Notes under the pieces: model-generated
What the model saw: the letters and a program-made list of their open reading frames with translations, nothing else
Database searches by the model: none
What the model was told of the DNA's origin: nothing
Shown here: piece after piece, positions 1-64,000 of the stretch
Position numbering within the stretch: the stretch's first letter is position 1
How the letters are laid out: each line of letters begins with the position of its first letter
Position numbers and translations under genes: made by a program
Source: Halosegnis marinus
Lineage (GTDB): Archaea; Halobacteriota; Halobacteria; Halobacteriales; Haloarculaceae
Length of the DNA: 64,000 nt
Assembly (NCBI RefSeq): GCF_029338355.1
Contig: NZ_CP119802.1
Span: forward strand, 1,054,001 to 1,118,000
Reading direction: 5' to 3'

Positions 1-908
1 GCCACGCGCACCCGAACCTCCGGCACCTCGACGTGCGCTTCTCGGAGCCGTCCGACCTCGAGTCCGTGGACGTGCTGTTCGCCGCGACCCCCCACGGCGT
101 CTCGATGGAGCACATCGACGGCTTCCGCGACGCCGCGGACCTCGTCGTGGACCTCTCGGCGGACTTCCGGCTCCCCTCGGTCGAGCCGTACGACGAGTAC
201 TACGACGGCCACGCCCGCCCGGAGCTGCTCGACGAGGCGGAGTACGCGCTCCCGGAACTCAACCGCGAGAACCTCCCCGGCGCGGACCTCGTCGCGGCGG
301 GGGGCTGTAACGCGACGGCCTCCATCATGGGGCTGCTCCCGCTGTTCGAGAACGGAATCCTCGACGGCGACGAGCGCGTCGTCGTGGACGTGAAGGTCGG
401 CTCCTCGGAGGGCGGCGCGGGCGGCGGGCGGGCCGCCTCCCACGCGGAGCGGTCGGGCGTCGTCCGGCCGTACGCCCCGACGGGCCACCGCCACGAGGCC
501 GAGATAGCCGAATACCTCGGCATCGACGTGGCGTTCACGGTTCACGCGGTGGACATGATACGCGGCGCGAGCGCGACGTGTCACGTCTTCCCGGACGGCC
601 CCGTCTCGAAGGGCGACCTCTGGGGCGCCTACCGCGGAAGCTACGAGGACGAACCGTTCGTCCGCATGGCCTCGGGCGGGGGCGGCGTCTACCGCTACCC
701 CGAGCCGAAGGCCGTCGCCGGGTCGAACGTCGCGGAGGTCGGCTTCGAACTCGACCGGTCGAACCGCCGCGTCGTCGTCTTCTCCGCGATAGACAACATG
801 ATGAAGGGCTCCGCCGGGCAGGCGGTCCACGCCGCCAACATCGCGCTCGGCATCGAGGAGACGGCGGGGCTGGAGTTCACCGGCCTCCACCCGGTGGGAG
901 CGCCGTAG
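1..908 (+). CDS. argC: N-acetyl-gamma-glutamyl-phosphate / [LysW]-aminoadipyl-phosphate reductase, 5' end cut by window
   Basis: Reduces the carrier-bound (or N-acetyl) gamma-glutamyl phosphate to the semialdehyde with NADPH, the third step of ornithine synthesis; the archaeal ArgC/LysY family may also serve lysine. Translation is open from base 3, so the N-terminal nucleotide-binding glycine motif lies outside the window. Seen here: the ATPHGVS segment, and the catalytic cysteine in GGCNATA (codon at 306-308). The C-terminal dimerisation domain ends in the GQAVHAANIALG segment. The gene is first in the visible part of an arg operon, 75 nt before argB. LysW-type naming is inferred from the operon, which has an M20 deacylase of the LysK type; the carrier and its ligase would lie upstream of the window. 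Confidence 0.93.
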   Translation, partial: HAHPNLRHLDVRFSEPSDLESVDVLFAATPHGVSMEHIDGFRDAADLVVDLSADFRLPSVEPYDEYYDGHARPELLDEAEYALPELNRENLPGADLVAAGGCNATASIMGLLPLFENGILDGDERVVVDVKVGSSEGGAGGGRAASHAERSGVVRPYAPTGHRHEAEIAEYLGIDVAFTVHAVDMIRGASATCHVFPDGPVSKGDLWGAYRGSYEDEPFVRMASGGGGVYRYPEPKAVAGSNVAEVGFELDRSNRRVVVFSAIDNMMKGSAGQAVHAANIALGIEETAGLEFTGLHPVGAP

Positions 909-983
909 CGTGCGTGCGGTTTTTCATACCATGACGACCGACGATTTCCATACGACGACGAGTACGGCCGTGGAGGGAAGCGA

Positions 984-1796
984 ATGACCGTCGTCGTCAA
1001 GATCGGCGGCGCGCGGGCGGTGGACCCGGCCGGCGCGCTCGCCGACATCGCCGACCTGGACGAGGACTGCGTCGTCGTCCACGGCGGCTCGACGGCGGTG
1101 GACGACACCCTCGAAGCGATGGGGAGGGAGCCCGAGTACGTGGAGACGCCCTCGGGCGTCGTCGGGCGCTTCACCGACGAGGGGACGATGGACGTGTTCA
1201 AGATGGCGCTGCCGGGGCTCGTCAACACGGACCTCGTGACCGGCCTGCGCGAGGCGGGCGTGGACGCCGTCGGCCTCTCGGGCGTGGACGGCGGGCTCCT
1301 GACCGGGGCGCGCAAGTCCGCGGTCCGGGTCGTGGAGGACGGCAAACGCAAGATTCGGAGAGGGGACCACTCGGGCACCATCGAGTCGGTGAACGCCGAC
1401 CTGCTGGAGACGCTGCTCGCGGCCGGACACACCCCGGTCGCGTCCCCGCCGATGCTGGCCGACGACGGGGTCGCGGTGAACACGGACGCCGACCGCGCGG
1501 CCGCCGCCGTGGCGGGCGCGCTCGGGGCGACGCTCGTCGTCCTGACGGACGTTGAGGGCGTGTACGCCGACCCGGACGACCCCGCGACGCGCATCGCGTC
1601 GGTGGCGACGCCCGAGGAGTACGAGGCGCTCACCGAGGCCGCGGAAGGGTTCATGACGCGGAAGGTGATGGCCGTGACCGAGGCGCTCGAAGCCGGGGCG
1701 ACGGAGGCCGTCGTCGCGTCGGCGAACGCCGACTCGCCCATCGTCGCGGCGCTCGACGGCGGCGGGACGCACGTCCTGCCGGGGGCGATAGCATGA
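984..1796 (+). CDS. argB: Acetylglutamate / [LysW]-aminoadipate kinase
   Basis: Amino-acid kinase family enzyme of 270 residues that phosphorylates the side-chain carboxylate of N-blocked glutamate or aminoadipate with ATP, supplying the ArgC substrate. It opens with the nucleotide-binding VVKIGGARAV and carries the substrate loop VNTDADRAAAAVAGAL plus LVVLTDVEGVYADPDDP near the nucleotide pocket. The start is supported by GGAGGG seven nt upstream and by an ATGA overlap with the stop of an 18-codon ORF (931-987). The 3' end overlaps argD by ATGA, so translation is probably coupled. Acetyl versus LysW-bound substrate cannot be decided from this protein alone; haloarchaeal genes of this type are usually assigned to the carrier-protein pathway. 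Confidence 0.93.
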   Translation: MTVVVKIGGARAVDPAGALADIADLDEDCVVVHGGSTAVDDTLEAMGREPEYVETPSGVVGRFTDEGTMDVFKMALPGLVNTDLVTGLREAGVDAVGLSGVDGGLLTGARKSAVRVVEDGKRKIRRGDHSGTIESVNADLLETLLAAGHTPVASPPMLADDGVAVNTDADRAAAAVAGALGATLVVLTDVEGVYADPDDPATRIASVATPEEYEALTEAAEGFMTRKVMAVTEALEAGATEAVVASANADSPIVAALDGGGTHVLPGAIA

Positions 1797-2920
1797 GTTC
1801 GTTCGTCTTCTCCGAGAAGCCCATCCCCATGGCGTCGGGCGAGGGGATGTACCTGAGCGCCGAGGACGGGACGGAGTACCTCGACTTCGGAGCCTCCTAC
1901 GCCTGCGTCCCGGTGGGCCACTCCCACCCGGACGTGGTCGAGGCGACCGTCGAGCAGGCGGAGGACCTGTTCTACGTGCAGGCGTCCTACCCGGCGGCCG
2001 CGCGGACCGCGCTGTACGAACAGCTCTCGGAGCTGGGACCGGGCGACGTGGACAACGTCTGGCTCTGTAACTCCGGGACGGAGGCGAACGAGGCGGCGCT
2101 GAAGTTCGCGCGCTCCGCGACCGGGCGCTCGAAGCTCGTCGCCACCACGCGCGGCTTCCACGGGCGGACGATGGGCGCGCTCGCCACGACCTGGAAGGAC
2201 GAGTACAAGGCCCCGTACGAGCCGCTCATCGGGGACGTGGAGTTCGTTCCCTACGGCGACGCGGAGGCGCTGGCCGAGGCGGTGGACGACGAGACGGCCG
2301 GCGTCATCATGGAGCCGCTGCAGGGCGAGGGGGGCATCAACCCCGCCTCGACGGAGTACCTGCGCGCCGCGCGGGTCCACACGGCCCAGCACGGCGCGGC
2401 CCTGATAATGGACGAGATACAGACCGGCCTCGGGCGCACCGGGACGATGTGGGCCTGCGAGAGCCACGACGTGGTCCCCGACGTGGTCACCTCCGCGAAG
2501 GGCATCGCGTCGGGGCTGCCGCTCGGCGCGACCCTCGTGCGCGACTGGGTCGCGGACGGCGCGGCGAGCCACGGCTCGACGTTCTCCGGGAACCCCGTCG
2601 TCTCGGCCGCGGCGGGCGCGACGCTCGACGTCATCGAGTCCGAGTCGCTCGCCGACCACGCCGCCGAGACGGGGGCGTACCTGCGCGAGCGCATCGAGAC
2701 GGAACTCGGCGACGACGTGCGCGACGTGCGTGGCGCCGGGCTGATGGTCGGCGTCGAGGTGAAACGGGGGGCCAATCGGCTCCTCCGCGACCTCGCCCTG
2801 AACCATCAGGTGCTCGCGCTCCCGGCCGGGCGGACGGTGCTCAGGCTCCTGCCGCCGCTCGTCGCCGAGGAGGAACACTGCGACGCCGTCGTCGAGGCGC
2901 TCGCGGAGGTGACGGGATGA
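1793..2920 (+). CDS. argD: Acetylornithine / [LysW]-aminoadipate semialdehyde aminotransferase
   Basis: Class III PLP-dependent aminotransferase, 375 residues, converting the carrier-bound glutamate (or aminoadipate) semialdehyde to the ornithine (or lysine) derivative with glutamate as donor. Family marks: NSGTEANEAALKFAR in the cofactor-phosphate region, the Asp of MDEIQTGLGRTG contacting the PLP ring nitrogen, and the Schiff-base lysine in TSAKGIASGLPLGA. Its ATG overlaps the argB stop, and its own stop overlaps the ATG of the next gene (ATGA, 2917-2920). Length is normal for ArgD/LysJ. Confidence 0.94.
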   Translation: MSSFVFSEKPIPMASGEGMYLSAEDGTEYLDFGASYACVPVGHSHPDVVEATVEQAEDLFYVQASYPAAARTALYEQLSELGPGDVDNVWLCNSGTEANEAALKFARSATGRSKLVATTRGFHGRTMGALATTWKDEYKAPYEPLIGDVEFVPYGDAEALAEAVDDETAGVIMEPLQGEGGINPASTEYLRAARVHTAQHGAALIMDEIQTGLGRTGTMWACESHDVVPDVVTSAKGIASGLPLGATLVRDWVADGAASHGSTFSGNPVVSAAAGATLDVIESESLADHAAETGAYLRERIETELGDDVRDVRGAGLMVGVEVKRGANRLLRDLALNHQVLALPAGRTVLRLLPPLVAEEEHCDAVVEALAEVTG

Positions 2921-3975
2921 GCGCCGACGCGGCGCTGTCGGGCGGCGACACGGAGGCGCGCGAACTGCTCCGCGACCTCGTCTCGATACCCTCGCCGACG
3001 GGCGAGGAGCGCGAGGCCGCCGAACGGCTGGTCGCCTTCTTCGAGGCCCACGGCCGCGAGGCGTGGCTCGACGAGGTCGGCAACGTCCGCGCGCCCGCGG
3101 ACGACTCGGTGCTCCTCACCTCCCACGTCGACACCGTGCCGGGCGACATCCCGGTCCGGGTCGAGGGGACGGACGAGGAGTACGAGCCCCCGGTGCTGTG
3201 GGGCCGCGGGAGCGTCGACGCGACCGGGCCGCTGGCGGCGATGGCCGTCGCCGCGGTCCGGACCGGCGTCTCCTTCGCCGGCGTCGTCGGCGAGGAGGTG
3301 GACTCGCGGGGGGCGCGTCACCTCGTTTCCGACCGCGAGGCCCCCGACGCCGTGGTGAACGGCGAGCCCTCGGGCTGGGACGGCGTGACGCTCGGCTACC
3401 GGGGCATCCTCTCGGGCCGCTACGTCGCCACCAGCGAGTCGGGCCACACCTCCCGCCCGGAGCCGAACGCGATACAGGACGCGCTGGCGTGGTGGGCCCG
3501 CGTCGAGGACGCCTTCGAGGCGGACCCCTACGAGCCGACGTTCGAGCAGGTGACGGCGAAACCCGTCGCCGTCGAGGGCGGCACGAGCGACGACGGCCTC
3601 AGCGTCGAGGCGACGCTCGACGCGCAACTGCGGGTCCCCCCGGAACTCGGCGTGGAGGGCGTGCGCGAGCGCGCCGACGCCGAACTGGAGGCGGGCCACG
3701 TGAACTGGCACGACGAGGTGCCGCCGGTCATGGTCTCGCCGCGGGGCGAGGTCGCGCGGGCGTTCCGCGTCGCCGTCCGGAACGAGGGCGGCGACCCGCG
3801 CCTGCTCCGCAAGACCGGGACGAGCGACATGAACGTCTACGCGGCGTGGGACGTGCCGATGGCGACCTACGGGCCGGGCGACTCCGACCTCGACCACGCT
3901 CCGGACGAGCGCCTGTCGCTCCCGGAGTTGGACCGCGCCGTCGCGGTGCTCGAAGGGGTGGTCGAGCGGCTATGA
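2917..3975 (+). CDS. lysK: [LysW]-lysine/ornithine hydrolase (LysK-type M20 deacylase)
   Basis: M20-family metallohydrolase of 352 residues that releases ornithine (and/or lysine) from the carrier or acyl group. Metal-site segments are visible in order: LTSHVDTVPG, GRGSVDATGPLAAM, GVVGEEVDSRGARHL and, near the C-terminus, GTSDMN followed by DSDLDHAPDERL, which is characteristic of LysK rather than bacterial ArgE. The ATG at 2917 overlaps the argD stop; the longer open frame upstream is a shadow of argD. It overlaps argF by ATGA at 3972-3975. Presence of a LysK-type rather than ArgJ-type enzyme is the best local evidence for the carrier-protein route. argE is an alternative symbol. Confidence 0.9.
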   Translation: MSADAALSGGDTEARELLRDLVSIPSPTGEEREAAERLVAFFEAHGREAWLDEVGNVRAPADDSVLLTSHVDTVPGDIPVRVEGTDEEYEPPVLWGRGSVDATGPLAAMAVAAVRTGVSFAGVVGEEVDSRGARHLVSDREAPDAVVNGEPSGWDGVTLGYRGILSGRYVATSESGHTSRPEPNAIQDALAWWARVEDAFEADPYEPTFEQVTAKPVAVEGGTSDDGLSVEATLDAQLRVPPELGVEGVRERADAELEAGHVNWHDEVPPVMVSPRGEVARAFRVAVRNEGGDPRLLRKTGTSDMNVYAAWDVPMATYGPGDSDLDHAPDERLSLPELDRAVAVLEGVVERL

Positions 3976-4862
3976 CCCGCCACGTCACCGACATCGACGA
4001 CCTCTCGACCGACGACCTCGCGGACGTGCTGGCCCGCGCCGAGGACCTGAAGGAGCGGGTCGCCCGCGGGAAGCCCCACCCCGAACTCGGGGGCGCGTCG
4101 CTGGCGATGATATTCGAGAAGCCCTCGACGCGGACCCGCATCTCCTTCGAGACGGGGATGACCCAACTCGGCGGGCACGCGCTGTTCCTCGGCCCGAACG
4201 ACATCCAACTGGGCCACGGCGAACCCATCAAGGACACCGCGCGGGTGCTGTCGCGGTACGTGGACGGCGTGATGGCCCGCATGTTCGACCACGGGGACGT
4301 GACCGAACTCGCGGAGTACGCGACCGTTCCCGTCGTGAACGGCCTGACGGACGACGCCCACCCCTGCCAGACGCTCGCCGACCTGCTCACGATACGCGAG
4401 CGGTTCGGCGGCTTCGACGCGAGCGTCGCGTGGGTCGGCGACGGCAACAACGTCTGTCAGTCGTTCGTGAAGGGCGCGGCGATGGCGGGCCTCGACCTCA
4501 CCGTCGCCACGCCGGCGGGCTACGAACCCGACGACGCGACGCTCGACCGCGCCGCGGAACTGGGCGGCGCGCCGGCGGTGACGAACGACCCCGAGGCCGC
4601 CGTCGCGGACGCCGACGTGGTCTACACCGACGTGTGGGTGTCGATGGGCCAGGAGGACGAGCGCGCCGAGAAGCTGGCCGCGTTCGACGGCTTCCAGGTC
4701 ACGACGGACCTGCTCGGCGACCGGACGCTGATGCACTGTCTGCCCGCCCACCGCGGCGAGGAGGTGACGGACGCGGTGCTCGAAAGCGACAACGCCGCCG
4801 TCTGGGACCAGGCGGAGAACCGCCTCCACGCGCAGAAGGGACTGCTCACGTTCCTGATGTGA
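3972..4862 (+). CDS. argF: Ornithine carbamoyltransferase
   Basis: Transfers the carbamoyl group to ornithine, giving citrulline; 296 residues, cytoplasmic. Signature segments are intact: FEKPSTRTRISFE for carbamoyl phosphate, HPCQTLADLLTI, the SMGQ ornithine loop, and MHCLPAHRGEEV with the catalytic cysteine. The ATG overlaps the lysK stop (ATGA), so it is the last gene of a tightly coupled operon; a stem-loop starts about ten nt after the stop. Its place in the operon means the genes encode the route from N-blocked glutamate to citrulline, with the last two steps (argG, argH) elsewhere. Confidence 0.96.
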   Translation: MTRHVTDIDDLSTDDLADVLARAEDLKERVARGKPHPELGGASLAMIFEKPSTRTRISFETGMTQLGGHALFLGPNDIQLGHGEPIKDTARVLSRYVDGVMARMFDHGDVTELAEYATVPVVNGLTDDAHPCQTLADLLTIRERFGGFDASVAWVGDGNNVCQSFVKGAAMAGLDLTVATPAGYEPDDATLDRAAELGGAPAVTNDPEAAVADADVVYTDVWVSMGQEDERAEKLAAFDGFQVTTDLLGDRTLMHCLPAHRGEEVTDAVLESDNAAVWDQAENRLHAQKGLLTFLM

Positions 4863-4871
4863 GTCCCGGCG

Positions 4872-4895
4872 CGCGCCGATTCGCGGCTCGGCGCG
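4872..4895 (+). terminator. Stem-loop after argF
   Basis: Perfect 8-bp inverted repeat CGCGCCGA / TCGGCGCG with an 8-nt loop, beginning about ten nt after the argF stop. No T-run follows. It may end or stabilise the arg operon transcript; the role is inferred from position only. Confidence 0.45.
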
Positions 4896-5061
4896 AGCCG
4901 GTCGGCAAGGGCGTGGGCGGGGCGTACGTGTGATTTTCAGAGGACCGCGCGAGCGGGACGCTCGACGGGGAAAGCGCGGGAATCTCGAACGGAACCCCTT
5001 TGCACCGACCGAACACCCCGGTACCGGCGGGATTGATGTTCCGTGCGACACAACGGCGCGT

Positions 5062-5454
5062 ATGCGAAGCGACCCGAGCCCGGAGCGGTTCCGGGAGCTG
5101 ATGGTCGACGGCGAGCCGGGGTTCGAGGAGGTGCTCGCGTGCGTCTTCGGCGTGCAGGAACACGAGGTCCGGACGTACCTGACGCTGCTCTCGGAGCCGG
5201 GCAGCACCGTCGCCGAACTGGCGGGGTCGCTGGACCGCGACCGCTCGAACGTGAACCGCTCGCTCTCGACGCTCCGGGAGAAGGGCCTCGCGGAGCGCCA
5301 GCGCCGCCTGCTCGACTCCGGCGGCCACGTGTATCAGTACACGGCCACGCCCGTCGCCGAGGCGCGCGAACTGATGCACGCGACGCTCGACGAGTGGACG
5401 GCGTACGTCCACGAGCGCATCGACGAGTTCGGCGGGCCCGATAACCGACAGTAA
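5062..5454 (+). CDS. Helix-turn-helix (TrmB/MarR-like) transcriptional regulator
   Basis: Winged-helix DNA-binding protein of 130 residues. The central part (about residues 30-90) reads as a wHTH: HEVRTYLTLLSEPG, then AELAGSLDRDRSNVNRSLSTLREKGLAERQ as recognition helix, then a wing ending VYQYTATP. The C-terminal 40 residues are helical and probably dimerise. I start at the ATG at 5062, since the upstream open frame lacks acidic composition and a family-like N-terminus. It follows the arg operon by 199 nt and is on the same strand as a second regulator, but the two are separated by their own promoter. Target genes and ligand are unknown. Confidence 0.8.
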   Translation: MRSDPSPERFRELMVDGEPGFEEVLACVFGVQEHEVRTYLTLLSEPGSTVAELAGSLDRDRSNVNRSLSTLREKGLAERQRRLLDSGGHVYQYTATPVAEARELMHATLDEWTAYVHERIDEFGGPDNRQ

Positions 5455-5472
5455 CTCGCTGTCCGGCCGTGA

Positions 5473-5480
5473 CCTTATGG
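5473..5480 (+). promoter_or_regulatory. TATA box of the HxlR regulator gene
   Basis: CCTTATGG is centred about 27 nt before the ATG at 5504, the spacing of a leaderless archaeal transcript. This supports the downstream ATG over the in-frame ATG at 5477, which lies inside the TATA box itself. Confidence 0.55.
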
Positions 5481-5503
5481 TCGCGCGAGCCGAACTCGCG
5501 GGT

Positions 5504-5854
5504 ATGAGCGAGACGGAGGAGGAGCCGCTCGCCGTCTGGTGTTCGGGCGAGGAGTGGTGCCCCATCACCGCGACGGCGACGGTGCTCGGCAAGAAGTGGC
5601 ACCCCGTCATCATCCATCGGCTGTCGGAGTCGCCGCAGGGGTTCAACGACCTCAAGCGCTCCGTGGACGGCATCTCCTCGAAGGTGCTGTCGGACTCGCT
5701 GGAGAGCTTAGAGGAGTACGACCTCGTGGAGCGGGAGATAGTGAGCGAGAAGCCGTTCCGCGTGCGCTACTCGCTGACCGAGCGGGGCGCGTCGCTCGGG
5801 CCGGTCATCGAGTCGATGCGCGAGTGGGGCGAGGCGCACCTGACGGCGGCGTAG
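5504..5854 (+). CDS. HxlR-family transcriptional regulator
   Basis: Winged-helix regulator of 116 residues. It has the family pattern WCPITATATVLGKKWHPVII (residues about 15-34), the recognition helix GISSKVLSDSLESLEEYDLV and the wing VRYSLTERG. Two cysteines near the N-terminus (CSGEEWC) are in the place where redox- or aldehyde-sensing HxlR proteins carry their sensing cysteine, but sensing is not shown here. The ATG at 5504 fits the TATA box at 5473-5480. It faces a small minus-strand gene and the two stops are separated by one base (TAGGCTA, 5852-5858). Confidence 0.85.
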   Translation: MSETEEEPLAVWCSGEEWCPITATATVLGKKWHPVIIHRLSESPQGFNDLKRSVDGISSKVLSDSLESLEEYDLVEREIVSEKPFRVRYSLTERGASLGPVIESMREWGEAHLTAA

Positions 5855-5855
5855 G

Positions 5856-6011
5856 CTACGGCTCCAGCGTCGCGGGCCGCTTCGCGGTGAGCCAGGCGTC
5901 GGCGCGGCGCGGGTCGTAGACGACGAGGCCGCCGTCCGGCAGGGGGATACCGGCGACGGGGCGGTCGAGGGCGGGCAGTTCGGGCTCCGGTGTCGTGTCG
6001 GGTAGGTTCAT
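5856..6011 (-). CDS. Small haloarchaeal protein with VVYDPR-ADAWL motif
   Basis: Protein of 51 residues from ATG 6011; a GTG at 6065 would add 18 residues that look non-coding. The C-terminal half GGLVVYDPRRADAWLTAKRP resembles a group of short haloarchaeal proteins of unknown function that end in a VVYDxxxxxAWL segment. No catalytic motif or membrane segment. It converges on the HxlR gene with a palindromic double stop and diverges from the 74-residue ORF at 6110. Function unknown. Confidence 0.6.
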   Translation of the reverse strand: MNLPDTTPEPELPALDRPVAGIPLPDGGLVVYDPRRADAWLTAKRPATLEP

Positions 6012-6109
6012 GCGTCTCCGTCCGTCGGTCGTCCCTCGGTCACGTACCGTGTTAAGTGTTGGCACACTACCGGCGGGGCGTTCATGGTCCGGGCGTCCTA
6101 CCGCCCGGT

Positions 6110-6334
6110 ATGACCGTCACCATCGACGCCGGCGACGTCTCGCCCGACGAACTCATCGAGCGACTGCGCGCGGGCGAACGGGTCGTCGTCCGCACCGAGT
6201 TCCTCGGCGACACGCGGGAGGTGACGCTGCGGTACGACGGCGAGACGTTCTACTGCGACACGCCGACGCGGCTCCACAAACACACCGACGAGGCGGAGAT
6301 GCGGGCCTGCATCGAACAGCAGGGGTACGCATGA
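6110..6334 (+). CDS. Conserved small haloarchaeal protein, unknown function
   Basis: Protein of 74 residues starting at ATG 6110, which fits an A/T patch (GTTCATGGTC) about 27 nt upstream. The sequence alternates strand and helix: VTIDAGDVSPDELIERLRAGERVVVRTEFLG, then VTLRYDGETFYCDTPTRLHKH and a short helix EMRACIEQQGYA. It has two cysteines and no known motif. It lies 48 nt before thrC on the same strand, but thrC has its own TATA box, so co-regulation is uncertain. I do not recognise a function. Confidence 0.65.
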   Translation: MTVTIDAGDVSPDELIERLRAGERVVVRTEFLGDTREVTLRYDGETFYCDTPTRLHKHTDEAEMRACIEQQGYA

Positions 6335-6344
6335 ACTGACGAGA

Positions 6345-6372
6345 CCGGCCGCTATATACGGGTCGCGGCCGG
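6345..6372 (+). promoter_or_regulatory. thrC promoter: TATA box inside a perfect inverted repeat
   Basis: TATATA at 6353-6358 lies 27 nt before the thrC ATG (leaderless spacing). It is enclosed by a perfect 8-bp inverted repeat, CCGGCCGC (6345-6352) and GCGGCCGG (6365-6372), separated by 12 nt. A dimeric regulator bound here would cover the TATA box; this role is inferred. Confidence 0.55.
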
Positions 6373-6382
6373 ACACGCCCCA

Positions 6383-7684
6383 ATGACCGACCTGACGCTC
6401 CCCGACCGGCCCGAACCGCCGGAGGGGGCCGACGACGTGTGGCTCCACTGTATCGAGTGTGGACACGCCCTCCCGCCGTTCGACGACGTGGTGTTCACCT
6501 GCCCCGAGTGCGACGGCCTGCTCGAGGCCCGGTACGCCGACTACCCGACGTTCGACGACTTCTCCGGCGAGGGCGTGTGGCGCTACGCCGCCGCGCTCCC
6601 CTTCGACGAGGGCGTGAGCCTCCCCGAGGGGAACACGCCGCTGCACGAGGTCCCCCGGCTGGAGGCCGACATCGGCGTCCGGAACCTCAGGGTCAAACAC
6701 GAGGGGATGAACCCGACGGGGAGCTTCAAGGACAGGGGGATGACCGTGGGCGTCCGCGTGGCGGAGGAACTCGGCGTCGACCGCCTCGCCTGTGCCTCGA
6801 CGGGGAACACCTCCGCGGCGCTGGCCGCCTACGGCGCGCGGGCCGACCTCGAAACGCTCGTCCTCCTCCCGGCGGGGAAGGTCGCCGCCGGGAAGATCGC
6901 GCAGGCGAGCCTCCACGGCGCGCGCATCCTCGAGGTGGACGGCAACTTCGACGCCTGCCTCGACCGCGTGCAGGACCTCGCGGCGCGCGGCGAGGCGTAC
7001 CTCCTCAACTCGCTCAACCCCTTCCGCCTGGAGGGCCAGAAGACCATCGGGCTGGAGATACTGGAGCGGTTCCGCGACGAGGAGGGCCGCTTCCCGGACC
7101 GCATCGTTCTCCCGGTGGGCAACGCGGGCAACACCGCGGCGCTGTACAAGTGTTTCCGCGAACTCGTCCACGCCGGCGCGCTCGCGCCCGGCGACGTGCC
7201 GAAGCTCACCGGCGTGCAGGCGGAGGGGGCCGCGCCGATGGTCGAGGCCGTCCGCGAGGGGAACGCCGAGACGCGCCGCTGGGACGAGGTCGAGACCATC
7301 GCGACCGCCATCCGCATCGGGAACCCCGTCAACGCCCCGAAGGCGCTGCCGGGTATCCGCGAGACGGGCGGGACGGCCGTCGCGGTGAGCGACGAGGAGA
7401 TAACCGCCGCACAGCGCGACCTCGCGGGAGAGGGCGTCGGCGTCGAACCCGCCTCGGCCGCGTCGGTCGCGGGCCTGCGGAAGCTCGTCGCCGAGGGCGA
7501 GGTCTCGACGGGCGAGGACGTGGTGTGTCTCACCACCGGCCACCTGCTGAAGGACCCCGACGCCGCGGCCGCCGCGGGCCGCGACCCGGAGGACGTGCCG
7601 AACGACACGGACGCGATCCTCGACCACCTCGCCGGAAAGGACGTCGGCGGCGGCCTGTTCGGGCGACTGCGCGGCCTGCTGTAG
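6383..7684 (+). CDS. thrC: Threonine synthase
   Basis: PLP enzyme of 433 residues that converts O-phosphohomoserine to threonine. It starts with an archaeal zinc-ribbon-like region (CIECG at about residue 25 and CPECD at about 45), then the PLP domain with the Schiff-base lysine in NPTGSFKDRGMTVGV. CASTGNTSAALAAYG follows, and LPVGNAGNTAALYK is the phosphate-binding loop. The N-terminal Cys pairs are typical for haloarchaeal ThrC. The start fits the TATA box at 6353-6358. The next downstream genes are a small ORF and, convergently, serA. Confidence 0.94.
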   Translation: MTDLTLPDRPEPPEGADDVWLHCIECGHALPPFDDVVFTCPECDGLLEARYADYPTFDDFSGEGVWRYAAALPFDEGVSLPEGNTPLHEVPRLEADIGVRNLRVKHEGMNPTGSFKDRGMTVGVRVAEELGVDRLACASTGNTSAALAAYGARADLETLVLLPAGKVAAGKIAQASLHGARILEVDGNFDACLDRVQDLAARGEAYLLNSLNPFRLEGQKTIGLEILERFRDEEGRFPDRIVLPVGNAGNTAALYKCFRELVHAGALAPGDVPKLTGVQAEGAAPMVEAVREGNAETRRWDEVETIATAIRIGNPVNAPKALPGIRETGGTAVAVSDEEITAAQRDLAGEGVGVEPASAASVAGLRKLVAEGEVSTGEDVVCLTTGHLLKDPDAAAAAGRDPEDVPNDTDAILDHLAGKDVGGGLFGRLRGLL

Positions 7685-7754
7685 CCGCGGTACGGACCCC
7701 CTGCGGCCGCGGTATGCACGTCGTAACTATCCCGGAAGAGTGCTATCGCCCTGC

Positions 7755-7952
7755 ATGGACGCGGTTCGCCGCCTGCTGGAGAACGCCCTCGACGTGACCG
7801 ACGAGCAGCGCGTCCGGGCGGACATCGAGGCCGCGCTGGAACTGCTCGCGGCGTCGGAGGCGGGGAGAACGGAGGCGGCGACGGCCGACGAAGCCGGCGC
7901 GGCCGCAGACGGGGGGCGCGAGGCGCGCGAGCGGACGGGCGAGAGCGATTGA
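7755..7952 (+). CDS. Small acidic protein, unknown function
   Basis: Protein of 65 residues starting at ATG 7755, with TAACTATC about 27 nt upstream as a plausible TATA box. The first 40 residues form an amphipathic helix pattern (MDAVRRLLENALDVTDEQRV, then ADIEAALELL). The rest is an Ala/Glu/Gly-rich tail that is probably disordered. No domain is recognised. Its composition matches its neighbours, and it converges on serA with nine nt between the stops. Confidence 0.55.
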   Translation: MDAVRRLLENALDVTDEQRVRADIEAALELLAASEAGRTEAATADEAGAAADGGREARERTGESD

Positions 7953-7961
7953 TTGCGACGG

Positions 7962-9563
7962 CTAGCGGCTGCGGCTGTTGCCGATGCCGTTCAGCTCGAT
8001 GTAGGTGATGTCGATGACGCGGTCGTCCGCGAGCAGTTTCGCGCGGGCGTCCTCGGGCACCTCCTCGTCCACGTTGTACACCGTGAGCGCCTCGCCGCCG
8101 ATGGTCTCGCGGGCGTTGTACATCCCCGCGATGTTGATGCCGGCGTCGCCCATCACGGAGCCGATGAGGCCGATGACGCCCGGTTCGTCGGTGTTGCGCG
8201 CGACGACCATCTTCCCGCCGGGGATGGCGTCCACCCGGTAGCCGTCCACGCGGACGATGCGCGGGTCGTCGCCGGCGAAGAGGGTGCCGCAGACGGAGAC
8301 CGAGTCCTCACTCCCGACGACGGTGACGGTGACGAGGCTCTGGAAGTCGTCGGACTGGCGGCGCTTCGTCTCCGACACCTCGATGCCGCGGTCCTCCGCG
8401 ATGCGCGGCGCGTTGACGCTGTTGACCTGCCACTCCAGCGGCTCGAAGACGCCCTTCAGCGCGCTCGCCGTGACGAGGTCGATGTCCTCGTCGGCGATGT
8501 CGCCCTCGTAGGTGACCTCGACGCCCTCGATGCGCCCGTCGAGGAGCTGGACGGCGATCTTGCCCGCCGTCTCGGCGATGTCGATGTACGGCTCGACGCG
8601 GGGGAACGCCGACTCGTCCATCGACGGGGCGTTGAGCGCGTTCATCACCGGCTCGCCGGCGAACGCCGCGAGGACCTGGTCGGCGATGGAGGTGGCGACG
8701 TGTTCCTGTGCCGCGCCGGTCGAGGCCCCGAGGTGGGGCGTGACGACGACCTCGTCCACGTCGAGCAGCGGGGAGTCGGGGTCGAGCGGCTCCTCGGCGA
8801 ACGTGTCGAGCGCCGCGCCCGCGAGGACGCCGTCCTCGACGGCCGCCGCGAGCGCCGCCTCGTCCACGATGCCGCCGCGCGCGCAGTTGATGACGTAGCC
8901 GTCCTCCAGCTCGGCGAGTTCGGCCTCGCCGATGAGGTTCTCCGTCTCCGGCGTCAGCGGCGTGTGGATGGTGAGGAACGTCGCCCGCGAGAGCACCTCG
9001 TCGAGGTCCGCGAGCTCCGCGCCGAGCTGGTCGGCGCGCTCCTCGGAGATGTAGGGGTCGTACGCGACGAGGTCCATCCCGAGCGAGCCGAGCCGCTTCG
9101 CGACCTCCTGGCCGACGCGGCCCAGCCCGACGATGCCGAGCGTCGTCCCGTTGAGTTCGGTGCCGAGGTAGTCGCCCTTCGCCCACTCGCCGTCCTTGAG
9201 GCGGGCGTGCGCCTGCGGGATGGAGCGCGCGGCGGCGAAGGCCATCGCGACCGTGTGTTCGGCGGCGGCGCGGACGTTCCCCTCCGGGGCGTTGGCGACG
9301 ACGACGCCGTGGTCCGTCGCGGCGTCGATGTCGATGTTGTCCACGCCGATGCCGGCCCGGCCGACGATGACGAGGTCCTCGGCCGCCTCGAACAGCTCCC
9401 GGGACACGTCCGTCCCCGAGCGGACGACCAGCGCCCCGGCGTCGGCGACGGCGTCGAACAGCGCGTCGCCCTCCAGTTCGTAGCCCGTGACGACCTCGTG
9501 ACCGGCCTCGCGGAGCCGGTCGAGCCCGGCCTCGGCGATGGGGTCCGTGACGAGTACCTTCAT
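7962..9563 (-). CDS. serA: D-3-phosphoglycerate dehydrogenase
   Basis: First enzyme of serine synthesis: oxidises 3-phosphoglycerate to 3-phosphohydroxypyruvate with NAD. Length 533 residues, the long form. Order: substrate domain split around the NAD domain, with GRAGIGVDNID at about residue 88, the Rossmann loop LGIVGLGRVGQEVAKRLGS, the catalytic Arg in NCARGGIVDE, and His in TPHLGASTGAAQEHV. An ASB allosteric domain follows, then a C-terminal ACT domain (MVVARNTDEPGVIGLIGSVM) that probably senses serine. The minus-strand sequence GCGTTAACC about 27 nt before the ATG is a likely TATA box. Monocistronic by context. Confidence 0.95.
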   Translation of the reverse strand: MKVLVTDPIAEAGLDRLREAGHEVVTGYELEGDALFDAVADAGALVVRSGTDVSRELFEAAEDLVIVGRAGIGVDNIDIDAATDHGVVVANAPEGNVRAAAEHTVAMAFAAARSIPQAHARLKDGEWAKGDYLGTELNGTTLGIVGLGRVGQEVAKRLGSLGMDLVAYDPYISEERADQLGAELADLDEVLSRATFLTIHTPLTPETENLIGEAELAELEDGYVINCARGGIVDEAALAAAVEDGVLAGAALDTFAEEPLDPDSPLLDVDEVVVTPHLGASTGAAQEHVATSIADQVLAAFAGEPVMNALNAPSMDESAFPRVEPYIDIAETAGKIAVQLLDGRIEGVEVTYEGDIADEDIDLVTASALKGVFEPLEWQVNSVNAPRIAEDRGIEVSETKRRQSDDFQSLVTVTVVGSEDSVSVCGTLFAGDDPRIVRVDGYRVDAIPGGKMVVARNTDEPGVIGLIGSVMGDAGINIAGMYNARETIGGEALTVYNVDEEVPEDARAKLLADDRVIDITYIELNGIGNSRSR

Positions 9564-9753
9564 ATCTGGGCCGGGGAGCGGCCCGTGGTTAACGCTTTCC
9601 GCCCCGGCACGTATGGCGTCCGAGGCGCAAGCGACCGGCGGGAGCGCAGGGCCTCGGGATACGCGAACGTGACGACCGCACGGTCGTGCGCGAGCCGCCC
9701 CGTCCGGCGGACACCCGGCGAGGCGTTATCACCATCGCGCACCTGCGAGGAGT

Positions 9754-10668
9754 ATGAGCTGGAACACATCGGACATCCCCGACCAGAGCGGCCGGCGCGT
9801 CGTCGTCACGGGCGCGAACAGCGGTATCGGGCTGGAGGCGACCCGCGAACTCGCCCGCGCGGGCGCGTACGTCGTGATGGCCTGTCGCTCCGTCGCGCGC
9901 GGCGAGGACGCCGCGGACGACGTGCGCCGGACGGTGCCGGGCGCGGACCTCGACGTGCGCGAACTCGACCTCGCGGACCTCGACTCGGTGCGCGCGTTCG
10001 CCGAGGGGGTAGAGGGGGAGATAGACGTGCTCGTCAACAACGCCGGCGTGATGGCGATACCGCGCTCGGAGACGGCCGACGGCTTCGAGACGCAGTTCGG
10101 CGTGAACCACCTCGGCCACTTCGCGCTCACCGGCCTGCTGCTCGACCGCGTGACGGACCGGGTCGTCACCGTCTCCTCGCGCGCCCACGAGGGCGGCGAG
10201 ATGGACTTCGACGACCTCCACGGCGAGCGCGACTACGCCCGGTGGGAGGCGTACGGGCAGTCGAAGCTATCGAACCTGCTGTTCGCGTACGAACTCGACC
10301 GGCGGCTCGACGCCGCCGGCTCCGACGTGGAGAGCCTCGCCTGTCACCCGGGGTGGGCGGCGACGGAGCTCCAGTCGGGCGCGGCGACGAACGGCGCGAT
10401 GGAACTGGTGATGCGGGCCGCCAACGCCGTGGTGGCGCAGTCGGCCGCGGACGGCGCGCTCCCGACGCTGTACGCGGCCACCGCGCCCGAGGCCGAGGGC
10501 GGCGACTACATCGGCCCCGGCGGGCTGTTCGACATGCGCGGCGCGCCCGAGAAGCAGCGCTCGTCGGCGCGGTCGCGCGACCGCGACGCCGCCCGGCGGC
10601 TGTGGGAGTACTCCGAGGAGGCGACCGGCGTGGCGTTCGACCTGCCCGAGCCCGAGGCGACGGCCTGA
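9754..10668 (+). CDS. Short-chain dehydrogenase/reductase, retinol-dehydrogenase-like
   Basis: Classical SDR of 304 residues. TGANSGIGLEATRELARAGA is the NAD(P)-binding loop; CRSVARGEDAA with a basic residue after the second strand suggests NADP. VNNAGVMAIPRSETADGFE, the catalytic serine in VVTVSSRAH and YGQSKLSNLLFAYEL (catalytic Tyr-x3-Lys) complete the site. The pattern is that of the light-dependent protochlorophyllide/retinol dehydrogenase-like group often seen in haloarchaea, and the substrate cannot be inferred. The gene diverges from serA across 190 nt that hold only promoter-like A/T patches. Confidence 0.88.
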   Translation: MSWNTSDIPDQSGRRVVVTGANSGIGLEATRELARAGAYVVMACRSVARGEDAADDVRRTVPGADLDVRELDLADLDSVRAFAEGVEGEIDVLVNNAGVMAIPRSETADGFETQFGVNHLGHFALTGLLLDRVTDRVVTVSSRAHEGGEMDFDDLHGERDYARWEAYGQSKLSNLLFAYELDRRLDAAGSDVESLACHPGWAATELQSGAATNGAMELVMRAANAVVAQSAADGALPTLYAATAPEAEGGDYIGPGGLFDMRGAPEKQRSSARSRDRDAARRLWEYSEEATGVAFDLPEPEATA

Positions 10669-10708
10669 ACCGAAACGTTCAGCCGGGCGGGCGCCGGTAG
10701 GTGAGAGA

Positions 10709-12139
10709 ATGACCACGAGTACCCGCCGCATCAAGGACCCCGTCCACGGCTACATCGAACTGGACGAGCCGCTGGTCGAGGCGCTCGTGGACACGCCGGC
10801 GTTCCAGCGGCTCCGGCACGTCCGACAGCTCTCCGGCACCCACCTCGTCTATCCGGGGGCGACCCACACGCGCTTCGAGCACTCGCTCGGCGTCTACCAC
10901 CTCGGGAGCCGCGTCTTCGAGAGCCTCCGCGACCAGCCGTACTTCACCGACGGCGCGAGCGCGGGGGAACTCGACGAGATAGAGCGCACCCTCGCGTGTG
11001 CGTGTCTGCTCCACGACATCGGCCACCCGCCGCTGTCGCACCTGGGCGAGCGCCACCTCGACGGCGCGGCGCTCAGACGCCGGCTCGACGCGCTGGGGCT
11101 GGTGGACCGCTTCGAGGCCGTGGACGCGCCGACGGTGGGCGGCTGGCCCAAGCCCGTCGCCCGCGCGAACCCCCACGAACTGCTCTCCTGTGTCACCGCG
11201 CTGGCGACGTTCGGGGACGCCCTGGAGGGGCTTGGCGTGGACCCCGCGGAGGTGTGCGGCTACGTGCTCGGGTGGAGCCTGGCCTACGAGGCCGGCGCGT
11301 CGTGGCAGTACGGCGTCGGCCCGGAGGTGCTTCACTCGCCCGTGGACGTGGACCGGCTGGACTACATGGTCCGCGACGACCACATGACCGGCGCGGACGT
11401 GCTCAACGTGGACACCGGGCGGATGATAGCCGCCTACACCGCCCACCCCGACGCGGGGCTGGCGCTGTCCGAACAGGCGCTGTCGGCCGTCGGGAACTAC
11501 CTCGAAGGCCGCGTCTCGCTGTACCAGTGGGTGACCCAACACCACAAGTCGGTGTACGCGAACGTCCTGCTCCAGCGGCTGCTGGACGAACTGGAGCGCG
11601 CCCGCGCCGCGCCGCTCGTCACCGCCGACGCCGTCCTCGACGAGGGAATCGACGACTACTGGCTGTTCGAGCGGTTCCGCGAGGCGGCCGCCGACCCGCC
11701 GAGCGAGGCGTTCCGCGACCTCTACCGGCGCTTCCGGTCGCGCGACTTCGCGGAGTCGTGCTGGAAACACCGGCTCGGCTACGGCGACGTCATCGCCGCC
11801 GACGCCGCCGAGCAGGGCGCGTACTCGCGGTGGCTCGTCGGCAACGACACCCGGCTCGAACGCCTGCTCGCGGAGCGGTTCGGTCTCCCCGAGCACGAGG
11901 TGTGGATAGAGCGGTCGTACGTGCCGGAGTACGAGCCCGCGGAGCTTCGCGACATCCCGCTGGCGCACAACGGCCGGACGCAGTCGGTGGCCGAGCACGG
12001 CCTCTACGGGGGCCGCGAGTTCGAGCGCGCCATCCCGTTCGTCTACGTGCCGGAGGGGTACACCGACGCCGCGGTGGACGCGCTGAACGAGCGTTTCAGC
12101 GCCGAACACGGCGGTGCGGGGGCGGGCGACGGGAACTGA
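10709..12139 (+). CDS. HD-superfamily phosphohydrolase, SAMHD1/dGTPase-like
   Basis: Protein of 476 residues beginning RRIKDPVHGYIELDEP, a hallmark of the HD phosphohydrolase group related to SAMHD1. Metal ligands of the HD domain are visible: His58 in TRFEHSLGVYHLG, His102-Asp103 in CLLHDIGHPPLSHLGE, and an Asp in SPVDVDRLDYMVRDD (about 213-218). Family members hydrolyse dNTPs or other nucleotides; the substrate here is unknown. The C-terminal half is helical and acidic. It stands alone on the plus strand between an SDR gene and a CBS gene. Confidence 0.85.
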   Translation: MTTSTRRIKDPVHGYIELDEPLVEALVDTPAFQRLRHVRQLSGTHLVYPGATHTRFEHSLGVYHLGSRVFESLRDQPYFTDGASAGELDEIERTLACACLLHDIGHPPLSHLGERHLDGAALRRRLDALGLVDRFEAVDAPTVGGWPKPVARANPHELLSCVTALATFGDALEGLGVDPAEVCGYVLGWSLAYEAGASWQYGVGPEVLHSPVDVDRLDYMVRDDHMTGADVLNVDTGRMIAAYTAHPDAGLALSEQALSAVGNYLEGRVSLYQWVTQHHKSVYANVLLQRLLDELERARAAPLVTADAVLDEGIDDYWLFERFREAAADPPSEAFRDLYRRFRSRDFAESCWKHRLGYGDVIAADAAEQGAYSRWLVGNDTRLERLLAERFGLPEHEVWIERSYVPEYEPAELRDIPLAHNGRTQSVAEHGLYGGREFERAIPFVYVPEGYTDAAVDALNERFSAEHGGAGAGDGN

Positions 12140-12151
12140 CGGAGCCGCCGG

Positions 12152-12177
12152 CTTTATTGGGTGGTGAGTGTACCCAA
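12152..12177 (+). promoter_or_regulatory. CBS-gene promoter with TTGGGT-N9-ACCCAA inverted repeat
   Basis: CTTTATTG (12152-12159) lies 27 nt before ATG 12183 and is a good TATA box. It overlaps the left arm of an inverted repeat, TTGGGT (12157-12162) and ACCCAA (12172-12177), spaced by 9 nt, one helical turn and a half apart centre to centre. Operator function is inferred. Confidence 0.45.
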
Positions 12178-12182
12178 AGAAC

Positions 12183-12587
12183 ATGGAAGATATCTTCGTC
12201 GCTCGCCTCATGTCCACCGACCTGCTGACCGTCTCGCCCGACACGCTCGTCGAGGACGCCGCGCAGCTCATGCTCGACTCCGGGGTCGGCTCCGTCCTCG
12301 TCGTGGACGACGACAACGCCCTCCGGGGCATCCTCACCTCCACCGACTTCGTCCGCATCGTCGCGAACCAGAAGCCGAAGGACCGCACGCCCGTCTCGGC
12401 GTACATGACCGAGAACCCCACGACGACGACGGCACAGGCCTCGGTGACGGAGGCCGCGGACGCGATGCTCGACGGCGGCTTCCACCACCTCCCGGTCGTG
12501 GACGACGACGAGGGGCTCATCGGCATCCTCACGACGACGGACCTCGCGGCGTACGTCGCCGGCCTCGAACGCGAGGCCACGGCGTAG
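12183..12587 (+). CDS. Two-CBS-domain protein
   Basis: Protein of 134 residues made of a CBS pair. CBS1 (about 7-60) has LMSTDLLTVSPDTLVEDAAQ and GSVLVVDDDNALRGILTSTD. CBS2 (about 75-130) has YMTENPTTTTAQASVTEAAD and HHLPVVDDDEGLIGILTTTD. Such pairs bind adenine nucleotides or SAM and usually act as energy or ligand sensors. With no enzymatic partner fused, the target is unknown. I start at ATG 12183, five codons inside the longest frame, because of the TATA box 27 nt upstream. Confidence 0.88.
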   Translation: MEDIFVARLMSTDLLTVSPDTLVEDAAQLMLDSGVGSVLVVDDDNALRGILTSTDFVRIVANQKPKDRTPVSAYMTENPTTTTAQASVTEAADAMLDGGFHHLPVVDDDEGLIGILTTTDLAAYVAGLEREATA

Positions 12588-12618
12588 GGTACAAGCGCCC
12601 GGGTCGCGTCGCCCGGGT

Positions 12619-13101
12619 ATGAGCGACCCCGACGACGGACGCGAACTGCCCGACGGCGCCGGCGACGCGCTCCAGCACTACATCGACACGCAACACGAGT
12701 TCCTCTCGTGGCTCGGCGTCGAGGTGGACGAACTCGCCTACGGCCGGGCCGTCATGTCCATCCCGTACCAGTCGAAGCTGACGAACGTCCCGTGGACCGG
12801 CTCGGAGGAGGGCGTCCGCCACCCGATACAGGGCGGTGTCGCCTCCACGCTCATCGACGTCACGGGCGGGATGGCGCTGCGCGGCCACCTCGACGACGTG
12901 GTGGAGGACGGGATGGCCACCATCAACCTCAACGTGAACTACCTCGAACAGGCGACGGGCGACCTCACGGCGACGGCCGAGGTGGTCCGCGCGGGCAACA
13001 CCGTCGGCGTGAGCGAGGTGCTGTTGGAGAGCAGAACCCCGGACGGCGAGGTCGAGCCGGTGGCCGTCGGGACGGGCGCGTACCGGCTGTTCCGGTCGTA
13101 G
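12619..13101 (+). CDS. PaaI-family hotdog thioesterase
   Basis: Hotdog-fold acyl-CoA thioesterase of 160 residues. The family core HPIQGGVASTLIDVTGGMAL (about residues 72-91) forms the central helix with the Gly-Gly turn, followed by ATINLNVNYLEQATGDLTATAEVVRAG, the strands of the fold. The nucleophilic Asp or Glu of PaaI enzymes is plausibly Asp in STLIDV. The substrate is unknown. A TATA-like GTACAAGC lies 26 nt before the ATG, so the gene need not depend on the CBS gene 31 nt upstream. Confidence 0.86.
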   Translation: MSDPDDGRELPDGAGDALQHYIDTQHEFLSWLGVEVDELAYGRAVMSIPYQSKLTNVPWTGSEEGVRHPIQGGVASTLIDVTGGMALRGHLDDVVEDGMATINLNVNYLEQATGDLTATAEVVRAGNTVGVSEVLLESRTPDGEVEPVAVGTGAYRLFRS

Positions 13102-13156
13102 CGTCCGACGCGCGTCCGACTGGGGTTTTTGCCGACGCGCGCGAACCACACGGTCG

Positions 13157-13588
13157 ATGGCCGCGCGAACGTCACGCCTGCTCGACACGGACCTGCCCAC
13201 GCGGACGGTGCCCGCCGTCGTCGCCTGCACCGCCGCGCTCACCGCGGCGTTCGTCGGCGTCGTCGCGCTCGCGGAGGGCGCGCCGGGCGTCACCGGCCGC
13301 CTCCCGGTGTACGTCCTCGCGGGGGCGGCCGTCTTCGTCGCGGCGCTCATCGGCGGCGACGGCCCCGGCACGGACGGCGTCATCGTCCTCGCGCGGGCCG
13401 CCGTGGCCGGCGTCGCCGGCTTCGTCCTCCTGGGTCTCGGCACCGAGGGCGTCATCCACGCCCTCGCCGCGCCCGAGTCCGTCGTCGCCACCCACCTGTT
13501 CGTCTACCTGCTGTCGGCGGCCATGGTCTCGACCGGTCTCGGCTACTGGGCCGTGCGGAACTGGCGCGACGTGACGCCCGTGCGCTGA
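13157..13588 (+). CDS. Four-TM haloarchaeal membrane protein
   Basis: Protein of 143 residues with four predicted membrane segments: about residues 17-38 (VPAVVACTAALTAAFVGVVA), 49-67, 78-105 and 115-138 (FVYLLSAAMVSTGLGYWAV). It is a short haloarchaea-specific integral membrane protein of unknown function (one of the DUF75xx group, number not certain from memory). TTTTTGCC about 28 nt before the ATG is the likely TATA box. It converges on an acetyltransferase gene with six nt between stops. Confidence 0.75.
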   Translation: MAARTSRLLDTDLPTRTVPAVVACTAALTAAFVGVVALAEGAPGVTGRLPVYVLAGAAVFVAALIGGDGPGTDGVIVLARAAVAGVAGFVLLGLGTEGVIHALAAPESVVATHLFVYLLSAAMVSTGLGYWAVRNWRDVTPVR

Positions 13589-13594
13589 CGGCGA

Positions 13595-14083
13595 CTACAG
13601 CGGCTTCCCGAACGCCACGACCTCGTACTCCCCGACCGTCCGGCGACCCGTCTCCTCGTAGCCGCGCCGCGGGTAGAACGCCATCGCGCGCTCCTGTCGG
13701 GCCGTCGTCTCCAGGACGACGCCCTCGTAGCCGGCCTCCCGCGCGCGCCGCTCCAGCTCCGCGAGGACGCGCGAGCCGTACCCCTCGCCGCGCGCGCCGT
13801 CCGCGACGGCCATCCGGACCACCTCGACGGTGTCGCCGTCGCGCGGCTTGAAACCGCCCATCGCCACCGGGTCGTTCCCGTCCTCGACGACGAGTAGCTC
13901 CCCGCCGGCGCCGTGAAACGCGCGCTCGATGTCCCGGAGGTCCTCGTTGCCGGGCACGTCGTCGGGGTCGGAGCCGGCGGCCCGGATGGCCGAGCGGTGG
14001 AGCGCGACGAGCGCGTCCGAGTCGGCGTCCGTCGCACGCCGGAGGCGCGGCCCGTCCGCGCCCTCTGGGGACTCCCGGCTCAC
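13595..14083 (-). CDS. GNAT-family N-acetyltransferase
   Basis: GCN5-related acetyltransferase of 162 residues. Motif A, with the acetyl-CoA pyrophosphate loop, is VVRMAVADGARGEGYGSRVL; ETTARQERAMAFYPRRGYEETGRR is motif B. The substrate is unknown. The GTG start at 14083 overlaps the stop of the upstream nicotinamidase gene (GTGA), so the two are probably co-translated from the promoter at 14690-14697. A longer open frame exists upstream but is the shadow of the nicotinamidase. Confidence 0.85.
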   Translation of the reverse strand: MSRESPEGADGPRLRRATDADSDALVALHRSAIRAAGSDPDDVPGNEDLRDIERAFHGAGGELLVVEDGNDPVAMGGFKPRDGDTVEVVRMAVADGARGEGYGSRVLAELERRAREAGYEGVVLETTARQERAMAFYPRRGYEETGRRTVGEYEVVAFGKPL

Positions 14084-14667
14084 GCGAAGGTCACGTCCGC
14101 GAGCGTCGCGCGCTCGCCGAACAGCCACTCGGCGTGGTCCAGCGCGTACGCCTTGTGGTCGTCCTCGATGGCGCCGACCGCGTCCTCGACGAGCACCGGT
14201 CGGTAGTCGCGCAGGCCGGCGCTCCCGGCGGTGTGGAGCACGCAGACGTTGGCGAGCGTGCCACAGAACAGGAGGTCCGTCACGCCGCGCGCGGAGAGCC
14301 AGCCGTCCAGTTGCGTCTCGTGGAAGGCGTCGTACGTGTGCTTCTCCACCACGAGGTCCGCGCGCTCCGCGGGGAGGTCGCCGTGGAGTTCGGCGTCCCA
14401 CGACCCTTCGACGACGTGTTCGCCCCATCGCTCGAACTCGTCGTAGTAGCGGTTGCCGTCGAACTGTCCGGGCGGGTGGACGTCGCGGGTGAACACGACG
14501 CGCGCGCCGGCATCCGCGGCGCGGGCGACGAGGTCGGCACACGGGGCGAGGGCGGCCTCGCTGCCGGGCGCGTACAGCGACCCGTCGGGGTGACAGAAGC
14601 CGTTCTGCATGTCCACGACGACGACGGCCGTCGATTCGGAGTCGAACGCGAACTCGGTGTCGGCCAT
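14080..14667 (-). CDS. pncA: Nicotinamidase / isochorismatase-family hydrolase
   Basis: Cysteine hydrolase of 195 residues. The triad is visible as Asp19 (VVVVDMQNGF), Lys109 (VVEKHTYDAF) and Cys142 (GTLANVCVLHTA). Asp62, His64 (RDVHPPG) and His84 sit where nicotinamidases bind their metal. It probably deamidates nicotinamide to nicotinate. That assignment is strengthened by a nicotinate phosphoribosyltransferase 4.2 kb away, beyond three lipoprotein genes. ATG 14667 fits a TATA box at 14690-14697 on the minus strand; the longer frame upstream crosses the promoter. A non-nicotinamide isochorismatase-like hydrolase remains possible. Confidence 0.82.
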   Translation of the reverse strand: MADTEFAFDSESTAVVVVDMQNGFCHPDGSLYAPGSEAALAPCADLVARAADAGARVVFTRDVHPPGQFDGNRYYDEFERWGEHVVEGSWDAELHGDLPAERADLVVEKHTYDAFHETQLDGWLSARGVTDLLFCGTLANVCVLHTAGSAGLRDYRPVLVEDAVGAIEDDHKAYALDHAEWLFGERATLADVTFA

Positions 14668-14689
14668 ACCGGCGGGTGGGCCGCGCCGG

Positions 14690-14733
14690 GCAAAAGCCGC
14701 CCGCCGACGCGGAGCGACACGGGCGGTTTTTGC
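14690..14733. promoter_or_regulatory. Near-symmetric divergent promoter of pncA and the zincin lipoprotein genes
   Basis: An imperfect inverted repeat (13 of 14 matches), GCAAAAGCCGCCCG at 14690-14703 and CGGGCGGTTTTTGC at 14720-14733, is separated by 16 nt. Its outer ends are the T-rich TATA boxes of the two genes. Each is centred about 27-28 nt before its own ATG (14667 minus, 14757 plus). Both genes therefore appear to use mirrored, leaderless promoters. Confidence 0.6.
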
Positions 14734-14756
14734 GTGTTGCGTTCTAGCAGGGTAGT

Positions 14757-16235
14757 ATGCGACCACGACAGGCCGTGCTGCTCGCCCTCCTCGTCGTGTT
14801 GGCGGGGTGTAGCGCCGGGTTCACCGGCACCCCGACCGCGACGGAGACGGCGACGCCCTCCGCGACGCCGACCGACACGGACACCGCGACGCCGACCGCC
14901 ACCGAGGCGGCCGCCGCCCCGCCGGACCCCGAGACCGACGTGCTCGGGTGGGAGAACGGCCGGTGGGCCAACGAGAGCCTCACGCTCGACCGCTCCGACG
15001 GGCTGAACGAGACGGAGATAGAGGCCGTCGTCGCCCGCGCGATGGCCCGCGTCGAGACCGTGCGCGAACTGGAGTTCGAAGAGGACGTGCCCGTGAACCT
15101 CGTCTCGCGCGAGGAGTTCCGCAACAGCTCCGCCGCGGGCGGGAGCGCGGACTACTCGGACGCGTTCCGCGCGTTCGACAACGCGAAGTTCGAGGCGCTG
15201 TTCCTCGTCGGCGAGGACCGCGACTCGCTGGCCGTCCAGAGTTCGAACCGCGGCTCGTCGGTGGCGGGCTACTTCTCGCCGTCGCGCGACGAGATCGTCG
15301 TCATCTACCCCGGCGACACCCCGGACCTGCCGGGCGAGGGGACGCTGTCGCACGAGCTCACCCACGCGATACAGGACCAGTACTTCGACCTCACGTCGAT
15401 TCGGGCCTCGACCCGCGAGGAGAGCAACGCCCAGAACGGCCTCATCGAGGGCGAGGCGAACCTCGTGCAGGACCGCTACATGGCGAACTGCGGCGAGGGG
15501 TGGGAGTGTCTCGCCCCGCCCCAGTCCGGCGGCGGCGGGGGCGGCGGCGACCTCCACCTCGGCATCTACATCATGAACTTCTTCCCGTACGCCGCGGGCC
15601 CCGGCTTCGTCGCGTACTACCAGGAGCGCGGCGGCTGGGACCGCATCGACGAGATGTACGACCGGCTCCCCGAGTCCACCGAGCAGGTGATGGAGCCGCC
15701 GCTGTACGCCGTGAACCGCGACAGCCCGACCGAGGTGCAGTTGACCGACACCCAGACGAACGGCTGGGAGCGGGTCCGGCCCCCCGAGCGTGACGACTAC
15801 GCCGTCCTCGGCCAGTCCGCGATGACCGCGATGTTCGCCTACACCCTGTACGACGACTACCGGCAGGGCGGCGTCATCGAGCCGAACGAGTTCCTCAACC
15901 TCGAGGACGGCCAGGTGAACCAGAGCGACCCGTTCGAGTACGACATCGCCTACACCGACGGCTGGGACGGCGACCGGATGCACGTCTACCGGAAGGACGG
16001 CGAGGGGGCCTACGTGTGGCGCACCGTCTGGGACTCCCCGGCCGAGGCCGAGGAGTTCGCGAGCGGCTACCGACAGCTGCTCTCGCACTGGGGCGCGAGC
16101 GAGCGCGCCGACGGGGTCTACGTCGCCGAGAGCGGCCCCTACGCCGACGCCTTCCGCCTCGTCGTGGAGGGCGACACCGTCACCATCGTGAACGCGCCGA
16201 CGACCGACGACCTCGACGACGTGTACAGCGGCTGA
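14757..16235 (+). CDS. Hvo_1808-type surface lipoprotein with HExxH zincin motif (paralogue 1)
   Basis: Exported protein of 492 residues: hydrophobic signal with lipobox LLVVLAGCS (Cys18 the lipidation site). A Thr/Ala/Pro-rich linker with TPTATE-type repeats (about 25-55) follows, then a globular domain. GTLSHELTHAIQDQYFD gives His199-Glu200-x2-His203, and the downstream LIEGEANLVQ offers Glu231 as a third ligand, the layout of a gluzincin metalloprotease. A Gly-rich loop follows WECLAPPQ. Family annotation is only surface protein; protease activity is inferred. It is the first of three overlapping paralogues (TGATG at 16233-16237). Confidence 0.85.
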   Translation: MRPRQAVLLALLVVLAGCSAGFTGTPTATETATPSATPTDTDTATPTATEAAAAPPDPETDVLGWENGRWANESLTLDRSDGLNETEIEAVVARAMARVETVRELEFEEDVPVNLVSREEFRNSSAAGGSADYSDAFRAFDNAKFEALFLVGEDRDSLAVQSSNRGSSVAGYFSPSRDEIVVIYPGDTPDLPGEGTLSHELTHAIQDQYFDLTSIRASTREESNAQNGLIEGEANLVQDRYMANCGEGWECLAPPQSGGGGGGGDLHLGIYIMNFFPYAAGPGFVAYYQERGGWDRIDEMYDRLPESTEQVMEPPLYAVNRDSPTEVQLTDTQTNGWERVRPPERDDYAVLGQSAMTAMFAYTLYDDYRQGGVIEPNEFLNLEDGQVNQSDPFEYDIAYTDGWDGDRMHVYRKDGEGAYVWRTVWDSPAEAEEFASGYRQLLSHWGASERADGVYVAESGPYADAFRLVVEGDTVTIVNAPTTDDLDDVYSG

Positions 16236-17578
16236 TGGCCCCCGACGGCGCGACCGGCGGCCCCGCGAGGTCCCGCGGCCGACGACTCGCGCCGTTCGTT
16301 CTTTTGGTCTGTCTCCTGCTCGCCGGCTGTAGCGTCGGCTACACCGGCACCCCGAGCCCGTCGCCCGACCCCGACCGCATCGGCTACGAGGACGGCTACG
16401 CCGCGAACGCGACGCTGTCGGTCACCCCCGAGGACGGGCTGAACGACACCGAACTCGCCGCCGTCGTCGCCCGCACGACCGCGCGCGTCGAACGCATCCG
16501 CGGCGCGGAGTTCGACGGGAACCTCACCGTCGAGACCCTGACGCGCGAGGAGTACCGCGCCCGGAACCTCTCGTTCACGCCCCGCGAGGACCGCGCCGCC
16601 GACGCGCGCTGGGAGGCGGCGCTGCTCGTCGGGGAGGACGCCGCGAGCGAAGCGGTCGTCTCGGACCTGTTCGGGGGCGCGGTCGCCGGCTACTACCTGC
16701 CGGGCGAGAACCGCCTCGTCCTCGTCGGCGAGGTGAACACCCGGACGCTCGCCCACGAACTCGTCCACGCCCTGCAGGACGCCCGCGGGTGGGACGTGTC
16801 CCGGCGCGCGACCCTCGACGGCCGCCTCGCCGGGCGCGGCCTCACGGAGGGGGAGGCCGTCGCCGTCCAGCGGGCCTACGCCGCGCGCTGTGGCTCGGAG
16901 TGGGACTGCCTCCCGCTCCCGCCGCGCGGGGACCTCGACGTGGACGCGGTCGTCGCCCACCCCGGCGTCTACCTCGTCTTCCGCGCGCCGTACGTCCTCG
17001 GCCCGGAGTTCGTCGGTGCGCTCCGCGAGCGCGGCGGCTGGGACGCCGTGAACGACGCCTACGCCGACCCGCCGACCGCGACCCGCGAACTGCTCGACCC
17101 GGCGGCGTACCCGGCCGCCTCTCCCGAAGTCGCGATAGCCGACCGCTCGACGCGCACGTGGGAGCGGTACGGGGGCGCGGACTCGCTCGGGCGCGCGACC
17201 GTCCACGCGACGTTCTGGCGGCACAACCTCGTCGCGCGCGGCGACGACGCCGTCGCCACCGACTACCGGGACCGCTACACCGACGGGCTGGTCGCCGACC
17301 GCTTCCGGGCCTATCGGAACGGCGACGCCGACGGCTACGTGTGGCGGCTCCGCTTCGCGAACGCGAGCGAGGCCGCCGAGTTCGCCGCGGGGTACGAGCG
17401 CCTGCTCCGCCTGCGGCTGAACGCCCGCGCGCCGACGGGTGACGTGTTCGTCGTCGAGTCCGGGCCGTTCGCCGACGCCTTCCGCGTCACCCGCGACGGC
17501 GACGCGGTGACGATAGTGAACGCGCCCGCGCTCGGCGACCTCTCGGCGGTCCACGCCCGCGAGGGGGTGGCCGCGTGA
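16235..17578 (+). CDS. Hvo_1808-type surface lipoprotein with HExxH motif (paralogue 2)
   Basis: Protein of 447 residues with an N-terminal twin-Arg-like stretch (RSRGRRLAP), a hydrophobic core and lipobox CLLLAGCS. The globular domain aligns with the neighbours throughout: EDGLNDTELAAVVARTTARV, TLAHELVHALQDARG (His174, Glu175, His178), LTEGEAVAVQRAY, and an ending in AVTIVNAPALGDL. The Thr-rich linker is much shorter than in paralogue 1. ATG at 16235 overlaps the previous stop (TGATG), and its own stop overlaps the next GTG. Likely cell-surface anchored and co-expressed with both neighbours. Confidence 0.83.
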   Translation: MAPDGATGGPARSRGRRLAPFVLLVCLLLAGCSVGYTGTPSPSPDPDRIGYEDGYAANATLSVTPEDGLNDTELAAVVARTTARVERIRGAEFDGNLTVETLTREEYRARNLSFTPREDRAADARWEAALLVGEDAASEAVVSDLFGGAVAGYYLPGENRLVLVGEVNTRTLAHELVHALQDARGWDVSRRATLDGRLAGRGLTEGEAVAVQRAYAARCGSEWDCLPLPPRGDLDVDAVVAHPGVYLVFRAPYVLGPEFVGALRERGGWDAVNDAYADPPTATRELLDPAAYPAASPEVAIADRSTRTWERYGGADSLGRATVHATFWRHNLVARGDDAVATDYRDRYTDGLVADRFRAYRNGDADGYVWRLRFANASEAAEFAAGYERLLRLRLNARAPTGDVFVVESGPFADAFRVTRDGDAVTIVNAPALGDLSAVHAREGVAA

Positions 17579-18867
17579 GCCGCGCGCTCCCCGCCCTCGT
17601 CTGCCTCCTGCTCGTCGTGACCGCCGGCTGTGCCGGCCTGCTCGGGGCCGGGGGCGCGCCCGACGACGACCGGGTAGGGTACGAGAACGGCTACTGGTAC
17701 GACTCCGAACTGAACGTCACGACGGCGGACGGGCTGAACGGGTCGGAGCGGGAGGCCGTCGTCGCCCGGACGATGGCCCGCGTCGAGGTGATACGCGACG
17801 TGGAGTTCACGGAACGCGTCCCGGTGCGTGTCGTCACCCGCGAGCAGTACCGCGCGAACCGGAGCGACGCGACCCTCGAACCGGCCGAGGCCGCGTGGCG
17901 CGAGCAGGTGTGGGAGGCCCCGCTGCTCGTCGGGGAGGACCGCACCGTCGACGAGGCGTTCGACGCCGTCTACGGCTCGTCGGTCGCGGGCTACTACTCG
18001 CCGTCGCGCGACGAGATAGTCCTCGTCTCCGACACCGAGACGCCGACGGTAGACACCCGGACGCTGGCGCACGAACTCGTCCACGCGATACAGGACCGAC
18101 AGCTCTCCTTCGGCGGCGGGGCGACCCGCGACGCCGGCCTCGCCGTGCGGGGGCTCACGGAGGGCGACGCGAACCTCGTGGAGGCGCTGTACGATGAGCG
18201 GTGTGCGTCGGAGTGGGACTGTCTGGCCCCGCCCGAGAGCGGCGGGGGCGGCGCCGCGGACTTCGACTTCGGCGTCTTCCTCGCCGTGTACGCGCCCTAC
18301 GCCGAGGGGCCGGCGTTCGTCGAGTCCCTGCGCGAGCGCGGCGGCTGGGACGCCGTGAACGACGCCTACGACCGCTTCCCCGAATCGACGGAGCAGGTGA
18401 TTCACCCCGAGCGCTACCCGGACGACGCGCCCGTCGAGGTCCGGGTGCGGGACCGCTCCGACGGCGAGTGGGACCGCTTCGACCGCGAGCGCGTCGGGGA
18501 CACCCTCGGCGAGGCCACCATCTACGCGATGCTGTGGTCCGGCGGCGCGACGGACGGCGCGGACCCGTACGACTACGCCGACCCCGCCTCGGCCGGATGG
18601 GCCGGCGACACCGTCGTCCCCTACACCGACGGCGGGGCGGGCGGCTACGTCTGGCGCGTCGCCTTCGACACGGAGGCCGACGCCCGCGAGTTCGCGGACG
18701 CCTACCGGAGCGTTCTGCGCGGCTACGGGGCCGAGCGCGTCGCGGCGGGGACGTACCGCATCGACTCGGGCGGGTTCGCCGACGCGTTCCGCGTGGTCCA
18801 CGATGGCGACACCGTGACGATAGTCAACGGCCCGACGGTCGCCGACCTCGACGGGATACACGGGTAG
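17575..18867 (+). CDS. Hvo_1808-type surface lipoprotein with HExxH motif (paralogue 3)
   Basis: Protein of 430 residues, GTG start overlapping the previous stop (GTGA). Signal LVCLLLVVTAGCAG carries the lipobox Cys. The domain repeats the family pattern: ADGLNGSEREAVVARTMARV, SSVAGYYSPSRDEIVLV, TLAHELVHAIQDRQ (His166, Glu167, His170), LTEGDANLVEALYD and DTVTIVNGPTVADL at the end. There is almost no linker after the lipobox. It is the last gene of the three-gene lipoprotein unit. pncB follows 30 nt later with its own T-rich TATA box. Confidence 0.83.
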   Translation: MSRALPALVCLLLVVTAGCAGLLGAGGAPDDDRVGYENGYWYDSELNVTTADGLNGSEREAVVARTMARVEVIRDVEFTERVPVRVVTREQYRANRSDATLEPAEAAWREQVWEAPLLVGEDRTVDEAFDAVYGSSVAGYYSPSRDEIVLVSDTETPTVDTRTLAHELVHAIQDRQLSFGGGATRDAGLAVRGLTEGDANLVEALYDERCASEWDCLAPPESGGGGAADFDFGVFLAVYAPYAEGPAFVESLRERGGWDAVNDAYDRFPESTEQVIHPERYPDDAPVEVRVRDRSDGEWDRFDRERVGDTLGEATIYAMLWSGGATDGADPYDYADPASAGWAGDTVVPYTDGGAGGYVWRVAFDTEADAREFADAYRSVLRGYGAERVAAGTYRIDSGGFADAFRVVHDGDTVTIVNGPTVADLDGIHG

Positions 18868-18897
18868 CTTTTTCGACGGCCGCACCCAGTCGTCGGT

Positions 18898-20043
18898 ATG
18901 TTCGACATCGTCTCGCCCGAGGCCATCCGCGACGGTCGGGCGACGGACGCCTACTTCGAGCGGACCCGCGACGCGCTGGAGGGCGCGGGCCGCGACCCCC
19001 ACGTCGTCTGCGAGGTGACGGCCGACCAGTTCCCCGACGGCTCCTTCGAGACGTTCGCGGGCGTGAAGGACGCCGCCCACCTCTTCGAGGGCCGGGACGT
19101 GACCGTCCACGCGCTCGGCGCGGGACAGCTGTTCGACGGCGGCCCCGTCATGCGTATCGAGGGGTCGTATCTGGCGTTCGCGGAGCTCGAAACGTCGCTT
19201 CTGGGCTTTCTCTCCTCGGCGAGCGGCTGGGCGACCGGCGCGCGCCGGGTCGTCTCCGCGGCCGGCGACGACGTGTCCGTCCTCTCCTTCGGCGCGCGCC
19301 ACGTCCACCCCTCGACGGCCGCGGCGCTCGAACGCGCGGCGCTCGTCGGCGGCGTGGACGGCTTCTCGCACGTCGCCGCGGGCGAGGTGCTCGGCCGGGA
19401 GCCGAGCGGCACGATGCCACACGCGCTCGTCATCTGCTTCGGGCGCGGCGAGCAGGAGGCCGCGTGGCGCGCGTTCGACGACCACAGCCCCGAAGACGTG
19501 CCCCGTATCGCGCTCACGGACACCTACTCCGACGAGGTGGACGAGGCGCTCCGGGCGGCCGCGGCCGTCGAGGACCTCCACTCCGTGCGCCTCGACACGA
19601 CCGGCTCGCGGCGGGGCGACTTCCGCCACATCGTCCGCGAGGTGCGGTGGGCGCTGGACGACGCCGGCCACGAGGACGTGGGCGTGTTCGTCTCGGGCGG
19701 CATCGGGGCCGACGACGTGCGCGAACTCCGCGACGACGTGGAGGGGTTCGGCGTCGGCTCGGCCATCTCGAACGCGGAGCCGGTGGACTTCGCGCTCGAC
19801 ATCGTGGAGCGCGACGGCGAGAGCGCCGCCAAGCGCGGGAAGCTCTCGGGCGCGAAGCAGGTGTACCGCTCGGGCGAGGACCACGTCGTCCGCCCGGCCG
19901 ACGAGCCCGGCCCGACGGACGGCCGGCCCCTCCTCCGCCCGCTCGTGGAGGACGGCGAGATCGTGCGCGACTTCTCCGTCGACGAGGCGGCGAAGCGGTG
20001 TGCCTCGGACGCCGAGCGCGTGGGGTTCGGGGACGAGGAGTAG
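18898..20043 (+). CDS. pncB: Nicotinate phosphoribosyltransferase
   Basis: Type II phosphoribosyltransferase of 381 residues joining nicotinate and PRPP to give nicotinate mononucleotide for NAD salvage. Family segments: FGARHVHPSTAAALERAALVG, LGREPSGTMPHALVI, the ALTDTYSDEVDEAL acidic loop, VRLDTTGSRRGDF, and the phosphate-binding VFVSGGIGADDVREL. The short archaeal form is typical. It follows the zincin lipoproteins by 30 nt with CTTTTTCG 27 nt before its ATG. With the nicotinamidase at 14080-14667 it completes a two-step nicotinamide salvage route. Confidence 0.92.
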   Translation: MFDIVSPEAIRDGRATDAYFERTRDALEGAGRDPHVVCEVTADQFPDGSFETFAGVKDAAHLFEGRDVTVHALGAGQLFDGGPVMRIEGSYLAFAELETSLLGFLSSASGWATGARRVVSAAGDDVSVLSFGARHVHPSTAAALERAALVGGVDGFSHVAAGEVLGREPSGTMPHALVICFGRGEQEAAWRAFDDHSPEDVPRIALTDTYSDEVDEALRAAAAVEDLHSVRLDTTGSRRGDFRHIVREVRWALDDAGHEDVGVFVSGGIGADDVRELRDDVEGFGVGSAISNAEPVDFALDIVERDGESAAKRGKLSGAKQVYRSGEDHVVRPADEPGPTDGRPLLRPLVEDGEIVRDFSVDEAAKRCASDAERVGFGDEE

Positions 20044-20044
20044 C

Positions 20045-20061
20045 GCGAGCCGACGGCTCGC
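20045..20061. terminator. Perfect hairpin between pncB and RNase P RNA
   Basis: Inverted repeat GCGAGCCG-A-CGGCTCGC starts one base after the pncB stop and lies about ten nt past the mature 3' end of RNase P RNA on the other strand. It is symmetric, so it could serve both converging transcripts. No T-run is present. Confidence 0.45.
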
Positions 20062-20070
20062 GAGTATGAG

Positions 20071-20452
20071 CGGCTGAGGGGAGTAAGCCCCCTTCTGTTC
20101 GGCCCGGCATTCGGCTGAGCGCCCGCCGCGGCGTCCGGGCTACCAATCGCGGCGGGCTTGCACCGGCGGGGATTCGCCGTTCCATCGGTCCCCACTCATC
20201 GACGCTCGGCGGGTTAGCTTCCTTCCCTCGCGGGTCGGGTCGCACGCTCCCGGGTGACCCCGGTCGCGCCGGGAGGTGACGGTGTCACCTCTCGCGCCTC
20301 ATCGCTCCGAGTGGGACGTGTCGTTGCTGTTCCATAGCCAGCGGTCTCCCGCTCCGGACTTGCGTCCGGTCGCCCGCCCGGACGGTGGGGGGACTTTCCT
20401 CGCCGTCGGGGTCCTACTCCCGACGAGGCGGTGGCCGGGCTCCCTCTGCCGA
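20071..20452 (-). ncRNA. rnpB: RNase P RNA
   Basis: Catalytic RNA that trims 5' leaders from pre-tRNAs. On the minus strand the universally conserved CR-I, GAGGAAAGTCCCCCCA (20386-20401), and CR-V, ACAGAAGGGGGCTTA (20084-20098), are both present and can pair to form P4. Helix P1 closes the molecule: GGCAGAGGGAG at the 5' end (about 20450) pairs with CTCCCCTCAGCC (20072-20083), with one mismatch and one bulge. The length of about 380 nt suits archaeal type A RNA. Ends are set from P1 and may be off by a few bases. A likely TATA box, GCTTAGGG, lies about 26 nt upstream of the 5' end. Confidence 0.93.
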
Positions 20453-20472
20453 CCGGCCCTTCGCCGTCGGGA

Positions 20473-20480
20473 ACCCTAAG
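20473..20480. promoter_or_regulatory. Shared A/T core between rnpB and the metzincin gene
   Basis: CCCTAAGC is the only A/T-rich patch in the 78 nt between the divergent rnpB and the plus-strand lipoprotein gene. It lies about 26 nt before the rnpB 5' end on the minus strand. On the plus strand it could set a start near 20503, giving a short leader to GTG 20530. Confidence 0.4.
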
Positions 20481-20529
20481 CCCGTCGGACGGCCGCAAGC
20501 GGTATGCGGCCGCCGGGAGAACTTCGGAC

Positions 20530-21537
20530 GTGTACCGGGCCGCGCTCCTCTGCGTCCTCCTCCTGCTCGCCGGCTGTACGACCGGGGTGTCGCCGGGCGG
20601 AACCGCGACGCCGACCGCGACGGCCGCGTGGGACGGCGACCCGGACAACCACTTCCGCGAGCGGACGCTGACGGTCGCCGTCGTGGACGAGGCGGGGACG
20701 GGCCGCGACTACGCGCCGCTGGTCCGCGAGGCGCTCGACTACTGGGGGGCGAACGCCGAGCGGTACGCCGGCTTCCCCCTCGACTACGAACTCGTCGCGA
20801 ACGACTCCGACCCCGACGTCCGGGTCCGGTTCGTGTCGAACATCGCGGAGTGCGGCTCCGAGACGAGCGACTACACCGCCGGCTGTGCCCGCTTTCTCGA
20901 CTCGCCCGACGACGTGACCCGCCCGATACGGGTGCGCGTCGAGACGGGCTACGCCGACGCCTCGACCGTCTCGGTGGTGAAACACGAGTTGGGCCACACG
21001 CTCGGCCTGCGCCACGGCGACGAGCCGACCGACGTGATGGCCGCCCGGTCGAACCTCACCACCCTGCCGCAACCGAACGCGACGGAGCGGGCCCTGCCGT
21101 GGGACTCGCCGAACCTCACCTACTACGTCGACTACGCGACGGTGCCCGAGTCCGAGCGCGCGGAGACGCGCCGGCAGATGCGCGAGACGTTCGGCTACTT
21201 CGCCGACGGCGCCGACGGCACCGTCCCCGACAACGTGACGTTCGCGCGGACGACGAACCGCTCGGCCGCGGACGTGGTCGTGCGCTTCGCCGATGCCGAC
21301 CCCTGTACCGAGGGCTCGGGGTCGTGTGGCGGCCTGCGCGGGACCGACCCGGACCGCGACGGCGCGCTGGAGACGTACACGCGGCTGAACGTCACGGTCG
21401 TCGACATCCCGCCGGACGCGCGCGGCTGGCACGTCGGCTACTGGACGGCGCTCGGCTTCGGCCTCCGGGGCGAGGAACTGCCCGCGCCGCTGCGCTCCGA
21501 GGACCCGGACGTGCGCCGGAACGACTGGTGGGCCTAG
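20530..21537 (+). CDS. Metzincin-like zinc metalloprotease lipoprotein
   Basis: Exported protein of 335 residues. GTG 20530 begins VYRAALLCVLLLLAGCTTG, a signal with lipobox LAGC; GGGAG lies ten nt upstream. KHELGHTLGLRHGDEPTDVM contains the extended zinc motif HExxHxxGxxH (His152, Glu153, His156, His162), with Met172 (TDVM) as a possible Met-turn, so it belongs to the metzincins and is closest to matrixin/archaeal M10-like proteins. Expected on the outer surface, degrading unknown proteins. An in-window ATG at 20504 is out of frame. Its stop shares the CTAG with the minus-strand small gene that follows. Confidence 0.82.
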   Translation: MYRAALLCVLLLLAGCTTGVSPGGTATPTATAAWDGDPDNHFRERTLTVAVVDEAGTGRDYAPLVREALDYWGANAERYAGFPLDYELVANDSDPDVRVRFVSNIAECGSETSDYTAGCARFLDSPDDVTRPIRVRVETGYADASTVSVVKHELGHTLGLRHGDEPTDVMAARSNLTTLPQPNATERALPWDSPNLTYYVDYATVPESERAETRRQMRETFGYFADGADGTVPDNVTFARTTNRSAADVVVRFADADPCTEGSGSCGGLRGTDPDRDGALETYTRLNVTVVDIPPDARGWHVGYWTALGFGLRGEELPAPLRSEDPDVRRNDWWA

Positions 21538-21662
21538 TCGGCGTCGAGCGCGGCGAGGTGTTCGAGCGCCTCGTCCACGCGTCTGTGAGCACGGCGGTTC
21601 TCCGTCGCGTTGAGCGCCTCGCGGAGCGCCGCTCGCGCGGCGCGGACTTTGGGGGGTTTCAC
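21534..21662 (-). CDS. 42-residue basic helical protein
   Basis: A 43-codon frame from GTG 21662: it starts KPPKVRAARAALREALNAT and ends VDEALEHLAALDAD. Support for coding: GAGGAG nine nt before the GTG, an amphipathic helix pattern over the whole length, Ala/Arg/Glu codons with strong third-position GC, and a stop that overlaps the metzincin stop in a CTAG, a pattern seen at two other gene ends here. N-terminal half basic, C-terminus acidic. I recognise no family; possibly a small helix-hairpin protein. Confidence 0.55.
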   Translation of the reverse strand: MKPPKVRAARAALREALNATENRRAHRRVDEALEHLAALDAD

Positions 21663-21713
21663 GTTCGTTCACACTCTCCTCGCGGAGATAAAAACCACCC
21701 CTGACGGCGACGG

Positions 21714-22793
21714 CTACTCCCAGACGAAGACGCCGTCCTCCTGGACCGTCTCGCCGTCCACGTCGAGCCGCGACTCGCCGCGCATGTCCGTGATGAGGTC
21801 GACGTGGACCGCGGAGTCGTTGCCCGTCTCCCCCTCGGGCGTGTTCGCGTCGTAGGCGCGCCCGAGCGCGAGGTGGACCGTCCCGCCCATCTTCTCGTCG
21901 AACAGGATGTTGTCCGTGACGCGGTCGATACCGCGGTTCATTCCGATGCCGAGTTCGCCGAGGCGCTTCGACCCCTCGTCCGTCTCCACCACCTCGCGGA
22001 TCGTCGCCTCGCCCTGCGCGGCCTCCACATCGACGACCTCGCCGTCGGCGAACGTCAGTCGGACGTCGCGGACCGCCTCGCCGCGGACGGTCATCGGTAC
22101 GTCGAACGTGACGTGGCCTTCGGTGGCATAGGGCGCCGTGAACACCTCGCCGGAGGGGAGGTTGTGCGAGTCGTACGCGACGCTCGCACAGGAGTTCACG
22201 GCCGTCCGCCCGTCGATACGCATCGTCAGGTCCGTCCCCTCGTTGACGATACGCACCTCGCTCCCGGCGTCGAGCACGTCCTTCATCCGGTCCATCTCGT
22301 CGGCGAGCGCGGCCCAGTCGCGGAGCACGGCGTCGTAGACGAAGTCGCGGTACTCCGAGAGGGACATCCCGGCCTGCTGGGCGAGCGAGCGCGTCGGGTG
22401 GACCGTCGAGACCCAGTCGGTGTCCATGCGGGCCTCGCGGACGCCCTTCGTCGCCTCGCCGCGGGCGCGCTGTTTCTCGGGGGCGACGCCCGCGCCCTCG
22501 GCGGTGTTGCGCCCGCCGCCGAGCCGGAGCACGGCGTCCGCGTGCTCGTACAGGGCGAGTTCGTGTGCCGGCTCCGAGAAGTCGCCGTCGTGCGCCTCGA
22601 CGTAGGCGCGGTCCACCTCGGCGGAGCCGTACGTCGTCACGACGTTCGCCCCCCGCTCGCCGAGCGCGGCGGCGACGGCGACGCCCAGTTCGTGTGCGCC
22701 CTCCGCGACGGAGACGACCACGTCGTCGCCCGCCTCGATGCGCGCGCTCCAGTCGACGAGCGTCTCGGCGTGTTCGCGTACCCGTGGGTCCAT
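21714..22793 (-). CDS. M29-family (thermophilic) aminopeptidase
   Basis: Metallo-aminopeptidase of 359 residues that removes N-terminal residues from peptides. Features of family M29: the Rossmann-like N-domain (MDPRVREHAETLVDWSARIE, then DDVVVSVAEGAHEL), GEVFTAPYATEGHVTFDVPM with a metal Glu and His, KRLGELGIGMNRGIDRVTDNILFDEKMGGTVHLALG in the C-domain, and NDSAVHVDLITDM with a metal His and Asp. All metal segments appear intact. The gene stands alone between the small protein and LivF, and its product is cytoplasmic (no signal). Confidence 0.9.
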   Translation of the reverse strand: MDPRVREHAETLVDWSARIEAGDDVVVSVAEGAHELGVAVAAALGERGANVVTTYGSAEVDRAYVEAHDGDFSEPAHELALYEHADAVLRLGGGRNTAEGAGVAPEKQRARGEATKGVREARMDTDWVSTVHPTRSLAQQAGMSLSEYRDFVYDAVLRDWAALADEMDRMKDVLDAGSEVRIVNEGTDLTMRIDGRTAVNSCASVAYDSHNLPSGEVFTAPYATEGHVTFDVPMTVRGEAVRDVRLTFADGEVVDVEAAQGEATIREVVETDEGSKRLGELGIGMNRGIDRVTDNILFDEKMGGTVHLALGRAYDANTPEGETGNDSAVHVDLITDMRGESRLDVDGETVQEDGVFVWE

Positions 22794-22829
22794 GGGCGGC
22801 GTTGCGGACGCCGGAAGAAAAGCGGGTCG

Positions 22830-23585
22830 TTACCCGCCGAGATAGGAGTCGCGGATGTAGTCGTCGCCGCGCAGTTCCTCGGGGGAGCCGGTCTTGACGG
22901 CCTCGCCGTTCTCCAGCAGGGTGAGCCGGTCGGCGTGGTTGAGCGCGAACGTGACGTTCTGCTCGGTGAGGACGATGGTGATGGGGTCCTCGGCCATGAT
23001 GCGCTCGATGCCCTCGCTGATGTCCTCCAGGATGACCGGCGCGAGGCCGATGGTCGGCTCGTCCAGCACGAGCAGTTCCGGGTCGCCCATCAGCGCGCGG
23101 CCGATGGCGAGCATCTGCTGTTCGCCGCCCGACATGGTGCGCGCGTTCTGGTTGCGGCGCTCCACCAGCCGCGGGAACAGGTCGTAGACGAACTCCAGCC
23201 GCTCGTCGCGCGCCTCCTCGCCGCGGCGGTACGCGCCGAGCTTGAGGTTCTCCTCGACGGTCATGAAGCCGAAGAGGTCGCGCTTCTCGGTGCAGTGGAT
23301 GACGCCCCGCTCCACGAGGTCGGACTGACCCACCTCGGCGACCTCGTCGCCGCGGTAGCGGGCCGTCCCCTCGTAGGGGAGGAAGCCGGAGACGGTGTTG
23401 GCGAACGTGGTCTTGCCGGCGCCGTTCGGGCCGATGAGGCCGACGATCTCGCCCTCGCCGACGGTGACGTCGATGCCGCGAAGCGCCTGTACCTGCCCGT
23501 AGGAGACGCGGAGGTCCTCGACGTGGAGCACCGGCTCCCCGTCGGGCGCCGCCGCCTCGGTCGTGTCGTGTGTGTTCGTACTCAT
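22830..23585 (-). CDS. livF: Branched-chain amino-acid ABC transporter ATPase, LivF type
   Basis: ABC ATPase of 251 residues. Walker A GPNGAGKTT, signature MSGGEQQML, Walker B ELLVLDEPTIGL and the switch His replaced by Gln in VLTEQNV, which is usual for LivF. The N-terminal 20 residues are a low-complexity extension. LivF normally works with LivG, two permeases (LivH, LivM) and a binding protein, yet none of these is next to it: the downstream gene is a peptidase and the upstream neighbour is divergent. On the minus strand ACTTATTATC at 23632-23641 is the likely TATA box, leaving a leader of about 24 nt. Confidence 0.9.
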   Translation of the reverse strand: MSTNTHDTTEAAAPDGEPVLHVEDLRVSYGQVQALRGIDVTVGEGEIVGLIGPNGAGKTTFANTVSGFLPYEGTARYRGDEVAEVGQSDLVERGVIHCTEKRDLFGFMTVEENLKLGAYRRGEEARDERLEFVYDLFPRLVERRNQNARTMSGGEQQMLAIGRALMGDPELLVLDEPTIGLAPVILEDISEGIERIMAEDPITIVLTEQNVTFALNHADRLTLLENGEAVKTGSPEELRGDDYIRDSYLGG

Positions 23586-23714
23586 TGTGGTGTCGCGGCC
23601 GCCGTGACAGCCTGTGCGTGTCGAACTCCCACACGATAATAAGTGTCGTCCATCGCCGCGCGGGCGGGCGGAGAAAAGTAACGCCTATACACGGCGGTTT
23701 TGTATCCACGAGAC

Positions 23715-24593
23715 ATGCAACGGCGAGTCGCGGCGATCTACCTCGTCTTCTTCGTGGTGATGGGGGCGAGCGCCTACTCGGTAATCGCGCTGGCCGACCA
23801 GCCGGCGGTGGACGTGCCGAACGGCGAGACGTACGCTAACGGGACGACGCTCACCGTCGGCGGGCAGGAGTACACGGTTATCGCGACCGTGGAGGAGTCC
23901 GGCGACGGCCACGGCGGGACCGACTACACCCCCGCCGCGAGCCTCTCGTACGTGAACGACTCCGCAGTCCAGACCGCCGCGTGGGAGAACGGCTCCACGG
24001 TGTCGTATCTCGGCGACGAGTACGACGTACGCATCGACAACGCGAGCGGGACGGTTCGGCTCGTCGAGTCGATAGACGTGGCCGCGACGTTGGCCAACGA
24101 CTCGGCGGTGTTCAACGAGACCGTCGTCGTGAACGGCACGGAGTCGGTGACCTACCGCGAGGACAACCGGAACCGGCCGCTGGACGAGTACCTCGCCGAG
24201 CAGTACCCCGACCGCGAGACGTTCAGCTTCTCCGAGGGTGACAGCGTCGACTACGACAACCAGTCCACGACGCTGACCGCCATCACGTCCGAGGAGGCGA
24301 CGCTGACGTGGACCGCCTCCGAACGGCAGTCCGTCGAACTGAGCGACGGCGGCAACGTCACGCTCGCGGGCGGCAACACCTACTTCGCCCACTTCGACAC
24401 CGAGGGGAGCGGTGCCGACCTCACGCTCGACGTGATGCTCGCGCCGTCGAGCGACTACGGCGCCTACTCGGGCGACCTCTCCCGGCAGAGCGAGTTCAAG
24501 GACCGCATGAACGGCCTGTGGGGAATCATCATCCTCGCGAGCGTCGCGGCGCTGCTCGTCGTCTCCCTGGCGTACATGCCGGTTCGGGGGTAA
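23715..24593 (+). CDS. Exported haloarchaeal protein with N- and C-terminal membrane anchors
   Basis: Protein of 292 residues. An N-terminal hydrophobic segment (about 7-28, VAAIYLVFFVVMGASAYSVI) and a C-terminal one (about 267-287, IIILASVAALLVVSLAYM) bracket a 230-residue acidic extracellular domain rich in beta strands and N-glycosylation sequons (NGT, NDS, NAS, NGS). No catalytic motif is visible. The start at ATG 23715 fits CTATACAC about 30 nt upstream. It lies 61 nt before the PiT-type permease gene, which has its own TATA box. Function unknown. Confidence 0.72.
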   Translation: MQRRVAAIYLVFFVVMGASAYSVIALADQPAVDVPNGETYANGTTLTVGGQEYTVIATVEESGDGHGGTDYTPAASLSYVNDSAVQTAAWENGSTVSYLGDEYDVRIDNASGTVRLVESIDVAATLANDSAVFNETVVVNGTESVTYREDNRNRPLDEYLAEQYPDRETFSFSEGDSVDYDNQSTTLTAITSEEATLTWTASERQSVELSDGGNVTLAGGNTYFAHFDTEGSGADLTLDVMLAPSSDYGAYSGDLSRQSEFKDRMNGLWGIIILASVAALLVVSLAYMPVRG

Positions 24594-24621
24594 CCCTCCG
24601 ATTCTCCACGTGTCTGACGGT

Positions 24622-24630
24622 ACTATAAGC
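24622..24630 (+). promoter_or_regulatory. TATA box of the PiT-type permease gene
   Basis: ACTATAAGC is centred about 29 nt before ATG 24655, one of the best TATA matches in the window. It suggests a leaderless transcript independent of the upstream gene. Confidence 0.6.
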
Positions 24631-24654
24631 GGCCACGCCGCGAACCACGGGTAG

Positions 24655-25860
24655 ATGGTCGCCACCGGAACCCTTCTCACGCTCGTCGTCGCCGGCCTCG
24701 CCGCGCTGTTCATGGCGTGGGCCATCGGCGCCGGCTCCTCCGGGTCGACCCCCTTCGCGCCCGCCGTCGGCGCGAACGCCATCAGCGTGATGCGCGCCGG
24801 CTTCGTCGTCGGCCTCCTCGGCCTCGCGGGCGCGGTGTTGCAGGGCGCGAACGTCACGGAGGCCGTCGGGACGGAGCTACTCGTCGGCGCGCCGCTCACC
24901 CCGACGGCCGCGATCGTCGGGCTGGCGACCGCCGCCGTCCTCGTCGCCGTCGGCGTCTTCGCCGGCTACCCCATCGCCACGGCGTTCACCGTCACCGGCG
25001 CGGTCGTCGGCGCCGGCCTCGCGCTCGGACGCGGGGCCGCCTGGCCCAAGTACACGGAGATAGCGACCCTGTGGCTGCTCGTCCCGTTCGTCGGGGGCGG
25101 CATCGCCTTCGCCACCGCGAAACTGCTTCGCGACGAGCGCGTCCCCGAGGCCGTCGCCGTCCCGGCGCTCGCAGGGCTGGTCGGCGTCCTGCTCGCCAAC
25201 ATCGAGTTCGTCCTGCTCGGCCCCGAGGGCGGGCGGGGCGTCGCCGCCGCCGTCACCCGGGCCGTGGTCGGGGAGGCCGCGACCGGCACGCCCGTCCTCG
25301 CCGGCAAGGTCGTCGCCACGCTCGCGTTCGCGGCGCTCGTCGCCGGCGCGCTCCGGGTCGACATCGTCCGCGACAAGGCGGCCGGCCAGCGCCACTTCCT
25401 GCTCGCGCTCGGCGGCCTCGTCGCCTTCTCCGCCGGCGGCTCACAGGTCGGCCTCGCGCTCGGGCCCCTGCTCCCGCTGTTGGGGCCCGACACCGTGTCG
25501 GTGCCGCTCACCGCGCTGCTGTTCGCGGGCGGGCTCGGCCTGCTGGCCGGCTCGTGGACCGGCGCGCCGCGGATGATAAAGGCGCTCGCGCAGGACTACT
25601 CCTCGCTCGGCCCGCGCCGCTCCATCGCCGCGCTCATCCCCTCGTTCGCCATCGCGCAGTCGGCCGTCTTCTTCGGCGTCCCCGTCTCGTTCAACGAGAT
25701 AATCGTCTCGGCCATCATCGGGTCGGGCTACGCCGCGGGCGGCGCGGGCGTCTCCGGGCGGAAGATGCTCTACACCGTGCTGGCGTGGATCGGCTCGCTC
25801 GTGCTCGCGTTCGGGGTCAGCTACGGGGGCTACCTCGCGGTCTCGGCGGTGCTGGGCTGA
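24655..25860 (+). CDS. PiT-family inorganic phosphate transporter (divergent)
   Basis: Integral membrane protein of 401 residues with about ten to eleven predicted TM segments arranged as two inverted halves, matching the PiT (PF01384) family. The N-terminal half reads LFMAWAIGAGSSGSTPFAPAVGANAISVMR, where classic PiT proteins have GANDVANAFG. The second half reads LVAFSAGGSQVGLALGPLLP at the place of the second GAND motif. Family members couple phosphate to Na or H ions. The altered motifs make substrate and ion less certain. No PhoU-like partner is adjacent. Confidence 0.82.
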   Translation: MVATGTLLTLVVAGLAALFMAWAIGAGSSGSTPFAPAVGANAISVMRAGFVVGLLGLAGAVLQGANVTEAVGTELLVGAPLTPTAAIVGLATAAVLVAVGVFAGYPIATAFTVTGAVVGAGLALGRGAAWPKYTEIATLWLLVPFVGGGIAFATAKLLRDERVPEAVAVPALAGLVGVLLANIEFVLLGPEGGRGVAAAVTRAVVGEAATGTPVLAGKVVATLAFAALVAGALRVDIVRDKAAGQRHFLLALGGLVAFSAGGSQVGLALGPLLPLLGPDTVSVPLTALLFAGGLGLLAGSWTGAPRMIKALAQDYSSLGPRRSIAALIPSFAIAQSAVFFGVPVSFNEIIVSAIIGSGYAAGGAGVSGRKMLYTVLAWIGSLVLAFGVSYGGYLAVSAVLG

Positions 25861-25900
25861 ACGCCGGCGTGTTCAAGCTCCGAGCGCGCGTAGAGGAGGT

Positions 25901-26161
25901 ATGGAACGAGAACGGAACGGGAACGAACGGTCGAGGGTCGCGCGCGTCGTCGGCGCCGTCACGCCGTCGTACGCCGGGCGCGACGACACGGAGATGCACG
26001 GGGTCGGGCTCGGCATCGGCGGGCTGCTGCTGTTGGGTCTGCTGCTCCCGCTGCTGCCGGTGTTCGTGGCCTACCTCCTCGTGGACCGCGCGGTGACCTT
26101 CCTGCGCCGACAGGCCGCCGACGAGCCGGAGCCGGTCGCGCGCGGCCGCCGCCCCGCCTGA
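25901..26161 (+). CDS. Small haloarchaeal single-pass or hairpin membrane protein
   Basis: Protein of 86 residues: a charged N-terminus (ERERNGNERSRVARVVGAVTP), the segment YAGRDDTEMHGVG, a hydrophobic stretch at about 37-62 (IGGLLLLGLLLPLLPVFVAY) and a basic C-terminus. It resembles short haloarchaeal membrane proteins with a PxYxGRxDxEM segment before the membrane span. GGAGGT abuts the ATG directly, too close for a normal ribosome-binding site, so a leaderless start from the A/T patch near 25872 is more likely. Function unknown. Confidence 0.65.
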   Translation: MERERNGNERSRVARVVGAVTPSYAGRDDTEMHGVGLGIGGLLLLGLLLPLLPVFVAYLLVDRAVTFLRRQAADEPEPVARGRRPA

Positions 26162-26167
26162 GTACGA

Positions 26168-27169
26168 TTACACCCGCGTATCGACCAGCTCGAACGGCGT
26201 ACCGTTGTCGTTCGCGCTCGCCTGCTCGTAGACGACGTGCGCGGCGGCCACGTCCTGGATGGCCAGCCCCGTCGAGTCGAAGACCGTGACCCCCTCCGGG
26301 CCGCCCGGCTCGCCGCGACCCGCGAGGTCGTCGGTCACGATGGCGCCGAGTTCGCCGTAGATGTCCTCGTCCGAGAGCAGTCCCTGCGACCACGGGACGT
26401 TGATCTCCCCGGAGTGGGTACACTGCTCGTAGTCGTCGATGACGATGGTCGCGTTCGCGAGCAGGTCGTCGTCGAGTTCGTGCTTGCCGGGGGCGTCGGC
26501 GCCCATCGCGTTGACGTGGGTGTGCTCGCCGACCGCGTCGGCGGGGACGATGGGGTGTTCGACGGGCGTTACCGTCGAGAGCACGTCACAGCCGGCGGCC
26601 TCGGCGACCGACCCCTCGCGCACGTCGAACTCCTCGTCGAAGCGGGCGACGAACTTCGAAACCGCCTCCTCGCGCAGGTCCGAGACGACGACCTCCTCGA
26701 TGGGGCGCACCTCGCTGATGGCCTCCAGTTGCGTGTACGACTGGACCCCCGCGCCGACGATGCCGAGCGACGTGGCGTCCGCGACGGCGAGGTGGTCGGT
26801 GGCGACGGCCGCGGCCGCGCCGGTGCGCTCGCGGGTGAGCGTCGTCCCGTCCATGATGGAGAGGGGGAAGGCGTTCTCCGGCTCGGAGTACACCATCGTC
26901 CCGAGGACGGTCGGCAGGCGGTGGTCGTCGGGGTTGTCCGGGTGGACGTTCACCCACTTGATGCCGGCGGCGTCCCAGTCGTCCGCGCGCATGTAGGCGG
27001 GCATCGAGCGGAAGTCGCCGTTGTACTCCGGGAGGTCGATGTACGACTTCGCGGGCATCTGCACGTCGCCGCGCTGGTAGGCCGAAAAGGCCTCCTCGAC
27101 GGCGACGATGAGTTCGGCGGTGTGGGCGTTCTCCGACACGTCGTCGGGGCCCAAGAGGAGCGTCTCCAT
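26168..27169 (-). CDS. Alanine dehydrogenase of the ornithine cyclodeaminase/mu-crystallin family
   Basis: Rossmann-fold enzyme of 333 residues, archaeal-type alanine dehydrogenase: reversible NAD-dependent deamination of L-alanine to pyruvate and ammonia. Seen: MPAKSYIDLPEYNGDFRSMPAY and IKWVNVHPDNP in the substrate domain (Lys and Arg contacts), then SLGIVGAGVQSYTQLEAISEV, the dinucleotide loop. The C-terminal GVTVFDSTGLAIQDVAAAHVVYE is the family signature. Ornithine cyclodeaminase or another imine reductase cannot be fully excluded. ATG 27169 is preceded by an inverted repeat and a TATA box. Confidence 0.85.
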   Translation of the reverse strand: METLLLGPDDVSENAHTAELIVAVEEAFSAYQRGDVQMPAKSYIDLPEYNGDFRSMPAYMRADDWDAAGIKWVNVHPDNPDDHRLPTVLGTMVYSEPENAFPLSIMDGTTLTRERTGAAAAVATDHLAVADATSLGIVGAGVQSYTQLEAISEVRPIEEVVVSDLREEAVSKFVARFDEEFDVREGSVAEAAGCDVLSTVTPVEHPIVPADAVGEHTHVNAMGADAPGKHELDDDLLANATIVIDDYEQCTHSGEINVPWSQGLLSDEDIYGELGAIVTDDLAGRGEPGGPEGVTVFDSTGLAIQDVAAAHVVYEQASANDNGTPFELVDTRV

Positions 27170-27172
27170 GTC

Positions 27173-27199
27173 GCGCAAGAATTGCGCACACGGCTTTAA
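27173..27199 (-). promoter_or_regulatory. Alanine dehydrogenase promoter with GCGCAA-N3-TTGCGC operator candidate
   Basis: On the minus strand TTAAAG (27194-27199) is 27 nt before ATG 27169. Between it and the start lies a perfect inverted repeat, GCGCAA and TTGCGC with a 3-nt centre (27173-27187). A protein bound there would sit across the transcription start, a classical repressor position. Confidence 0.5.
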
Positions 27200-27233
27200 C
27201 GCCACGGCATCGCCCCGCGGCTCTTTGTCGGCG

Positions 27234-27248
27234 CGGCCCCAGGGGCCG
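27234..27248 (+). promoter_or_regulatory. 15-bp palindrome just before the lipoprotein start
   Basis: CGGCCCC-A-GGGGCCG is a perfect palindrome ending two nt before ATG 27251 and downstream of the A/T patch CTCTTTGTC. It could be an operator or simply GC-rich chance. Confidence 0.35.
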
Positions 27249-27250
27249 GT

Positions 27251-28051
27251 ATGCGCGCGCTCCTCGTCGCCGCCCTCCTCGTGTTGGCCGGCTGTGGCAC
27301 GGCCGGCCCGGCGCCGACGGACACCGCCACGGCCGCGCCGGTGCCCGACTCAGGGAGCTATCCGCCCGGCGTGGACGGCGACGGGGTCGTCTCGGCCGTC
27401 GCGCTCGGCAACGCCCACGCCGAGGCCACCGCCGGGAGCTACCGGGTCCGGTCGAACTGGACCGTCCGGCACGCGAACGGCACCCTCCGGGGCCGGGTCG
27501 TCCAGCGGGCGACCGTCACCCCCGCCGCGTGGACGACGACGCTCGTCGTCACGGGCGACACGGGCATCGTCGCCGACGGGAACGCGACGGCCGTCTTCTA
27601 CTCCGAGGGCGAGGCGCTCGTCCAGCGCGTCCGCCGGCCGAACCGGACCACGTACCTCTACGTCCCGCCCGCGGAGTACAACGGCGGGAGCGGCTTCTAC
27701 AACTCCCTGCGCCGGCCGAAGCCGTACCGCGACCCCGGCGTGCTGGCCGACGCCGTCGCCCTCCGGCTCGCGGAGCGCGCGCCCAACGGCAGCGTCGTCC
27801 TCGCGGGGGATTCGCTCGCGGACGCCTCGCTGTTCGAACTCTCGGTCGGCGTGGCGGAGCCACGGAACGTCTCCTATCGGCTCCGCGTGACGGCGTCCGG
27901 GCTGGTTCGTACTCAGCGGCTGGCGTACACCGGGACGGTCCGCGGGGAGACGGTCGTCGTGACCCGGACGGTCCGGTATCTCCCCTACGACGGCACGGTC
28001 GAGCGGCCGCCGTGGTACGACACCGCGAGAAACGAGTCCGTCCGCGGCTGA
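27251..28051 (+). CDS. Haloarchaeal lipoprotein, DUF7537-like
   Basis: Exported protein of 266 residues. Signal and lipobox are at the start (LVAALLVLAGCGTA), followed by a short Thr/Ala/Pro linker. The globular part (about 40-266) is rich in beta strands with motifs SYRVRSNWTVRHANGTL, ATVFYSEGEALVQRVRRP, RTTYLYVPPAEYNGGSGFYN and VVVTRTVRYLPYDGTVERP. The pattern of an N-terminal lipobox and LolA/LppX-like strands is common in a haloarchaeal lipoprotein family (I recall DUF7537, not certain). It diverges from alanine dehydrogenase and converges on pheA with a TGAGTCA double stop. Function unknown. Confidence 0.72.
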   Translation: MRALLVAALLVLAGCGTAGPAPTDTATAAPVPDSGSYPPGVDGDGVVSAVALGNAHAEATAGSYRVRSNWTVRHANGTLRGRVVQRATVTPAAWTTTLVVTGDTGIVADGNATAVFYSEGEALVQRVRRPNRTTYLYVPPAEYNGGSGFYNSLRRPKPYRDPGVLADAVALRLAERAPNGSVVLAGDSLADASLFELSVGVAEPRNVSYRLRVTASGLVRTQRLAYTGTVRGETVVVTRTVRYLPYDGTVERPPWYDTARNESVRG

Positions 28052-28052
28052 G

Positions 28053-28859
28053 TCAGTAGAGGACGTGCGCGGTGTCGTAGCTGCCGAGCACGCGCACCCA
28101 GCCGTGTTCCGCGAGCGCCTCGATGTCGGCGAGCGCGTCCTGCGTGCGGTCCTCGTACAGCCCCGCCTCCACGTCGATGTGGAACACGTAGTCGCCCAGC
28201 CGCTCGCCCGAGGGTCGCGACTCGACGCGGGAGAGGTTGATGTCGCGGTCCGCGAACGGTTCGAGCAGTTCGAGCAGCAGGCCGGGGTAGTTCCGGTTCG
28301 GGTAGACGACGAACGAGGACTTCCCGCCCGCCTCCGACCGCTCCGAGACGGGCGCGAGCACGACGAACCGGGTCGCGTTCGAGGTGCGGTCCTGGATGTC
28401 CTCTGCGAGGACGCGCAGGTCGTCGCCGGCGTTGTCCGGGTGGCCGATGGCCGCCACGGTGTCGTCCTCGCGGGCGCGCTCGACCCCGCGGGCCGTCGAG
28501 GCGACGGCCTCCAGCTGCACGTCCGGGTGTTCGGCGTCGAGGTAGCCGCGACACTGCGCCAGCGCCTGCGCGTGGCTCGCCACCACGTCGAACGACGGCG
28601 ACTGCGCGAGCAGGGCGTGGCGGATGGGGGTGACGATCTCCTCGACGACGGCCACCTCGTGGTCGGCGAGCGCGTCGAGCGACTCCGTGACGCTCCCCTC
28701 GATGCTGTTCTCGATGGGGACGACGCCGCGGTCGTACGCGCCGTCGGCGACGCCCGCGACGATGGACGCGACCGATTCCGTGAACTCCACCTCGTCGGCG
28801 ACGGCGCGGGTCGCGCGGTGCGAGTAGGTCCCGGCCGGGCCGAGCGTGAGGGCTCTCAT
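28053..28859 (-). CDS. pheA: Prephenate dehydratase
   Basis: Converts prephenate to phenylpyruvate in phenylalanine synthesis. 268 residues: the N-terminal periplasmic-binding-like catalytic domain (LGPAGTYSHRATRAVADEVE, VVPIENSIEGSVTESLDAL, and the catalytic Thr in SNATRFVVLAP). The C-terminal ACT domain (about 190-268, FVVYPNRNYPGLLLELLEPF then ESRPSGERLGDYVFHID) is the usual site of feedback inhibition by phenylalanine. There is no chorismate mutase fusion. It is a single gene. Confidence 0.94.
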   Translation of the reverse strand: MRALTLGPAGTYSHRATRAVADEVEFTESVASIVAGVADGAYDRGVVPIENSIEGSVTESLDALADHEVAVVEEIVTPIRHALLAQSPSFDVVASHAQALAQCRGYLDAEHPDVQLEAVASTARGVERAREDDTVAAIGHPDNAGDDLRVLAEDIQDRTSNATRFVVLAPVSERSEAGGKSSFVVYPNRNYPGLLLELLEPFADRDINLSRVESRPSGERLGDYVFHIDVEAGLYEDRTQDALADIEALAEHGWVRVLGSYDTAHVLY

Positions 28860-28946
28860 ACCTCCGCTACTGCGGTCGCCCGGATAAACGAACCGCCGGC
28901 CGCGAGGCTCGCCGGGCGGAATTCGCGAAAAACGAGCGAGGGGCCG

Positions 28947-30371
28947 CTATCGGTTCAGCGTGTGAATCGCGTGGCCCTGCGCGTTCTTGACGGCCTCCAT
29001 CACGGCCTCGGAGAGCGTCGGGTGGGTGTGGACCGTCGAGCCCACGTCCTCTAGGGTCGCGCCCATCTCCACCGCGAGCGCGAGTTCGGCGACGAGTTCG
29101 GAGGCCTCGGGGCCGACTATCTGGCCGCCGAGGACGAAGCCCGTCTCCGAGTCGGCGACGACGCGGACGAACCCCTCGGGTTCGGAGAGGGTGAGCGCGC
29201 GGCCGGAGGCGTTCATCGGCATCTTCCCGACGACGGGGTCGAAGCCGGCGTCCGCGGCCTCGGCCTCGGTCATCCCGACCGTGCCGATCTCCGGGTCGGT
29301 GAACACCGCGGCCGGAATCGCCTGGAAGTCCATCGCGGCGGGTTCGCCGGCGATGACCTCCGCGACGACCTCGCCCTCGGCGGAGGCCTTGTGCGCGAGC
29401 ATCGGCTCGCCGGCCACGTCGCCGACGGCGTACACGTCGTCGACCGCGGTCTCGCCGAACTCGTCGGTGGCGAGGAAGCCGTTCTCGTCCGGTTCGAGGC
29501 CGATGGCGTCGAGGCCGAGCGTGTCCGTGACGGGCGACCGACCGACGGCGACGAGCACTTTGTCGGCGGCGTAGGTGGACGTCTCGCCGTCCTCCGTCTC
29601 GGTGGTCACGCGCACGCCGTCGTTGTGCGGCTCCCACTCGCTCGCGCCCTCGCCGAAGTGGAACTCGACGCCGAGTTCCTCGGCGCGCTTGCGGACCGTG
29701 CGCGCGATGTCGTCCTCGTAGCCGGGGAGCGCGGAGTCGAGCATCTCCACGACGGTCACGTCGGTGCCGAGCTTCGCGTAGGTGGTCGAGAGCTCCATCC
29801 CGATGTAGCCCGCGCCGACGACGACCAGTTCGTCCGGGACGGTGTCGAGCGAGAGCGCCCCCTGCGAGGAGAGGACGTGCTCCTCGTCGAACTCGAAGCC
29901 CGGTATCTGAATCGGGCGCGAGCCGGTGGCGATTATCGCGTGCTCGTACTCGATGGTCTCGGAGCCCTGTCCCTCGCCGCCGTGAGCGACGCGGACGCGG
30001 CCCTCGCCGGCGAACTCGGCGGTCCCCTCGACGAGGTTCACGCCGTTGGCCTTACACAGCTTCTCGACGCCGCCGGTCAGCTGGTCCACGACGCCGTCCT
30101 TCCACGACTGCATCGCCGCCATGTCGACGGCGGGGTCGGCGTGGACGCCCATCGCCTCGGCGTTGGCCGCGCCGTGGGCCGTGTCCGCGCCGGTGATGAG
30201 CGCCTTCGACGGGATACACCCGCGATTGAGGCAGACGCCGCCGTAGGCGTCCTTCTCGACTAACGTCGTGTCGAGGCCGAGTTGCGAGGCGCGGATGGCG
30301 GCCACGTAGCCGCCCGGACCCGCGCCGACCACCAGTACGTCCGTTCCGGTCGAGATGTCTCCGACAACCAT
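28947..30371 (-). CDS. lpdA: Dihydrolipoyl dehydrogenase (E3)
   Basis: FAD enzyme of 474 residues that reoxidises dihydrolipoyl-E2 with NAD. In order: FAD loop VLVVGAGPGGYVAAIRASQL, redox-active disulfide GGVCLNRGCIPSK, NAD loop LVVVGAGYIGMELSTTYAKL, FAD-contact VYAVGDVAG, and the dimer-interface catalytic His-Glu pair in TVHTHPTLSEAVMEA. All key residues are present. The ATG overlaps the E2 stop (TAATG at 30369-30373), so it is the last gene of the four-gene operon. A free form of E3 in other haloarchaeal complexes is also possible. Confidence 0.96.
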   Translation of the reverse strand: MVVGDISTGTDVLVVGAGPGGYVAAIRASQLGLDTTLVEKDAYGGVCLNRGCIPSKALITGADTAHGAANAEAMGVHADPAVDMAAMQSWKDGVVDQLTGGVEKLCKANGVNLVEGTAEFAGEGRVRVAHGGEGQGSETIEYEHAIIATGSRPIQIPGFEFDEEHVLSSQGALSLDTVPDELVVVGAGYIGMELSTTYAKLGTDVTVVEMLDSALPGYEDDIARTVRKRAEELGVEFHFGEGASEWEPHNDGVRVTTETEDGETSTYAADKVLVAVGRSPVTDTLGLDAIGLEPDENGFLATDEFGETAVDDVYAVGDVAGEPMLAHKASAEGEVVAEVIAGEPAAMDFQAIPAAVFTDPEIGTVGMTEAEAADAGFDPVVGKMPMNASGRALTLSEPEGFVRVVADSETGFVLGGQIVGPEASELVAELALAVEMGATLEDVGSTVHTHPTLSEAVMEAVKNAQGHAIHTLNR

Positions 30372-31885
30372 TATTCGAGCAGGAGGAGTTCCGGGTTCTC
30401 CAGGTACTCCGAGAGGGTGTTCACGAACCGCGCGGCGTCCGCGCCGTCGATGATACGGTGGTCGATGGAGAGCGACAGCGGAATCGTGTGCTTGGCCACG
30501 ACCTCGCCGTCCTCCACGACCGGGCGCTGTTTCAGCGCCCCCAGCCCGAGGATCGCGGTCTCGGGGTAGTTGATGATGGGCGTGGCGTACTCGCCGCCGA
30601 CCGCGCCGAAGTTGGTGATGGAGAAGGTGCCGCCCTGCATCTCCTCGCGCTTGATGCTGCGCTCGCGCGCCTTCGTCGCGAGGTCGTTCACGTCGTCGGC
30701 GAGCGTCAGCATGTCCTTCTCGTCGGCGCCCTTCACGACCGGGACCATCAGGCCCGCGTCGGTCGCGACGGCCACCCCGATGTTGTAGTAGTGCTTGACG
30801 AGTATCTCCTCGGCGTCCTCGTCGAGCTGACTGTTGAGGATGGGGTGTTCCTTCAGCGCCGCGACGACCGCCTTCAGCACGAACGGCATGTACGTCAGCC
30901 GGCTGTCGCGCTCCTCGGCGACGGGCTTGAGCCGCTCCCGCGTCGCGACGAGGTCCTCCACCACGACCTCCTCGTGGTGGGTGACGTGCGGGGCGGTGTA
31001 CTTCGACCGCTCCATCGCGTTGCCGATGGTCCGGCGGACCCCCTTGTACGCGATGCGCTCGACCTCGCCCTCGGCGGTCGTCTCCGTCTCGGGCGCTTCC
31101 TCGGTCACGGCCTCCGCGTCGGCCGCCTGTGCCGCGCGCTGGGCCTCGGCGTACTCGCGCACCTGCGACTCGGTGACGAACGCCTCGCCGTCGCGCGTCT
31201 CGTCGGTCGGCACGTCGTCCAGCGCGACGCCCTCCTCCTCCGCGACCCGGCGGGTCGCGGGCGCCGCGAGCGTCCGGTCGCGGCCGGCCGCCTCGGCCGA
31301 GGACGCGGGCGCGCTCGTCGCCGGTTCCTCGGCCTCGTCGGTCACCTTCGAGGTGGCCGACTTCACCGCGGGTTCGGGCTCCTCGTCGTCCGCGCCCTCC
31401 GCGTGGGCGCGCACGTCCTGCTCGGTGACGCGGCCGCCCGGGCCGCTCCCCGAGACGGCGCCGATATCGACGCCGAGTTCGCGCGCCAGCCGGCGCGCCG
31501 AGGGCGCGGCGAAGGTGCGACCGCCCTGCTGGGCGGTTCCTTCGTTCTCGTCCTCTTCGTCGGCCTCCGAGACCGCCGAGACGGCGTCCTCGACCGCTTC
31601 GTCGTCCTCGTCGTCGGCCGACTCCTCGACCGGCTCTGCCTCCTCGCCCTCCACGTCGAACGTGATGATGACGTTCCCGACGGGGACCATCTCCCCCTCG
31701 TCGGCGAGTATCTCGCGGACGGTCCCGTTGACCGGGGAAGGGACCTCCACGACGGCCTTGTCGGTCTCCACCTCGGCGACCGGCTGGTCCTCCGTCACCG
31801 TGTCGCCGACCTCGACGAGCCACGTGACGATCTCGGCCTCCGTCAGCCCCTCGCCGACGTCGGGGAGTTTGAACTCTCGGACCAT
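30371..31885 (-). CDS. Dihydrolipoamide acyltransferase (E2) with two subunit-binding domains
   Basis: Core of the 2-oxoacid dehydrogenase complex, 504 residues. Lipoyl domain at 1-80 with Lys43 in ETDKAVVEV, then an acidic linker. A peripheral-subunit-binding domain follows at about 123-164 (APSARRLARELGVDIGAVSG and GRVTEQDVRAH). After a second linker comes a second such domain at about 204-246 (APATRRVAEEEGVALDDVP, then FVTESQVREYAEAQ). The C-terminal catalytic domain (about 275-504) has DHRIIDGADAARF with the active His and Asp. Lipoylation would depend on lipA at 34184-35125. The stop overlaps the lpdA start and its own ATG overlaps the E1-beta stop. Confidence 0.93.
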   Translation of the reverse strand: MVREFKLPDVGEGLTEAEIVTWLVEVGDTVTEDQPVAEVETDKAVVEVPSPVNGTVREILADEGEMVPVGNVIITFDVEGEEAEPVEESADDEDDEAVEDAVSAVSEADEEDENEGTAQQGGRTFAAPSARRLARELGVDIGAVSGSGPGGRVTEQDVRAHAEGADDEEPEPAVKSATSKVTDEAEEPATSAPASSAEAAGRDRTLAAPATRRVAEEEGVALDDVPTDETRDGEAFVTESQVREYAEAQRAAQAADAEAVTEEAPETETTAEGEVERIAYKGVRRTIGNAMERSKYTAPHVTHHEEVVVEDLVATRERLKPVAEERDSRLTYMPFVLKAVVAALKEHPILNSQLDEDAEEILVKHYYNIGVAVATDAGLMVPVVKGADEKDMLTLADDVNDLATKARERSIKREEMQGGTFSITNFGAVGGEYATPIINYPETAILGLGALKQRPVVEDGEVVAKHTIPLSLSIDHRIIDGADAARFVNTLSEYLENPELLLLE

Positions 31886-32865
31886 CAGAACTCCACCGTC
31901 TCGCGGATGCCGTCCTCGATGCGGGCCGCCTCGGGCATGTAGTAGTCCTCGAGCGCGTACAGCGGGAACGGCGTGTCGAAGCCGGTGACCCGCTTGACCG
32001 GGGCCTCCTGATACAGCAGGGCCTCCTCCTGTATCGTCGCGGCTATCTCCGCGCCCAGCCCGCCCGTCTTCGGGGCCTCGTGGACCACGACGGCGCGGCC
32101 GGTCTTCTCGAACGACTCCGTGATGGTGTCCCAGTCCATCGGCGACAGCGTGCGGAGGTCCACGACCTCGACGTCGACCTCGCCGTCGAGGTTCTCGGCG
32201 GCTTCGAGCGTCGGGCGCGTCATGGCGCCCCACGTGAACACCGACACGTCCGTCCCCTCGCGGCGGACGGCGGCCTCGCCGAGTTCGACGGTGTACGTCT
32301 CGTCGGGCACCTCCTCGCGGAAGGCCCGGTAGATGAGCTTCGGCTCCATGAACACGACCGGGTCGGGGTCGCGGATGGACGCCGCGAGCAGCCCCTTCGT
32401 GTCGCGGGGTGTGCTCGGCACGACGACCTTCAGGCCCGCCTCGTGGGTGTAGAAGGCCTCCTTCGACTCGGAGTGGTGTTCCGGCGCGCGGATGCCGCCG
32501 CCGTAGGGCATCCGGAGCGTCATCGGCACCGTGAACCGACCCCGCGAGCGCGTCCGCAGGCGCGCGGCGTGGGAGACGATCTGGTCGAACGCCGGGTAGG
32601 CGAACCCGGAGAACTGTATCTCGGGGACCGGCTTCATCCCGTAGGCGGCCATGCCGACGGCCGTCCCGACGATGCCCGACTCGGCGAGCGGGGTGTCGAA
32701 CACCCGGTCCTCGCCGAACTCGTCGTACAGTCCCTGCGTGGCGCGGAAGACGCCGCCGTTCTTGCCGACGTCCTCGCCGAACACGACCACGTCGTCGTCG
32801 CGTTCGAGTTCGCCCTTGAGACCGTCCCGTACCGCCTGTACCAGCGTGAGGTTCTGACTGCTCAT
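31885..32865 (-). CDS. pdhB: 2-oxoacid dehydrogenase E1 component, beta subunit
   Basis: Transketolase-like C-terminal half of E1, 326 residues. Motifs: VVVFGEDVGKNGGVFRATQG (with the Glu that protonates ThDP), DTPLAESGIVGTAVGMAAYG, YGGGIRAPEHHSESKEA, and VDLRTLSPMDWDTITESFEK followed by VVVHEAPKTGGLGAEIAA in the C-domain. It pairs with E1-alpha, whose gene ends one base before this start. Whether the complex uses branched-chain oxoacids, pyruvate or another substrate cannot be read from the sequence; haloarchaea use ferredoxin oxidoreductases for pyruvate and 2-oxoglutarate. Confidence 0.94.
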   Translation of the reverse strand: MSSQNLTLVQAVRDGLKGELERDDDVVVFGEDVGKNGGVFRATQGLYDEFGEDRVFDTPLAESGIVGTAVGMAAYGMKPVPEIQFSGFAYPAFDQIVSHAARLRTRSRGRFTVPMTLRMPYGGGIRAPEHHSESKEAFYTHEAGLKVVVPSTPRDTKGLLAASIRDPDPVVFMEPKLIYRAFREEVPDETYTVELGEAAVRREGTDVSVFTWGAMTRPTLEAAENLDGEVDVEVVDLRTLSPMDWDTITESFEKTGRAVVVHEAPKTGGLGAEIAATIQEEALLYQEAPVKRVTGFDTPFPLYALEDYYMPEAARIEDGIRETVEF

Positions 32866-32866
32866 G

Positions 32867-33973
32867 TTAGTGCTCCAGTAGTTCGTCGTCGTCGTGTTCC
32901 TCGCGCAGCCGGCGGAGGTACGCGCGCTGTTCCTCCAGCCGCTTCGGCATCTCGGCGTACACGTGCTCGAACATGGTGTCCGGGCCGGGGCGCTCGAACC
33001 CCTCGGCCGTCTCGATGGCCGACGCCACCTCGTCCTCGACGGACTCGGTTATGGCGGCGACGCGCTCGTCGTCCAGGACGCCGCGGTCGCGGAGGAACCG
33101 CTCCAGTCGCGGGATGGGGTCCTTCGCCTTCCACTCCTCGACCTCCTCGTCCTCGCGGTACACGGAGGGGTCGTCGGCCGTCGTGTGCGCGCCGAAGCGG
33201 TACTGCACCGCCTCGACCAGCGTCGGGCGCAGTTGCCCCTCCTCGGGGTTGCGGGCCTTCTCGACGGCCTCGGTCGCGACCTGATACACGGCGAGCGGGT
33301 CCATCCCGTCCACCTGCACGCCCTCCATGCCGTACGCGACGGCCTTCTGGGCGATGGTCTCCGAGCGGGTCTGCTTCTCGCGCGGCACGGAGATGGCCCA
33401 CTGGTTGTTGTTACAGAAGAAGACGGTCGGGGTGTCGTACACCCCGGCGAAGTTCAGCCCCTCGTGGAAGTCCCCCTCCGAGGTGGCGCCGTCGCCGAAG
33501 TAACAGATGCTCACGTCGTCCTCGCCGCGGTGCTGGGCCGCCATCCCCAGCCCCGTCGCGTGGGGTATCTGGGAGGCGATGGGGACCGCGACCGGGAAGA
33601 TGCGCAGGTCGCGCAGTTCGTTGCCGCGCTCGTCGCCCATCCAGTAGCGGAGCGTCCCTTCGAGCGTCAGCCCGTGGACGTACGCCGCGCCGTGTTCGCG
33701 GTAGGAGGGGACGAGCCAGTCCTCGTCGCCCAGCGCCATCGCGGACGCGACCTGCGCGCCCTCCTGACCCGACAGCGGCGGATACGTGCCCATCCGGCCC
33801 TGTCGCTGGAGGCTGACCGCGCGCTGGTCGAAGTGGCGCGCCAGTCGCATCGACCGGTACATCTCGACGAACTCCTCCTCGGAGAGGTCGGGCACCGTCG
33901 CGCCGTCGACGACCTGCCCGTCCTCGTCGAGCACCCGGACCCGCTCGTGCGGGTCCCGTTCGAGTACGCTCAC
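32867..33973 (-). CDS. pdhA: 2-oxoacid dehydrogenase E1 component, alpha subunit
   Basis: ThDP-binding half of E1, 368 residues. The ThDP-Mg motif is ICYFGDGATSEGDFHEGLNF through FFCNNNQWAIS; SGQEGAQVASAMALGDEDW and YREHGAAYVHGL are family segments. The phosphorylation-loop region RFGAHTTADDPSVYREDEE is present, as in branched-chain and pyruvate E1 enzymes. It is the first gene of the operon pdhA-pdhB-E2-lpdA; the promoter is in the 210-nt gap upstream. The C-terminal 30 residues are charged and helical. Confidence 0.94.
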   Translation of the reverse strand: MSVLERDPHERVRVLDEDGQVVDGATVPDLSEEEFVEMYRSMRLARHFDQRAVSLQRQGRMGTYPPLSGQEGAQVASAMALGDEDWLVPSYREHGAAYVHGLTLEGTLRYWMGDERGNELRDLRIFPVAVPIASQIPHATGLGMAAQHRGEDDVSICYFGDGATSEGDFHEGLNFAGVYDTPTVFFCNNNQWAISVPREKQTRSETIAQKAVAYGMEGVQVDGMDPLAVYQVATEAVEKARNPEEGQLRPTLVEAVQYRFGAHTTADDPSVYREDEEVEEWKAKDPIPRLERFLRDRGVLDDERVAAITESVEDEVASAIETAEGFERPGPDTMFEHVYAEMPKRLEEQRAYLRRLREEHDDDELLEH

Positions 33974-34028
33974 GGACGAACCACCCGTGGTGACATACCC
34001 GAAGGCTCAGACGCGCCACGCATAGGGT

Positions 34029-34048
34029 TTTCGTAAATACCTTTCGTA
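34029..34048 (-). promoter_or_regulatory. pdhA operon promoter with direct TACGAAA repeats
   Basis: On the minus strand TATTTACG (about 34032-34039) looks like the TATA box, placing the start near 34010 and leaving a leader of about 35 nt. It is bracketed by two direct copies of TACGAAA (34042-34048 and 34029-34035), 13 bp apart. This may be coincidence or a binding site. Confidence 0.45.
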
Positions 34049-34155
34049 GCGCGCCGTTCTTGCCACGAGGTTACACGAACGTCCAGAAACGGGGGCGCGG
34101 AACGGGCGGGTTTCGCGCGTTCGTCGGCCGAACCCGTGACACGCCCCGTGGTATC

Positions 34156-34176
34156 GCGACCCGTGATTCGGGTCGC
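34156..34176 (-). terminator. Stem-loop after lipA
   Basis: Perfect 7-bp inverted repeat GCGACCC / GGGTCGC with loop of 7 nt, located 7 nt beyond the lipA stop on the minus strand. No T-run. Probably a 3' end structure. Confidence 0.45.
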
Positions 34177-34183
34177 TCGCGCG

Positions 34184-35125
34184 TCAGTCGCCCCGGGCGC
34201 GGGCCCGCTCGCGCGCCTCCTCGACGCTCGCGCCGTCGCGCGCCATCGCCTCCACGAAGAACTCGCCGGCCTTGAACGACGAGCGCACCATCGGCCCCGA
34301 GGCGCAGTAGCGGAAGCCGAACTCCCCCTCGGCCACCTCGCGCCACGTGTCGAACTTGTCCGGGTGGACGTACTCGAACACCTCCAAGTGGCGCGTCGAG
34401 GGCTGGAGGTACTGGCCGAACGTGACGATGTCCACGCCGAGTTCGTCGAGGTCCGACAGCGTCCGGTACACCTCGTGGTCGTACTCGCCGACGCCGAGCA
34501 TCAGGGAGGTCTTCGCGTAACAGTCCGATTCCGCGACCCGTTGGAGCACGGACAGCGACTGCTCGTAGCCCGCCCGGCGGTCCCGGACCGGCCACTGGAG
34601 GCGCTCGACCGTCTCGACGTTGTGCGCCAGCACGTCCGGCCCCGCGTCGATGACCTCGTCCACGGCGTCGGGGTCGCCCCGGAAGTCGGGGACCAGCGCC
34701 TCCACGAGGATGGAGGGGTCGCGGTCCTTGATGGCGCGTATCGTCTCCGCGAAGTGGGCCGCGCCGCCGTCCGGCAGGTCGTCGCGGTCCACGCTCGTCA
34801 GGACGACGTAGTCGAGGCCGATCTCGGCGACGGCGTCCGCGACGTTCGCCGGTTCGTCCTCGTCCAGCGCCTCCATCCCGCCGGTCTTCACGTCGCAGAA
34901 GTTACAGCCCCGCGAGCAGCGGTCGCCCATCAGCATGAACGTCGCCGTCCCCGGCCCGTTGCGCCCCGACCAGCAGTCCCCGAGGTTGGGACACGACGCC
35001 TCCTCGCAGACGGTGTGGAGGTCGTGGTCGCGCAGCGTCGATTTTATCTCCGTGAACCGCTCGCCGGAGGGGGGTCGCATCTTCAGCCACTCGGGCTTGC
35101 GACGGCGTTCGCGGGACCCGCTCAT
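34184..35125 (-). CDS. lipA: Lipoyl synthase
   Basis: Radical SAM enzyme of 313 residues inserting two sulfurs into octanoyl-E2. The auxiliary cluster motif CEEASCPNLGDCW and the radical-SAM CSRGCNFCDV are both complete, as is the C-terminal MVRSSFKAGEF segment (the RSSY/F serine ligand). It is oriented like the pdh operon and immediately upstream of it, with 210 nt and a stem-loop in between, so the two are transcribed separately. Their proximity supports lipoylation of the E2 at 30371-31885. No octanoyltransferase gene (lipB/lplA) is in view. Confidence 0.96.
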   Translation of the reverse strand: MSGSRERRRKPEWLKMRPPSGERFTEIKSTLRDHDLHTVCEEASCPNLGDCWSGRNGPGTATFMLMGDRCSRGCNFCDVKTGGMEALDEDEPANVADAVAEIGLDYVVLTSVDRDDLPDGGAAHFAETIRAIKDRDPSILVEALVPDFRGDPDAVDEVIDAGPDVLAHNVETVERLQWPVRDRRAGYEQSLSVLQRVAESDCYAKTSLMLGVGEYDHEVYRTLSDLDELGVDIVTFGQYLQPSTRHLEVFEYVHPDKFDTWREVAEGEFGFRYCASGPMVRSSFKAGEFFVEAMARDGASVEEARERARARGD

Positions 35126-35231
35126 TGCCCGGTACTTCGGCTACGGCGGCAAAAGCGTGCTGTCCTCGCGCGCCCACGGGCCGGTGTCGCGGAGCGAACG
35201 CTGAATACGGGGCCGTCCCGAGGGAGCGCAA

Positions 35232-35861
35232 ATGACGAGAGTCGTCGCGCTCCGACACGGCGAGACCGCGTGGAACCGCGAGGGGCGCATGCAGGGGTGG
35301 GCCCCGGTGCCGCTGAACGACCGCGGGCGCGAGCAGGCGACCGCCGCGGGCGAGTGGCTCGCCGACGAGTACGCGTTCGACGCGGTGTACAGTTCCGACC
35401 TCCTCCGGACGCGAGAAACGACCGAGCGCGTGCTGGAACACCTCCCGTACAAGGGGTCGGGCCGGAAGGTCACCTACGAGGCGGCGTGGCGCGAGCGGGA
35501 CATCGGCGTGTATCAGGGACTCTCGTATCAGGACGTGTACGAGCGGTTCCCCGAGTTCGGGCTGGGCGAGGCCGCCGCGGAGGCCGCACGCCGCGTCCCC
35601 GACTCCGGCGAGAGCCTCGCGGACGTGTACGAGCGCGCGACCGAGCGGTTCGAGGCGGTCGTGGCCGGGCACGACGACGACGACACCGTCCTCGTCGTCT
35701 CGCACGGCGGCCCCATCTACATGCTGACGGGCCACGCGAAGGCGATGGACATCCGCGACGCCGTGCTCGACCACTCGCAGGACAACTGCGGCGCGACCGT
35801 GTTCGACTGTTCCGAGGGGGTCGAGGTCGTCGCCGAGAACGTGACCGAGTGGGACGGATAG
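35232..35861 (+). CDS. Histidine phosphatase family protein (phosphoglycerate-mutase-like)
   Basis: Protein of 209 residues. VVALRHGETAWNREGRMQGW has the catalytic His of the RHG motif, YSSDLLRTRETTERVL the second Arg, WRERDIGVYQGLSYQDV the acid Glu, and VLVVSHGGPIYML the second His. It belongs to the cofactor-independent-of-ATP phosphatase branch (2H phosphatase, dPGM-like). Substrate could be phosphoglycerate, a sugar phosphate or cobalamin intermediate. It is monocistronic, followed by an intergenic repeat. Confidence 0.87.
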   Translation: MTRVVALRHGETAWNREGRMQGWAPVPLNDRGREQATAAGEWLADEYAFDAVYSSDLLRTRETTERVLEHLPYKGSGRKVTYEAAWRERDIGVYQGLSYQDVYERFPEFGLGEAAAEAARRVPDSGESLADVYERATERFEAVVAGHDDDDTVLVVSHGGPIYMLTGHAKAMDIRDAVLDHSQDNCGATVFDCSEGVEVVAENVTEWDG

Positions 35862-35936
35862 TCGGTCGTTTCTGTGGGGCTCTCTCGTGCGGTGAACGTC
35901 CCCCTCGCGAGTGTCGCTCGTAGGGACCGCTTCGGG

Positions 35937-36083
35937 AACGCCCTGCTCGCGCGGTTCTAGGGAAACAGCACCGCGACGGCACCGCCCACACGCCTCCCCA
36001 GCCGATTCACTCGGTCGCGTCGCTCTCTCGTTCATCCCTCGCACGCCGGCTGACTCGCGACGGGACGCGAGTCAGCGCGCGCC
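35937..36083 (+). repeat. 147-nt intergenic repeat, copy A, ending in a 10-bp hairpin
   Basis: Matches the reverse complement of 62697-62843 in four blocks: an identical 21-nt start (35937-35957), an identical 25-nt block (35981-36005), an 11-nt block (36035-36045) and an 8-nt end (36076-36083). Between the last two lies a perfect hairpin, CTGACTCGCG (36050-36059) with CGCGAGTCAG (36066-36075), loop 6 nt. It fills the gap between converging gene ends (phosphatase and larE). Confidence 0.85.
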
Positions 36084-36093
36084 GGAGCGAGGG

Positions 36094-36975
36094 TCAGTCG
36101 GTGCTCGGGTACTCGGCGTCGAGGAGTTCCGATTCGTCCGGCTCGTCGTCGTAGGCGTCGTTCGCGGGCGACACGGAGCCGGTCGCGTAGCCGTCGAGGT
36201 CGAGCGTGACGTGGTCGAAGCCGCAGTCGAGCAGGTGGTCGCGGGCGGCGCGGACGAAGTCGGCGTCGAGCGCGCGCTCCAGTTCGTCCTCCCCGACCTC
36301 GATGCGCGCGAGGCCGTCGTGGTCGCGCACGCGGAACTGTTCGAACCCCCACGTCCGGAGGAGAGTCTCGGCGCGCTCGACGCGGGTGAGCCGTTCCTCG
36401 GTCACGTCGAGGCCGGTGGGGATGCGCGAGGAGAGACACGCCATCGAAGGCTTGTCCGCGACGGAGAGCCCGTAGTCCTCGGCAATCGCCCGCACCTCGG
36501 GCTTCGTGATGCCGTGTTCGAGCAGCGGCGAGTAGGCGTTCAGTTCCTCGACGGCGCGCAGACCCGGACGATGCCCCTCGCCCGGGTCGTCGGCGTTCGT
36601 GCCGTCGCAGACCACGTCGATGCCCATCTCGCGCGCGGTGTCGAACATCTCGCCCAGCCGCATCGAGCGGCAGTGGTAACAGCGGTCGCCGTCGTTCTCG
36701 ACGAACGCGGGGTCGTCGAGCTCCGAGAACGAGGTTATCTCGTGGCGGATACCTATCTCCTCGGCCACGCGGGTGGCGTCCTCCAGTTCGGCCGCGGGGA
36801 GCGTCTCTGACTTGGCGGTACAGGCGACGGCGTCGTCGCCGAGCGCGTCGTGCGCGAGGGCGGCGACCACGGCCGAATCGACGCCCCCGGAGAAGGCGAC
36901 GAGGACGGGACCGCGCGCCGCGAGGTCGTCGCGCGCGGCGGCGACCTTGGCGGCGACGGCGTCGTCGAGGGTCAT
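36094..36975 (-). CDS. larE: ATP-dependent sacrificial sulfur transferase, LarE family
   Basis: PP-loop (ATP pyrophosphatase) protein of 293 residues. Motif GPVLVAFSGGVDSAVVAALA binds ATP; CYHCRSMRLGEM and DGTNADDPGEGHRPGLRAV follow, and the segment SMACLSSRIPTG holds the cysteine that in LarE donates its sulfur to the pyridinium cofactor precursor. In Lactobacillus LarE makes the Ni-pincer cofactor of lactate racemase. No larB or larC is in the window, so the acceptor is not known here. The ATG at 36975 follows from the family N-terminus; upstream codons overlap the divergent gene promoter. Confidence 0.88.
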   Translation of the reverse strand: MTLDDAVAAKVAAARDDLAARGPVLVAFSGGVDSAVVAALAHDALGDDAVACTAKSETLPAAELEDATRVAEEIGIRHEITSFSELDDPAFVENDGDRCYHCRSMRLGEMFDTAREMGIDVVCDGTNADDPGEGHRPGLRAVEELNAYSPLLEHGITKPEVRAIAEDYGLSVADKPSMACLSSRIPTGLDVTEERLTRVERAETLLRTWGFEQFRVRDHDGLARIEVGEDELERALDADFVRAARDHLLDCGFDHVTLDLDGYATGSVSPANDAYDDEPDESELLDAEYPSTD

Positions 36976-37060
36976 GGCCGCGCTCGGGGGGCGACGGGCA
37001 AAAGCGCGCCGGCTACGGCACGGGCGGTGGCTACAAACCGGCCCCCGACGTAGCCGGGGT

Positions 37061-37687
37061 ATGAACGCGGACGAGTTCGTCGAGGCGGTTCGCAGCGGGA
37101 ACGAGACGGCCCTCTCGCGGCTCGGTTCCTCGAAGTCGCTGTACGCGGACACGCGCGGCGAGATGGAACCGGACGCCGTGTTGCGGGCCGCGGCCGACGC
37201 CGAACACGCCGCTGCGGAGACGTTCGCGGCGTGGGCCGACGGCGAGGACGGCGCGGCGGGCGAGGCGTTCGCCGCGACGGCCGAGGAGGAGCGCGACCAC
37301 TACGAGCGCGTCGCGGCGAAGCTGGACGACCACGAGCCCTCGGGCGACGCCTCGGCGATGCAGGCGCACCTCCGCGGCCTCGACGGCACGGTCGAGCGGC
37401 TGGGCGGGCTGGTCGGGCGCACCCTCGTCGCCGGGAAGTCGAAGGAGCAGACGACCGGCTTCTTCGTCGGGCAGGCCGACCCCCGGACGGCGGGCCTCTT
37501 CCGGGAACTGGGCGACGACCTCGACGGGCAACTGGAGCGGGCGACCGACGCGCTCGCCGAGGAGTGTTCGGACGACGAGGACTGGGAGCGCGCGCTCGAC
37601 GCGGCGTCGGGAACGGTGCAGACGGCCTACGAGGCGTACACGGAGCGGCTGGAGTCGATGGGCGTCAACCCAAAGCCGGTGTGCTAG
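37061..37687 (+). CDS. Rubrerythrin-like ferritin-fold protein
   Basis: Protein of 208 residues, all-helical. ADAEHAAAETFAAWADG and AEEERDHYERVAAKL each carry ExxH-type spacing (Glu-x-x-His, Glu-x-x-x-His), as in the two iron-binding helices of ferritin-like proteins; the later LGDDLDGQLERATDALAEE helix pair may supply more ligands. It may bind a di-iron centre and act in peroxide or iron handling; this is inferred, since the ligand spacing is not the strict rubrerythrin one. The 3' end overlaps the convergent signal peptidase gene by 23 nt. Confidence 0.7.
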   Translation: MNADEFVEAVRSGNETALSRLGSSKSLYADTRGEMEPDAVLRAAADAEHAAAETFAAWADGEDGAAGEAFAATAEEERDHYERVAAKLDDHEPSGDASAMQAHLRGLDGTVERLGGLVGRTLVAGKSKEQTTGFFVGQADPRTAGLFRELGDDLDGQLERATDALAEECSDDEDWERALDAASGTVQTAYEAYTERLESMGVNPKPVC

Positions 37688-38405
37688 CCGCGGTCGCGTT
37701 CGTCCGGTTCGCGGGCGCGGCCGTCACGGTTCCCCCCGCGGTCAGCACCGGACACGGCCCCGCACCCGACGCACACAGCTTCACGTAGCCGAGCACGGGG
37801 ATGCGGGCCTCGGCGGTGCCGACGATCCACGAGGGGCGAACCGGGCCGGAGAGCCCGTTCACCTGGTCGTACTGCCCGTTCGAGACGGGGTTGTCCCCCT
37901 TCGTGATGTAGCCGGCGTGGGGGGCCGGACAGTTCGGGAGGGCGTCACAGTCGCGCGCGCCGCCGACGAAGTCGGGGTTCGCCCGGTCGTACCAGTTCTC
38001 GCCGTCCTCGACCCAGAAGCGCGCCCGGTGGATGATGGGCGTCCCCGAGCGGTTGTCGGCGCGGTAGATGACCACGTCGCCGTAGGCCCCGAACTTCCGG
38101 TAGTCGTTCTCGGCGCCCACGTCGTAGGGGACGATTCCGGTCTCGTCGGCGAAGCCGGGCGCGAACCGCCCCTCCTCCATCACGAACACGAGATCCCCCA
38201 CCTGCATGTTCGGCTCCATGCTGCCGGACTCGACGGCGACCATCGGGGGCCAGACGCCGCTGACGGCGAACAGGAGGAGGCCGACCGCGAGCACCGCCGC
38301 CACGCTCGTCGCCACCTCGCGGACGTAGACGACGCCCGCGTGGTCCGTGGTCCGGAGCCAGCGCAGCCACTCCAACGGGCCGCGCGGCCCCGCGTCGTCG
38401 CTCAT
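37665..38405 (-). CDS. sec11: Signal peptidase I (Sec11 type)
   Basis: Membrane serine protease of 246 residues that removes Sec signal peptides. TM segment at about 31-52 (VATSVAAVLAVGLLLFAVSG), then the nucleophile Ser in VAVESGSMEPNMQVGDLVFV. The archaeal His in GTPIIHRARFW replaces the bacterial Lys, and HAGYITKGDNPVSNG provides the Asp. The long insert between them (about 90 residues) and the C-terminal Ala/Thr-rich tail are usual in haloarchaea. ATG 38405 is used because the upstream frame enters the promoter of the divergent DP1 gene. Confidence 0.9.
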   Translation of the reverse strand: MSDDAGPRGPLEWLRWLRTTDHAGVVYVREVATSVAAVLAVGLLLFAVSGVWPPMVAVESGSMEPNMQVGDLVFVMEEGRFAPGFADETGIVPYDVGAENDYRKFGAYGDVVIYRADNRSGTPIIHRARFWVEDGENWYDRANPDFVGGARDCDALPNCPAPHAGYITKGDNPVSNGQYDQVNGLSGPVRPSWIVGTAEARIPVLGYVKLCASGAGPCPVLTAGGTVTAAPANRTNATAASTPALG

Positions 38406-38497
38406 TAGCCTCCGTAGCCGTGGAACTCGTTTCAACGTTCTGGCTTCGGGGTCCGGCATCCTTTTGCAGACCCCTCGCTTCCCCTCGGAGTGTGCCG

Positions 38498-40072
38498 ATG
38501 GAGTCGCCGGCCCGCATCGCAAGCGCGCTCGCGAGCCACGGCTTCAACGCCTCGCGGGAGGCGGTCACCCTCATCGCCGGGGCGGACGACCCGGACGCGG
38601 CGCTCGCGCTCGCCGTGGAGACCGCGCCCGACGACGCGCTCGTCCTCACCGCGGAACACGTGAAGAGCGCGCTCGACCGCGGCCGCGACCGACGGCTCGC
38701 CGACCCGGACGACCGCGACGACGCGGGGGGAGCGGCGGACGGAACCGCGGACACAGACCCCTCTGTTTCGGGTGGAACCGGGGCGTCGGAACCGGGTGAC
38801 GGCCCCGGCGGCGCTCCAGTCGAAACGAAGGGGTCGTCGGGGTTCGTCCGCGACCCCGACACCTCGAAGCGCTCCATCTCGGTGGCGCGCGACATCACCG
38901 GCCAGTCCACCGGGACCGGCGAGTACAAGGACTTCGTGCGGGTGTTCCGCGACCGCTACGAGAAGCTCTCCGGACAGCTCCGGGGACGAGTGAACCACCG
39001 GCCGACGGACTCGCTGCGGGCGAGCCCGGGCGGCGCCGACGCCGGCCTCGTCGGGATGGTCAACGACGTCCGCTCGACGGCGAACGGCCACTGGCTCATC
39101 GAACTGGAGGACACGAAGGGCGTCTTCCCGTGTCTCGTGATGAAGGACAAGGGCATCGCCGACCTCGTGGACGAACTGCTGCTCGACGAGGTCATCGCCG
39201 TCGACGGGACGCTCGCGGACGACGCGGGCATCCTCTTCGTGGACTCGCTCCACTTCCCCGAGGTCCCCCGGACGTACCAGCCGAACACCGCCGACCGCCA
39301 CGTGCAGGCCGCCCTCATCTCGGACGTGCACGTCGGCTCGCAGGAGTTCATGGCCGACGCGTGGCACCGCTTCACCGACTGGCTCCACACCGAGGAGGCC
39401 GAACACGTCGAGTACCTCCTGATCGCCGGCGACATGGTCGAGGGCGTCGGCGTCTACCCGAACCAGGACGACGAGCTCGACATCATCGACATCTACGAGC
39501 AGTACGAGGCGTTCTCGGAGTACCTCAAGGAGGTGCCCGGCGACATGGAGATACTGATGATTCCGGGCAACCACGACGCCGTCCGGCTGGCGGAGCCACA
39601 GCCCGGCTTCGACGAGGAACTGCGCGACATCATGTCGGCCCACGACGCCCGCATCCACGGCAACCCCGCGCTCGTGGACGTGGAGGGCGTGAAGGTGCTG
39701 ATGTACCACGGCGTCTCGCTGGACGAGGTCATCGCCGAACTGCCGGAGGCGAAGGCCAGCTACGAGGAGCCGCACAAGGCGATGTACCAGCTCCTCAAGA
39801 AGCGCCACGTCGCGCCGCAGTTCGGCGGCAAGACCCGTGTCGCCCCCGAGGAGGAGGACTACCTCGTCATGGAGGAGGTGCCCGACGTGTTCCACACCGG
39901 CCACGTCCACAAGCTCGGGTGGGGGAAGTACCGGCGCGTCATCGCCGTCAACTCCGGCTGTTGGCAGGCCCAGACCGACTTCCAGAAGTCCGTCAACATC
40001 GACCCCGACGCCGGCTTCGCCCCGATTCTCGACCTCGACACGCTGTCGATGACGGTTCACGACTTCAACTGA
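38498..40072 (+). CDS. polD1: DNA polymerase D small subunit (DP1)
   Basis: Exonuclease subunit of the archaeal replicative polymerase D (also named polB, DNA polymerase II small subunit), 524 residues. An N-terminal helical domain (1-80) is followed by a disordered Gly/Asp/Ser-rich linker (80-130), an OB fold (about 180-255) and the calcineurin-like phosphoesterase with LISDVHVGS, LLIAGDMVEGVGVYPNQ, IPGNHDAVR and FHTGHVHKLG metal motifs. All metal ligands look intact, so 3'-5' exonuclease activity is expected. It diverges from the signal peptidase gene, an adjacency I recall from other haloarchaeal origin regions. No orc1/cdc6 is in this window. Confidence 0.95.
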   Translation: MESPARIASALASHGFNASREAVTLIAGADDPDAALALAVETAPDDALVLTAEHVKSALDRGRDRRLADPDDRDDAGGAADGTADTDPSVSGGTGASEPGDGPGGAPVETKGSSGFVRDPDTSKRSISVARDITGQSTGTGEYKDFVRVFRDRYEKLSGQLRGRVNHRPTDSLRASPGGADAGLVGMVNDVRSTANGHWLIELEDTKGVFPCLVMKDKGIADLVDELLLDEVIAVDGTLADDAGILFVDSLHFPEVPRTYQPNTADRHVQAALISDVHVGSQEFMADAWHRFTDWLHTEEAEHVEYLLIAGDMVEGVGVYPNQDDELDIIDIYEQYEAFSEYLKEVPGDMEILMIPGNHDAVRLAEPQPGFDEELRDIMSAHDARIHGNPALVDVEGVKVLMYHGVSLDEVIAELPEAKASYEEPHKAMYQLLKKRHVAPQFGGKTRVAPEEEDYLVMEEVPDVFHTGHVHKLGWGKYRRVIAVNSGCWQAQTDFQKSVNIDPDAGFAPILDLDTLSMTVHDFN

Positions 40073-40074
40073 GC

Positions 40075-40117
40075 CTTTTTGTACGCTCGGCGGCGCTCCC
40101 CGCCGCCTCCCGGCAAA
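40075..40117 (+). terminator. T-tract / GC hairpin / A-tract after DP1
   Basis: CTTTTTG lies three nt after the DP1 stop, then a GC hairpin GGCGGCG-N5-CGCCGCC (40089-40107), then CAAAAAC (40113-40118). The T5 on the plus strand is a plausible archaeal terminator. The outer T/A arms can pair and extend the stem. Confidence 0.5.
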
Positions 40118-40286
40118 AACGTTCATGGAAAAGACACGTCGGGCCTCCTGTCGCGCCCGATGGGCGCGGTAGTCGGCCCTCGGTCCCGCGACTCGCTCCG
40201 CTCGTCGCGGCGAATCGCTCGGTCGCGTCGCTCCCTCACGGACACGGCCGCATACCCTCAAGTACGAAGCCGGGGGCACTCGCCCC

Positions 40287-40931
40287 GTGCACGCGTTCTC
40301 GGACCTCGCGACGGCGGCCTACTGCCCCCGGAAACTGTACTACCGACGGCGCGAGGACGACCGTTCCGTCCCCGAGGAGGTGGAGCGAGTGCGCGCGCTC
40401 GCCTTCCGCTACCCCGACCTCGCCGCCCCCGATTCCGACCTGCGGGACGAACCCGTCGAACCGACGCCGACGCAGTACCGCGCGAACCTCGGTCGGGCGC
40501 GCGAACTCGCCGCGTGGGACGCCCTCTGCGACCCGGCGCGGCGGAACGCGTTCCTCGAAGGCCGGGAGGCGCGCGGTATCGCCCACAAGGTGCTCGACGA
40601 CCCGCTCGCCGTGTCGGTCGTCTCCGCGGGCGCGCCGCCCGACGAGGGCGCGTGGCGGCCCCAGACGGTCCGGGCCGTCGCCGCGGCGAAGGCGCTGTCG
40701 TGGGAGGAAGGAACCGAAGTCGCGCGGGCATACGTCGAGTACCCCGCGTACGGGGTCGTCCGACGGCTCCGGCTCTCGACCCGGCGGAAGGCCATCTACC
40801 GCGAAACCGTGGCGACCGTCGAGGCGATGGACGGGCCGCCGGCGCGGCTGTCTGACGACGCGCGGTGTGGCCCCTGCGAGTACCGCGAGGAGTGCGGCGT
40901 GCGGACGCGGTCGCTCCGCTCGCTGCTGTGA
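40287..40931 (+). CDS. Stand-alone Cas4-like protein with Fe-S cysteines, degenerate nuclease site
   Basis: Protein of 214 residues from GTG 40287. The Cas4/RecB-like hallmarks are AAYCPRKLYYRR at the N-terminus (Cys13) and the C-terminal CGPCEYREEC cluster, four cysteines that would hold a 4Fe-4S cluster. GREARGIAHKVLDD fits the first nuclease motif. However, I cannot find the Asp followed by Glu-x-Lys expected later, where the chain reads DPLAVSVVSAGAPPDEG. There is no CRISPR array, cas1 or cas2 nearby. It may be a non-CRISPR DNA-end-processing relative, and the DP1 gene is its nearest neighbour. Confidence 0.75.
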   Translation: MHAFSDLATAAYCPRKLYYRRREDDRSVPEEVERVRALAFRYPDLAAPDSDLRDEPVEPTPTQYRANLGRARELAAWDALCDPARRNAFLEGREARGIAHKVLDDPLAVSVVSAGAPPDEGAWRPQTVRAVAAAKALSWEEGTEVARAYVEYPAYGVVRRLRLSTRRKAIYRETVATVEAMDGPPARLSDDARCGPCEYREECGVRTRSLRSLL

Positions 40932-40932
40932 G

Positions 40933-41541
40933 TCAGTGCTCCGCGAGCCACGCCTCGACCTCGTCGGCGCGGGGACCGTGGCGGTGGACGGTTCCCTCCC
41001 CGACGTCCACGACGGTGGAGCCCTGCCCCCCGGGCGTCTCGCCGGCGTCGAGAACCTCGCTCGCGGCGGCGCGTATCTCCGGGTCGAGCGCGCTCACGGT
41101 GCGGACGCTCCCGCGCCCGGAGACGTTCGCGCTCGTCGCGGTCAGCGGCCCGGCGCGTTCGAGCAGTTCGACCGCGACCGGGTGGTCGGGGACGCGGACC
41201 CCGACGCGGTCGCGCCCGGCGGTGAGCACGTCCGGCACGTCGGGGCCGCGCTCGACGACGACGGTGAACGGGCCGGGGAGGAACGCCTCCATGAACGCGC
41301 GGTCGCGGTCGGTGAGCCGCGTCGGGCCGGCGGCGGCCGCGACGGAGGGAACGGCCATCGAGACCGGGTCCGCGCGGTCGCGGCCCTTCGCGTCGAAGAC
41401 GCGCTCGACGGCGGCGGCGTTCAGCGCGTCCGCGCCGAGGCCGTACACCGTCTCCGTCGGGTAGACGACGAGTTCGCCGTCGCCGAGGGCGGCGACCGCC
41501 CGGTCCATCTGCGGGACCGGGATCGCGGGGTCGTCGGCCAC
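40933..41541 (-). CDS. L-threonylcarbamoyladenylate synthase (TsaC/Sua5/YrdC family)
   Basis: Makes threonylcarbamoyl-AMP from Thr, bicarbonate and ATP for t6A37 of tRNA. 202 residues, the short TsaC form lacking the Sua5 C-terminal domain. Seen: LVVYPTETVYGLGADALN, FDAKGRDRADPVSMAV (the KGR motif), LPGPFTVVVERG, VGVRVPDHPVA and TATSANVSGRG. The catalytic pocket looks complete. It is in one strand run with the redoxin and glutaredoxin (one base between its ATG and the redoxin stop), so the three may be one operon, and converges on the Cas4-like gene with a TGAGTCA double stop. Confidence 0.9.
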   Translation of the reverse strand: MADDPAIPVPQMDRAVAALGDGELVVYPTETVYGLGADALNAAAVERVFDAKGRDRADPVSMAVPSVAAAAGPTRLTDRDRAFMEAFLPGPFTVVVERGPDVPDVLTAGRDRVGVRVPDHPVAVELLERAGPLTATSANVSGRGSVRTVSALDPEIRAAASEVLDAGETPGGQGSTVVDVGEGTVHRHGPRADEVEAWLAEH

Positions 41542-41542
41542 G

Positions 41543-42055
41543 CTACAGGTCCGCGAGTTCGTCCTCTATCGCGTCGTACGGCGGGAAGTCGGGCCACTCC
41601 TCGGCGACCCACGCCCACTCGACGGTCATGTCCTCGTTTATCAGGTAGACGGCCGGCTTCGGCTCCGCGACGCCCGCCATCCCGTCGAGGTCGTGGACGA
41701 TGCCGTACGCCTCCGCGACGCCGTTGGCCGGGTCGGAGAAGAACCGGAAGTCGTCGAAGTCGCGCCAGTCGCGGATGAACGTCTTGTGCTCGTACGGCGT
41801 CGAGATGGACAGCCCCACGAGCTCCGCGTCGTAGTCGAGCCACTCGCGGTCGCGTATCTCCTGCCAGATGTACGTCGCCGGGAAGTCGCCGTCCATCGGG
41901 TGGAAGACGAGCAGGACGGGGTCGTCCTCGGCGAGGTCGGAGAGCGACGCGTCCTGCCAGTACTCGTCGTTGACGAGCGGGCGGGTGAAGTCGGGCGCCT
42001 CGTCGCCGGGGCCGACGTGCTCCGTCTCCTCGAACTCGATGACGTCGAAGTCCAT
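41543..42055 (-). CDS. Thioredoxin-fold redoxin without cysteine
   Basis: Peroxiredoxin-like protein of 170 residues. GDEAPDFTRPLVNDEYWQDASLSDL and DPVLLVFHPMDGDFPATYIW match the AhpC/Bcp fold, where peroxidases have the peroxidatic Cys in Px3TxxC. Here the corresponding segment is PATYIWQEI and the entire protein has no cysteine. LVGLSISTPYEHKTFIRDWR and KPAVYLINEDMTVEWAWVAEE complete the fold. Catalytic peroxidase chemistry is therefore not expected; a scaffold or chaperone role is possible. It starts directly next to the glutaredoxin stop (TAG then ATG). Confidence 0.8.
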   Translation of the reverse strand: MDFDVIEFEETEHVGPGDEAPDFTRPLVNDEYWQDASLSDLAEDDPVLLVFHPMDGDFPATYIWQEIRDREWLDYDAELVGLSISTPYEHKTFIRDWRDFDDFRFFSDPANGVAEAYGIVHDLDGMAGVAEPKPAVYLINEDMTVEWAWVAEEWPDFPPYDAIEDELADL

Positions 42056-42358
42056 CTACTCGCCACCTCGTTCGCGGGTCCCGCCGTCGGTGCGGACCTT
42101 CTCGCCCTCGCGCTGGCCGTAGGTCCCCTCGACGTACTCGACGATGTTGGCCGACTCCGACATCGTGACGCCGGTGTTCGGGTCCACGACGGCCGGGACG
42201 GTTCGGGAGCCGGAGACGCGCTTGACGGCGTCCCGGCGGGAGTGGCGCGCCTCGACGAACCGCGACTCGTACTCGACGCCGTGGTCCTGGAGCGACCGGA
42301 CGACGCGCTCGCAGAACGGGCATCCCTGTAGCCGGTACAGCGTGACGGGTTCGGACAT
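42056..42358 (-). CDS. Glutaredoxin-like / GST N-terminal-domain protein
   Basis: Thioredoxin-fold protein of 100 residues. TLYRLQGCPFCERVVRSLQ has the CPFC dithiol at about 13-16; SGSRTVPAVVDPNTGVTMSES gives the cis-Pro turn and the SES glutathione-type pocket. The final 20 residues are charged and disordered. Haloarchaea use gamma-glutamylcysteine instead of glutathione, so its partner thiol may be that. It is first of a minus-strand run with the cysteine-free redoxin and TsaC; the adjacency suggests a shared redox role, not demonstrated. Confidence 0.86.
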   Translation of the reverse strand: MSEPVTLYRLQGCPFCERVVRSLQDHGVEYESRFVEARHSRRDAVKRVSGSRTVPAVVDPNTGVTMSESANIVEYVEGTYGQREGEKVRTDGGTRERGGE

Positions 42359-42474
42359 ACGCCGGCGTACGCCCGTTCGCTCCGTAAGCGTATCGCCCGT
42401 GGTAATCCGGCGTTTCCGGCGGGAGAGACAGAACCCTTAATCCCCTCCCCCGGCAACGCTCCACAGTCTGAATA

Positions 42475-43842
42475 ATGGGTGCAGTAGCTTCGACGGCGGT
42501 GGTCGCACAGGCCGGCTCCGAGGTCCCCTTCGGATTGAGCGAGCCGGCGTTCGTCGGGCTCGGCGCCGCCGTCATCGCCTTCCTCATCGTGCTGTCGGCG
42601 TTCTTCTCCTCCTCCGAGATAGCGCTGTTCTCGCTCGCCAGCCACCGCGTCGAGTCGCTCGCCGAGGACGGCGTCCGGGGGGCGGGGACGCTGAAGGAAC
42701 TGCGCGACGACCCCCACCGCCTGCTCATCACCATCCTCGTCGGCAACAACATCGTCAACATCGCGATGTCGTCCATCGCCACGGGGCTGTTCGCGGTGTT
42801 CCTCACGCAGGGGCAGGCCGTCATCGCCGCGACGTTCGGCATCACGGCGCTCGTGCTGCTGTTCGGCGAGTCGGCGCCCAAGAGCTACGCCGTCGAGAAC
42901 ACCGAGTCGTGGTCGCTGCGGGTCGCCCGCCCCCTGAAGATAGCCGAGTACGTCCTCCTACCGCTCATCGTCCTGTTCGACCACCTCACCCGCATCGTCA
43001 ACAAGGTCACGGGCGGCCGGTCGGCCATCGAGACCTCCTACGTCACCCGCGAGGAGATACGCGACATCATCGAGACCGGCGAGCGCGAGGGCGTCATCGA
43101 GGAGGACGAGCGCGAGATGTTCCAGCGCGTCTTCCGGTTCAACAACACCATCGCCAAGGAGGTGATGACCCCGCGGCTCGACATGACGGCCATCCCCGTC
43201 GAGGCCGACGCCGCCGAGGCCATCGAGACGTGTATCCAGTCGGGCCACGCCCGCCTCCCCGTCTACGAGGGGAGCCTCGACAACGTGGTCGGCGTCGTCC
43301 ACATCCGCGACCTCGTGCGCGACCTGAACTACGGGGAACACGAGGAACTCGACCTCGACGCCGTCATCGAACCGATACTCCACGTCCCCGAGTCGAAGAA
43401 CGTCGACGAGCTGCTGAAGGAGATGCGCGAGAACCGGACGCCGCTCGTCATCGTCATCGACGAGTTCGGGACGACGGAGGGGCTGCTCACGATGGAGGAC
43501 CTCACCGAGGAGATCGTCGGCGAGATACTCGAGGGCGGCGAGGAGGAGCCCATCGAGTTCACCGACGACGACACGGCGCTGGTCCGCGGCGAGGTGAACA
43601 TCGAGGACGTCAACGAGAAGCTCGAGATAGAGCTCCCCGAGGGCGAGGAGTTCGAGACCATCGCCGGCTTCATCTTCAACCGCGCCGGCCGCCTCGTCGA
43701 GGAGGGGGAGGTCATCACCTACGAGAACGTCGAGATACGCGTCGAGGAGGTCGAGAACACCCGTATCCTGAAGGCGCGCGTCACGCGGTTCCCCGAGGAG
43801 GACGACGAGGAGGAGGAAGGGGCCATCGAGGCCGAGGACTGA
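42475..43842 (+). CDS. CNNM/CorC-family membrane protein with CBS pair
   Basis: Protein of 455 residues (often named hemolysin-family). The N-terminal DUF21/CNNM domain has three to four TM segments (about 22-45 LGAAVIAFLIVLSAFFSSSE, 85-105, 115-135). SEIALFSLASHRVESLAEDG and GESAPKSYAVENTE are family segments. A CBS pair (about 220-340, VMTPRLDMTAIPVEADAAEA, then VIVIDEFGTTEGLLTMEDL) follows, then the C-terminal CorC_HlyC domain (about 355-445). Family members act in divalent metal (Mg or Co) export. A TATA box AACCCTTAATC is centred about 38 nt before the ATG, leaving a short leader. Confidence 0.9.
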   Translation: MGAVASTAVVAQAGSEVPFGLSEPAFVGLGAAVIAFLIVLSAFFSSSEIALFSLASHRVESLAEDGVRGAGTLKELRDDPHRLLITILVGNNIVNIAMSSIATGLFAVFLTQGQAVIAATFGITALVLLFGESAPKSYAVENTESWSLRVARPLKIAEYVLLPLIVLFDHLTRIVNKVTGGRSAIETSYVTREEIRDIIETGEREGVIEEDEREMFQRVFRFNNTIAKEVMTPRLDMTAIPVEADAAEAIETCIQSGHARLPVYEGSLDNVVGVVHIRDLVRDLNYGEHEELDLDAVIEPILHVPESKNVDELLKEMRENRTPLVIVIDEFGTTEGLLTMEDLTEEIVGEILEGGEEEPIEFTDDDTALVRGEVNIEDVNEKLEIELPEGEEFETIAGFIFNRAGRLVEEGEVITYENVEIRVEEVENTRILKARVTRFPEEDDEEEEGAIEAED

Positions 43843-43858
43843 CAGCCCGCGGCTGTCA
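43840..43858 (+). terminator. Stem-loop overlapping the stop codon of the CNNM gene
   Basis: Perfect 8-bp inverted repeat TGACAGCC-CGC-GGCTGTCA. Its first three bases are the TGA stop of the CNNM gene. It lies eight nt before the AACGTTAAGG patch that is the likely leuS TATA box. Confidence 0.45.
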
Positions 43859-43909
43859 GATGGAAACGTTAAGGGCCGAACCGCCGCTCTCGCAGGTAAC
43901 GGAGTTTCT

Positions 43910-46552
43910 ATGAGCGACGACGGTTACGACCACACCGCGGTCGAACGACGCTGGCAGGACCGGTGGGACGAGGCCGACGCCTACCGCACGCCCGACGACG
44001 CCGAGGACCCGACGTACGTGCTGGGGATGTACCCCTACCCCTCGGGGCAACTGCACATGGGCCACGTCCGGAACTACACTATCACCGACGCGTACGCGCG
44101 CTTCCGCCGGATGTGCGGCGACGACGTGCTCCACCCGATGGGGTGGGACGCGTTCGGCCTCCCCGCCGAGAACGCCGCGAAGGAGCGCGACTCGAACCCC
44201 CGCGACTGGACGTTCGACTGCATCGACACGATGCGCGGCCAGATGGAGTCGATGGGATTCGGCTACGACTGGGACCGGGAGGTGACGACCTGCGTCCCGG
44301 AGTACTACCGGTGGAACCAGTGGCTGTTCTCCCGCTTCCACGACGCCGGCCTCGTCGAGCGCGACGAGTCCGAGGTGAACTGGTGTCCCTCCTGCGAGAC
44401 GGTGCTGGCGGACGAGCAGGTGGAGGGCGAGGCGGAACTGTGCTGGCGGTGTGACACCCCCGTCGAGCAGCGCGAACTGGACCAGTGGTTCCTGAAAATT
44501 ACGGAGTACGCCGACGAACTGCTGGACGACATCGACCGGCTGGAGGGGTGGCCCGACTCCGTCCGCCAGATGCAGCGCAACTGGATCGGTCGCCAGGAGG
44601 GGACGCGTCTGCCCTTCCGCGTCGACGCCCCCGACGGCGAGCGGACGGTCGAGGCGTTCACCACGCGCGCCGACACGGCCTTCGGCGCGACGTTCTTCGC
44701 TTTGGCCCCGGACCACGAGATATCGCGCGCGGTCGCCGAGCGCGACGAGGGCGTGCGCCGGTTCGTCGAGGAGGAGGCCGACCCGGACGGCGACGAGCCG
44801 AACGGCGTGGCGACGGACCTGACGGCGACGAACCCCGTGACGGGCGAGGATCTGCCCGTCTTCGTCGCGGACTTCGTCCTCTCGGACGTGGGCACGGGCG
44901 CGCTGATGGGCGTCCCCGGCCACGACGAGCGCGACCACGCCTTCGCGGAGAAACTGGGCATCGACATCGTTCCCGTCGTCGCGCCGAGCGCCGAGGACGT
45001 GCCGGACGTCTCGGAGTCCGCCTACACGGAGGACGGCGTCGTCGTCGACAGCGGCGACTACTCCGGCCTGACGAGCGAGGACGCCCGCGAGGCCATCACG
45101 GCCGACACCGAGGGCGCCGAGGCGACGACGCAGTACCGCCTGCGCGACTGGGGTATCTCCCGCCAGCGCTACTGGGGGACCCCCATCCCGGTCGTCCACT
45201 GCGACGACTGCGGCCCCGTCCTGGTGCCCGAGGAGGACCTGCCGGTCGAACTGCCGGAGTTCATCAACACGACCGGGAACCCGCTGGACGCGGCCGAGGA
45301 GTGGAAGGCGACGACCTGTCCCGACTGCGGCGGCGACGCGACCCGCGAGACGGACACGATGGACACCTTCGTGGACTCCTCGTGGTACTTCCTGCGGTAC
45401 GTCTCGCCCGACCTGGCGGACGCGCCGTTCGACACCGGGCGCGCGAACGACTGGATGCCGGTGGACCACTACGTCGGCGGCGACGAACACGCCGTGATGC
45501 ACCTGCTGTACGCGCGCTTCTTCACCAAGGTGCTGGCCGACGAGGAGGGGTTAGAGCACCGCGAGCCGTTCGAGAACCTGCTGGCGCAGGGGATGGTCCG
45601 GCTGGACGGCTCGAAGATGTCGAAGTCGAAGGGGAACGTCGTCTCCCCGCAGGAGATCGTCGAGTCGTACGGCGCGGACACGGCCCGCCTGTTCATCATG
45701 CAGGCCGCCCAGCCGGAACGCGCCTTCGACTGGACCGACGAGGGCGTCCGCTCGACGCGGGCGTTCCTGGACCGCCTGTACGAGGACGTGACCGGCGAGA
45801 TACCCGGCGGGGCGGGCGAGCGCGACGCCGCGGCCGCCTACGTCGCCGACGAGACGGACGCGGTCGTCGACATCGCGCGCCGCGAGTACGACGACCTGAC
45901 GTTCAACACCGCCGTGCGCGAGGCGCAGGAACTGGCCCGGACAGTGCGCGGCTACGTCGAGTTCGCGGACGCGCCCCACCGCGCGACCGTCGAGCGCGCC
46001 CTGCGCGCCGTCGTGAAACTGCTGGCCCCGGTCGCGCCCCACATCGCGGAGGAGCTGTGGGACGAGCTCGACGGTGAGGGTATGGTCGTCGACGCCGCGT
46101 GGCCCGAACCCGAGGGCGACACGAGCGACGCCGACGCCCGGCGGCGGCTGGTGGAGAACACCCGCGAGGACGTGCGCGACATCGTCGAGGTCGCGGGTAT
46201 CGAGGACCCGACGCGCATCGACGTGGTCGTCACCCCCGCGTGGAAGCACCGCGCGCTGGAGATAGCGATAGAGTCGGACGCCCCGAACGTCATCTCCGAG
46301 ATAATGGGCGTCGACGAGATACGCGAGCAGGGCGACGCCGCCGCGTCGTACGGACAGGACCTGCAGGCCGAGCGGGAGGCGTTGACCCGCGCGCTGGCCC
46401 CCGAGCACGAGCACGAGGCGCTGGAGCGGGCCGCGTGGCTGCTGGAACGCGAGTTCGACGCCGAGGTGCGCGTGCTGACGGCCGACGAGGCCGACGACGA
46501 CACGGTCCGGAAGGCCGAACCCGGGCGGCCCGCCATCGACATCGCGGAGTAG
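43910..46552 (+). CDS. leuS: Leucyl-tRNA synthetase
   Basis: Class I synthetase of 880 residues. HIGH equivalent is YPYPSGQLHMGHVRNY (about residue 40-55); KMSKS is DGSKMSKSKGNVVSPQE. Zinc-like NWCPSCETVLADEQV and CWRCDT lie in the connective region, and the editing (CP1) domain has FTTRADTAFGATFFALAPDH. The C-terminal part (after about 690) is the anticodon-binding helical bundle. It is shorter than the classic archaeal form and closer to the bacterial-type LeuRS found in haloarchaea. Start ATG 43910; AACGTTAAGG is centred about 40 nt upstream. Confidence 0.95.
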   Translation: MSDDGYDHTAVERRWQDRWDEADAYRTPDDAEDPTYVLGMYPYPSGQLHMGHVRNYTITDAYARFRRMCGDDVLHPMGWDAFGLPAENAAKERDSNPRDWTFDCIDTMRGQMESMGFGYDWDREVTTCVPEYYRWNQWLFSRFHDAGLVERDESEVNWCPSCETVLADEQVEGEAELCWRCDTPVEQRELDQWFLKITEYADELLDDIDRLEGWPDSVRQMQRNWIGRQEGTRLPFRVDAPDGERTVEAFTTRADTAFGATFFALAPDHEISRAVAERDEGVRRFVEEEADPDGDEPNGVATDLTATNPVTGEDLPVFVADFVLSDVGTGALMGVPGHDERDHAFAEKLGIDIVPVVAPSAEDVPDVSESAYTEDGVVVDSGDYSGLTSEDAREAITADTEGAEATTQYRLRDWGISRQRYWGTPIPVVHCDDCGPVLVPEEDLPVELPEFINTTGNPLDAAEEWKATTCPDCGGDATRETDTMDTFVDSSWYFLRYVSPDLADAPFDTGRANDWMPVDHYVGGDEHAVMHLLYARFFTKVLADEEGLEHREPFENLLAQGMVRLDGSKMSKSKGNVVSPQEIVESYGADTARLFIMQAAQPERAFDWTDEGVRSTRAFLDRLYEDVTGEIPGGAGERDAAAAYVADETDAVVDIARREYDDLTFNTAVREAQELARTVRGYVEFADAPHRATVERALRAVVKLLAPVAPHIAEELWDELDGEGMVVDAAWPEPEGDTSDADARRRLVENTREDVRDIVEVAGIEDPTRIDVVVTPAWKHRALEIAIESDAPNVISEIMGVDEIREQGDAAASYGQDLQAEREALTRALAPEHEHEALERAAWLLEREFDAEVRVLTADEADDDTVRKAEPGRPAIDIAE

Positions 46553-46634
46553 AACCCTCCAGGGCGGCGCAGGGGACTTCGAACCGCCTCCGATTTTGCG
46601 AAAGTTAATGTGAGCGGTGTCGGAAACCGCGTGT

Positions 46635-48044
46635 ATGCTCGACGTCTCGTCCGAGGACATCACGGAGGGGAACCTCGCACGGGCGCTGGTGTTCCTCGCC
46701 ACCCCGCTGGCGGCACAGGGGTTAGTCCGCGTTGGCGAGGCGGTCATCGACCTGTTCTGGCTCGGCCGGCTGAGCGGCGACGCGGTCGCGGGGGTCGGCC
46801 TCGCCGATTCCTTCTACGCGCTCGTCATCGCGGCGGTGATTTACGCGCCGATGGTCGGTACCCAGGTCCTCGTCTCCCAGCGGGTCGGGAGCGACGACGA
46901 CGAGTCGGCACGGCTGACCGCGTTCAACGGGATGGTGCTCGGGGCCGTCCTCGCCGTCGTCGGGGGGGTGCTCGCGTTCCTGTTCATCGACCCGGTGGTC
47001 GGCTTCCTCGCGGGGCTGGAGTCGGGCGGTGGCGGCGTGAACGTCGAGGAGAGCGCGACGACCTACCTACGCGTGATATTCCTCGGCCTGTCGCTCGCCG
47101 TCGTCTCGGACGTGCTGGAGATGGTGTACATCGGCCACGGCGACTCGAAGACCTCGCTGTACATGAACGTCGTTCCGGTCCTCGTGAACGTGACGCTGGA
47201 CCCGCTGCTCATCTTCGGCTACGGGCCGTTCCCGCGCCTGGAGGTGCAGGGCGCGGCGCTCGCCACGGTGACGAGTTGGGGCGCGGGGCTGCTGTTCGGG
47301 CTGGTCGTCCTCCGTACCTCGCGCGGGACGGGGCTGTTCTCGCGGGCGCAGGCGCGGCTGGACCGCGCGACGATGCGCGACCTGCTCGACACGGGCGCGC
47401 CCATCGCCGGGCAGAACCTCGCCCGGCAGGTCGCGCGGTTCGCGATGGTCGTCGTCGCCTTCCTCGCGGGCGGCGGCGCGGGCGTCGCGGCCTACTACCT
47501 CGGCGCGCGGGTCGCGGGCGTCTCGTTCGTCCCGGCGGGCGGACTGAAGAACGCGCTCCAGAGCGTCGTCGGGCAGAACATCGGCGCCGAGCGGGCCGAC
47601 CGCGCCGACCGGGCGACCCGCGTGGCGTTCGCCATCGCCGTCGGCCTGCTCACCGTCGTCGGCGTCGTCCAGTTGCTCGTTCCGGGGGCCGTCGTGGACC
47701 TGCTCGCCCCGACGCTCGACGGGACCGCGCGCGGCTTCGCGGTGGACTACCTCACCATCCTCGCCTACGGCTACCCCGCCATCGGCGCGGCGTACATGCT
47801 CGAAGGGGGGTTCAACGGCACCGGGCGCACGAAGGTGCCGTTCGTCTCCACCGTGCTGCAGTTCTACGCGGTTCGGCTCCCCATCGGGGTCGGCGGCGCG
47901 CTGCTGCTCGACTTCGGCGTGCAGGCGGTGTTCTGGGGCGTCACCGTCTCGAACGTCGTCGTCGCCGTCGGCCTCGGCGCGTACTACCTCCGCTCGGTGA
48001 ACGGCGGGATGATGCGCCGGGCCGCGGGCACGGCCGCGGACTGA
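46635..48044 (+). CDS. MATE-family efflux transporter
   Basis: Integral membrane protein of 469 residues with about twelve TM segments in two six-helix halves. First half: LFWLGRLSGDAVAGVGLADSF and the PMVGTQVLVSQRVG loop. Second half: IAGQNLARQVARFAMVVVAF and GFAVDYLTILAYGYPAIGAA. Members exchange H or Na for cationic compounds. The substrate is not predictable. I use ATG 46635 because GTTAATG lies about 24 nt upstream (leaderless), and the six extra residues of the longer frame fall on the promoter. Confidence 0.9.
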   Translation: MLDVSSEDITEGNLARALVFLATPLAAQGLVRVGEAVIDLFWLGRLSGDAVAGVGLADSFYALVIAAVIYAPMVGTQVLVSQRVGSDDDESARLTAFNGMVLGAVLAVVGGVLAFLFIDPVVGFLAGLESGGGGVNVEESATTYLRVIFLGLSLAVVSDVLEMVYIGHGDSKTSLYMNVVPVLVNVTLDPLLIFGYGPFPRLEVQGAALATVTSWGAGLLFGLVVLRTSRGTGLFSRAQARLDRATMRDLLDTGAPIAGQNLARQVARFAMVVVAFLAGGGAGVAAYYLGARVAGVSFVPAGGLKNALQSVVGQNIGAERADRADRATRVAFAIAVGLLTVVGVVQLLVPGAVVDLLAPTLDGTARGFAVDYLTILAYGYPAIGAAYMLEGGFNGTGRTKVPFVSTVLQFYAVRLPIGVGGALLLDFGVQAVFWGVTVSNVVVAVGLGAYYLRSVNGGMMRRAAGTAAD

Positions 48045-48089
48045 CCCGGAACGACAATCCCTTTGGTCGGTCACCCCTCGTCGCCGGTA

Positions 48090-50456
48090 GTGGCAACGAC
48101 GTACAGCGTCGCGGAGGCCGTTCCGGAGTTCGCCGACGCGTTCGGCTTCGACGAGTTCAACCGGATGCAGTCGGCGGCGCTGCCGGCCGTCCTCGAACGC
48201 GACGGCAACGTCGTCGTGAGCGCGCCCACCGCCAGCGGCAAGACCGCGCTCGCGGAACTCGCTATCTGCAAGACGCTCGCCGAGGGGGGCACGGCGCTGT
48301 TCCTCGCTCCCCTGCGCGCGCTGACGAACGAGAAGGAGGCCGAGTGGGACCGCTTCGAGGAGATGGGCTACTCCGTCTACGTCGTGACGGGCGAGCGCGA
48401 CCTGAACCCCCGGCGCGCGGAGCGGGCCGACATCCTCGTGATGACGCCGGAGAAGGCCGACTCCGCGACCCGGAAGCACGACACGAACCGCTACGCGTTC
48501 GTCACCGACGTGGACTGCTGTGTCATCGACGAGGTCCACCTGCTCGACTCCGAGAAGCGCGGCGCGGTGCTGGAAGTGACCGTCTCGCGGCTCCGGCGGC
48601 TCTGCGACCCGCGGGTCGTCGCGCTGTCGGCGACGATGCCGAACGTCGAGGACGTGGCCGCGTGGCTCGACGCCCCCGACGAGTGTACCTTCGAGTTCGG
48701 CGACGAGTACCGGCCCGTTCCCCTCCACGCGGGCGTCGAGACGTACGCGAACGGCGACAACGCCTTCCAGGACAAGTACCGGCGGCTCTACCGCGCGCTC
48801 GACCTCGCACAGCCGCACATCGAGGACGGCGGGCAGTCGCTCGTCTTCGTCTCCTCGCGGCAGGACACGGTGCAGGCGGCGAAGAAGGCCCGCGACGTGC
48901 TCGCCGAGCGCGACGTGGAGATGGGCGCGCGCGGCGACTACGACCTCCACACCGACGCGCAGGACCTGCGCAACGACACGCTCCGCCAGTCCGTCGTGGA
49001 CGGCGTCGCCTTCCACCACGCCGGCCTCTCCCGGGAGGACAAGAACGCCGTCGAGGAGTGGTTCAAGCAGGGGAAGGTCCAACTGCTCTTCTCCACCTCG
49101 ACGCTGGCGTGGGGCGTCAACCTCCCCGCGCGGTGTGTCGTCATCCGCGACACGAAGCTCCACGACCCCCTCGAAGGGGAGGTGGACATGAGCCCGCTCG
49201 ACGTGCTCCAGATGCTCGGGCGCGCGGGCCGGCCCGGCTACGACGACAAGGGGTACGCCTACGTCGTCTGTGAGGGCCGCGACGCCGACAAGTACCGGCG
49301 GCTCCTCCGCGAGGGCAAGGAGATAGAGTCGCGGCTCGCGGGGGAACTCGACTCGCATCTCAACGCGGAGATCGCGCTCGGGACCATCCGGGACCTCGAC
49401 GACGTGATGGCGTGGCTGAAAACGACGTTCTACTACGTCCGCGCCCAGTCCGCCCCCGACCAGTACCGCTTCGGGGGGAAGCTCCGCGAGCGCGTCCGCG
49501 AGACCCTACAGGACCTCGTGGAGTCCGGGTTCGTGGAGACGGACTCGGAACTCCGCGTCGAGGGGACGGCACTCGGCCGGCTGGCCTCGAAGTTCTACCT
49601 CCGGTTGGAGACCGCGGAGGGGTTCAAGCGGCTGGCCGACCGCGCCGCCGCCGACGGCGCCGACCTCTCCGAGAGCGACGTGTTGCGGGCGGTCGCGAAC
49701 GCCGCGGAGTTCGACAGCGTGAGCGCCCGGCGCGACGAGCGCGACGCGGTCCGCGCCGTCCTCGGGCCCGAGGGGGACGACATGGAGCCGGGCAACCGGA
49801 AGGTGCTCGCCATCTGTCGCGCGTCGATGGACGGCACCACGCCCGGCGAACTCCAGTCGGACGCGTGGGTCATCAGGCAGAACGCGCTGCGGATGCTCGC
49901 GGCGCTGCGCGAGTTCCTCGACCGCTTCGCCGGGCCGCGGGCCGCGAACGTCGCCCGCCGCGCCGAGGCCCGCGTCGAGAACGGCATCTCCGCGGAGGCG
50001 GTCGGCCTCACGGCCATCGACGGCGTCGGGAAGGGCCGCGCCCAGAAGCTCGCGACGGAGGGACTCACCACCCCCGCGGACGTGGTCGACGCGGGCGTCC
50101 CCGGCCTCGTCGAGGCGGGGCTCTCGGAGGGGCTGGCCGAGCGCGTGCTCGCACAGGCGCGCGACCTCCCCGTCGTCGCCGTGGAGTGGGGCGACTTCCC
50201 CGGCAGCGTCGCGCACGGCACCAGCGAGATGTGCGACGTGACCGTCCGCAACGGGGGCGGCGGCGCGCGCGCCGAGATACGGGTGACGGTCAACGGGGTC
50301 GAGATGTCCTCGGAGTCGCGCTACCTCGGGGACGCGACGCTTCCGGTGGGAGTGTTCGGCGCGGACGCCGACGAACTGGAGTTCCGGGTCGAGGTGTCGT
50401 TCGCGGACCTCCCGCTCGTCCCGACGAGCGAGACGCGGACGGTCGCGGTGGAGTAG
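48090..50456 (+). CDS. Ski2-like superfamily 2 helicase (Hel308/Brr2 relative)
   Basis: DExH helicase of 788 residues. Motif I is VSAPTASGKTALAELA, Ia LFLAPLRALTNEKEAEW, II CVIDEVHLLDSEKRG (DEVH), III ALSATMPNVEDVAAWL, V STLAWGVNLPARCV and VI LQMLGRAGRPGYDDKG. A winged-helix and ratchet region follows, then helix-hairpin-helix repeats (IDGVGKGRAQKLATEGLTTP, about residue 640-700). A C-terminal beta-sandwich (VRNGGGGARAEIRVTVNGVE) is of the Sec63/Brr2 type rather than plain Hel308. DNA or RNA substrate is uncertain. Start GTG 48090 fits AATCCCTTTGG at 48055-48065; GTG 48063 is a less likely alternative. Confidence 0.85.
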   Translation: MATTYSVAEAVPEFADAFGFDEFNRMQSAALPAVLERDGNVVVSAPTASGKTALAELAICKTLAEGGTALFLAPLRALTNEKEAEWDRFEEMGYSVYVVTGERDLNPRRAERADILVMTPEKADSATRKHDTNRYAFVTDVDCCVIDEVHLLDSEKRGAVLEVTVSRLRRLCDPRVVALSATMPNVEDVAAWLDAPDECTFEFGDEYRPVPLHAGVETYANGDNAFQDKYRRLYRALDLAQPHIEDGGQSLVFVSSRQDTVQAAKKARDVLAERDVEMGARGDYDLHTDAQDLRNDTLRQSVVDGVAFHHAGLSREDKNAVEEWFKQGKVQLLFSTSTLAWGVNLPARCVVIRDTKLHDPLEGEVDMSPLDVLQMLGRAGRPGYDDKGYAYVVCEGRDADKYRRLLREGKEIESRLAGELDSHLNAEIALGTIRDLDDVMAWLKTTFYYVRAQSAPDQYRFGGKLRERVRETLQDLVESGFVETDSELRVEGTALGRLASKFYLRLETAEGFKRLADRAAADGADLSESDVLRAVANAAEFDSVSARRDERDAVRAVLGPEGDDMEPGNRKVLAICRASMDGTTPGELQSDAWVIRQNALRMLAALREFLDRFAGPRAANVARRAEARVENGISAEAVGLTAIDGVGKGRAQKLATEGLTTPADVVDAGVPGLVEAGLSEGLAERVLAQARDLPVVAVEWGDFPGSVAHGTSEMCDVTVRNGGGGARAEIRVTVNGVEMSSESRYLGDATLPVGVFGADADELEFRVEVSFADLPLVPTSETRTVAVE

Positions 50457-50499
50457 CCGCACTACGAGGCTTTTTCTCGCCGCCGGAACGACGCCCGGT

Positions 50500-51873
50500 A
50501 TGGACGAGATCGCGTTCGGGACCGACGGGTGGCGCGCCACCCTCGACACCTTCACCGACGGGCGCGTCCGGGTCGTCGGGCAGGCCGTCGCGGACTACCT
50601 CCGCGCGGCGGGCCGCGACGCGCCGGTCGCCGTCGGCTACGACGCCCGCGAGACCTCGCGCGGCTTCGCCGAGTCGCTGTGCGACGTGCTGACGGCGAAC
50701 GGCTTCGACTGCATCCTCCCCGAGCGCGACACCCCGACGCCCGTGGTCGCGTGGACCGTCCGGGAGCGCGGCCTCGCGGGCGCGCTGATGGTGACGGCGA
50801 GCCACAACCCTCCGGAGTACAACGGCGTGAAGTTCCTCCCCGAGACGGGCGCGCCCGCCCTCCCGGCGGTCACGGGGCGCGTAGAGGCGAACCTCCGCGA
50901 GCCCGAAGCCCTCCCCGAGGCGGAGCACGGGACGGTAACCGAGACGGACCTCGTCGGGGACTACCTCGACCACGCGCTCGGCCTCGCGGACGCCGACCTC
51001 TCCGGGCTGACGGTCGCGTACGACGCGATGCACGGCTCCGGGCGCGGGGTGACCGACCGCCTGCTCGAACGCGCCGGCGCGGAGGTGGTGCGCCTCCGCT
51101 GCGACCGCGACCCGACGTTCGGGGGCACCCCGCCGGAGCCGACGGGGACGCGCCTCGGCGACCTGGTCCGCGCCGTCGAGACGGGCGAGGCGGACCTCGG
51201 TATCGCCAACGACGGCGACGCCGACCGCATCGGCGTCGTCACGCCGGGCCGGGGCTACCTCGACCCGAACCGCTACTTCGCCGCGCTGTACGACTACCTG
51301 CTCGAATCGCACGAGGGAGACGCCGTCCGAACCGTCTCCACGACGTTCCTCATCGACCGCGTGGCCGAGGCACACGGCCACACGGCCCACGAGACGGCGG
51401 TCGGCTTCAAGTGGGTCGCCGAGGCGATGCTCGAACACGACGCGCTCCTCGGCGGCGAGGAGTCGGGCGGCTTCGGCCTGCGGGGCCACCTCCCGAACAA
51501 GGACGGGGTCGCGTTCGCGCTGCTCACGGCGGCGGCGGAGGCCGCGGAACCGTTCGACGAGCGCGTCCGCCGGGTGCTCGACGAGCACGGCGAGGTGGTA
51601 CAGGACCGCGTGAGCGTGGACTGCCCGGACGACCGGAAGGAGGCCGTCCTCGACGCGCTGGAGGGCGAGATACCCGACTCGGTCGCGGGCGCGAGCGTCG
51701 AGCGGGTGGCGACGGTGGACGGCTTCAAACTCCTGCTCGCGGACGGGTCGTGGCTCCTCGTGCGGCCGAGCGGGACGGAGCCGAAGCTCCGGGTGTACGC
51801 GGAGTCCTCCTCGACGCGGCGCGTGAAGGCCGTCCTCGCGGAGGGCGAGGCCCTGGTGAAATCGCTCGTCTAG
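50500..51873 (+). CDS. Phosphohexomutase (phosphoglucomutase/phosphomannomutase/GlmM family)
   Basis: Alpha-D-phosphohexomutase of 457 residues. FGTDGWRATLDTF starts domain 1. The catalytic phosphoserine is in MVTASHNPPEYNGVK (about residue 103), the Mg loop is IANDGDADRIGVV, the sugar loop is GEESGGFGLRGHLP and the phosphate-binding end is LVRPSGTEPKLRVYAE. The family interconverts hexose 1- and 6-phosphates. Glucose, mannose or glucosamine cannot be separated by sequence alone. The stop overlaps the convergent acetyltransferase stop in CTAG (51870-51873). Confidence 0.93.
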   Translation: MDEIAFGTDGWRATLDTFTDGRVRVVGQAVADYLRAAGRDAPVAVGYDARETSRGFAESLCDVLTANGFDCILPERDTPTPVVAWTVRERGLAGALMVTASHNPPEYNGVKFLPETGAPALPAVTGRVEANLREPEALPEAEHGTVTETDLVGDYLDHALGLADADLSGLTVAYDAMHGSGRGVTDRLLERAGAEVVRLRCDRDPTFGGTPPEPTGTRLGDLVRAVETGEADLGIANDGDADRIGVVTPGRGYLDPNRYFAALYDYLLESHEGDAVRTVSTTFLIDRVAEAHGHTAHETAVGFKWVAEAMLEHDALLGGEESGGFGLRGHLPNKDGVAFALLTAAAEAAEPFDERVRRVLDEHGEVVQDRVSVDCPDDRKEAVLDALEGEIPDSVAGASVERVATVDGFKLLLADGSWLLVRPSGTEPKLRVYAESSSTRRVKAVLAEGEALVKSLV

Positions 51874-52244
51874 CCGGCGTCGGTACGCTTCTCGCCGCGG
51901 AACCGCCCGTTCCCGGTCGCCTCCACCTCGAAGTCGAGCGCGTCGTAGAAGGGCCGGACGCGCTCGTCGAACTCCGCGACGACGGGGTCCCACCGCTCCT
52001 CGGCGGCGGCGACGAGCGCGGTGCCGATGCCCTGCCCGCGGCGGCGGGGCCGGACCGCGACGGCGTGGACCTCGCCGGGGTCGCCGATGCCGTCGGCCTC
52101 CACGGCGGCCGCGCCGAGCACCCGGTCGTCCTCGACGGCGACGAGCAGTTCCATCGAGAGGAGGTCGGGGACCTGCAGCATCGCCACGTCGAAGATGGAC
52201 CGGACCGCGAGGCGCTCGTCGGGTCGGGCCTCACGGACGTTCAT
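51870..52244 (-). CDS. GNAT-family N-acetyltransferase (small)
   Basis: Protein of 124 residues. VHAVAVRPRRRGQGIGTALVAAAEER is motif A with the Q/RxxGxG/A acetyl-CoA loop, and DERVRPFYDALDFEVEA fits the motif B helix and strand. The substrate is unknown. Its ATG (52244) lies 57 nt downstream of the samp2 stop on the same strand, so it could be cotranscribed with samp2. It converges on the phosphohexomutase gene with overlapping stops. Confidence 0.82.
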   Translation of the reverse strand: MNVREARPDERLAVRSIFDVAMLQVPDLLSMELLVAVEDDRVLGAAAVEADGIGDPGEVHAVAVRPRRRGQGIGTALVAAAEERWDPVVAEFDERVRPFYDALDFEVEATGNGRFRGEKRTDAG

Positions 52245-52301
52245 GGGGAGAGATAGGAGCGGCGGGGTTGAAAACCTCCGCGACGGCGGCCGCGGGTTCC
52301 G

Positions 52302-52502
52302 CTATCCGCCCTTGATGAGCCTGAGGACGCGGACCTCGTCGGCCGCGACGGGGGCGTCCTCTGGGACCGGGCTGTCGCCGACGAGCACCGTGGCCTCGTG
52401 GCGGGAGTAGCCGAGCGCCGCGAGCAGGTCCCCGTAGTCGGCGTCGGCGTCGAGCGTCACCGTCTCCACCCCCTCGCCGACCACCTCGCAGTCCACGCGC
52501 AT
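52302..52502 (-). CDS. samp2: Ubiquitin-like small archaeal modifier protein SAMP2
   Basis: Beta-grasp protein of 66 residues ending in EVRVLRLIKGG. The C-terminal Gly-Gly is the site that UbaA (E1-like) adenylates, allowing isopeptide linkage to lysines and sulfur transfer in tRNA thiolation. HEATVLVGDSPVPEDAPVAA is the second half of the fold and matches SAMP2 of Haloferax (from memory of its VLRLIKGG end) better than SAMP1/SAMP3 or MoaD. The start ATG has CGTTTCTTCC about 30 nt upstream, which may also be the T-rich end of the hairpin after the bactofilin-like gene. Neighbour rfcS agrees with the order I recall in Haloferax. Confidence 0.88.
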   Translation of the reverse strand: MRVDCEVVGEGVETVTLDADADYGDLLAALGYSRHEATVLVGDSPVPEDAPVAADEVRVLRLIKGG

Positions 52503-52533
52503 ACCCGGAGGGTCGGGCGCGGCGGGGAAGAAA

Positions 52534-52551
52534 CGAGCGTTCCGCCGCTCG
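52534..52551 (-). terminator. Hairpin and T-rich run after the bactofilin-like gene
   Basis: On the minus strand, 16 nt past the bactofilin-like stop, a perfect 6-bp stem CGAGCG / CGCTCG with a 6-nt loop is followed at once by TTTCTTCC. That hairpin plus pyrimidine run looks like a terminator. The same T-rich run is positioned to act as the samp2 TATA box. Confidence 0.5.
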
Positions 52552-52566
52552 GGCTCAGGGTCAGGC

Positions 52567-53571
52567 TCAGGCGACCGGCCGGATGGCGGGCGTGTAGGTG
52601 TCGTCGCCCTTGCGGCGCGCGCCGTACAGCGCGAGCGCCAGCGCGCCGAGGCCGAGCAGCGCGACGAGCGCGCTCACGAGCCAGCCCACGACGGGGACCT
52701 GGACGGCGACGAAGACGGCGAGGAAGCCGGCGAACAGCACGACGACCCTGGAGTCCTCGCGGTCGAGCGCGCGGGCGAGCCACGTCCCGACGACGAGGCG
52801 GCCGTACAGCGACCCGACCCACGCGAACAGGCCGAAGACGACCGCGCCGACGAGCGCCAGGGGAATGCCGACTATCGTCACGAGCAGCAGCAGGAAGACG
52901 ACCGGGGCCGCGACGACGGCGAGCAGGCCGACGCCGCCCGCGCGCAGGGGGCTGTCGAGCGCGAGGTCGGTGACGCGGCCGCTGAAGCCGGGCGCGCCGT
53001 ACAGCAGCACCGCGCCGACGACGAGGCCGACGAGCAGGCCGTAGATATCGAAGACGACCGGCGGGACGACCGGGCCGGCGTCGAAGCCGAGCGAGTCGTC
53101 CGCGACGAGCGACCCCTCGACCGCGCCGCGGTCGCCGACGAGGTCGGCGTCCGGGTCGTAGCGCAGGTCGCCCGCGATGCGCGCGTCCGGCCCGAGCGCG
53201 ACGGTCGCCGCGCCCGCGGTCACGTCGCCGAGGACGGTCCCGTCGACGGTGAGGGTGCCCGCGCCGACCGCGAGGTCGCCGCCGACGGTGCCGGACTCGG
53301 TCACGGTGACGGTGCCGGCGGCGGCGTTGACGCCGCCCTCGACCGTGCCGGAGACGACGATGCTACCCGCGGCGCCGTTCAGGTCGCCGGTGACGGTGCC
53401 GCGTATCAGGACCGTGCCGGCGAACACGTCGAGGTCGCCGTCGATCGTCTCGCCGGCGCCGACGACGACGGTGTCGCCGACGCGGCTCTCGGCCGCCACG
53501 GGCGCGACCGCGACTGACAACAGGACACAGACCGCGAGCAGCGCGGCCCCGATGCGGGTGAGACGACTCAT
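52567..53571 (-). CDS. Bactofilin-like (polymer-forming) exported membrane protein
   Basis: Protein of 334 residues. The N-terminal signal (about 8-28, [20 protein letters not shown]) is followed by about ten short beta repeats (30-150) with recurring GTVxGDL / GAGTxxV patterns. These form a right-handed beta-helix as in bactofilins (DUF583). The C-terminal half (about 170-320) holds four or five TM segments. Such proteins polymerise and may act as membrane-linked scaffold; the exact role in haloarchaea is unknown. The helix part is predicted to face outside. Start ATG 53571. Confidence 0.78.
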
Positions 53572-53703
53572 ACTCGGCGCTTCGACGTTACCGGCAATAA
53601 ACACCGCTGTATGGGTGCTGACACGTGTCAGCTCGGTGCCGTCTCGCGGCCCGCTCGGGGGGTTCTCGGGAGCTTTATCCGGGGGCGACGCCACGCCTCG
53701 GAC

Positions 53704-54690
53704 ATGAGCGAGGCCGCAGAGGAGGCCGCCGAGAGCGCCCGGGGCCGCGAGGTCTGGATCGAGAAGTACCGGCCCCAGTCGCTCGGCGACGTGAAGGGCC
53801 ACGAGCACATCACGGAGCGGCTGGCGAGCTACATCGAGCGCAACGACCTGCCGCACCTGCTGTTCGCGGGGCCGGCCGGCGTCGGCAAGACCACCTCCGC
53901 GGTCGCCATCGCGAAGGAACTGTACGGCGACGACTGGCGCGAGAACTTCCTCGAACTCAACGCCTCCGACCAGCGCGGCATCGACGTGGTGCGCGACCGC
54001 ATCAAGAACTTCGCGCGCTCGTCGTTCGGCGGCCACGACTACCGGGTCATCTTCCTCGACGAGGCGGACGCGCTCACCTCGGACGCCCAGTCCGCGCTCC
54101 GCCGGACGATGGAGCAGTTCTCCAACAACACCCGCTTCGTCCTCTCGTGTAACTACTCCTCGCAGATCATCGACCCCATCCAGTCGCGGTGTGCCGTCTT
54201 CCGCTTCTCGCCGCTGGCCGACGAGGCCGTCGCCGCGCAGGTGCGCGAGATAGCCGCCGCCGAGGGCATCGAGATAACGGACGACGGCGTCGAGGCGCTC
54301 GTCTACGCCGCCGACGGCGACATGCGCAAGGCCATCAACGGCCTGCAGGCCGCGGCCGTCATGGACGACACGGTGGACGAGGAGGCCGTCTTCGCCATCA
54401 CCGCGACGGCCCGCCCCGAGGAGATACGGGAGATGGTTGAGCTGGCGCTGGACGGCGACTTCGCGCAGTCGCGGGCGCGGCTCGACACCCTGCTCACGGA
54501 CGTGGGCATCGCGGGCGGCGACATCGTCGACCAGCTCCACCGCTCGGTGTGGGAGTTCGACCTCACGGACCGCGAGGCCGTCCGGCTGATGGACAGGATA
54601 GGGGAAGCCGACTACCGCATCACCGCGGGCGCGAACGAGCAGGTGCAACTGGAGGCGCTGCTGGCGTCGCTGTCGCTGGACGACGAGTAG
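53704..54690 (+). CDS. rfcS: Replication factor C small subunit
   Basis: Clamp-loader ATPase of 328 residues that opens PCNA on primed DNA. Seen: [20 protein letters not shown] (RFC box II-like), the Walker [21 protein letters not shown], Walker [21 protein letters not shown], the SRC motif [12 protein letters not shown] and a C-terminal helical collar. The frame is uninterrupted: no intein is present at the usual Walker A site. The final 15 codons and beginning of the stop (54639-54688) recur exactly at 54809-54858. Start ATG 53704 fits the family N-terminus. The gene order samp2, bactofilin-like, rfcS is in line with replication and modifier genes clustering here. Confidence 0.95.
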
Positions 54691-54858
54691 CATCGGCGCG
54701 CGGAGCGCGGCGTTCACCGGGGCCGAGCGACGCGAGGGTCCGGCTTTTTCGGTGCAGATTTTTCGAGGAGCGGTGGCGACGCCACCCGACGACGAAAAAG
54801 GTGCACGTGCAGGTGCAACTGGAGGCGCTGCTGGCGTCGCTGTCGCTGGACGACGAGT
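54639..54858 (+). repeat. Exact 50-bp duplication of the rfcS 3' end
   Basis: 54639-54688 (the last codons of rfcS) and 54809-54858 are identical over 50 bp at an offset of 170 nt. The second copy is out of frame with the gene and ends in TGA where the first ends in TAG. The copies flank a 120-nt insert containing the T-tract/hairpin/A-tract element at 54744-54800. Confidence 0.9.
54744..54800 (+). repeat. T-tract / hairpin / A-tract element downstream of rfcS
   Basis: Outer arms CTTTTTCG (54744-54751) and CGAAAAAG (54793-54800) are perfect complements. Inside is a second T-run (GATTTTTCG) and a hairpin GGTGGC-GAC-GCCACC (54772-54786). Each tract is followed by GTGCA. It may terminate rfcS. 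The remaining stretch to alaS (54859-55066) holds only the alaS promoter region; I see no gene in it. Confidence 0.6.
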
Positions 54859-55066
54859 GAGAGAAACCCCGCGGTGTGCACGCGGGGGCGGGAAGGTCGG
54901 AGCGTGTGACCGTTCCCGCCCGGGCGTACACGCCCCCGGTATATGGCTCCGTGGTAACCGTCGAGTCGGGGAGTAACGGCGGCGTAAGCGGACGGCCGTA
55001 CTCCCCGAAATCGCCCGACGTGAACCTTCGGAACGCTTTTGCACCGCGCTCCGCTGGTCCGGGGTA

Positions 55067-57844
55067 ATGAGCGATCTCACCGCCGAATACGAACTCGACT
55101 ACTTCCACGAGAACGGGTTCACGCGGTCGGAGTGCGTCTCCTGCGGCGCCCACTTCTGGAGCCGCGACGAGGGGCGCGAGACGTGCGGCGAGCCCCCCTG
55201 CGAGACGTACGACTTCATCGGCGACCCCGGCTTCGACGAGCAGTACACCCTGGAGGAGATGCGCGAGGCCTTCCTCGCCTTCTTCGAGGAACACGGCCAC
55301 GAGCGCATCGAGCCGTACCCGGTGGCCGCGAACCGCTGGCGCGACGACGTCCTCCTGACGCAGGCGTCCATCTACGACTTCCAGCCGCTCGTCACCTCCG
55401 GGAAGACGCCGCCGCCGGCGAACCCGCTCACCATCTCCCAGCCCTGCATCCGGATGCAGGACATCGACAACGTCGGGAAGACGGGCCGGCACACGATGGC
55501 CTTCGAGATGATGGCCCACCACGCGTTCAACGCGAAGGAGGAGGTCGGCGACCGGTACGCCTACTCCGGCGAGGTGTACTGGAAGTCCGAGACGGTCGCG
55601 TACTGCGACCAGCTGTTCGAGTCGCTCGGCGCGGACCTCTCCGAACTCGTTTACATCGAGGACCCGTGGGTGGGCGGCGGCAACGCCGGCCCGGCCATCG
55701 AGGTCATCTACAAGGGCGCGGAGCTGGCGACGCTCGTCTTCATGAAGTACGAGCAGGACCCCGAGGGCGAGTACGAGCTGAAGGACGGCAACACGTACTC
55801 CGAGATGGACACCTACATCGTGGACACGGGGTACGGGCTGGAGCGGTGGACGTGGATGAGCCAGGGGACCCCGACGGTGTACGAGGCGGTCTACCCCGAG
55901 GCCATCGACTTCCTGAAGGAGAACGCGGGCATCGAACTCGACGCCGACGAGGCCGACCTCGTGAACCGCGCCGCGACGCTCGCGGGCGCGATGGACATCG
56001 ACGAGGCCGAGGACATGGAGACGGCCCGCGGCGACATCGCGGCCGAACTCGGCGTCGAACGCGCCGAGCTGGAGGCGCTGATGGAGCCGCTCGAAACCAT
56101 CTACGCCGTCGCGGACCACTGCCGGACGATGGCGTACATGTTCGGCGACGGCATCGTCCCGTCGAACGTCGGAACGGGCTACCTCGCGCGGATGGTGCTC
56201 CGCCGGACGAAGCGGCTGGTCGACACCGTCGGCGTGGACGCGCCGCTCGACGAACTCGTGGACATGCAGGCCGAGCGGCTCGGCTACGAGAACCGCGACA
56301 CGATACGCGACATCGTCCGCACCGAGGTCGAGAAGTACCGCGAGACGCTCGAACGCGGCGGCCGACAGGTCGAGCGGCTGGCCGAGGAGTACGCGGGCAC
56401 GGGCGAGCCGATTCCGCTCTCGGAGGTCATCGAGCTGTACGACTCCCACGGCATCCAGCCGGACATGGTCGAGGAGATAGCGGCCGAGGCCGGCGCCGAG
56501 GTGGAGATACCCGACGACTTCTACTCGCTGGTCGCGGCGCGCCACGGCGGCGAGGAGGCGTTCGACGACGAGGAGGCGGACGACGCGGCCGAGCGCATCG
56601 CCGACCTCCCGGACACGGACAAGCTGTTCTACGAGGACGGCGACCGGACGCAGTTCGAGGCCGTCGTCCTCGACGTCATCGAGCGCGAGGACGGCTACGA
56701 CGTCGTCCTCGACCAGACGATGTTCTACCCCGAGGGCGGCGGCCAGCCCGCGGACACCGGGACGCTCTCGACGGAAGACGCGACGGTCGAGGTGACCGAC
56801 GTGCAGGAGCGCGACGGCGTCGTCCTCCACCGCACGGACGAGAAGCCCGGCAAGGGCGAGTTCGTGCGCGGACAGATAGACGCGACGCGGCGCCGGCGGC
56901 TGATGGCCCACCACACCGCGACGCACGTCGTCGGCCACGCGGCCCGCGAGGTGCTTGGCGAGCACGTCCGGCAGGCCGGCGCCCAGAAGGGCGTCGAGTC
57001 CTCGCGGCTCGACGTGGCCCACTACGACCGGGTCACCCGCGAGCAGGTGAAGCGCATCGAGCGGGTCGCCAACGACATCGTCCGCGACAACGTCTCGGTC
57101 AAGAACGAGTGGGTCCACCGCAACGACGCGCAGGCGAAGCACGGCTTCGACCTGTTCCAGGGCGGGATTCCGCCGGGCGAGGAGATACGCCTCGTCCACG
57201 TCGCGGAGGACGTGCAGGCCTGCGCCGGCACCCACGTGAACCGCACCGGCGACATCGGCCTCATCAAGGTGCTCGCCACCGAGCGCGTCCAGGACGGCGT
57301 CGAGCGCATCCAGTTCGCCGCGGGCGACGCCGCGGTGGAGGCGACCCAGCACACGGAGGACGCGCTGTACGACGCCGCCGCGACGCTCGACGTGGACCCG
57401 ATGGAGCTGCCCGCGACGGCCGAGCGGTTCTTCACCGAGTGGAAGGAGCGGGGCAAGCGCATCGACGAGCTGAAAGAGCAGCTGGCGGAGGCGCGCGCCG
57501 CCGGGGCCGACGACGGCGAGGAGGTCGACCTCGGCGACGCGACGGCCGTCGTCCGCCGGCTCGACGGCGACATGGACGAACTCCGCAAGACCGCGAACGC
57601 GCTGGTCGCGGAGGGCTCCGTCGCGGTGCTCGGCTCGGGGCTGGACGGCGCCACGTTCGTCGTCGCGGTTCCCGACGGCGTGGACCTCAACGCCGGCGAG
57701 GTGGTCGGCGAACTCGCCCGCGAGGTGGGCGGGGGCGGCGGCGGCCCGCCGGACTTCGCGCAGGGCGGCGGCCCCGACGCCTCGAAGCTCGACGACGCGC
57801 TGGCGAAGACGCCCGACCTGCTGCGCGAGAAGGTCGACGCCTAG
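55067..57844 (+). CDS. alaS: Alanyl-tRNA synthetase
   Basis: Class II synthetase of 925 residues, archaeal type with an N-terminal extension: [23 protein letters not shown] near the start may bind zinc. The aminoacylation core has [20 protein letters not shown] and [20 protein letters not shown]. The editing domain has [19 protein letters not shown] (HxxxH) and the [11 protein letters not shown] (CxxxH) zinc ligands. A C-terminal Gly-rich segment ([15 protein letters not shown]) precedes the final helix. Lengths and motifs are normal. The stop shares CTAG with the convergent aminotransferase. Start ATG 55067. Confidence 0.96.
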
Positions 57845-58935
57845 AGCGCGGCGAGCAGCGCGTCCACGTCGCCCTCGGTGTTGAAGACGTGGACGGAGGC
57901 GCGGACCCGGTCGCCGGGGACGGTTCTGACGTGGATACCCTCGTCCGCGAGTCGCTCGACCGTCTCCTCGGGGGCGGGGTCGTCGAACGTCACCAGCCCC
58001 GACTCCGGCGGGCCGGGGAAGGCGAGGCGGTCGCCGAGGCCCTCGGCCAGTCGCCCCGCGAGCGCGTCGATGCGGTCGGTGACGACCCCCGCTCCGAGTT
58101 CCTCCCGGATTTCGATGGCCTCGCGCAGCGCCGCGTGGGGCGCGAGCGACTGTGTACCGACCTCGAAGCGCGCGGCGGTGGGGTGGTACTCGACCGACTC
58201 CGCGCCCTTGGGGACGGAGCGGTAGCCGACGTGGCGGGGTTCGAGCGCGTCGAGGGCGTCGGGCGCGACGTGGAGGAAGCCCGCCCCCCACACCCCGAGC
58301 AGCCACTTGTGGCCGGCGGCGGCGACGGCGTCCGCCCCCCACTCGTGCACGTCGACCGGGTGGTGGCCGACGGACTGGACGGCGTCCACGAGGACGAACG
58401 CGCCCGCGTCGTGGGCCGTCTCGACGGCCTCGCGCACGGGGAGCCGCGTCCCGTGGAGCCACGACAGCGAGGAGAGGACGACGAACCGCGCGTCCGCGAC
58501 GGCGTCGGCGTACGCCTCCCGGTCGAGGCGGCCCTCGGGCGCGGGGACGACGCGGGTGGTCACGCCGTCGGGGGCGAGGCGCTCGAACGGGAGCACGCCG
58601 GCCGGGTGTTCGAGGTCGGTGCGGACGACGGTGTCCCCGCGCTCCCAGTCGACGGCGTTGGCGACGCGGGAGATGCCGTCCGCCGTGGAGTTGGTGAGCG
58701 CGACCTCGTCGGGGGCGGCCCCGAGCAGGCCGGCGATCGCGGCGCGCGACTCGTCGTAGGCGTCCCACGCGTCGGGGTAGGGGTTGCCGCGGTGGGCCTC
58801 GGTCTCGTGGGCGCGCTGGGCGGCGTCGGCCGCGTCGAGGACACGCGTCGGCGCGGGGCCGCTGGCCCCTGTGTTCAGGTAGACGCTGCCGTCCGCGATA
58901 GCGGGGATGTCGTCGCGAAGCGTGGCCGGGTCCAT
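57841..58935 (-). CDS. Class V aminotransferase (cysteine desulfurase-like)
   Basis: PLP enzyme of 364 residues. [18 protein letters not shown] and [16 protein letters not shown] form the N-domain. The Asp in [15 protein letters not shown] and the Schiff-base Lys in [17 protein letters not shown] are conserved. The loop that carries the persulfide Cys in cysteine desulfurases is absent, so a transaminase, epimerase or lyase role is likelier than SufS activity. ATG 58935 is used rather than the upstream frame, which crosses the promoter (CGTTACGT about 27 nt upstream). Confidence 0.85.
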
Positions 58936-59014
58936 ACGCCGGAATGGGGCGAGGAGCACGTAACGCTTGGCGCGCAGACCGCGGAGTTTTGTTCGCGCCC
59001 GGACAGGGTGGGGT

Positions 59015-59755
59015 ATGCCGCGGGCCACGAACGACGGTGTCGGCCTCTACTACGAGCGCGTCGGCGACGGCGAGACGGTCGTCTTCCTCCCGGAGGCCGG
59101 CCTCGGCGCGTGGTCGTGGGGCTGGCAACACGACGCCGTCGCCGGCCCGTACGAGTCGCTCGTCGTGGACCCCCGAGGGACGGGCCGCTCGGACCCCGGC
59201 GGCGACTACGCCGTCGCGACGCTGGCCGACGACCTCGAAGCCGTGTTGCGCGACGCCGGCGTGCGGTCGGCCCACCTCGTCGGCCACGGCCTCGGCGGGG
59301 CCGTCGCGCTCGCGTACGCCGGCGCACACAACCGCGCGCGGAGTCTCGCGCTCGTCACGACGCCCGCCTCCGGCGAGGTGGTCGACACGGACGCTCTCGG
59401 GCAGCTTTTCGGCGAGTCGTGGCCCGAGGTCGCCTTCTCGAACGCCTACGTCGGGGTCGCCCCGCGCGACGAGATAGCGGGGTGGCGCGAACTGGACGAC
59501 GCCGGCCCCGAGGCCCGCGAGCGGCTGTTCGCCGCCTACCGCGATTTCGACCCCGGCGCGCTGTACGAGTACACGACGCCCGCGCTCGTGTTGGGCGCGA
59601 TGGAGTCGCCGGTCGTTCCGGAAGCCGCGTGCGAGACGCTCGCCACCGGCCTGCCGCGCGCCGAGTACGAGCAGGTGGAGGGCCGCCACCTCGCGCACCT
59701 CGAGCACAGCCGCGCGGTGAACGACCGCCTGCTCGCCTTCCTCGACGGAGCCTGA
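59015..59755 (+). CDS. Alpha/beta-hydrolase fold protein with Gly in place of the nucleophile Ser
   Basis: Protein of 246 residues with the fold: GETVVFLPEAGLGAWSWGWQ (oxyanion strand), SLVVDPRGTGRSDPGGDYAV, the nucleophile elbow LVGHGLGGAVALAYAG, and GRHLAHLEHS with a C-terminal His. In active hydrolases the elbow is GxSxG; here residue 92 is Gly (GGC codon), one base from the AGC serine codon. The enzyme is therefore likely inactive as a serine hydrolase unless another residue acts. It may be a non-catalytic binder or ester-like sensor. Start ATG 59015 fits GTTTTG 27 nt upstream. Confidence 0.8.
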   Translation: MPRATNDGVGLYYERVGDGETVVFLPEAGLGAWSWGWQHDAVAGPYESLVVDPRGTGRSDPGGDYAVATLADDLEAVLRDAGVRSAHLVGHGLGGAVALAYAGAHNRARSLALVTTPASGEVVDTDALGQLFGESWPEVAFSNAYVGVAPRDEIAGWRELDDAGPEARERLFAAYRDFDPGALYEYTTPALVLGAMESPVVPEAACETLATGLPRAEYEQVEGRHLAHLEHSRAVNDRLLAFLDGA

Positions 59756-59794
59756 CGGCGCGGGCTTTTGCCCGCCGCGCGCGTACTACGGGGC

Positions 59795-59962
59795 GTGCTC
59801 GGCCTCCGCTACGTCGCCTGCGACGACTGTGACACGGTATGGGCCGTCCCCGCAGCCGACCCGGCCGTGAGCGGACCGTGTCCCGACTGCGGGGGTGGGA
59901 GCGTGACGGAGGTCACCGACCGCCTCGGCGACGCCTCGTACTTCCTCGCGGAGCGGGAGTGA
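59795..59962 (+). CDS. Small zinc-ribbon protein
   Basis: Protein of 55 residues from GTG 59795 (GCTTTTGCC 27 nt upstream). Two pairs YVACDDCDTVWAV and GPCPDCGGGSVTEVT form a zinc ribbon. The C-terminal half is acidic. It has the look of a haloarchaeal zinc-ribbon family used in small regulatory or RNA-binding proteins; function is unknown. An upstream in-frame ATG at 59768 would add nine residues but falls on the TATA box. Confidence 0.65.
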   Translation: MLGLRYVACDDCDTVWAVPAADPAVSGPCPDCGGGSVTEVTDRLGDASYFLAERE

Positions 59963-60049
59963 CGCCCGAGACGGGCGGGCTCCGGGCGACTCGTCGCCGG
60001 GACCGCCGCGGGCGAAACGCGTTTTCCGGCGGGGGAGTTACGGGAGTCC

Positions 60050-60745
60050 ATGACACGCCCGCGCCTCGCGCTCCTGAACGCGGCCCACGCCGCAGGCGAC
60101 ACGAGCCGTAACTTCCGGCGGGAACTGGACGCCGACCTCGTCGAGTTCCGACTGGTCCACGGCGACCGGCCGGACGGCTACGACTACGACGGGTTCGTCG
60201 TCACCGGCTCCGCGTCCTCGGCGTACGACGACGACGAGTGGATACGGGCGGCGAAGACCTGGTGCGGCGAGGCCATCGAGCGCGGCCTTCCGGGGCTCGG
60301 AATCTGCTTCGGTCACCAGCTGCTCGCGGACGTGCTGGGCGGGACCGTCGAGGCGATGGGCGAGTACGAGATCGGCTACCGCGAGGTCGAGAAGGTGAAC
60401 GACGACCCCCTGCTCTCGGGCCTCGGCGACCGCTTCCTCGTCTTCACGACCCACGGCGACGCCGTGACGGAACTGCCGCCGGGCGCGACCCGTACCCTCG
60501 AAAACGAGTACGGCATCCACGGCTTCCGGAAGGGGAACGTCGCCACCGTGCAGGCCCACCCCGAGTACGACACGGAGACGGCCGAAACGGTGACGCGCGG
60601 GAAGGACCTCCCCGAGGAGCGCATCGAGTCGGTCGTGGACGGAATCACCCCCGAGAACTACAGCCGCGCCTGCGAGACGAAGCGGCTGTTCGAGAACTTC
60701 CTCGGCGAGGTCCGGGAGCGGCGGGCGGCGACCGCGGACGACTGA
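60050..60745 (+). CDS. Class I glutamine amidotransferase (GMP-synthase-like)
   Basis: Protein of 231 residues with the triad GATase fold. GLGICFGHQLLADVLGG holds the nucleophile Cys and VATVQAHPEYDTE the His, with a plausible Glu 15-20 residues later. Unlike guaA it has no ATP-pyrophosphatase domain. Members of this group are often annotated as a glutamine amidotransferase-like protein acting on small amides or gamma-glutamyl compounds. The substrate is unknown. It lies 87 nt after the zinc ribbon on the same strand and 61 nt before the acyl-CoA dehydrogenase. Confidence 0.85.
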   Translation: MTRPRLALLNAAHAAGDTSRNFRRELDADLVEFRLVHGDRPDGYDYDGFVVTGSASSAYDDDEWIRAAKTWCGEAIERGLPGLGICFGHQLLADVLGGTVEAMGEYEIGYREVEKVNDDPLLSGLGDRFLVFTTHGDAVTELPPGATRTLENEYGIHGFRKGNVATVQAHPEYDTETAETVTRGKDLPEERIESVVDGITPENYSRACETKRLFENFLGEVRERRAATADD

Positions 60746-60806
60746 GCGGTTTACAGCGGTAAGCGGGGAGGCGAGCGCTTTTATCGGTGGAAACCAAGCG
60801 TCGGCC

Positions 60807-61973
60807 ATGCTGGACTACGTGGACCTCGAAGCCGACCTCGACGCGGAGGAGCGACTCATCCGCGACACCGCCCGCGAGTTCGTCGACGAGAAGGTCCGCC
60901 CCGACATCGGCGACCACTGGATAGAGGGCACCTTCCCGACCGACCTCATCGAGGAGATGGGCGAACTGGGCTTCTACGCCCCGAACCTGGAGGGCTACGA
61001 CCTGCCGGGCGTCAGCGAGAAGGCGTACGGCATCCTGATGCAGGAACTGGAGGCGTGCGACTCGGGGCTGCGCTCGATGGCCTCCGTGCAGGGCGCGCTG
61101 GTGATGTACCCCATCCACGCGTACGGGAGCGAGGCGCAGAAGGACACCTGGCTGGAGGCGATGGGCCGCGGCGAGAAGATCGGCTGTTTCGGCCTGACGG
61201 AGCCGAGCCACGGCTCGAACCCCTCGGGGATGGAGACGCACGCCGAGGCGGCCGACGACGGCGGCTACGTCCTCAACGGGACGAAGACGTGGATAACGAA
61301 CTCCCCGCTGGCGGACGTGGCCGTCGTCTGGGCGCGCGACCGCTCGGACCCCGACGAGCCGGTGCGCGGCTTCCTCGTCGAGACGGACCGCGACGGCGTC
61401 TCGACGCCGAAGCTCACGGAGAAGCTCTCGCTTCGCGCCTCGGTCACGGGCCAGATAGAGCTGACGAACGTGTACGTCCCCGAGGAGAACGTCCTGCCGG
61501 GCGTCTCCGGCATGAAGGGGCCGCTGTCGTGTCTCACGCAGGCGCGGTTCGGCATCGCGTGGGGCGCGGTCGGCGCCGCGCGCGACTGCTTCGAGACGGC
61601 CCGCGAGTACGCCACCGACCGCGAGCAGTTCGGCAAGCCCATCGGCTCGTTCCAGCTCCAGCAGGAGAAGCTCGCCGAGATGGCGACGCAGATAACCACG
61701 GCGCAACTGCTCGTCTACCGGCTCACGGAGCTGAAGGAGCGGGGCGACCTCCGCCCCCAGCAGGTGTCGATGGCGAAGCGCAACAACGTCCGCATGGCGC
61801 GCGACCAGTCCCGTATCGCCCGCGAGATGCTCGGCGGCAACGGCATCACGTCGGACTACTCGCCGATGCGCCACATGGCGAACCTCGAAACCGTCTACAC
61901 CTACGAGGGGACCCACGACATCCACTCGCTCATCCTCGGCCACGACCTGACCGGGATTCAGGCGTTCGAGTAG
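60807..61973 (+). CDS. Acyl-CoA dehydrogenase, glutaryl-CoA dehydrogenase-like
   Basis: FAD enzyme of 388 residues. ETARDFVDEKV-type N-domain, then GCFGLTEPSHGSNPSGMETHA (flavin and substrate contacts), CLTQARFGIAWGAVGAARDC, DREQFGKPIGSFQLQQEKLA and the final ETVYTYEGTHDIHSLILGHD with the catalytic Glu in YEGT. The last segment with GHDLTGIQAFE closely follows glutaryl-CoA dehydrogenases, so decarboxylating oxidation of glutaryl-CoA is possible; short-chain acyl-CoA is the alternative. Start ATG 60807; the upstream CTTTTATCG at about 60779 is the likely TATA box. Confidence 0.9.
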   Translation: MLDYVDLEADLDAEERLIRDTAREFVDEKVRPDIGDHWIEGTFPTDLIEEMGELGFYAPNLEGYDLPGVSEKAYGILMQELEACDSGLRSMASVQGALVMYPIHAYGSEAQKDTWLEAMGRGEKIGCFGLTEPSHGSNPSGMETHAEAADDGGYVLNGTKTWITNSPLADVAVVWARDRSDPDEPVRGFLVETDRDGVSTPKLTEKLSLRASVTGQIELTNVYVPEENVLPGVSGMKGPLSCLTQARFGIAWGAVGAARDCFETAREYATDREQFGKPIGSFQLQQEKLAEMATQITTAQLLVYRLTELKERGDLRPQQVSMAKRNNVRMARDQSRIAREMLGGNGITSDYSPMRHMANLETVYTYEGTHDIHSLILGHDLTGIQAFE

Positions 61974-61986
61974 TCCCCTCCCCGGT

Positions 61987-62448
61987 TCAGTTCTCCGCTC
62001 GGTTCCCCGCCCGGAACGCCTCGACGCACTCGACGTCCTCGCGGGTGAACCCGGGCACGTCCTCGCGGTCGGCGAGGGCGGATGCCGAACACCACTCGAC
62101 GGCCGCGACTTCCTCGGGCGCGCGGACCTCGCCCGCCCCGGACTCGTGTTCGCAGACGGCGAGGACGTTGAGACACGGCGTGCCGGCGTCCGTCTCGAAC
62201 GTCGACCCCGCGAGGAGCGTCACGTCGCCGACCGCGACGCCGACCTCCTCGCGGAGGTCGCGGCGCGCGGTGCGTTCGAGGACGTCCGACTCGACGGGCG
62301 GCGCCTCCAGTTTCCCGCCGGGGAGTCCGAGCAGGCCGGCCGCGTGGTCCTCGCCGTCGGCACGCCGTATCAGCAGGTACTCGCCGTCGCGGACGACGGC
62401 GCAGTCCACGTTGACGACGTAGCCGAACTCCGAGAGCGTGTTCTCCAT
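61987..62448 (-). CDS. NUDIX hydrolase
   Basis: Protein of 153 residues. The Nudix box is a slightly stretched form, LPGGKLEAPPVESDVLERTA followed by RRDLREEVGVAVGD, with the metal-binding REE pair in place and two more residues before the Glu than the classical 23-residue box. It may hydrolyse NDP-X compounds or modified nucleotides. Start ATG 62448; the longer frame upstream has no coding look and runs into a repeat. It converges on the acyl-CoA dehydrogenase gene with 13 nt between stops. Confidence 0.85.
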   Translation of the reverse strand: MENTLSEFGYVVNVDCAVVRDGEYLLIRRADGEDHAAGLLGLPGGKLEAPPVESDVLERTARRDLREEVGVAVGDVTLLAGSTFETDAGTPCLNVLAVCEHESGAGEVRAPEEVAAVEWCSASALADREDVPGFTREDVECVEAFRAGNRAEN

Positions 62449-62696
62449 ACGGCGTGGCGGCACGGCGGAGACGAAAGCGTGGCGCGGCCGTGTGAACGGC
62501 TGGCGAGGTGCTGACCGACGACGGAAGGGCGGACAGGCGGCCCGACCGCTCGGCGACGGACGGGCCGCACACCCGCGAACCCGTCTCGCGGCTTCGCCGC
62601 TCGACCGTCCGCAATACTCGCCGGTGCTCGTATCGCGCGCCGCTGCGCTCACAGCACGGAGGCGCTGGTCCCGCCTCGCTACGTGAACCTCCGTAC
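62449..62696. other. Non-coding stretch between NUDIX gene and repeat copy B
   Basis: I see no gene here. Frames on both strands lack the acidic composition of real genes nearby. It holds the NUDIX promoter side and small GC hairpins such as GCGGC-TTC-GCCGC (around 62602). It is directly continuous with copy B of the intergenic repeat. Nothing else is recognised. Confidence 0.5.
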
Positions 62697-62843
62697 GGCG
62701 CGCGCTGGCCGCGCACGCCGCGCGGCCAGCAAGCGTGCGAGGGACGACGGAGCGAGCGGAGCGACGCGAACGAGTCGGCTGGGGAGGCGTGTGGGCGGTC
62801 GCGGGGCTGTGCGGCACCCATGGAACCGCGCGAGCAGGGCGTT
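62697..62843 (-). repeat. 147-nt intergenic repeat, copy B, ending in a 10-bp hairpin
   Basis: Minus-strand copy of the element at 35937-36083. Blocks 62823-62843, 62775-62799, 62734-62744 and 62697-62704 match copy A. The hairpin is at 62704-62730 on the plus strand (GCTGGCCGCG and CGCGGCCAGC, loop 7 nt). It lies between the NUDIX gene and the DUF1684 gene. Confidence 0.85.
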
Positions 62844-62960
62844 GCCCGATGAAGGGAGACTGAAAACGGCGGCGGAACGCGCGACCGACAACGGAGACTC
62901 CCCGAGACGCCGAGCGCACAGACGGCCAACGGTTTACGCGCGGAGCGTCCAACGCCGGGT

Positions 62961-63527
62961 ATGAGCACGACGGACGACTTCGACGCGGAAGCGTGGCGCG
63001 CCGAGTTGGAGGGGTACCGCGACCGGAAGGACGAGTTCTTCGCGAACGAACGCCAGTCGCCGATTCCGGCCGACCAGCGCGACGCGTTCGACGGCCTGAC
63101 CTACTTCGACCCGGACCCGGCCTACCGCGTCGAGGCCGACGTGACGCCCGTGGAGAGCGACGAGACGGTCGTCATGGAGACGACCGTCGATACCGAACAG
63201 GAGTACGAGCGCGTGGTCGAACTCGGCTTCGACGTAAACGGCGAGACGGCGACGCTCGTCGGCTACACCGGCGTCGGCGAGGACCGCGACTCGCTGTTCG
63301 TCCCGTTCCGGGACAAGACGACCGGCCAGCAGACGTACGGCGCGGGCCGGTACATGGAGTTCGAGGTGGAGGGCGACGTGACGGAGGCGGAGACGGTGAC
63401 GCTGGACTTCAACCTCGCGTACCACCCGTTCTGTGCGTACAACGACGCGTTCGCCTGTCCGCTCCCGCCGGAGGAGAACTGGCTGGACGTGGCCGTCGAG
63501 GCGGGCGAGCGACTGCCGGAGGTCTGA
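62961..63527 (+). CDS. DUF1684-domain protein
   Basis: Protein of 188 residues matching DUF1684: WRAELEGYRDRKDEFFANERQ at the N-terminus and QRDAFDGLTYFDPDPAYRVEA, then the paired strands VGYTGVGEDRDSLFVPFRDKT, GQQTYGAGRYMEFEVEGDV and the end NLAYHPFCAYNDAFACPLPP. The conserved Tyr-Gly-Gly-Arg-like stretch and the NPYC/NPxC-type CAYND segment are family marks, though the activity of the family is not established. It is cytosolic by sequence. Start ATG 62961; the A/T patch near 62933 is the likely TATA box. Confidence 0.85.
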   Translation: MSTTDDFDAEAWRAELEGYRDRKDEFFANERQSPIPADQRDAFDGLTYFDPDPAYRVEADVTPVESDETVVMETTVDTEQEYERVVELGFDVNGETATLVGYTGVGEDRDSLFVPFRDKTTGQQTYGAGRYMEFEVEGDVTEAETVTLDFNLAYHPFCAYNDAFACPLPPEENWLDVAVEAGERLPEV

Positions 63528-63540
63528 GCGCGGGCGCGAG

Positions 63541-64000
63541 TCAGGGCGCGACGCCGACGGTGAGCAGGGTGCCGTAGGTCCGGTACCGCTCGACCATCGC
63601 CTCGCGCGTCTCCCACGAGTCGGTTGGGAACGCCGCGGCGGGCGGGATCTCGATATCCTCGTCGGCAATGGTGTCCTGCCCGGCGACGCGGAGGCCGGCA
63701 TCGCGGAACGCCTCGCGGTACTCGGGGGCCGACCAGCGCGTCATCTCGACCGAGATGTTCTCCTGCCAGTCGTGGGAGTGGACGTTCTCCTCGTAGTAGT
63801 TCACGGCGCAGTAGAACGTCCCGCCGGGTCGGAGCACGCGCGCCACCTCCCGGAGCGTCTCGTGGGGGTCGTCGCTGTAGTAGAACGCCTCCATCGTGAA
63901 CACGTGGTCCACGGCGTCGTCGGCGAAGGGGAGCGCGCCGAAGTCACCGACGACGAAGCCGATTCCGTCGTGGTCGCTCCCGGTGGTGTACTCGCGGGCG
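63541..64000 (-). CDS. Class I SAM-dependent methyltransferase, 5' end cut by window
   Basis: Open frame to the window edge on the minus strand; the start codon lies beyond base 64000. FVVGDFGALPFADDAVDHVF is motif II with the acidic residue contacting SAM, and EVARVLRPGGTFYCAVNYYE is motif III (post-III strand). The SAM-binding glycine loop is off the window. The C-terminal part (ENVHSHDWQENISVEMTRWS, then YREAFRDAGL) may form a lid. Substrate unknown; UbiE/COQ5-like and other small-molecule methyltransferases share this pattern. A GTG at 63912 is not taken as start because motif II precedes it. Confidence 0.85.
   Translation of the reverse strand, partial: AREYTTGSDHDGIGFVVGDFGALPFADDAVDHVFTMEAFYYSDDPHETLREVARVLRPGGTFYCAVNYYEENVHSHDWQENISVEMTRWSAPEYREAFRDAGLRVAGQDTIADEDIEIPPAAAFPTDSWETREAMVERYRTYGTLLTVGVAP

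Follow-up and report, generated by a model that had tools for sequence, protein, structure and literature searches.

Tandem Hvo_1808-type surface proteins of Halosegnis marinus: predicted gluzincins from a family in which a presumed metal ligand has repeatedly changed between His and Gln

The window, a stretch of 64,000 nucleotides from the Halosegnis marinus genome (2.8 Mb, two contigs; contig NZ_CP119802.1, positions 1,054,001 to 1,118,000), contains three overlapping genes, A, B and C, whose products all carry an HExxH motif and belong to a family named only for its surface location. The locus raises the question of whether these proteins are metalloproteases, and whether the residues presumed to bind the metal are kept throughout the family. 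The three window proteins and a fourth copy elsewhere in the genome score above the curated 200-bit cut-off of NF038145, the profile of the Hvo_1808 family; protein B shares 42% identity with A, and protein C 47%. The ATG of gene B lies within a TGATG that overlaps the stop codon of gene A, and the GTG of gene C within a GTGA that overlaps the stop codon of gene B. The motif pairs HELTHAIQD/EGEA (A), HELVHALQD/EGEA (B) and HELVHAIQD/EGDA (C) place all three copies in the His type, defined by HExxH and a downstream Glu. Thus the original prediction, made from the DNA letters, of three Hvo_1808-type paralogues with TGATG and GTGA overlaps, sharing HEL-x-HA-(I/L)-QD and EG(E/D)A, was borne out, and the name of NF038145 indeed says surface protein, with no metallopeptidase assignment. 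A lipobox, also expected in all three, was found in A and B, which have LAGC at this position, whereas the non-canonical TAGC of C is not matched by the pattern that we used ([LVIA][ASTGVL][GAS]C near the N-terminus). The predicted placing at the cell surface agrees with the relative Hvo_1808, which, in the part of the source available, is treated as a lipobox protein and is cell-associated and processed (PMC2945643). A promoter and terminator scan downstream of gene C found neither.

Table 1 Positions in the window of genes A, B and C, their candidate active-site segments and the flanking genes.
Feature	Position	Strand	Remarks
Isochorismatase-family hydrolase, divergent from gene A	14080..14766	-	PF00857 162.5 bits
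Gene A (P0001, 492 aa)	14757..16235	+	NF038145 541.6 bits; tree: upstream-copy group
Gene A, HELTH (residues 199-203)	15351..15365	+	
Gene A, Glu231 of EGEA, candidate third ligand (His203 +28 residues)	15447..15449	+	
Gene B (P0002, 447 aa)	16235..17578	+	NF038145 385.2 bits; tree: downstream-copy group, long branch
Gene B, HELVH	16754..16768	+	
Gene B, Glu of EGEA, candidate third ligand	16847..16849	+	
Gene C (P0003, 430 aa, GTG start)	17575..18867	+	NF038145 505.2 bits; tree: downstream-copy group
Gene C, HELVH (residues 138-142 of the model, on helix 133-149)	18070..18084	+	
Gene C, Glu of EGDA, candidate third ligand (residue 168 of the model, on helix 157-184)	18160..18162	+	
Nicotinate phosphoribosyltransferase gene	18898..20043	+	NF006415 495.9 bits, cut-off 243

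The family to which genes A, B and C belong, as ordinary members, is widespread and has no assigned function. NF038145 is present in 390 of the 391 sampled genomes of the class, and 39 of 63 related loci have at least two family members among the reading frames of the stretch retrieved (34 hold two and 5 hold three; at two of the latter, L085 and L087, one frame lacks the motif and resembles a piece of a broken copy). Within the genus, the same genomic slot is occupied by one copy in three genomes (G229, G315 and G343), by A- and B-like copies in two (G131 and G553) and by A, B and C in the window. The A-like copy of G131 (L189 5295-7351) and the B-like copy of G553 (L190 5218-6569) are each split over two reading frames, by sequencing error or decay. 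A distant haloarchaeal paralogue with HEYVH and EGAA (G000:C1:2307892-2308629, L154) scores 60.7 bits with NF038145, below the cut-off. Plasmid copies are rare, with matches in 4 of 72,556 plasmid records. A hypothetical protein on plasmid NZ_CP128401.1 of the bacterium Candidatus Chlorohelix allophototropha matches gene C over 68% of its length (E 2e-13), so the superfamily may reach bacteria.

The genes that flank the array recur at the related loci. At 48 of 63, the isochorismatase-family hydrolase lies upstream of the first copy and points away from it; the nicotinate phosphoribosyltransferase follows downstream at 44, at 27 of which it is no more than 300 bp from the last copy; and both frame the array at 41. 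These counts include loci cut by contig ends. The hydrolase is possibly a nicotinamidase, a guess from the neighbouring gene, and an NCBIfam search with it returned no equivalog at its cut-off. A tie of the family to NAD salvage through these neighbours was considered, with synteny as the sole support. Positions 20431-21537 of the window (+ strand) encode a further, matrixin-like protein, which has HELGHTLGLRHG and an N-terminus resembling a lipobox (Pfam Peptidase_M10 43.6 bits, cut-off 24), and similar genes occur at 9 of the 63 related loci and at L185, L187, L189 and L190.

The fold was assessed with an AlphaFold2 model of gene C residues 29-430 computed from a 93-row alignment (pLDDT 95.3, pTM 0.93); a model from a three-row alignment reached a pLDDT of 37.5 and was discarded. 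In the model, HELVH and the downstream Glu lie on successive helices (Table 1). A Foldseek search of the PDB returned no chain at E<=0.001, the first row being the PknH extracellular domain at E 0.014. The Foldseek candidates were given a second look with VIA-align, where a Z score below 8 was flagged as possibly reflecting just a common arrangement. Among the 50 rows listed, the top match to the N-terminal domain is 3cmn, with a Z score of 9.5 and 187 residues aligned at 4.5 Å, followed by IRAP (7.2), ERAP1 (7.0), ACE2 (7.0), lugdulysin M30 (6.7), the Deinococcus radiodurans M1 enzyme (6.6), collagenase H (6.4) and aureolysin (6.2), so that every listed row except 3cmn lies below 8. The C-terminal residues 259-402 align with PknH, TM1622 and TiME at Z scores of 6.5-6.7. 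Sequence searches of the PDB gave nothing significant: the best match of the family profile is again 3cmn (E 0.75), and gene A alone produced just a linker-region match (E 0.077). The model and the moderate Z scores support, but do not prove, the predicted gluzincin fold of the N-terminal domain of gene C. Assignment to the metzincins was rejected, as HELTHAIQDQY, HELVHALQDAR and HELVHAIQDRQ all depart from HExxHxxGxxH/D.

Taken together, motif and model make a zinc peptidase the best reading of the three window proteins, which might, as first suggested, differ in specificity. The tandem genes A, B and C, which are likely co-translated, probably encode copies of a haloarchaeal gluzincin that is secreted and anchored to the membrane. 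The signal peptide and the lipobox, in A and B at least, would hold the protein outside the membrane. Zinc would be bound by the two His residues of HExxH, on the active-site helix, together with the Glu of the following helix, while the Glu within HExxH would activate a water molecule. Tyr278, which is invariant, is a candidate for the oxyanion or proton-donor role. The C-terminal domain, with its PknH/TiME/TM1622-like arrangement, may position the substrate or partners. Against this reading stand the Z scores below 8 and the Foldseek result given above, the non-canonical lipobox position of gene C, and the lipobox Cys mutant of Hvo_1808, which according to the accessible portion of the source was still processed and cell-associated (PMC2945643). 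A gluzincin assignment would nonetheless make the function of this nearly ubiquitous family testable.

The candidate ligands were then followed through 159 distinct reading frames, numbered as in gene A and with L001, L002, L004, L006 and identical rows left out. No variation is seen at Glu200 and His203 in 156 rows or at Gln206, Glu231 and Gly232 in 157, and Tyr278 is present in all 153 rows of the tree described below; the spacing from His203 to Glu231 is 27-28 residues in 129 of those 153. The presumed zinc ligands, noted at the outset as conserved in the three window copies, are indeed kept there, but not all of them are kept across the family: the first His, at residue 199, is His in 113 of 156 aligned rows and Gln in the other 43. 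The column is thus not invariant, and His cannot be essential to whatever the Gln copies do. Nor do the ligands vary freely, the case named in advance as fatal to the prediction, since no residue other than His and Gln occurs there. The codons are CAC (113) for His and CAG (38) or CAA (5) for Gln. NF038145 pools both types, and scores Gln copies L183 and L159 at 477.1 and 554.4 bits.

Pattern searches of the 391 genomes gave a consistent picture. A strict QExxH pattern returned 57 matches, spread over 53 genomes and 18 of the 85 genera, against one for the control; these are pattern matches for the Gln form alone rather than confirmed family genes, and are an undercount because the pattern misses the Gln copy of the window genome itself. 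Free variation of the first ligand was rejected, as non-CAN first codons gave only two matches with the rest of the strict motif fixed (one for each pattern, with 8 and 2 for the reversed-pattern controls), both in reading frames to which the family profile gives scores of just 5.9 and 0.1 bits. Twenty distant relatives, chosen by hand as 10 from outside the class (where 15 genomes match) and 10 from haloarchaea, carry HExxH without exception, with an EG further downstream, which makes His the probable ancestral state. The unusual feature of the family is the repeated exchange of His and Gln at a presumed metal ligand.

The direction of these changes was examined on a maximum-likelihood tree, computed quickly from 153 rows (110 with His and 43 with Gln), with the trait column removed and with rows shorter than 290 residues, rows lacking the motif and L005 left out. 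It has neither bootstrap nor outgroup, and its long branches include gene B and the fourth copy of the window genome. Window proteins B and C fall in an all-His group of 56 rows (support 97), and A in a group of 31 His rows and 1 Gln row (support 99); a Gln-rich group holds 38 Gln and 6 His rows (support 96). The best tree needs at least 7 changes between His and Gln, 6 of which are forced by well-supported branches. With the root placed, by choice, inside the all-His group, these resolve into 4-5 gains of Gln and 2-3 reversals, or 12 gains if reversal is forbidden. Lineages have probably moved between the HExxH and QExxH states in both directions.

Two nearby residues tend to accompany Gln: of the 43 Gln rows, 37 have Phe202 and 36 have Gly234, and neither is found in any of the 110 His rows. 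Asn235 is present in all 43 Gln rows and in 56 of the His rows. The columns of Phe202 and Gly234 were picked after viewing the table, and the well-supported branches provide only six independent pairs, of which about four are concordant, none opposite and about two show no difference; a sign test over these six pairs is underpowered and not significant (median p 0.125 for both columns, 0.25 for Asn235). In thermolysin, the residue four positions after the third-ligand Glu contacts the first His and, by analogy, position 235 may belong to the second shell. One natural pair is formed by the sister proteins L187 (His) and L188 (Gln), which occupy the same genomic slot, are 64% identical and differ together at 199, 202 and 234 while both having Asn235; such pairs would show what becomes of a zincin when one His ligand turns into Gln.

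The fourth copy of the window genome (G000:C1:835446-836810; L003, L183), with QExxH and EGDG, is itself of the Gln type. A search with the lipobox pattern gave no match, and the C-terminus is PGF-CTERM-like (21.3 bits, below the cut-off of 24.5), so this protein is perhaps anchored differently. The longer aligned DNA pieces of its site are ~78-86% identical to those of two genus-mates, yet the His/EGDA proteins of the mates are only 39-40% identical to the Gln/EGDG protein of the window genome. This looks like replacement or very fast change.

Gln copies are probably not dead. They are under purifying selection, as are His copies: among 14 hand-picked close pairs, dN/dS is 0.13-0.25 for the seven Gln pairs and 0.11-0.22 for the seven His pairs. 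One possible explanation, which we hold in some doubt, is that Gln copies are pseudoproteases that bind zinc poorly and serve as substrate-binding or regulatory partners of the adjacent His-type copy. Zincins are often killed by the loss of one His, and the arrangement at the 34 two-copy loci (27 HH, 7 QH and no HQ) places every Gln copy upstream of a His-type copy. However, a pseudoenzyme need not keep Glu200, His203, Glu231 and Tyr278, which are invariant in 43 of 43 Gln rows. Nor is a partner always at hand: 9 of 24 one-copy loci hold a lone Gln copy (counted at the locus only), the single family match in the complete genome G002 is of the Gln type, and three-copy loci with the orders HQH and HQQ also exist.

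Gene conversion between tandem paralogues, with no functional meaning to the alternation, is an unlikely source of the pattern as a whole. It fits three His rows of the Gln clade (L008, L012 and L025), whose segment 194-240 has a mean identity of 0.52-0.58 with the His-type upstream group but only 0.47-0.49 with the Gln clade, while all seven other segments compared are nearer to the Gln clade. The other three His rows of that clade (L027, L070 and L083) lack this pattern, and conversion would move a state but leave unexplained why there are two states only and why the neighbours Phe202 and Gly234 differ between them. Less probable still is a structural or metal-binding role at the surface for the family as a whole, lacking peptidase activity and with HExxH serving metal-dependent stability: the family is named just a surface protein and no report of activity was found in the accessible parts of the literature searched, but the Glu of HExxH, which in zincins acts as the catalytic base rather than binding zinc, does not vary in any of 156 rows and is kept in the 20 distant relatives.

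The wider family has the same active site in two states, HExxH...EG(D/E)A and QExxH...EGDGN. The latter most likely retains a metal site whose metal preference or activity is altered, and the recurrent exchange of His for Gln suggests a natural switch of metal or activity. We advance only tentatively the fuller proposal that both states are functional and that the Gln state is an active metalloprotease with another metal preference, for example copper, which is the metal reported for Volvox VMP3 (see below). If it were true, a glutamine-liganded gluzincin would exist and haloarchaeal surface proteolysis would be tuned by the choice of metal.

Several known systems bear on these readings. The gluzincins IRAP, ERAP1, ACE/ACE2, lugdulysin, collagenase H and aureolysin have HExxH and a Glu on the following helix, as predicted here; the gluzincin structural matches belong to what we take to be families M1, M2, M9 and M4. 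The present family differs from them in that it has no significant sequence match in the PDB and that a second, PknH/TiME-like domain follows. The closest match in structure among the 50 listed, 3cmn, is a putative hydrolase of Chloroflexus aurantiacus. The Pfam family DUF6782, a putative metallopeptidase family of which the literature searched makes no mention, is matched by 66 of the 93 alignment members at E<=0.1 (best 6e-6), but genes B and C reach only 16.7 and 15.5 bits against a gathering threshold of 27, and gene A is not listed. The available main text on Hvo_1808 does not contain the word metalloprotease (PMC2945643). In the literature searched, as far as its text was available, QExxH refers to a Volvox enzyme or a diiron halogenase and nothing was found on archaea. 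The Volvox enzyme, VMP3, was reportedly the subject of an original paper by Heitzer and Hallmann in 2002. According to the accessible part of a later source, VMP3 has a natural QExxHxxGxxH site and prefers copper (PMC7717551). As described there, VMP3 resembles the Gln copies in having Gln in place of the first His while keeping the Glu and the second His, and differs from them in its metzincin-type motif, whereas the archaeal proteins have Glu as the predicted third ligand.

Follow-up and report, generated by a model that had tools for sequence, protein, structure and literature searches.

Bacterial REP/BIME elements are intergenic hairpin repeats that occur singly or as inverted pairs of fixed geometry, carry no transposase of their own and are patchily distributed; in REP systems the gene for a Y1-type RAYT transposase is flanked by the repeats. 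Palindrome-associated transposable elements (PATEs) of haloarchaea, whose families were defined in a single species, Haloquadratum walsbyi, are short and non-coding, have no terminal inverted repeats, carry palindromes near their ends and exist as many diverged copies (PMC3119063). They also make no target duplication, and their terminal palindromes are related to those of IS605-type transposons (PMC3119063). Haloarchaeal MITEs and small mobile repeats (SMRs) are likewise short, transposase-free and mobile, and possess terminal inverted repeats (PMC3119063).

The intergenic DNA of haloarchaea is poorly annotated, and a structured repeat that is conserved in its base pairing offers a marker for genome plasticity. 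Here we analyse a window of 64,000 nt (the whole stretch of DNA under study, to which all coordinates refer) from contig NZ_CP119802.1 of Halosegnis marinus, whose genome (G000) is 2.81 Mb in size. It holds two sequences, A and B, that fairly likely belong to a haloarchaeal family of non-autonomous mobile repeats with hairpins near the ends.

The two copies and the anatomy of the unit

Copy A occupies positions 35937 to 36083 on the plus strand, which sets the orientation used throughout, and copy B occupies positions 62697 to 62843 on the minus strand. Their alignment agrees with the original prediction that the two are homologous, both 147 nt long and built around shared blocks, the identical stretches being AACGCCCTGCTCGCGCGGTTC (21 nt), ACCGCCCACACGCCTCCCCAGCCGA (25 nt), TCCCTCGCACG(C) and CAGCGCGCGCC. 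With A as the BLAST query against its own genome, B was recovered at E = 4.9e-29 together with 14 further copies, which places the resemblance of A and B far beyond chance and brings the total in this genome to 16, too many for a coincidence of two copies. Identity between A and the other copies is 74–88%, and A and B are probably old, diverged members of the set. Both end in a hairpin, as had been proposed, but the upper stem is 11 bp long in each (GCTGACTCGCG/CGCGAGTCAGC in A, GCTGGCCGCGC/GCGCGGCCAGC in B) rather than a perfect 10 bp; the two stems differ with pairing kept, so that the change from A to B is indeed compensatory, and it is one of many such changes.

Whereas a single hairpin was originally recognized, the unit contains up to three. 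It runs from a left module (CCTGCT...) through a first hairpin, P0, a linear core, CCACACGCCTCCCCAGCC, a second hairpin, P1, in which GAY ... RTC closes a variable loop, the motif CCTCGC, the two-part stem P2, and finally GCGCGCC. In A, all on the plus strand, P0 spans 35950 to 35975, its stem pairing CGCGGT (35950–35955) with ACCGCG (35970–35975); the conserved core lies at 35986 to 36003; P1 spans 36004 to 36036, with GAT (36004–36006) paired to ATC (36034–36036) in a GAY..RTC helix that covaries across copies; and the terminal hairpin P2 spans 36041 to 36082, with a lower stem GCACG/CGCGC and an upper 11-bp stem that pairs 36049–36059 with 36066–36076. On the minus strand in B, the conserved core is found at 62777 to 62794, P1 at 62743 to 62776, with GAC (62776–62774) paired to GTC (62745–62743), and the upper stem of P2 at 62704 to 62730, where 62730–62720 pairs with 62714–62704.

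The limits of the unit are sharply defined in Natrialbaceae-type genomes, by AGCGTCCTGCT on the left and GCGCGCCACCGCA on the right, outside which conservation is at background level. From the CTGCT motif on the left to GCGCGCC the median distance is 133 nt, and the whole unit measures about 144 nt, to which the 147-nt unit of A and B corresponds closely. There are no terminal inverted repeats between the two ends. P2 lies close to the right end (about 2–8 nt) in nearly all copies, and P0 stands out in Natrialbaceae-type copies (e.g., GTGGCAAC/GTTGCCAC, with z of about −3 to −4.7), whereas many others, A among them, have a weak P0. The unit size is about 145–230 bp, which is too short for a transposase, and no gene is called inside it.

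The architecture varies beyond this plan. Some copies (L009, L011, L059) have extra hairpins between P1 and P2, and some in other genera have a larger upstream hairpin (GAAAGCCCC ... GCCCCTTTC). At L021, L032, L034 and L060 a second, covarying-looking hairpin stands upstream of the core in the form GAAAGCCCC-stem-GCCCCTTTCAGTCC, its stem sequences differing by genus. Terminal inverted repeats together with a palindrome of the whole element, convincing in Haladaptatus and at L032, were considered as a general rule and rejected, an inverted core being present downstream in 5 of 95 copies as against 3 in the control; inverted ends are nonetheless present in some longer modules of other genera (L032).

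Covariation and the selected strand

The compensatory change between A and B had been taken to imply selection for an RNA or DNA structure, and a check of the stems for covariation had been suggested. In an alignment of 114 copies, which was fitted to the covariance model R1 (built from 21 copies) and includes the model's own sequences, 85.6% of cells pair, 16 of the 18 pairs show change in both partners, and double changes affect 221 cells compared with 66 in shuffles, none of 500 shuffles scoring as high. The third pair of P1, for example, is U-A in 67 of these copies and C-G in 31, and the covariation signal is lost when the partner is shifted by 1–3 columns. A second, independent set comprises 69 copies drawn from four genomes of the Natrialbaceae type that did not contribute to the model; here too the excess is strong, with 147 doubly changed cells against 42 and again 0/500 shuffles as high. 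Covariation that shuffling fails to match in two data sets bears out the claim that structure is under selection.

Where the orientation used here shows an A.C mismatch, the complementary strand has a G.U wobble. In well-paired columns, A.C outnumbers G.T by 51 to 22 (p = 0.0009) in one set of copies and by 25 to 7 (p = 0.002) in the other, p-values that are optimistic owing to shared ancestry, and one position in the lower stem toggles between G-C and A.C in about half of the copies of both sets. Because wobble-type mismatches favour the minus strand, the probable target of selection is the complement of the strand read here (the minus strand of A), either as RNA or as single-stranded DNA. 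A preference derived from folding energy (88 to 7) was set aside in favour of these mismatch-type counts, since shuffled sequences lean likewise (34 to 8); base composition accounts for part of this energy bias between strands.

Copy number, empty sites and gene context

A first search found the repeat in 35 of 59 relatives. The search of haloarchaeal genomes with a covariance model, as originally suggested, then gave matches in 84 of 145 class genomes, frequently at least 26 in a single genome; the same approach allows the repeat to be annotated by others. Exact matches to the 14-base core CCTCCCCANCCGAY are present in 120 of 194 genomes, representing 46 of 65 genera; they number well over 1,300 altogether and reach 88 in one genome, compared with a total of 18 for the reversed pattern. 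Hosts include Halosegnis, Haladaptatus, Halobaculum, Halorussus and Natrinema. Within genera, copy number ranges from 0 (G153) to 44 (G143) in g27, from 0 (G050) to 85 (G179) in g37, and from 0 to 24 in g4.

Three sites that are filled in Halosegnis marinus have empty counterparts in related species. At A, the sister species G005 and G001 keep both convergent genes with their stop codons adjacent, the gap between matches being 33 bp there and 287 bp here; the DNA that they lack, positions 35862 to 36093 between the two convergent stop codons, contains copy A. At B, about 940 bp (61976 to 62914) comprising copy B, a downstream module and a NUDIX gene stand where G005 and G001 have 36–37 bp, and at the site of copy L002 there are 18–22 bp in G002, G003 and G004 compared with about 340 bp here. 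The DNA absent from the sisters exceeds 147 nt, at about 230 bp for A and about 940 bp for B. We infer insertion at all three sites, although absence from the sisters could instead reflect deletion; with one genome per species compared, the flanks of the filled and empty sites are diverged and define no target-site duplication or target motif. The NUDIX gene beside B is missing along with B in G005 and G001, which joint arrival or joint loss may explain. Another dispersed module, GGAGGTTCAAGT ... CGGCCCGCCCGTCGCCG ... GGGCCGCCTGTTCGCC, follows P2 at about 62520–62690 of the window, at L002 and L013 and in orthologous gaps of G004 and G005; in G004 it fills the B gap without the hairpin unit.

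Elsewhere, one genome (G114) has two copies that are 94% identical over 291 bp and have unrelated flanks. Other sites are common to different species, namely L237/L254, L243/L251 and three Halosegnis gaps, in which the copies L005, L014 and L013 of our genome face L078 and L093 of G002 and L091 of G004, two of them in opposite orientation; at some shared sites a single copy in one species is a pair in another. Shared sites indicate slow turnover and some vertical inheritance.

It is plausible to ask at this point whether the copies are instead a multi-copy family of small RNAs, that is, a structured RNA of about 150 nt made from the minus strand with P2 at its 5′ end and P0 near its 3′ end. 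Covariation, the minus-strand wobble bias, the conservation of a single-stranded core and the sharp unit ends are all in keeping with such a family. Copy numbers of 0 to 88 per genome, wildly uneven within genera, are not, and neither are sister species without copies at the same sites, nor is the sequence of the 40 nt adjoining the presumed 5′ end, which shows no conserved AT-rich peak of the kind expected of a promoter; the folding-energy bias, being partly compositional, weakens the case further, and we regard a small RNA family as unlikely. Less likely again is a class-wide mobile element whose conserved, covarying core would be a working RNA, beyond any service as an end signal, and which would spread by means of that RNA, one end being fixed and the other a tandem tail of variable length.

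The genes around the copies provide a further line of evidence. According to a codon-based gene caller trained on the genome itself, about 93% of the window is coding, and both A and B lie between genes, which upholds their description as occupants of gene-free gaps; all 16 copies in the genome do so, one slightly overlapping a called gene, and copies inside genes number 0/80 in a set of mixed origin and 0/81 in Natrialbaceae-type genomes. Copy A has a histidine phosphatase superfamily gene (Pfam PF00300; 35232 to 35861, plus strand) on one side and a gene with PP-loop/asparagine-synthase-like matches (36094 to 36975, minus strand) on the other, both converging on it. Those beside B, the NUDIX gene (PF00293; 61987 to 62448, minus strand) and a DUF1684 gene (PF07920; 62961 to 63527, plus strand), start away from it. 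Neighbours of copies are unrelated housekeeping genes: 107 sampled neighbour proteins matched 154 Pfam families, with at most three members matching any one family, and copies on annotated plasmids lie in unannotated gaps between metabolic genes.

Convergent gaps are over-used, with 23 of 57 single copies as against 33 of 155 gaps, and divergent gaps are under-used, yet many copies sit in them, B included; selection against insertions close to promoters would produce this bias. Codirectional gaps are occupied in the sense and antisense orientations 12 and 11 times in one set, and 28 and 21 times in another. Where two copies share a gap in a sample from G143 and G176, in one genus, they are head-to-head, minus then plus, in all 12 cases with no other orientation, although the opposite geometry also occurs among paired copies in other lineages.

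These counts bear directly on the proposal that the repeat is a transcript-end element, either a terminator or a 3′-processing structure. The convergent enrichment and the position of A between convergent genes are what such an element would lead one to expect, but it should also prefer the sense orientation in codirectional gaps, which it does not, and it should not lie so often between divergent genes, as B does; in addition, most genes are without the element and no T-tract follows P2 in A, making a main role at transcript ends very unlikely. Of the three options first offered, then, the mobile non-autonomous element has gained from the empty sites, the patchy copy number and the unrelated neighbours, whereas the transcript-end structure has lost ground as a main role. 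Overall, a mobile repeat fits best because empty sites, patchiness, unrelated neighbours and the lack of sense preference come together. In such an element, a protein supplied in trans would perhaps recognize the complement of the strand read here in single-stranded form, the hairpins may act as end signals by analogy with PATEs and REP/BIME elements, and host selection would eliminate copies inserted into genes, along with most of those that land between divergent promoters.

Candidate mobilisers and resemblance to known systems

Against the mobile reading, the internal core is more conserved than end signals alone require, and, beyond the sites shared between species, the expected transposases are either absent or unlinked. 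The Y1 transposase family (PF01797, IS200/IS605/RAYT) is absent from G000, G004, G143, G077, G114, G110 and G158, all of which carry copies; it is thus missing in 7 of 12 copy-bearing genomes, and in the remaining ones it is unlinked to the copies. R1 had no significant match within 4 kb of the ten Y1 loci examined, no TnpB-like gene was found near copies in 1.5 Mb of DNA, and no autonomous partner with the same left end was seen in the genus. The question raised is which protein acts on the folded single strand in genomes without the expected transposases.

One pair of loci might point to a SINE-like element copied from RNA, in which the presumed RNA 5′ end is fixed and the other end is a variable tandem tail. 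In two genomes of genus g40, the copies L030 and L173 are 98% identical and stop at the same right-end base, beyond which the sequences are unrelated, while on the left they carry a 50-bp tandem array that differs in unit number, 2.6 as against 3.6 (positions 1290–1417 of locus L030 and 592–769 of locus L173, reverse complement); the diverged second left-end motif found 39–42 bp beyond the left end in 6 of the 16 copies of our genome and the selection on the minus strand would also suit this idea. The gene on the left flank of L030 and L173 is, however, homologous, so the two genomes share this locus, which is broken at the element, and the pair is neither a clean new insertion nor proof of transposition. 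Natrialbaceae-type units have no obvious tail, and slippage or rolling-circle copying also yields tandem ends, all of which leaves an RNA-copied element improbable. Descent as a relic of IS605/IS1341 transposons, for instance from the RNA scaffold of TnpB (omega RNA) or from fused ends, would account for hairpins that lie close to the ends while terminal inverted repeats are lacking, a combination known from PATEs (PMC3119063), but is equally improbable given the searches around Y1 loci and for TnpB described above.

A mobile repeat of this kind has anatomy similar to that of haloarchaeal PATEs and, when paired, of bacterial BIMEs. Like PATEs, as compared by description, it is short and non-coding, lacks terminal inverted repeats, has many diverged copies in archaeal halophiles and carries palindromes near both ends (P2 nearly always, P0 clearly in Natrialbaceae-type copies and weakly elsewhere); unlike them, it showed no link to IS605-type genes in the searches above and keeps one core and fold conserved across 46 genera. 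With MITEs and SMRs it shares the form of a short mobile repeat without a transposase, but not terminal inverted repeats. The fixed-geometry inverted pairs of G143 and G176 recall REP/BIME elements, although other lineages show the opposite geometry, the unit of about 145 nt has up to three hairpins and a linear core, and no RAYT-type Y1 transposase gene flanks it. The repeat may be said to work like PATEs and REP elements but is not filed as a member of either because the IS605-type link and the RAYT linkage fail.

The family seems to be undescribed: the open-access papers searched, which are weak evidence of novelty, give no account of it and no core strings in a haloarchaeal context; phage records gave no match either. 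Covarying helices are a feature that the repeat has in common with the structured RNA families of Rfam, but no family of Rfam 15 matched A, B or the related loci tested at gathering or permissive thresholds. Elsewhere in the window, the archaeal RNase P RNA lies at 20072–20450 on the minus strand (RF00373, 142.9 bits) and a tRNA-Arg (tcg) at 10255–10345, also on the minus strand.
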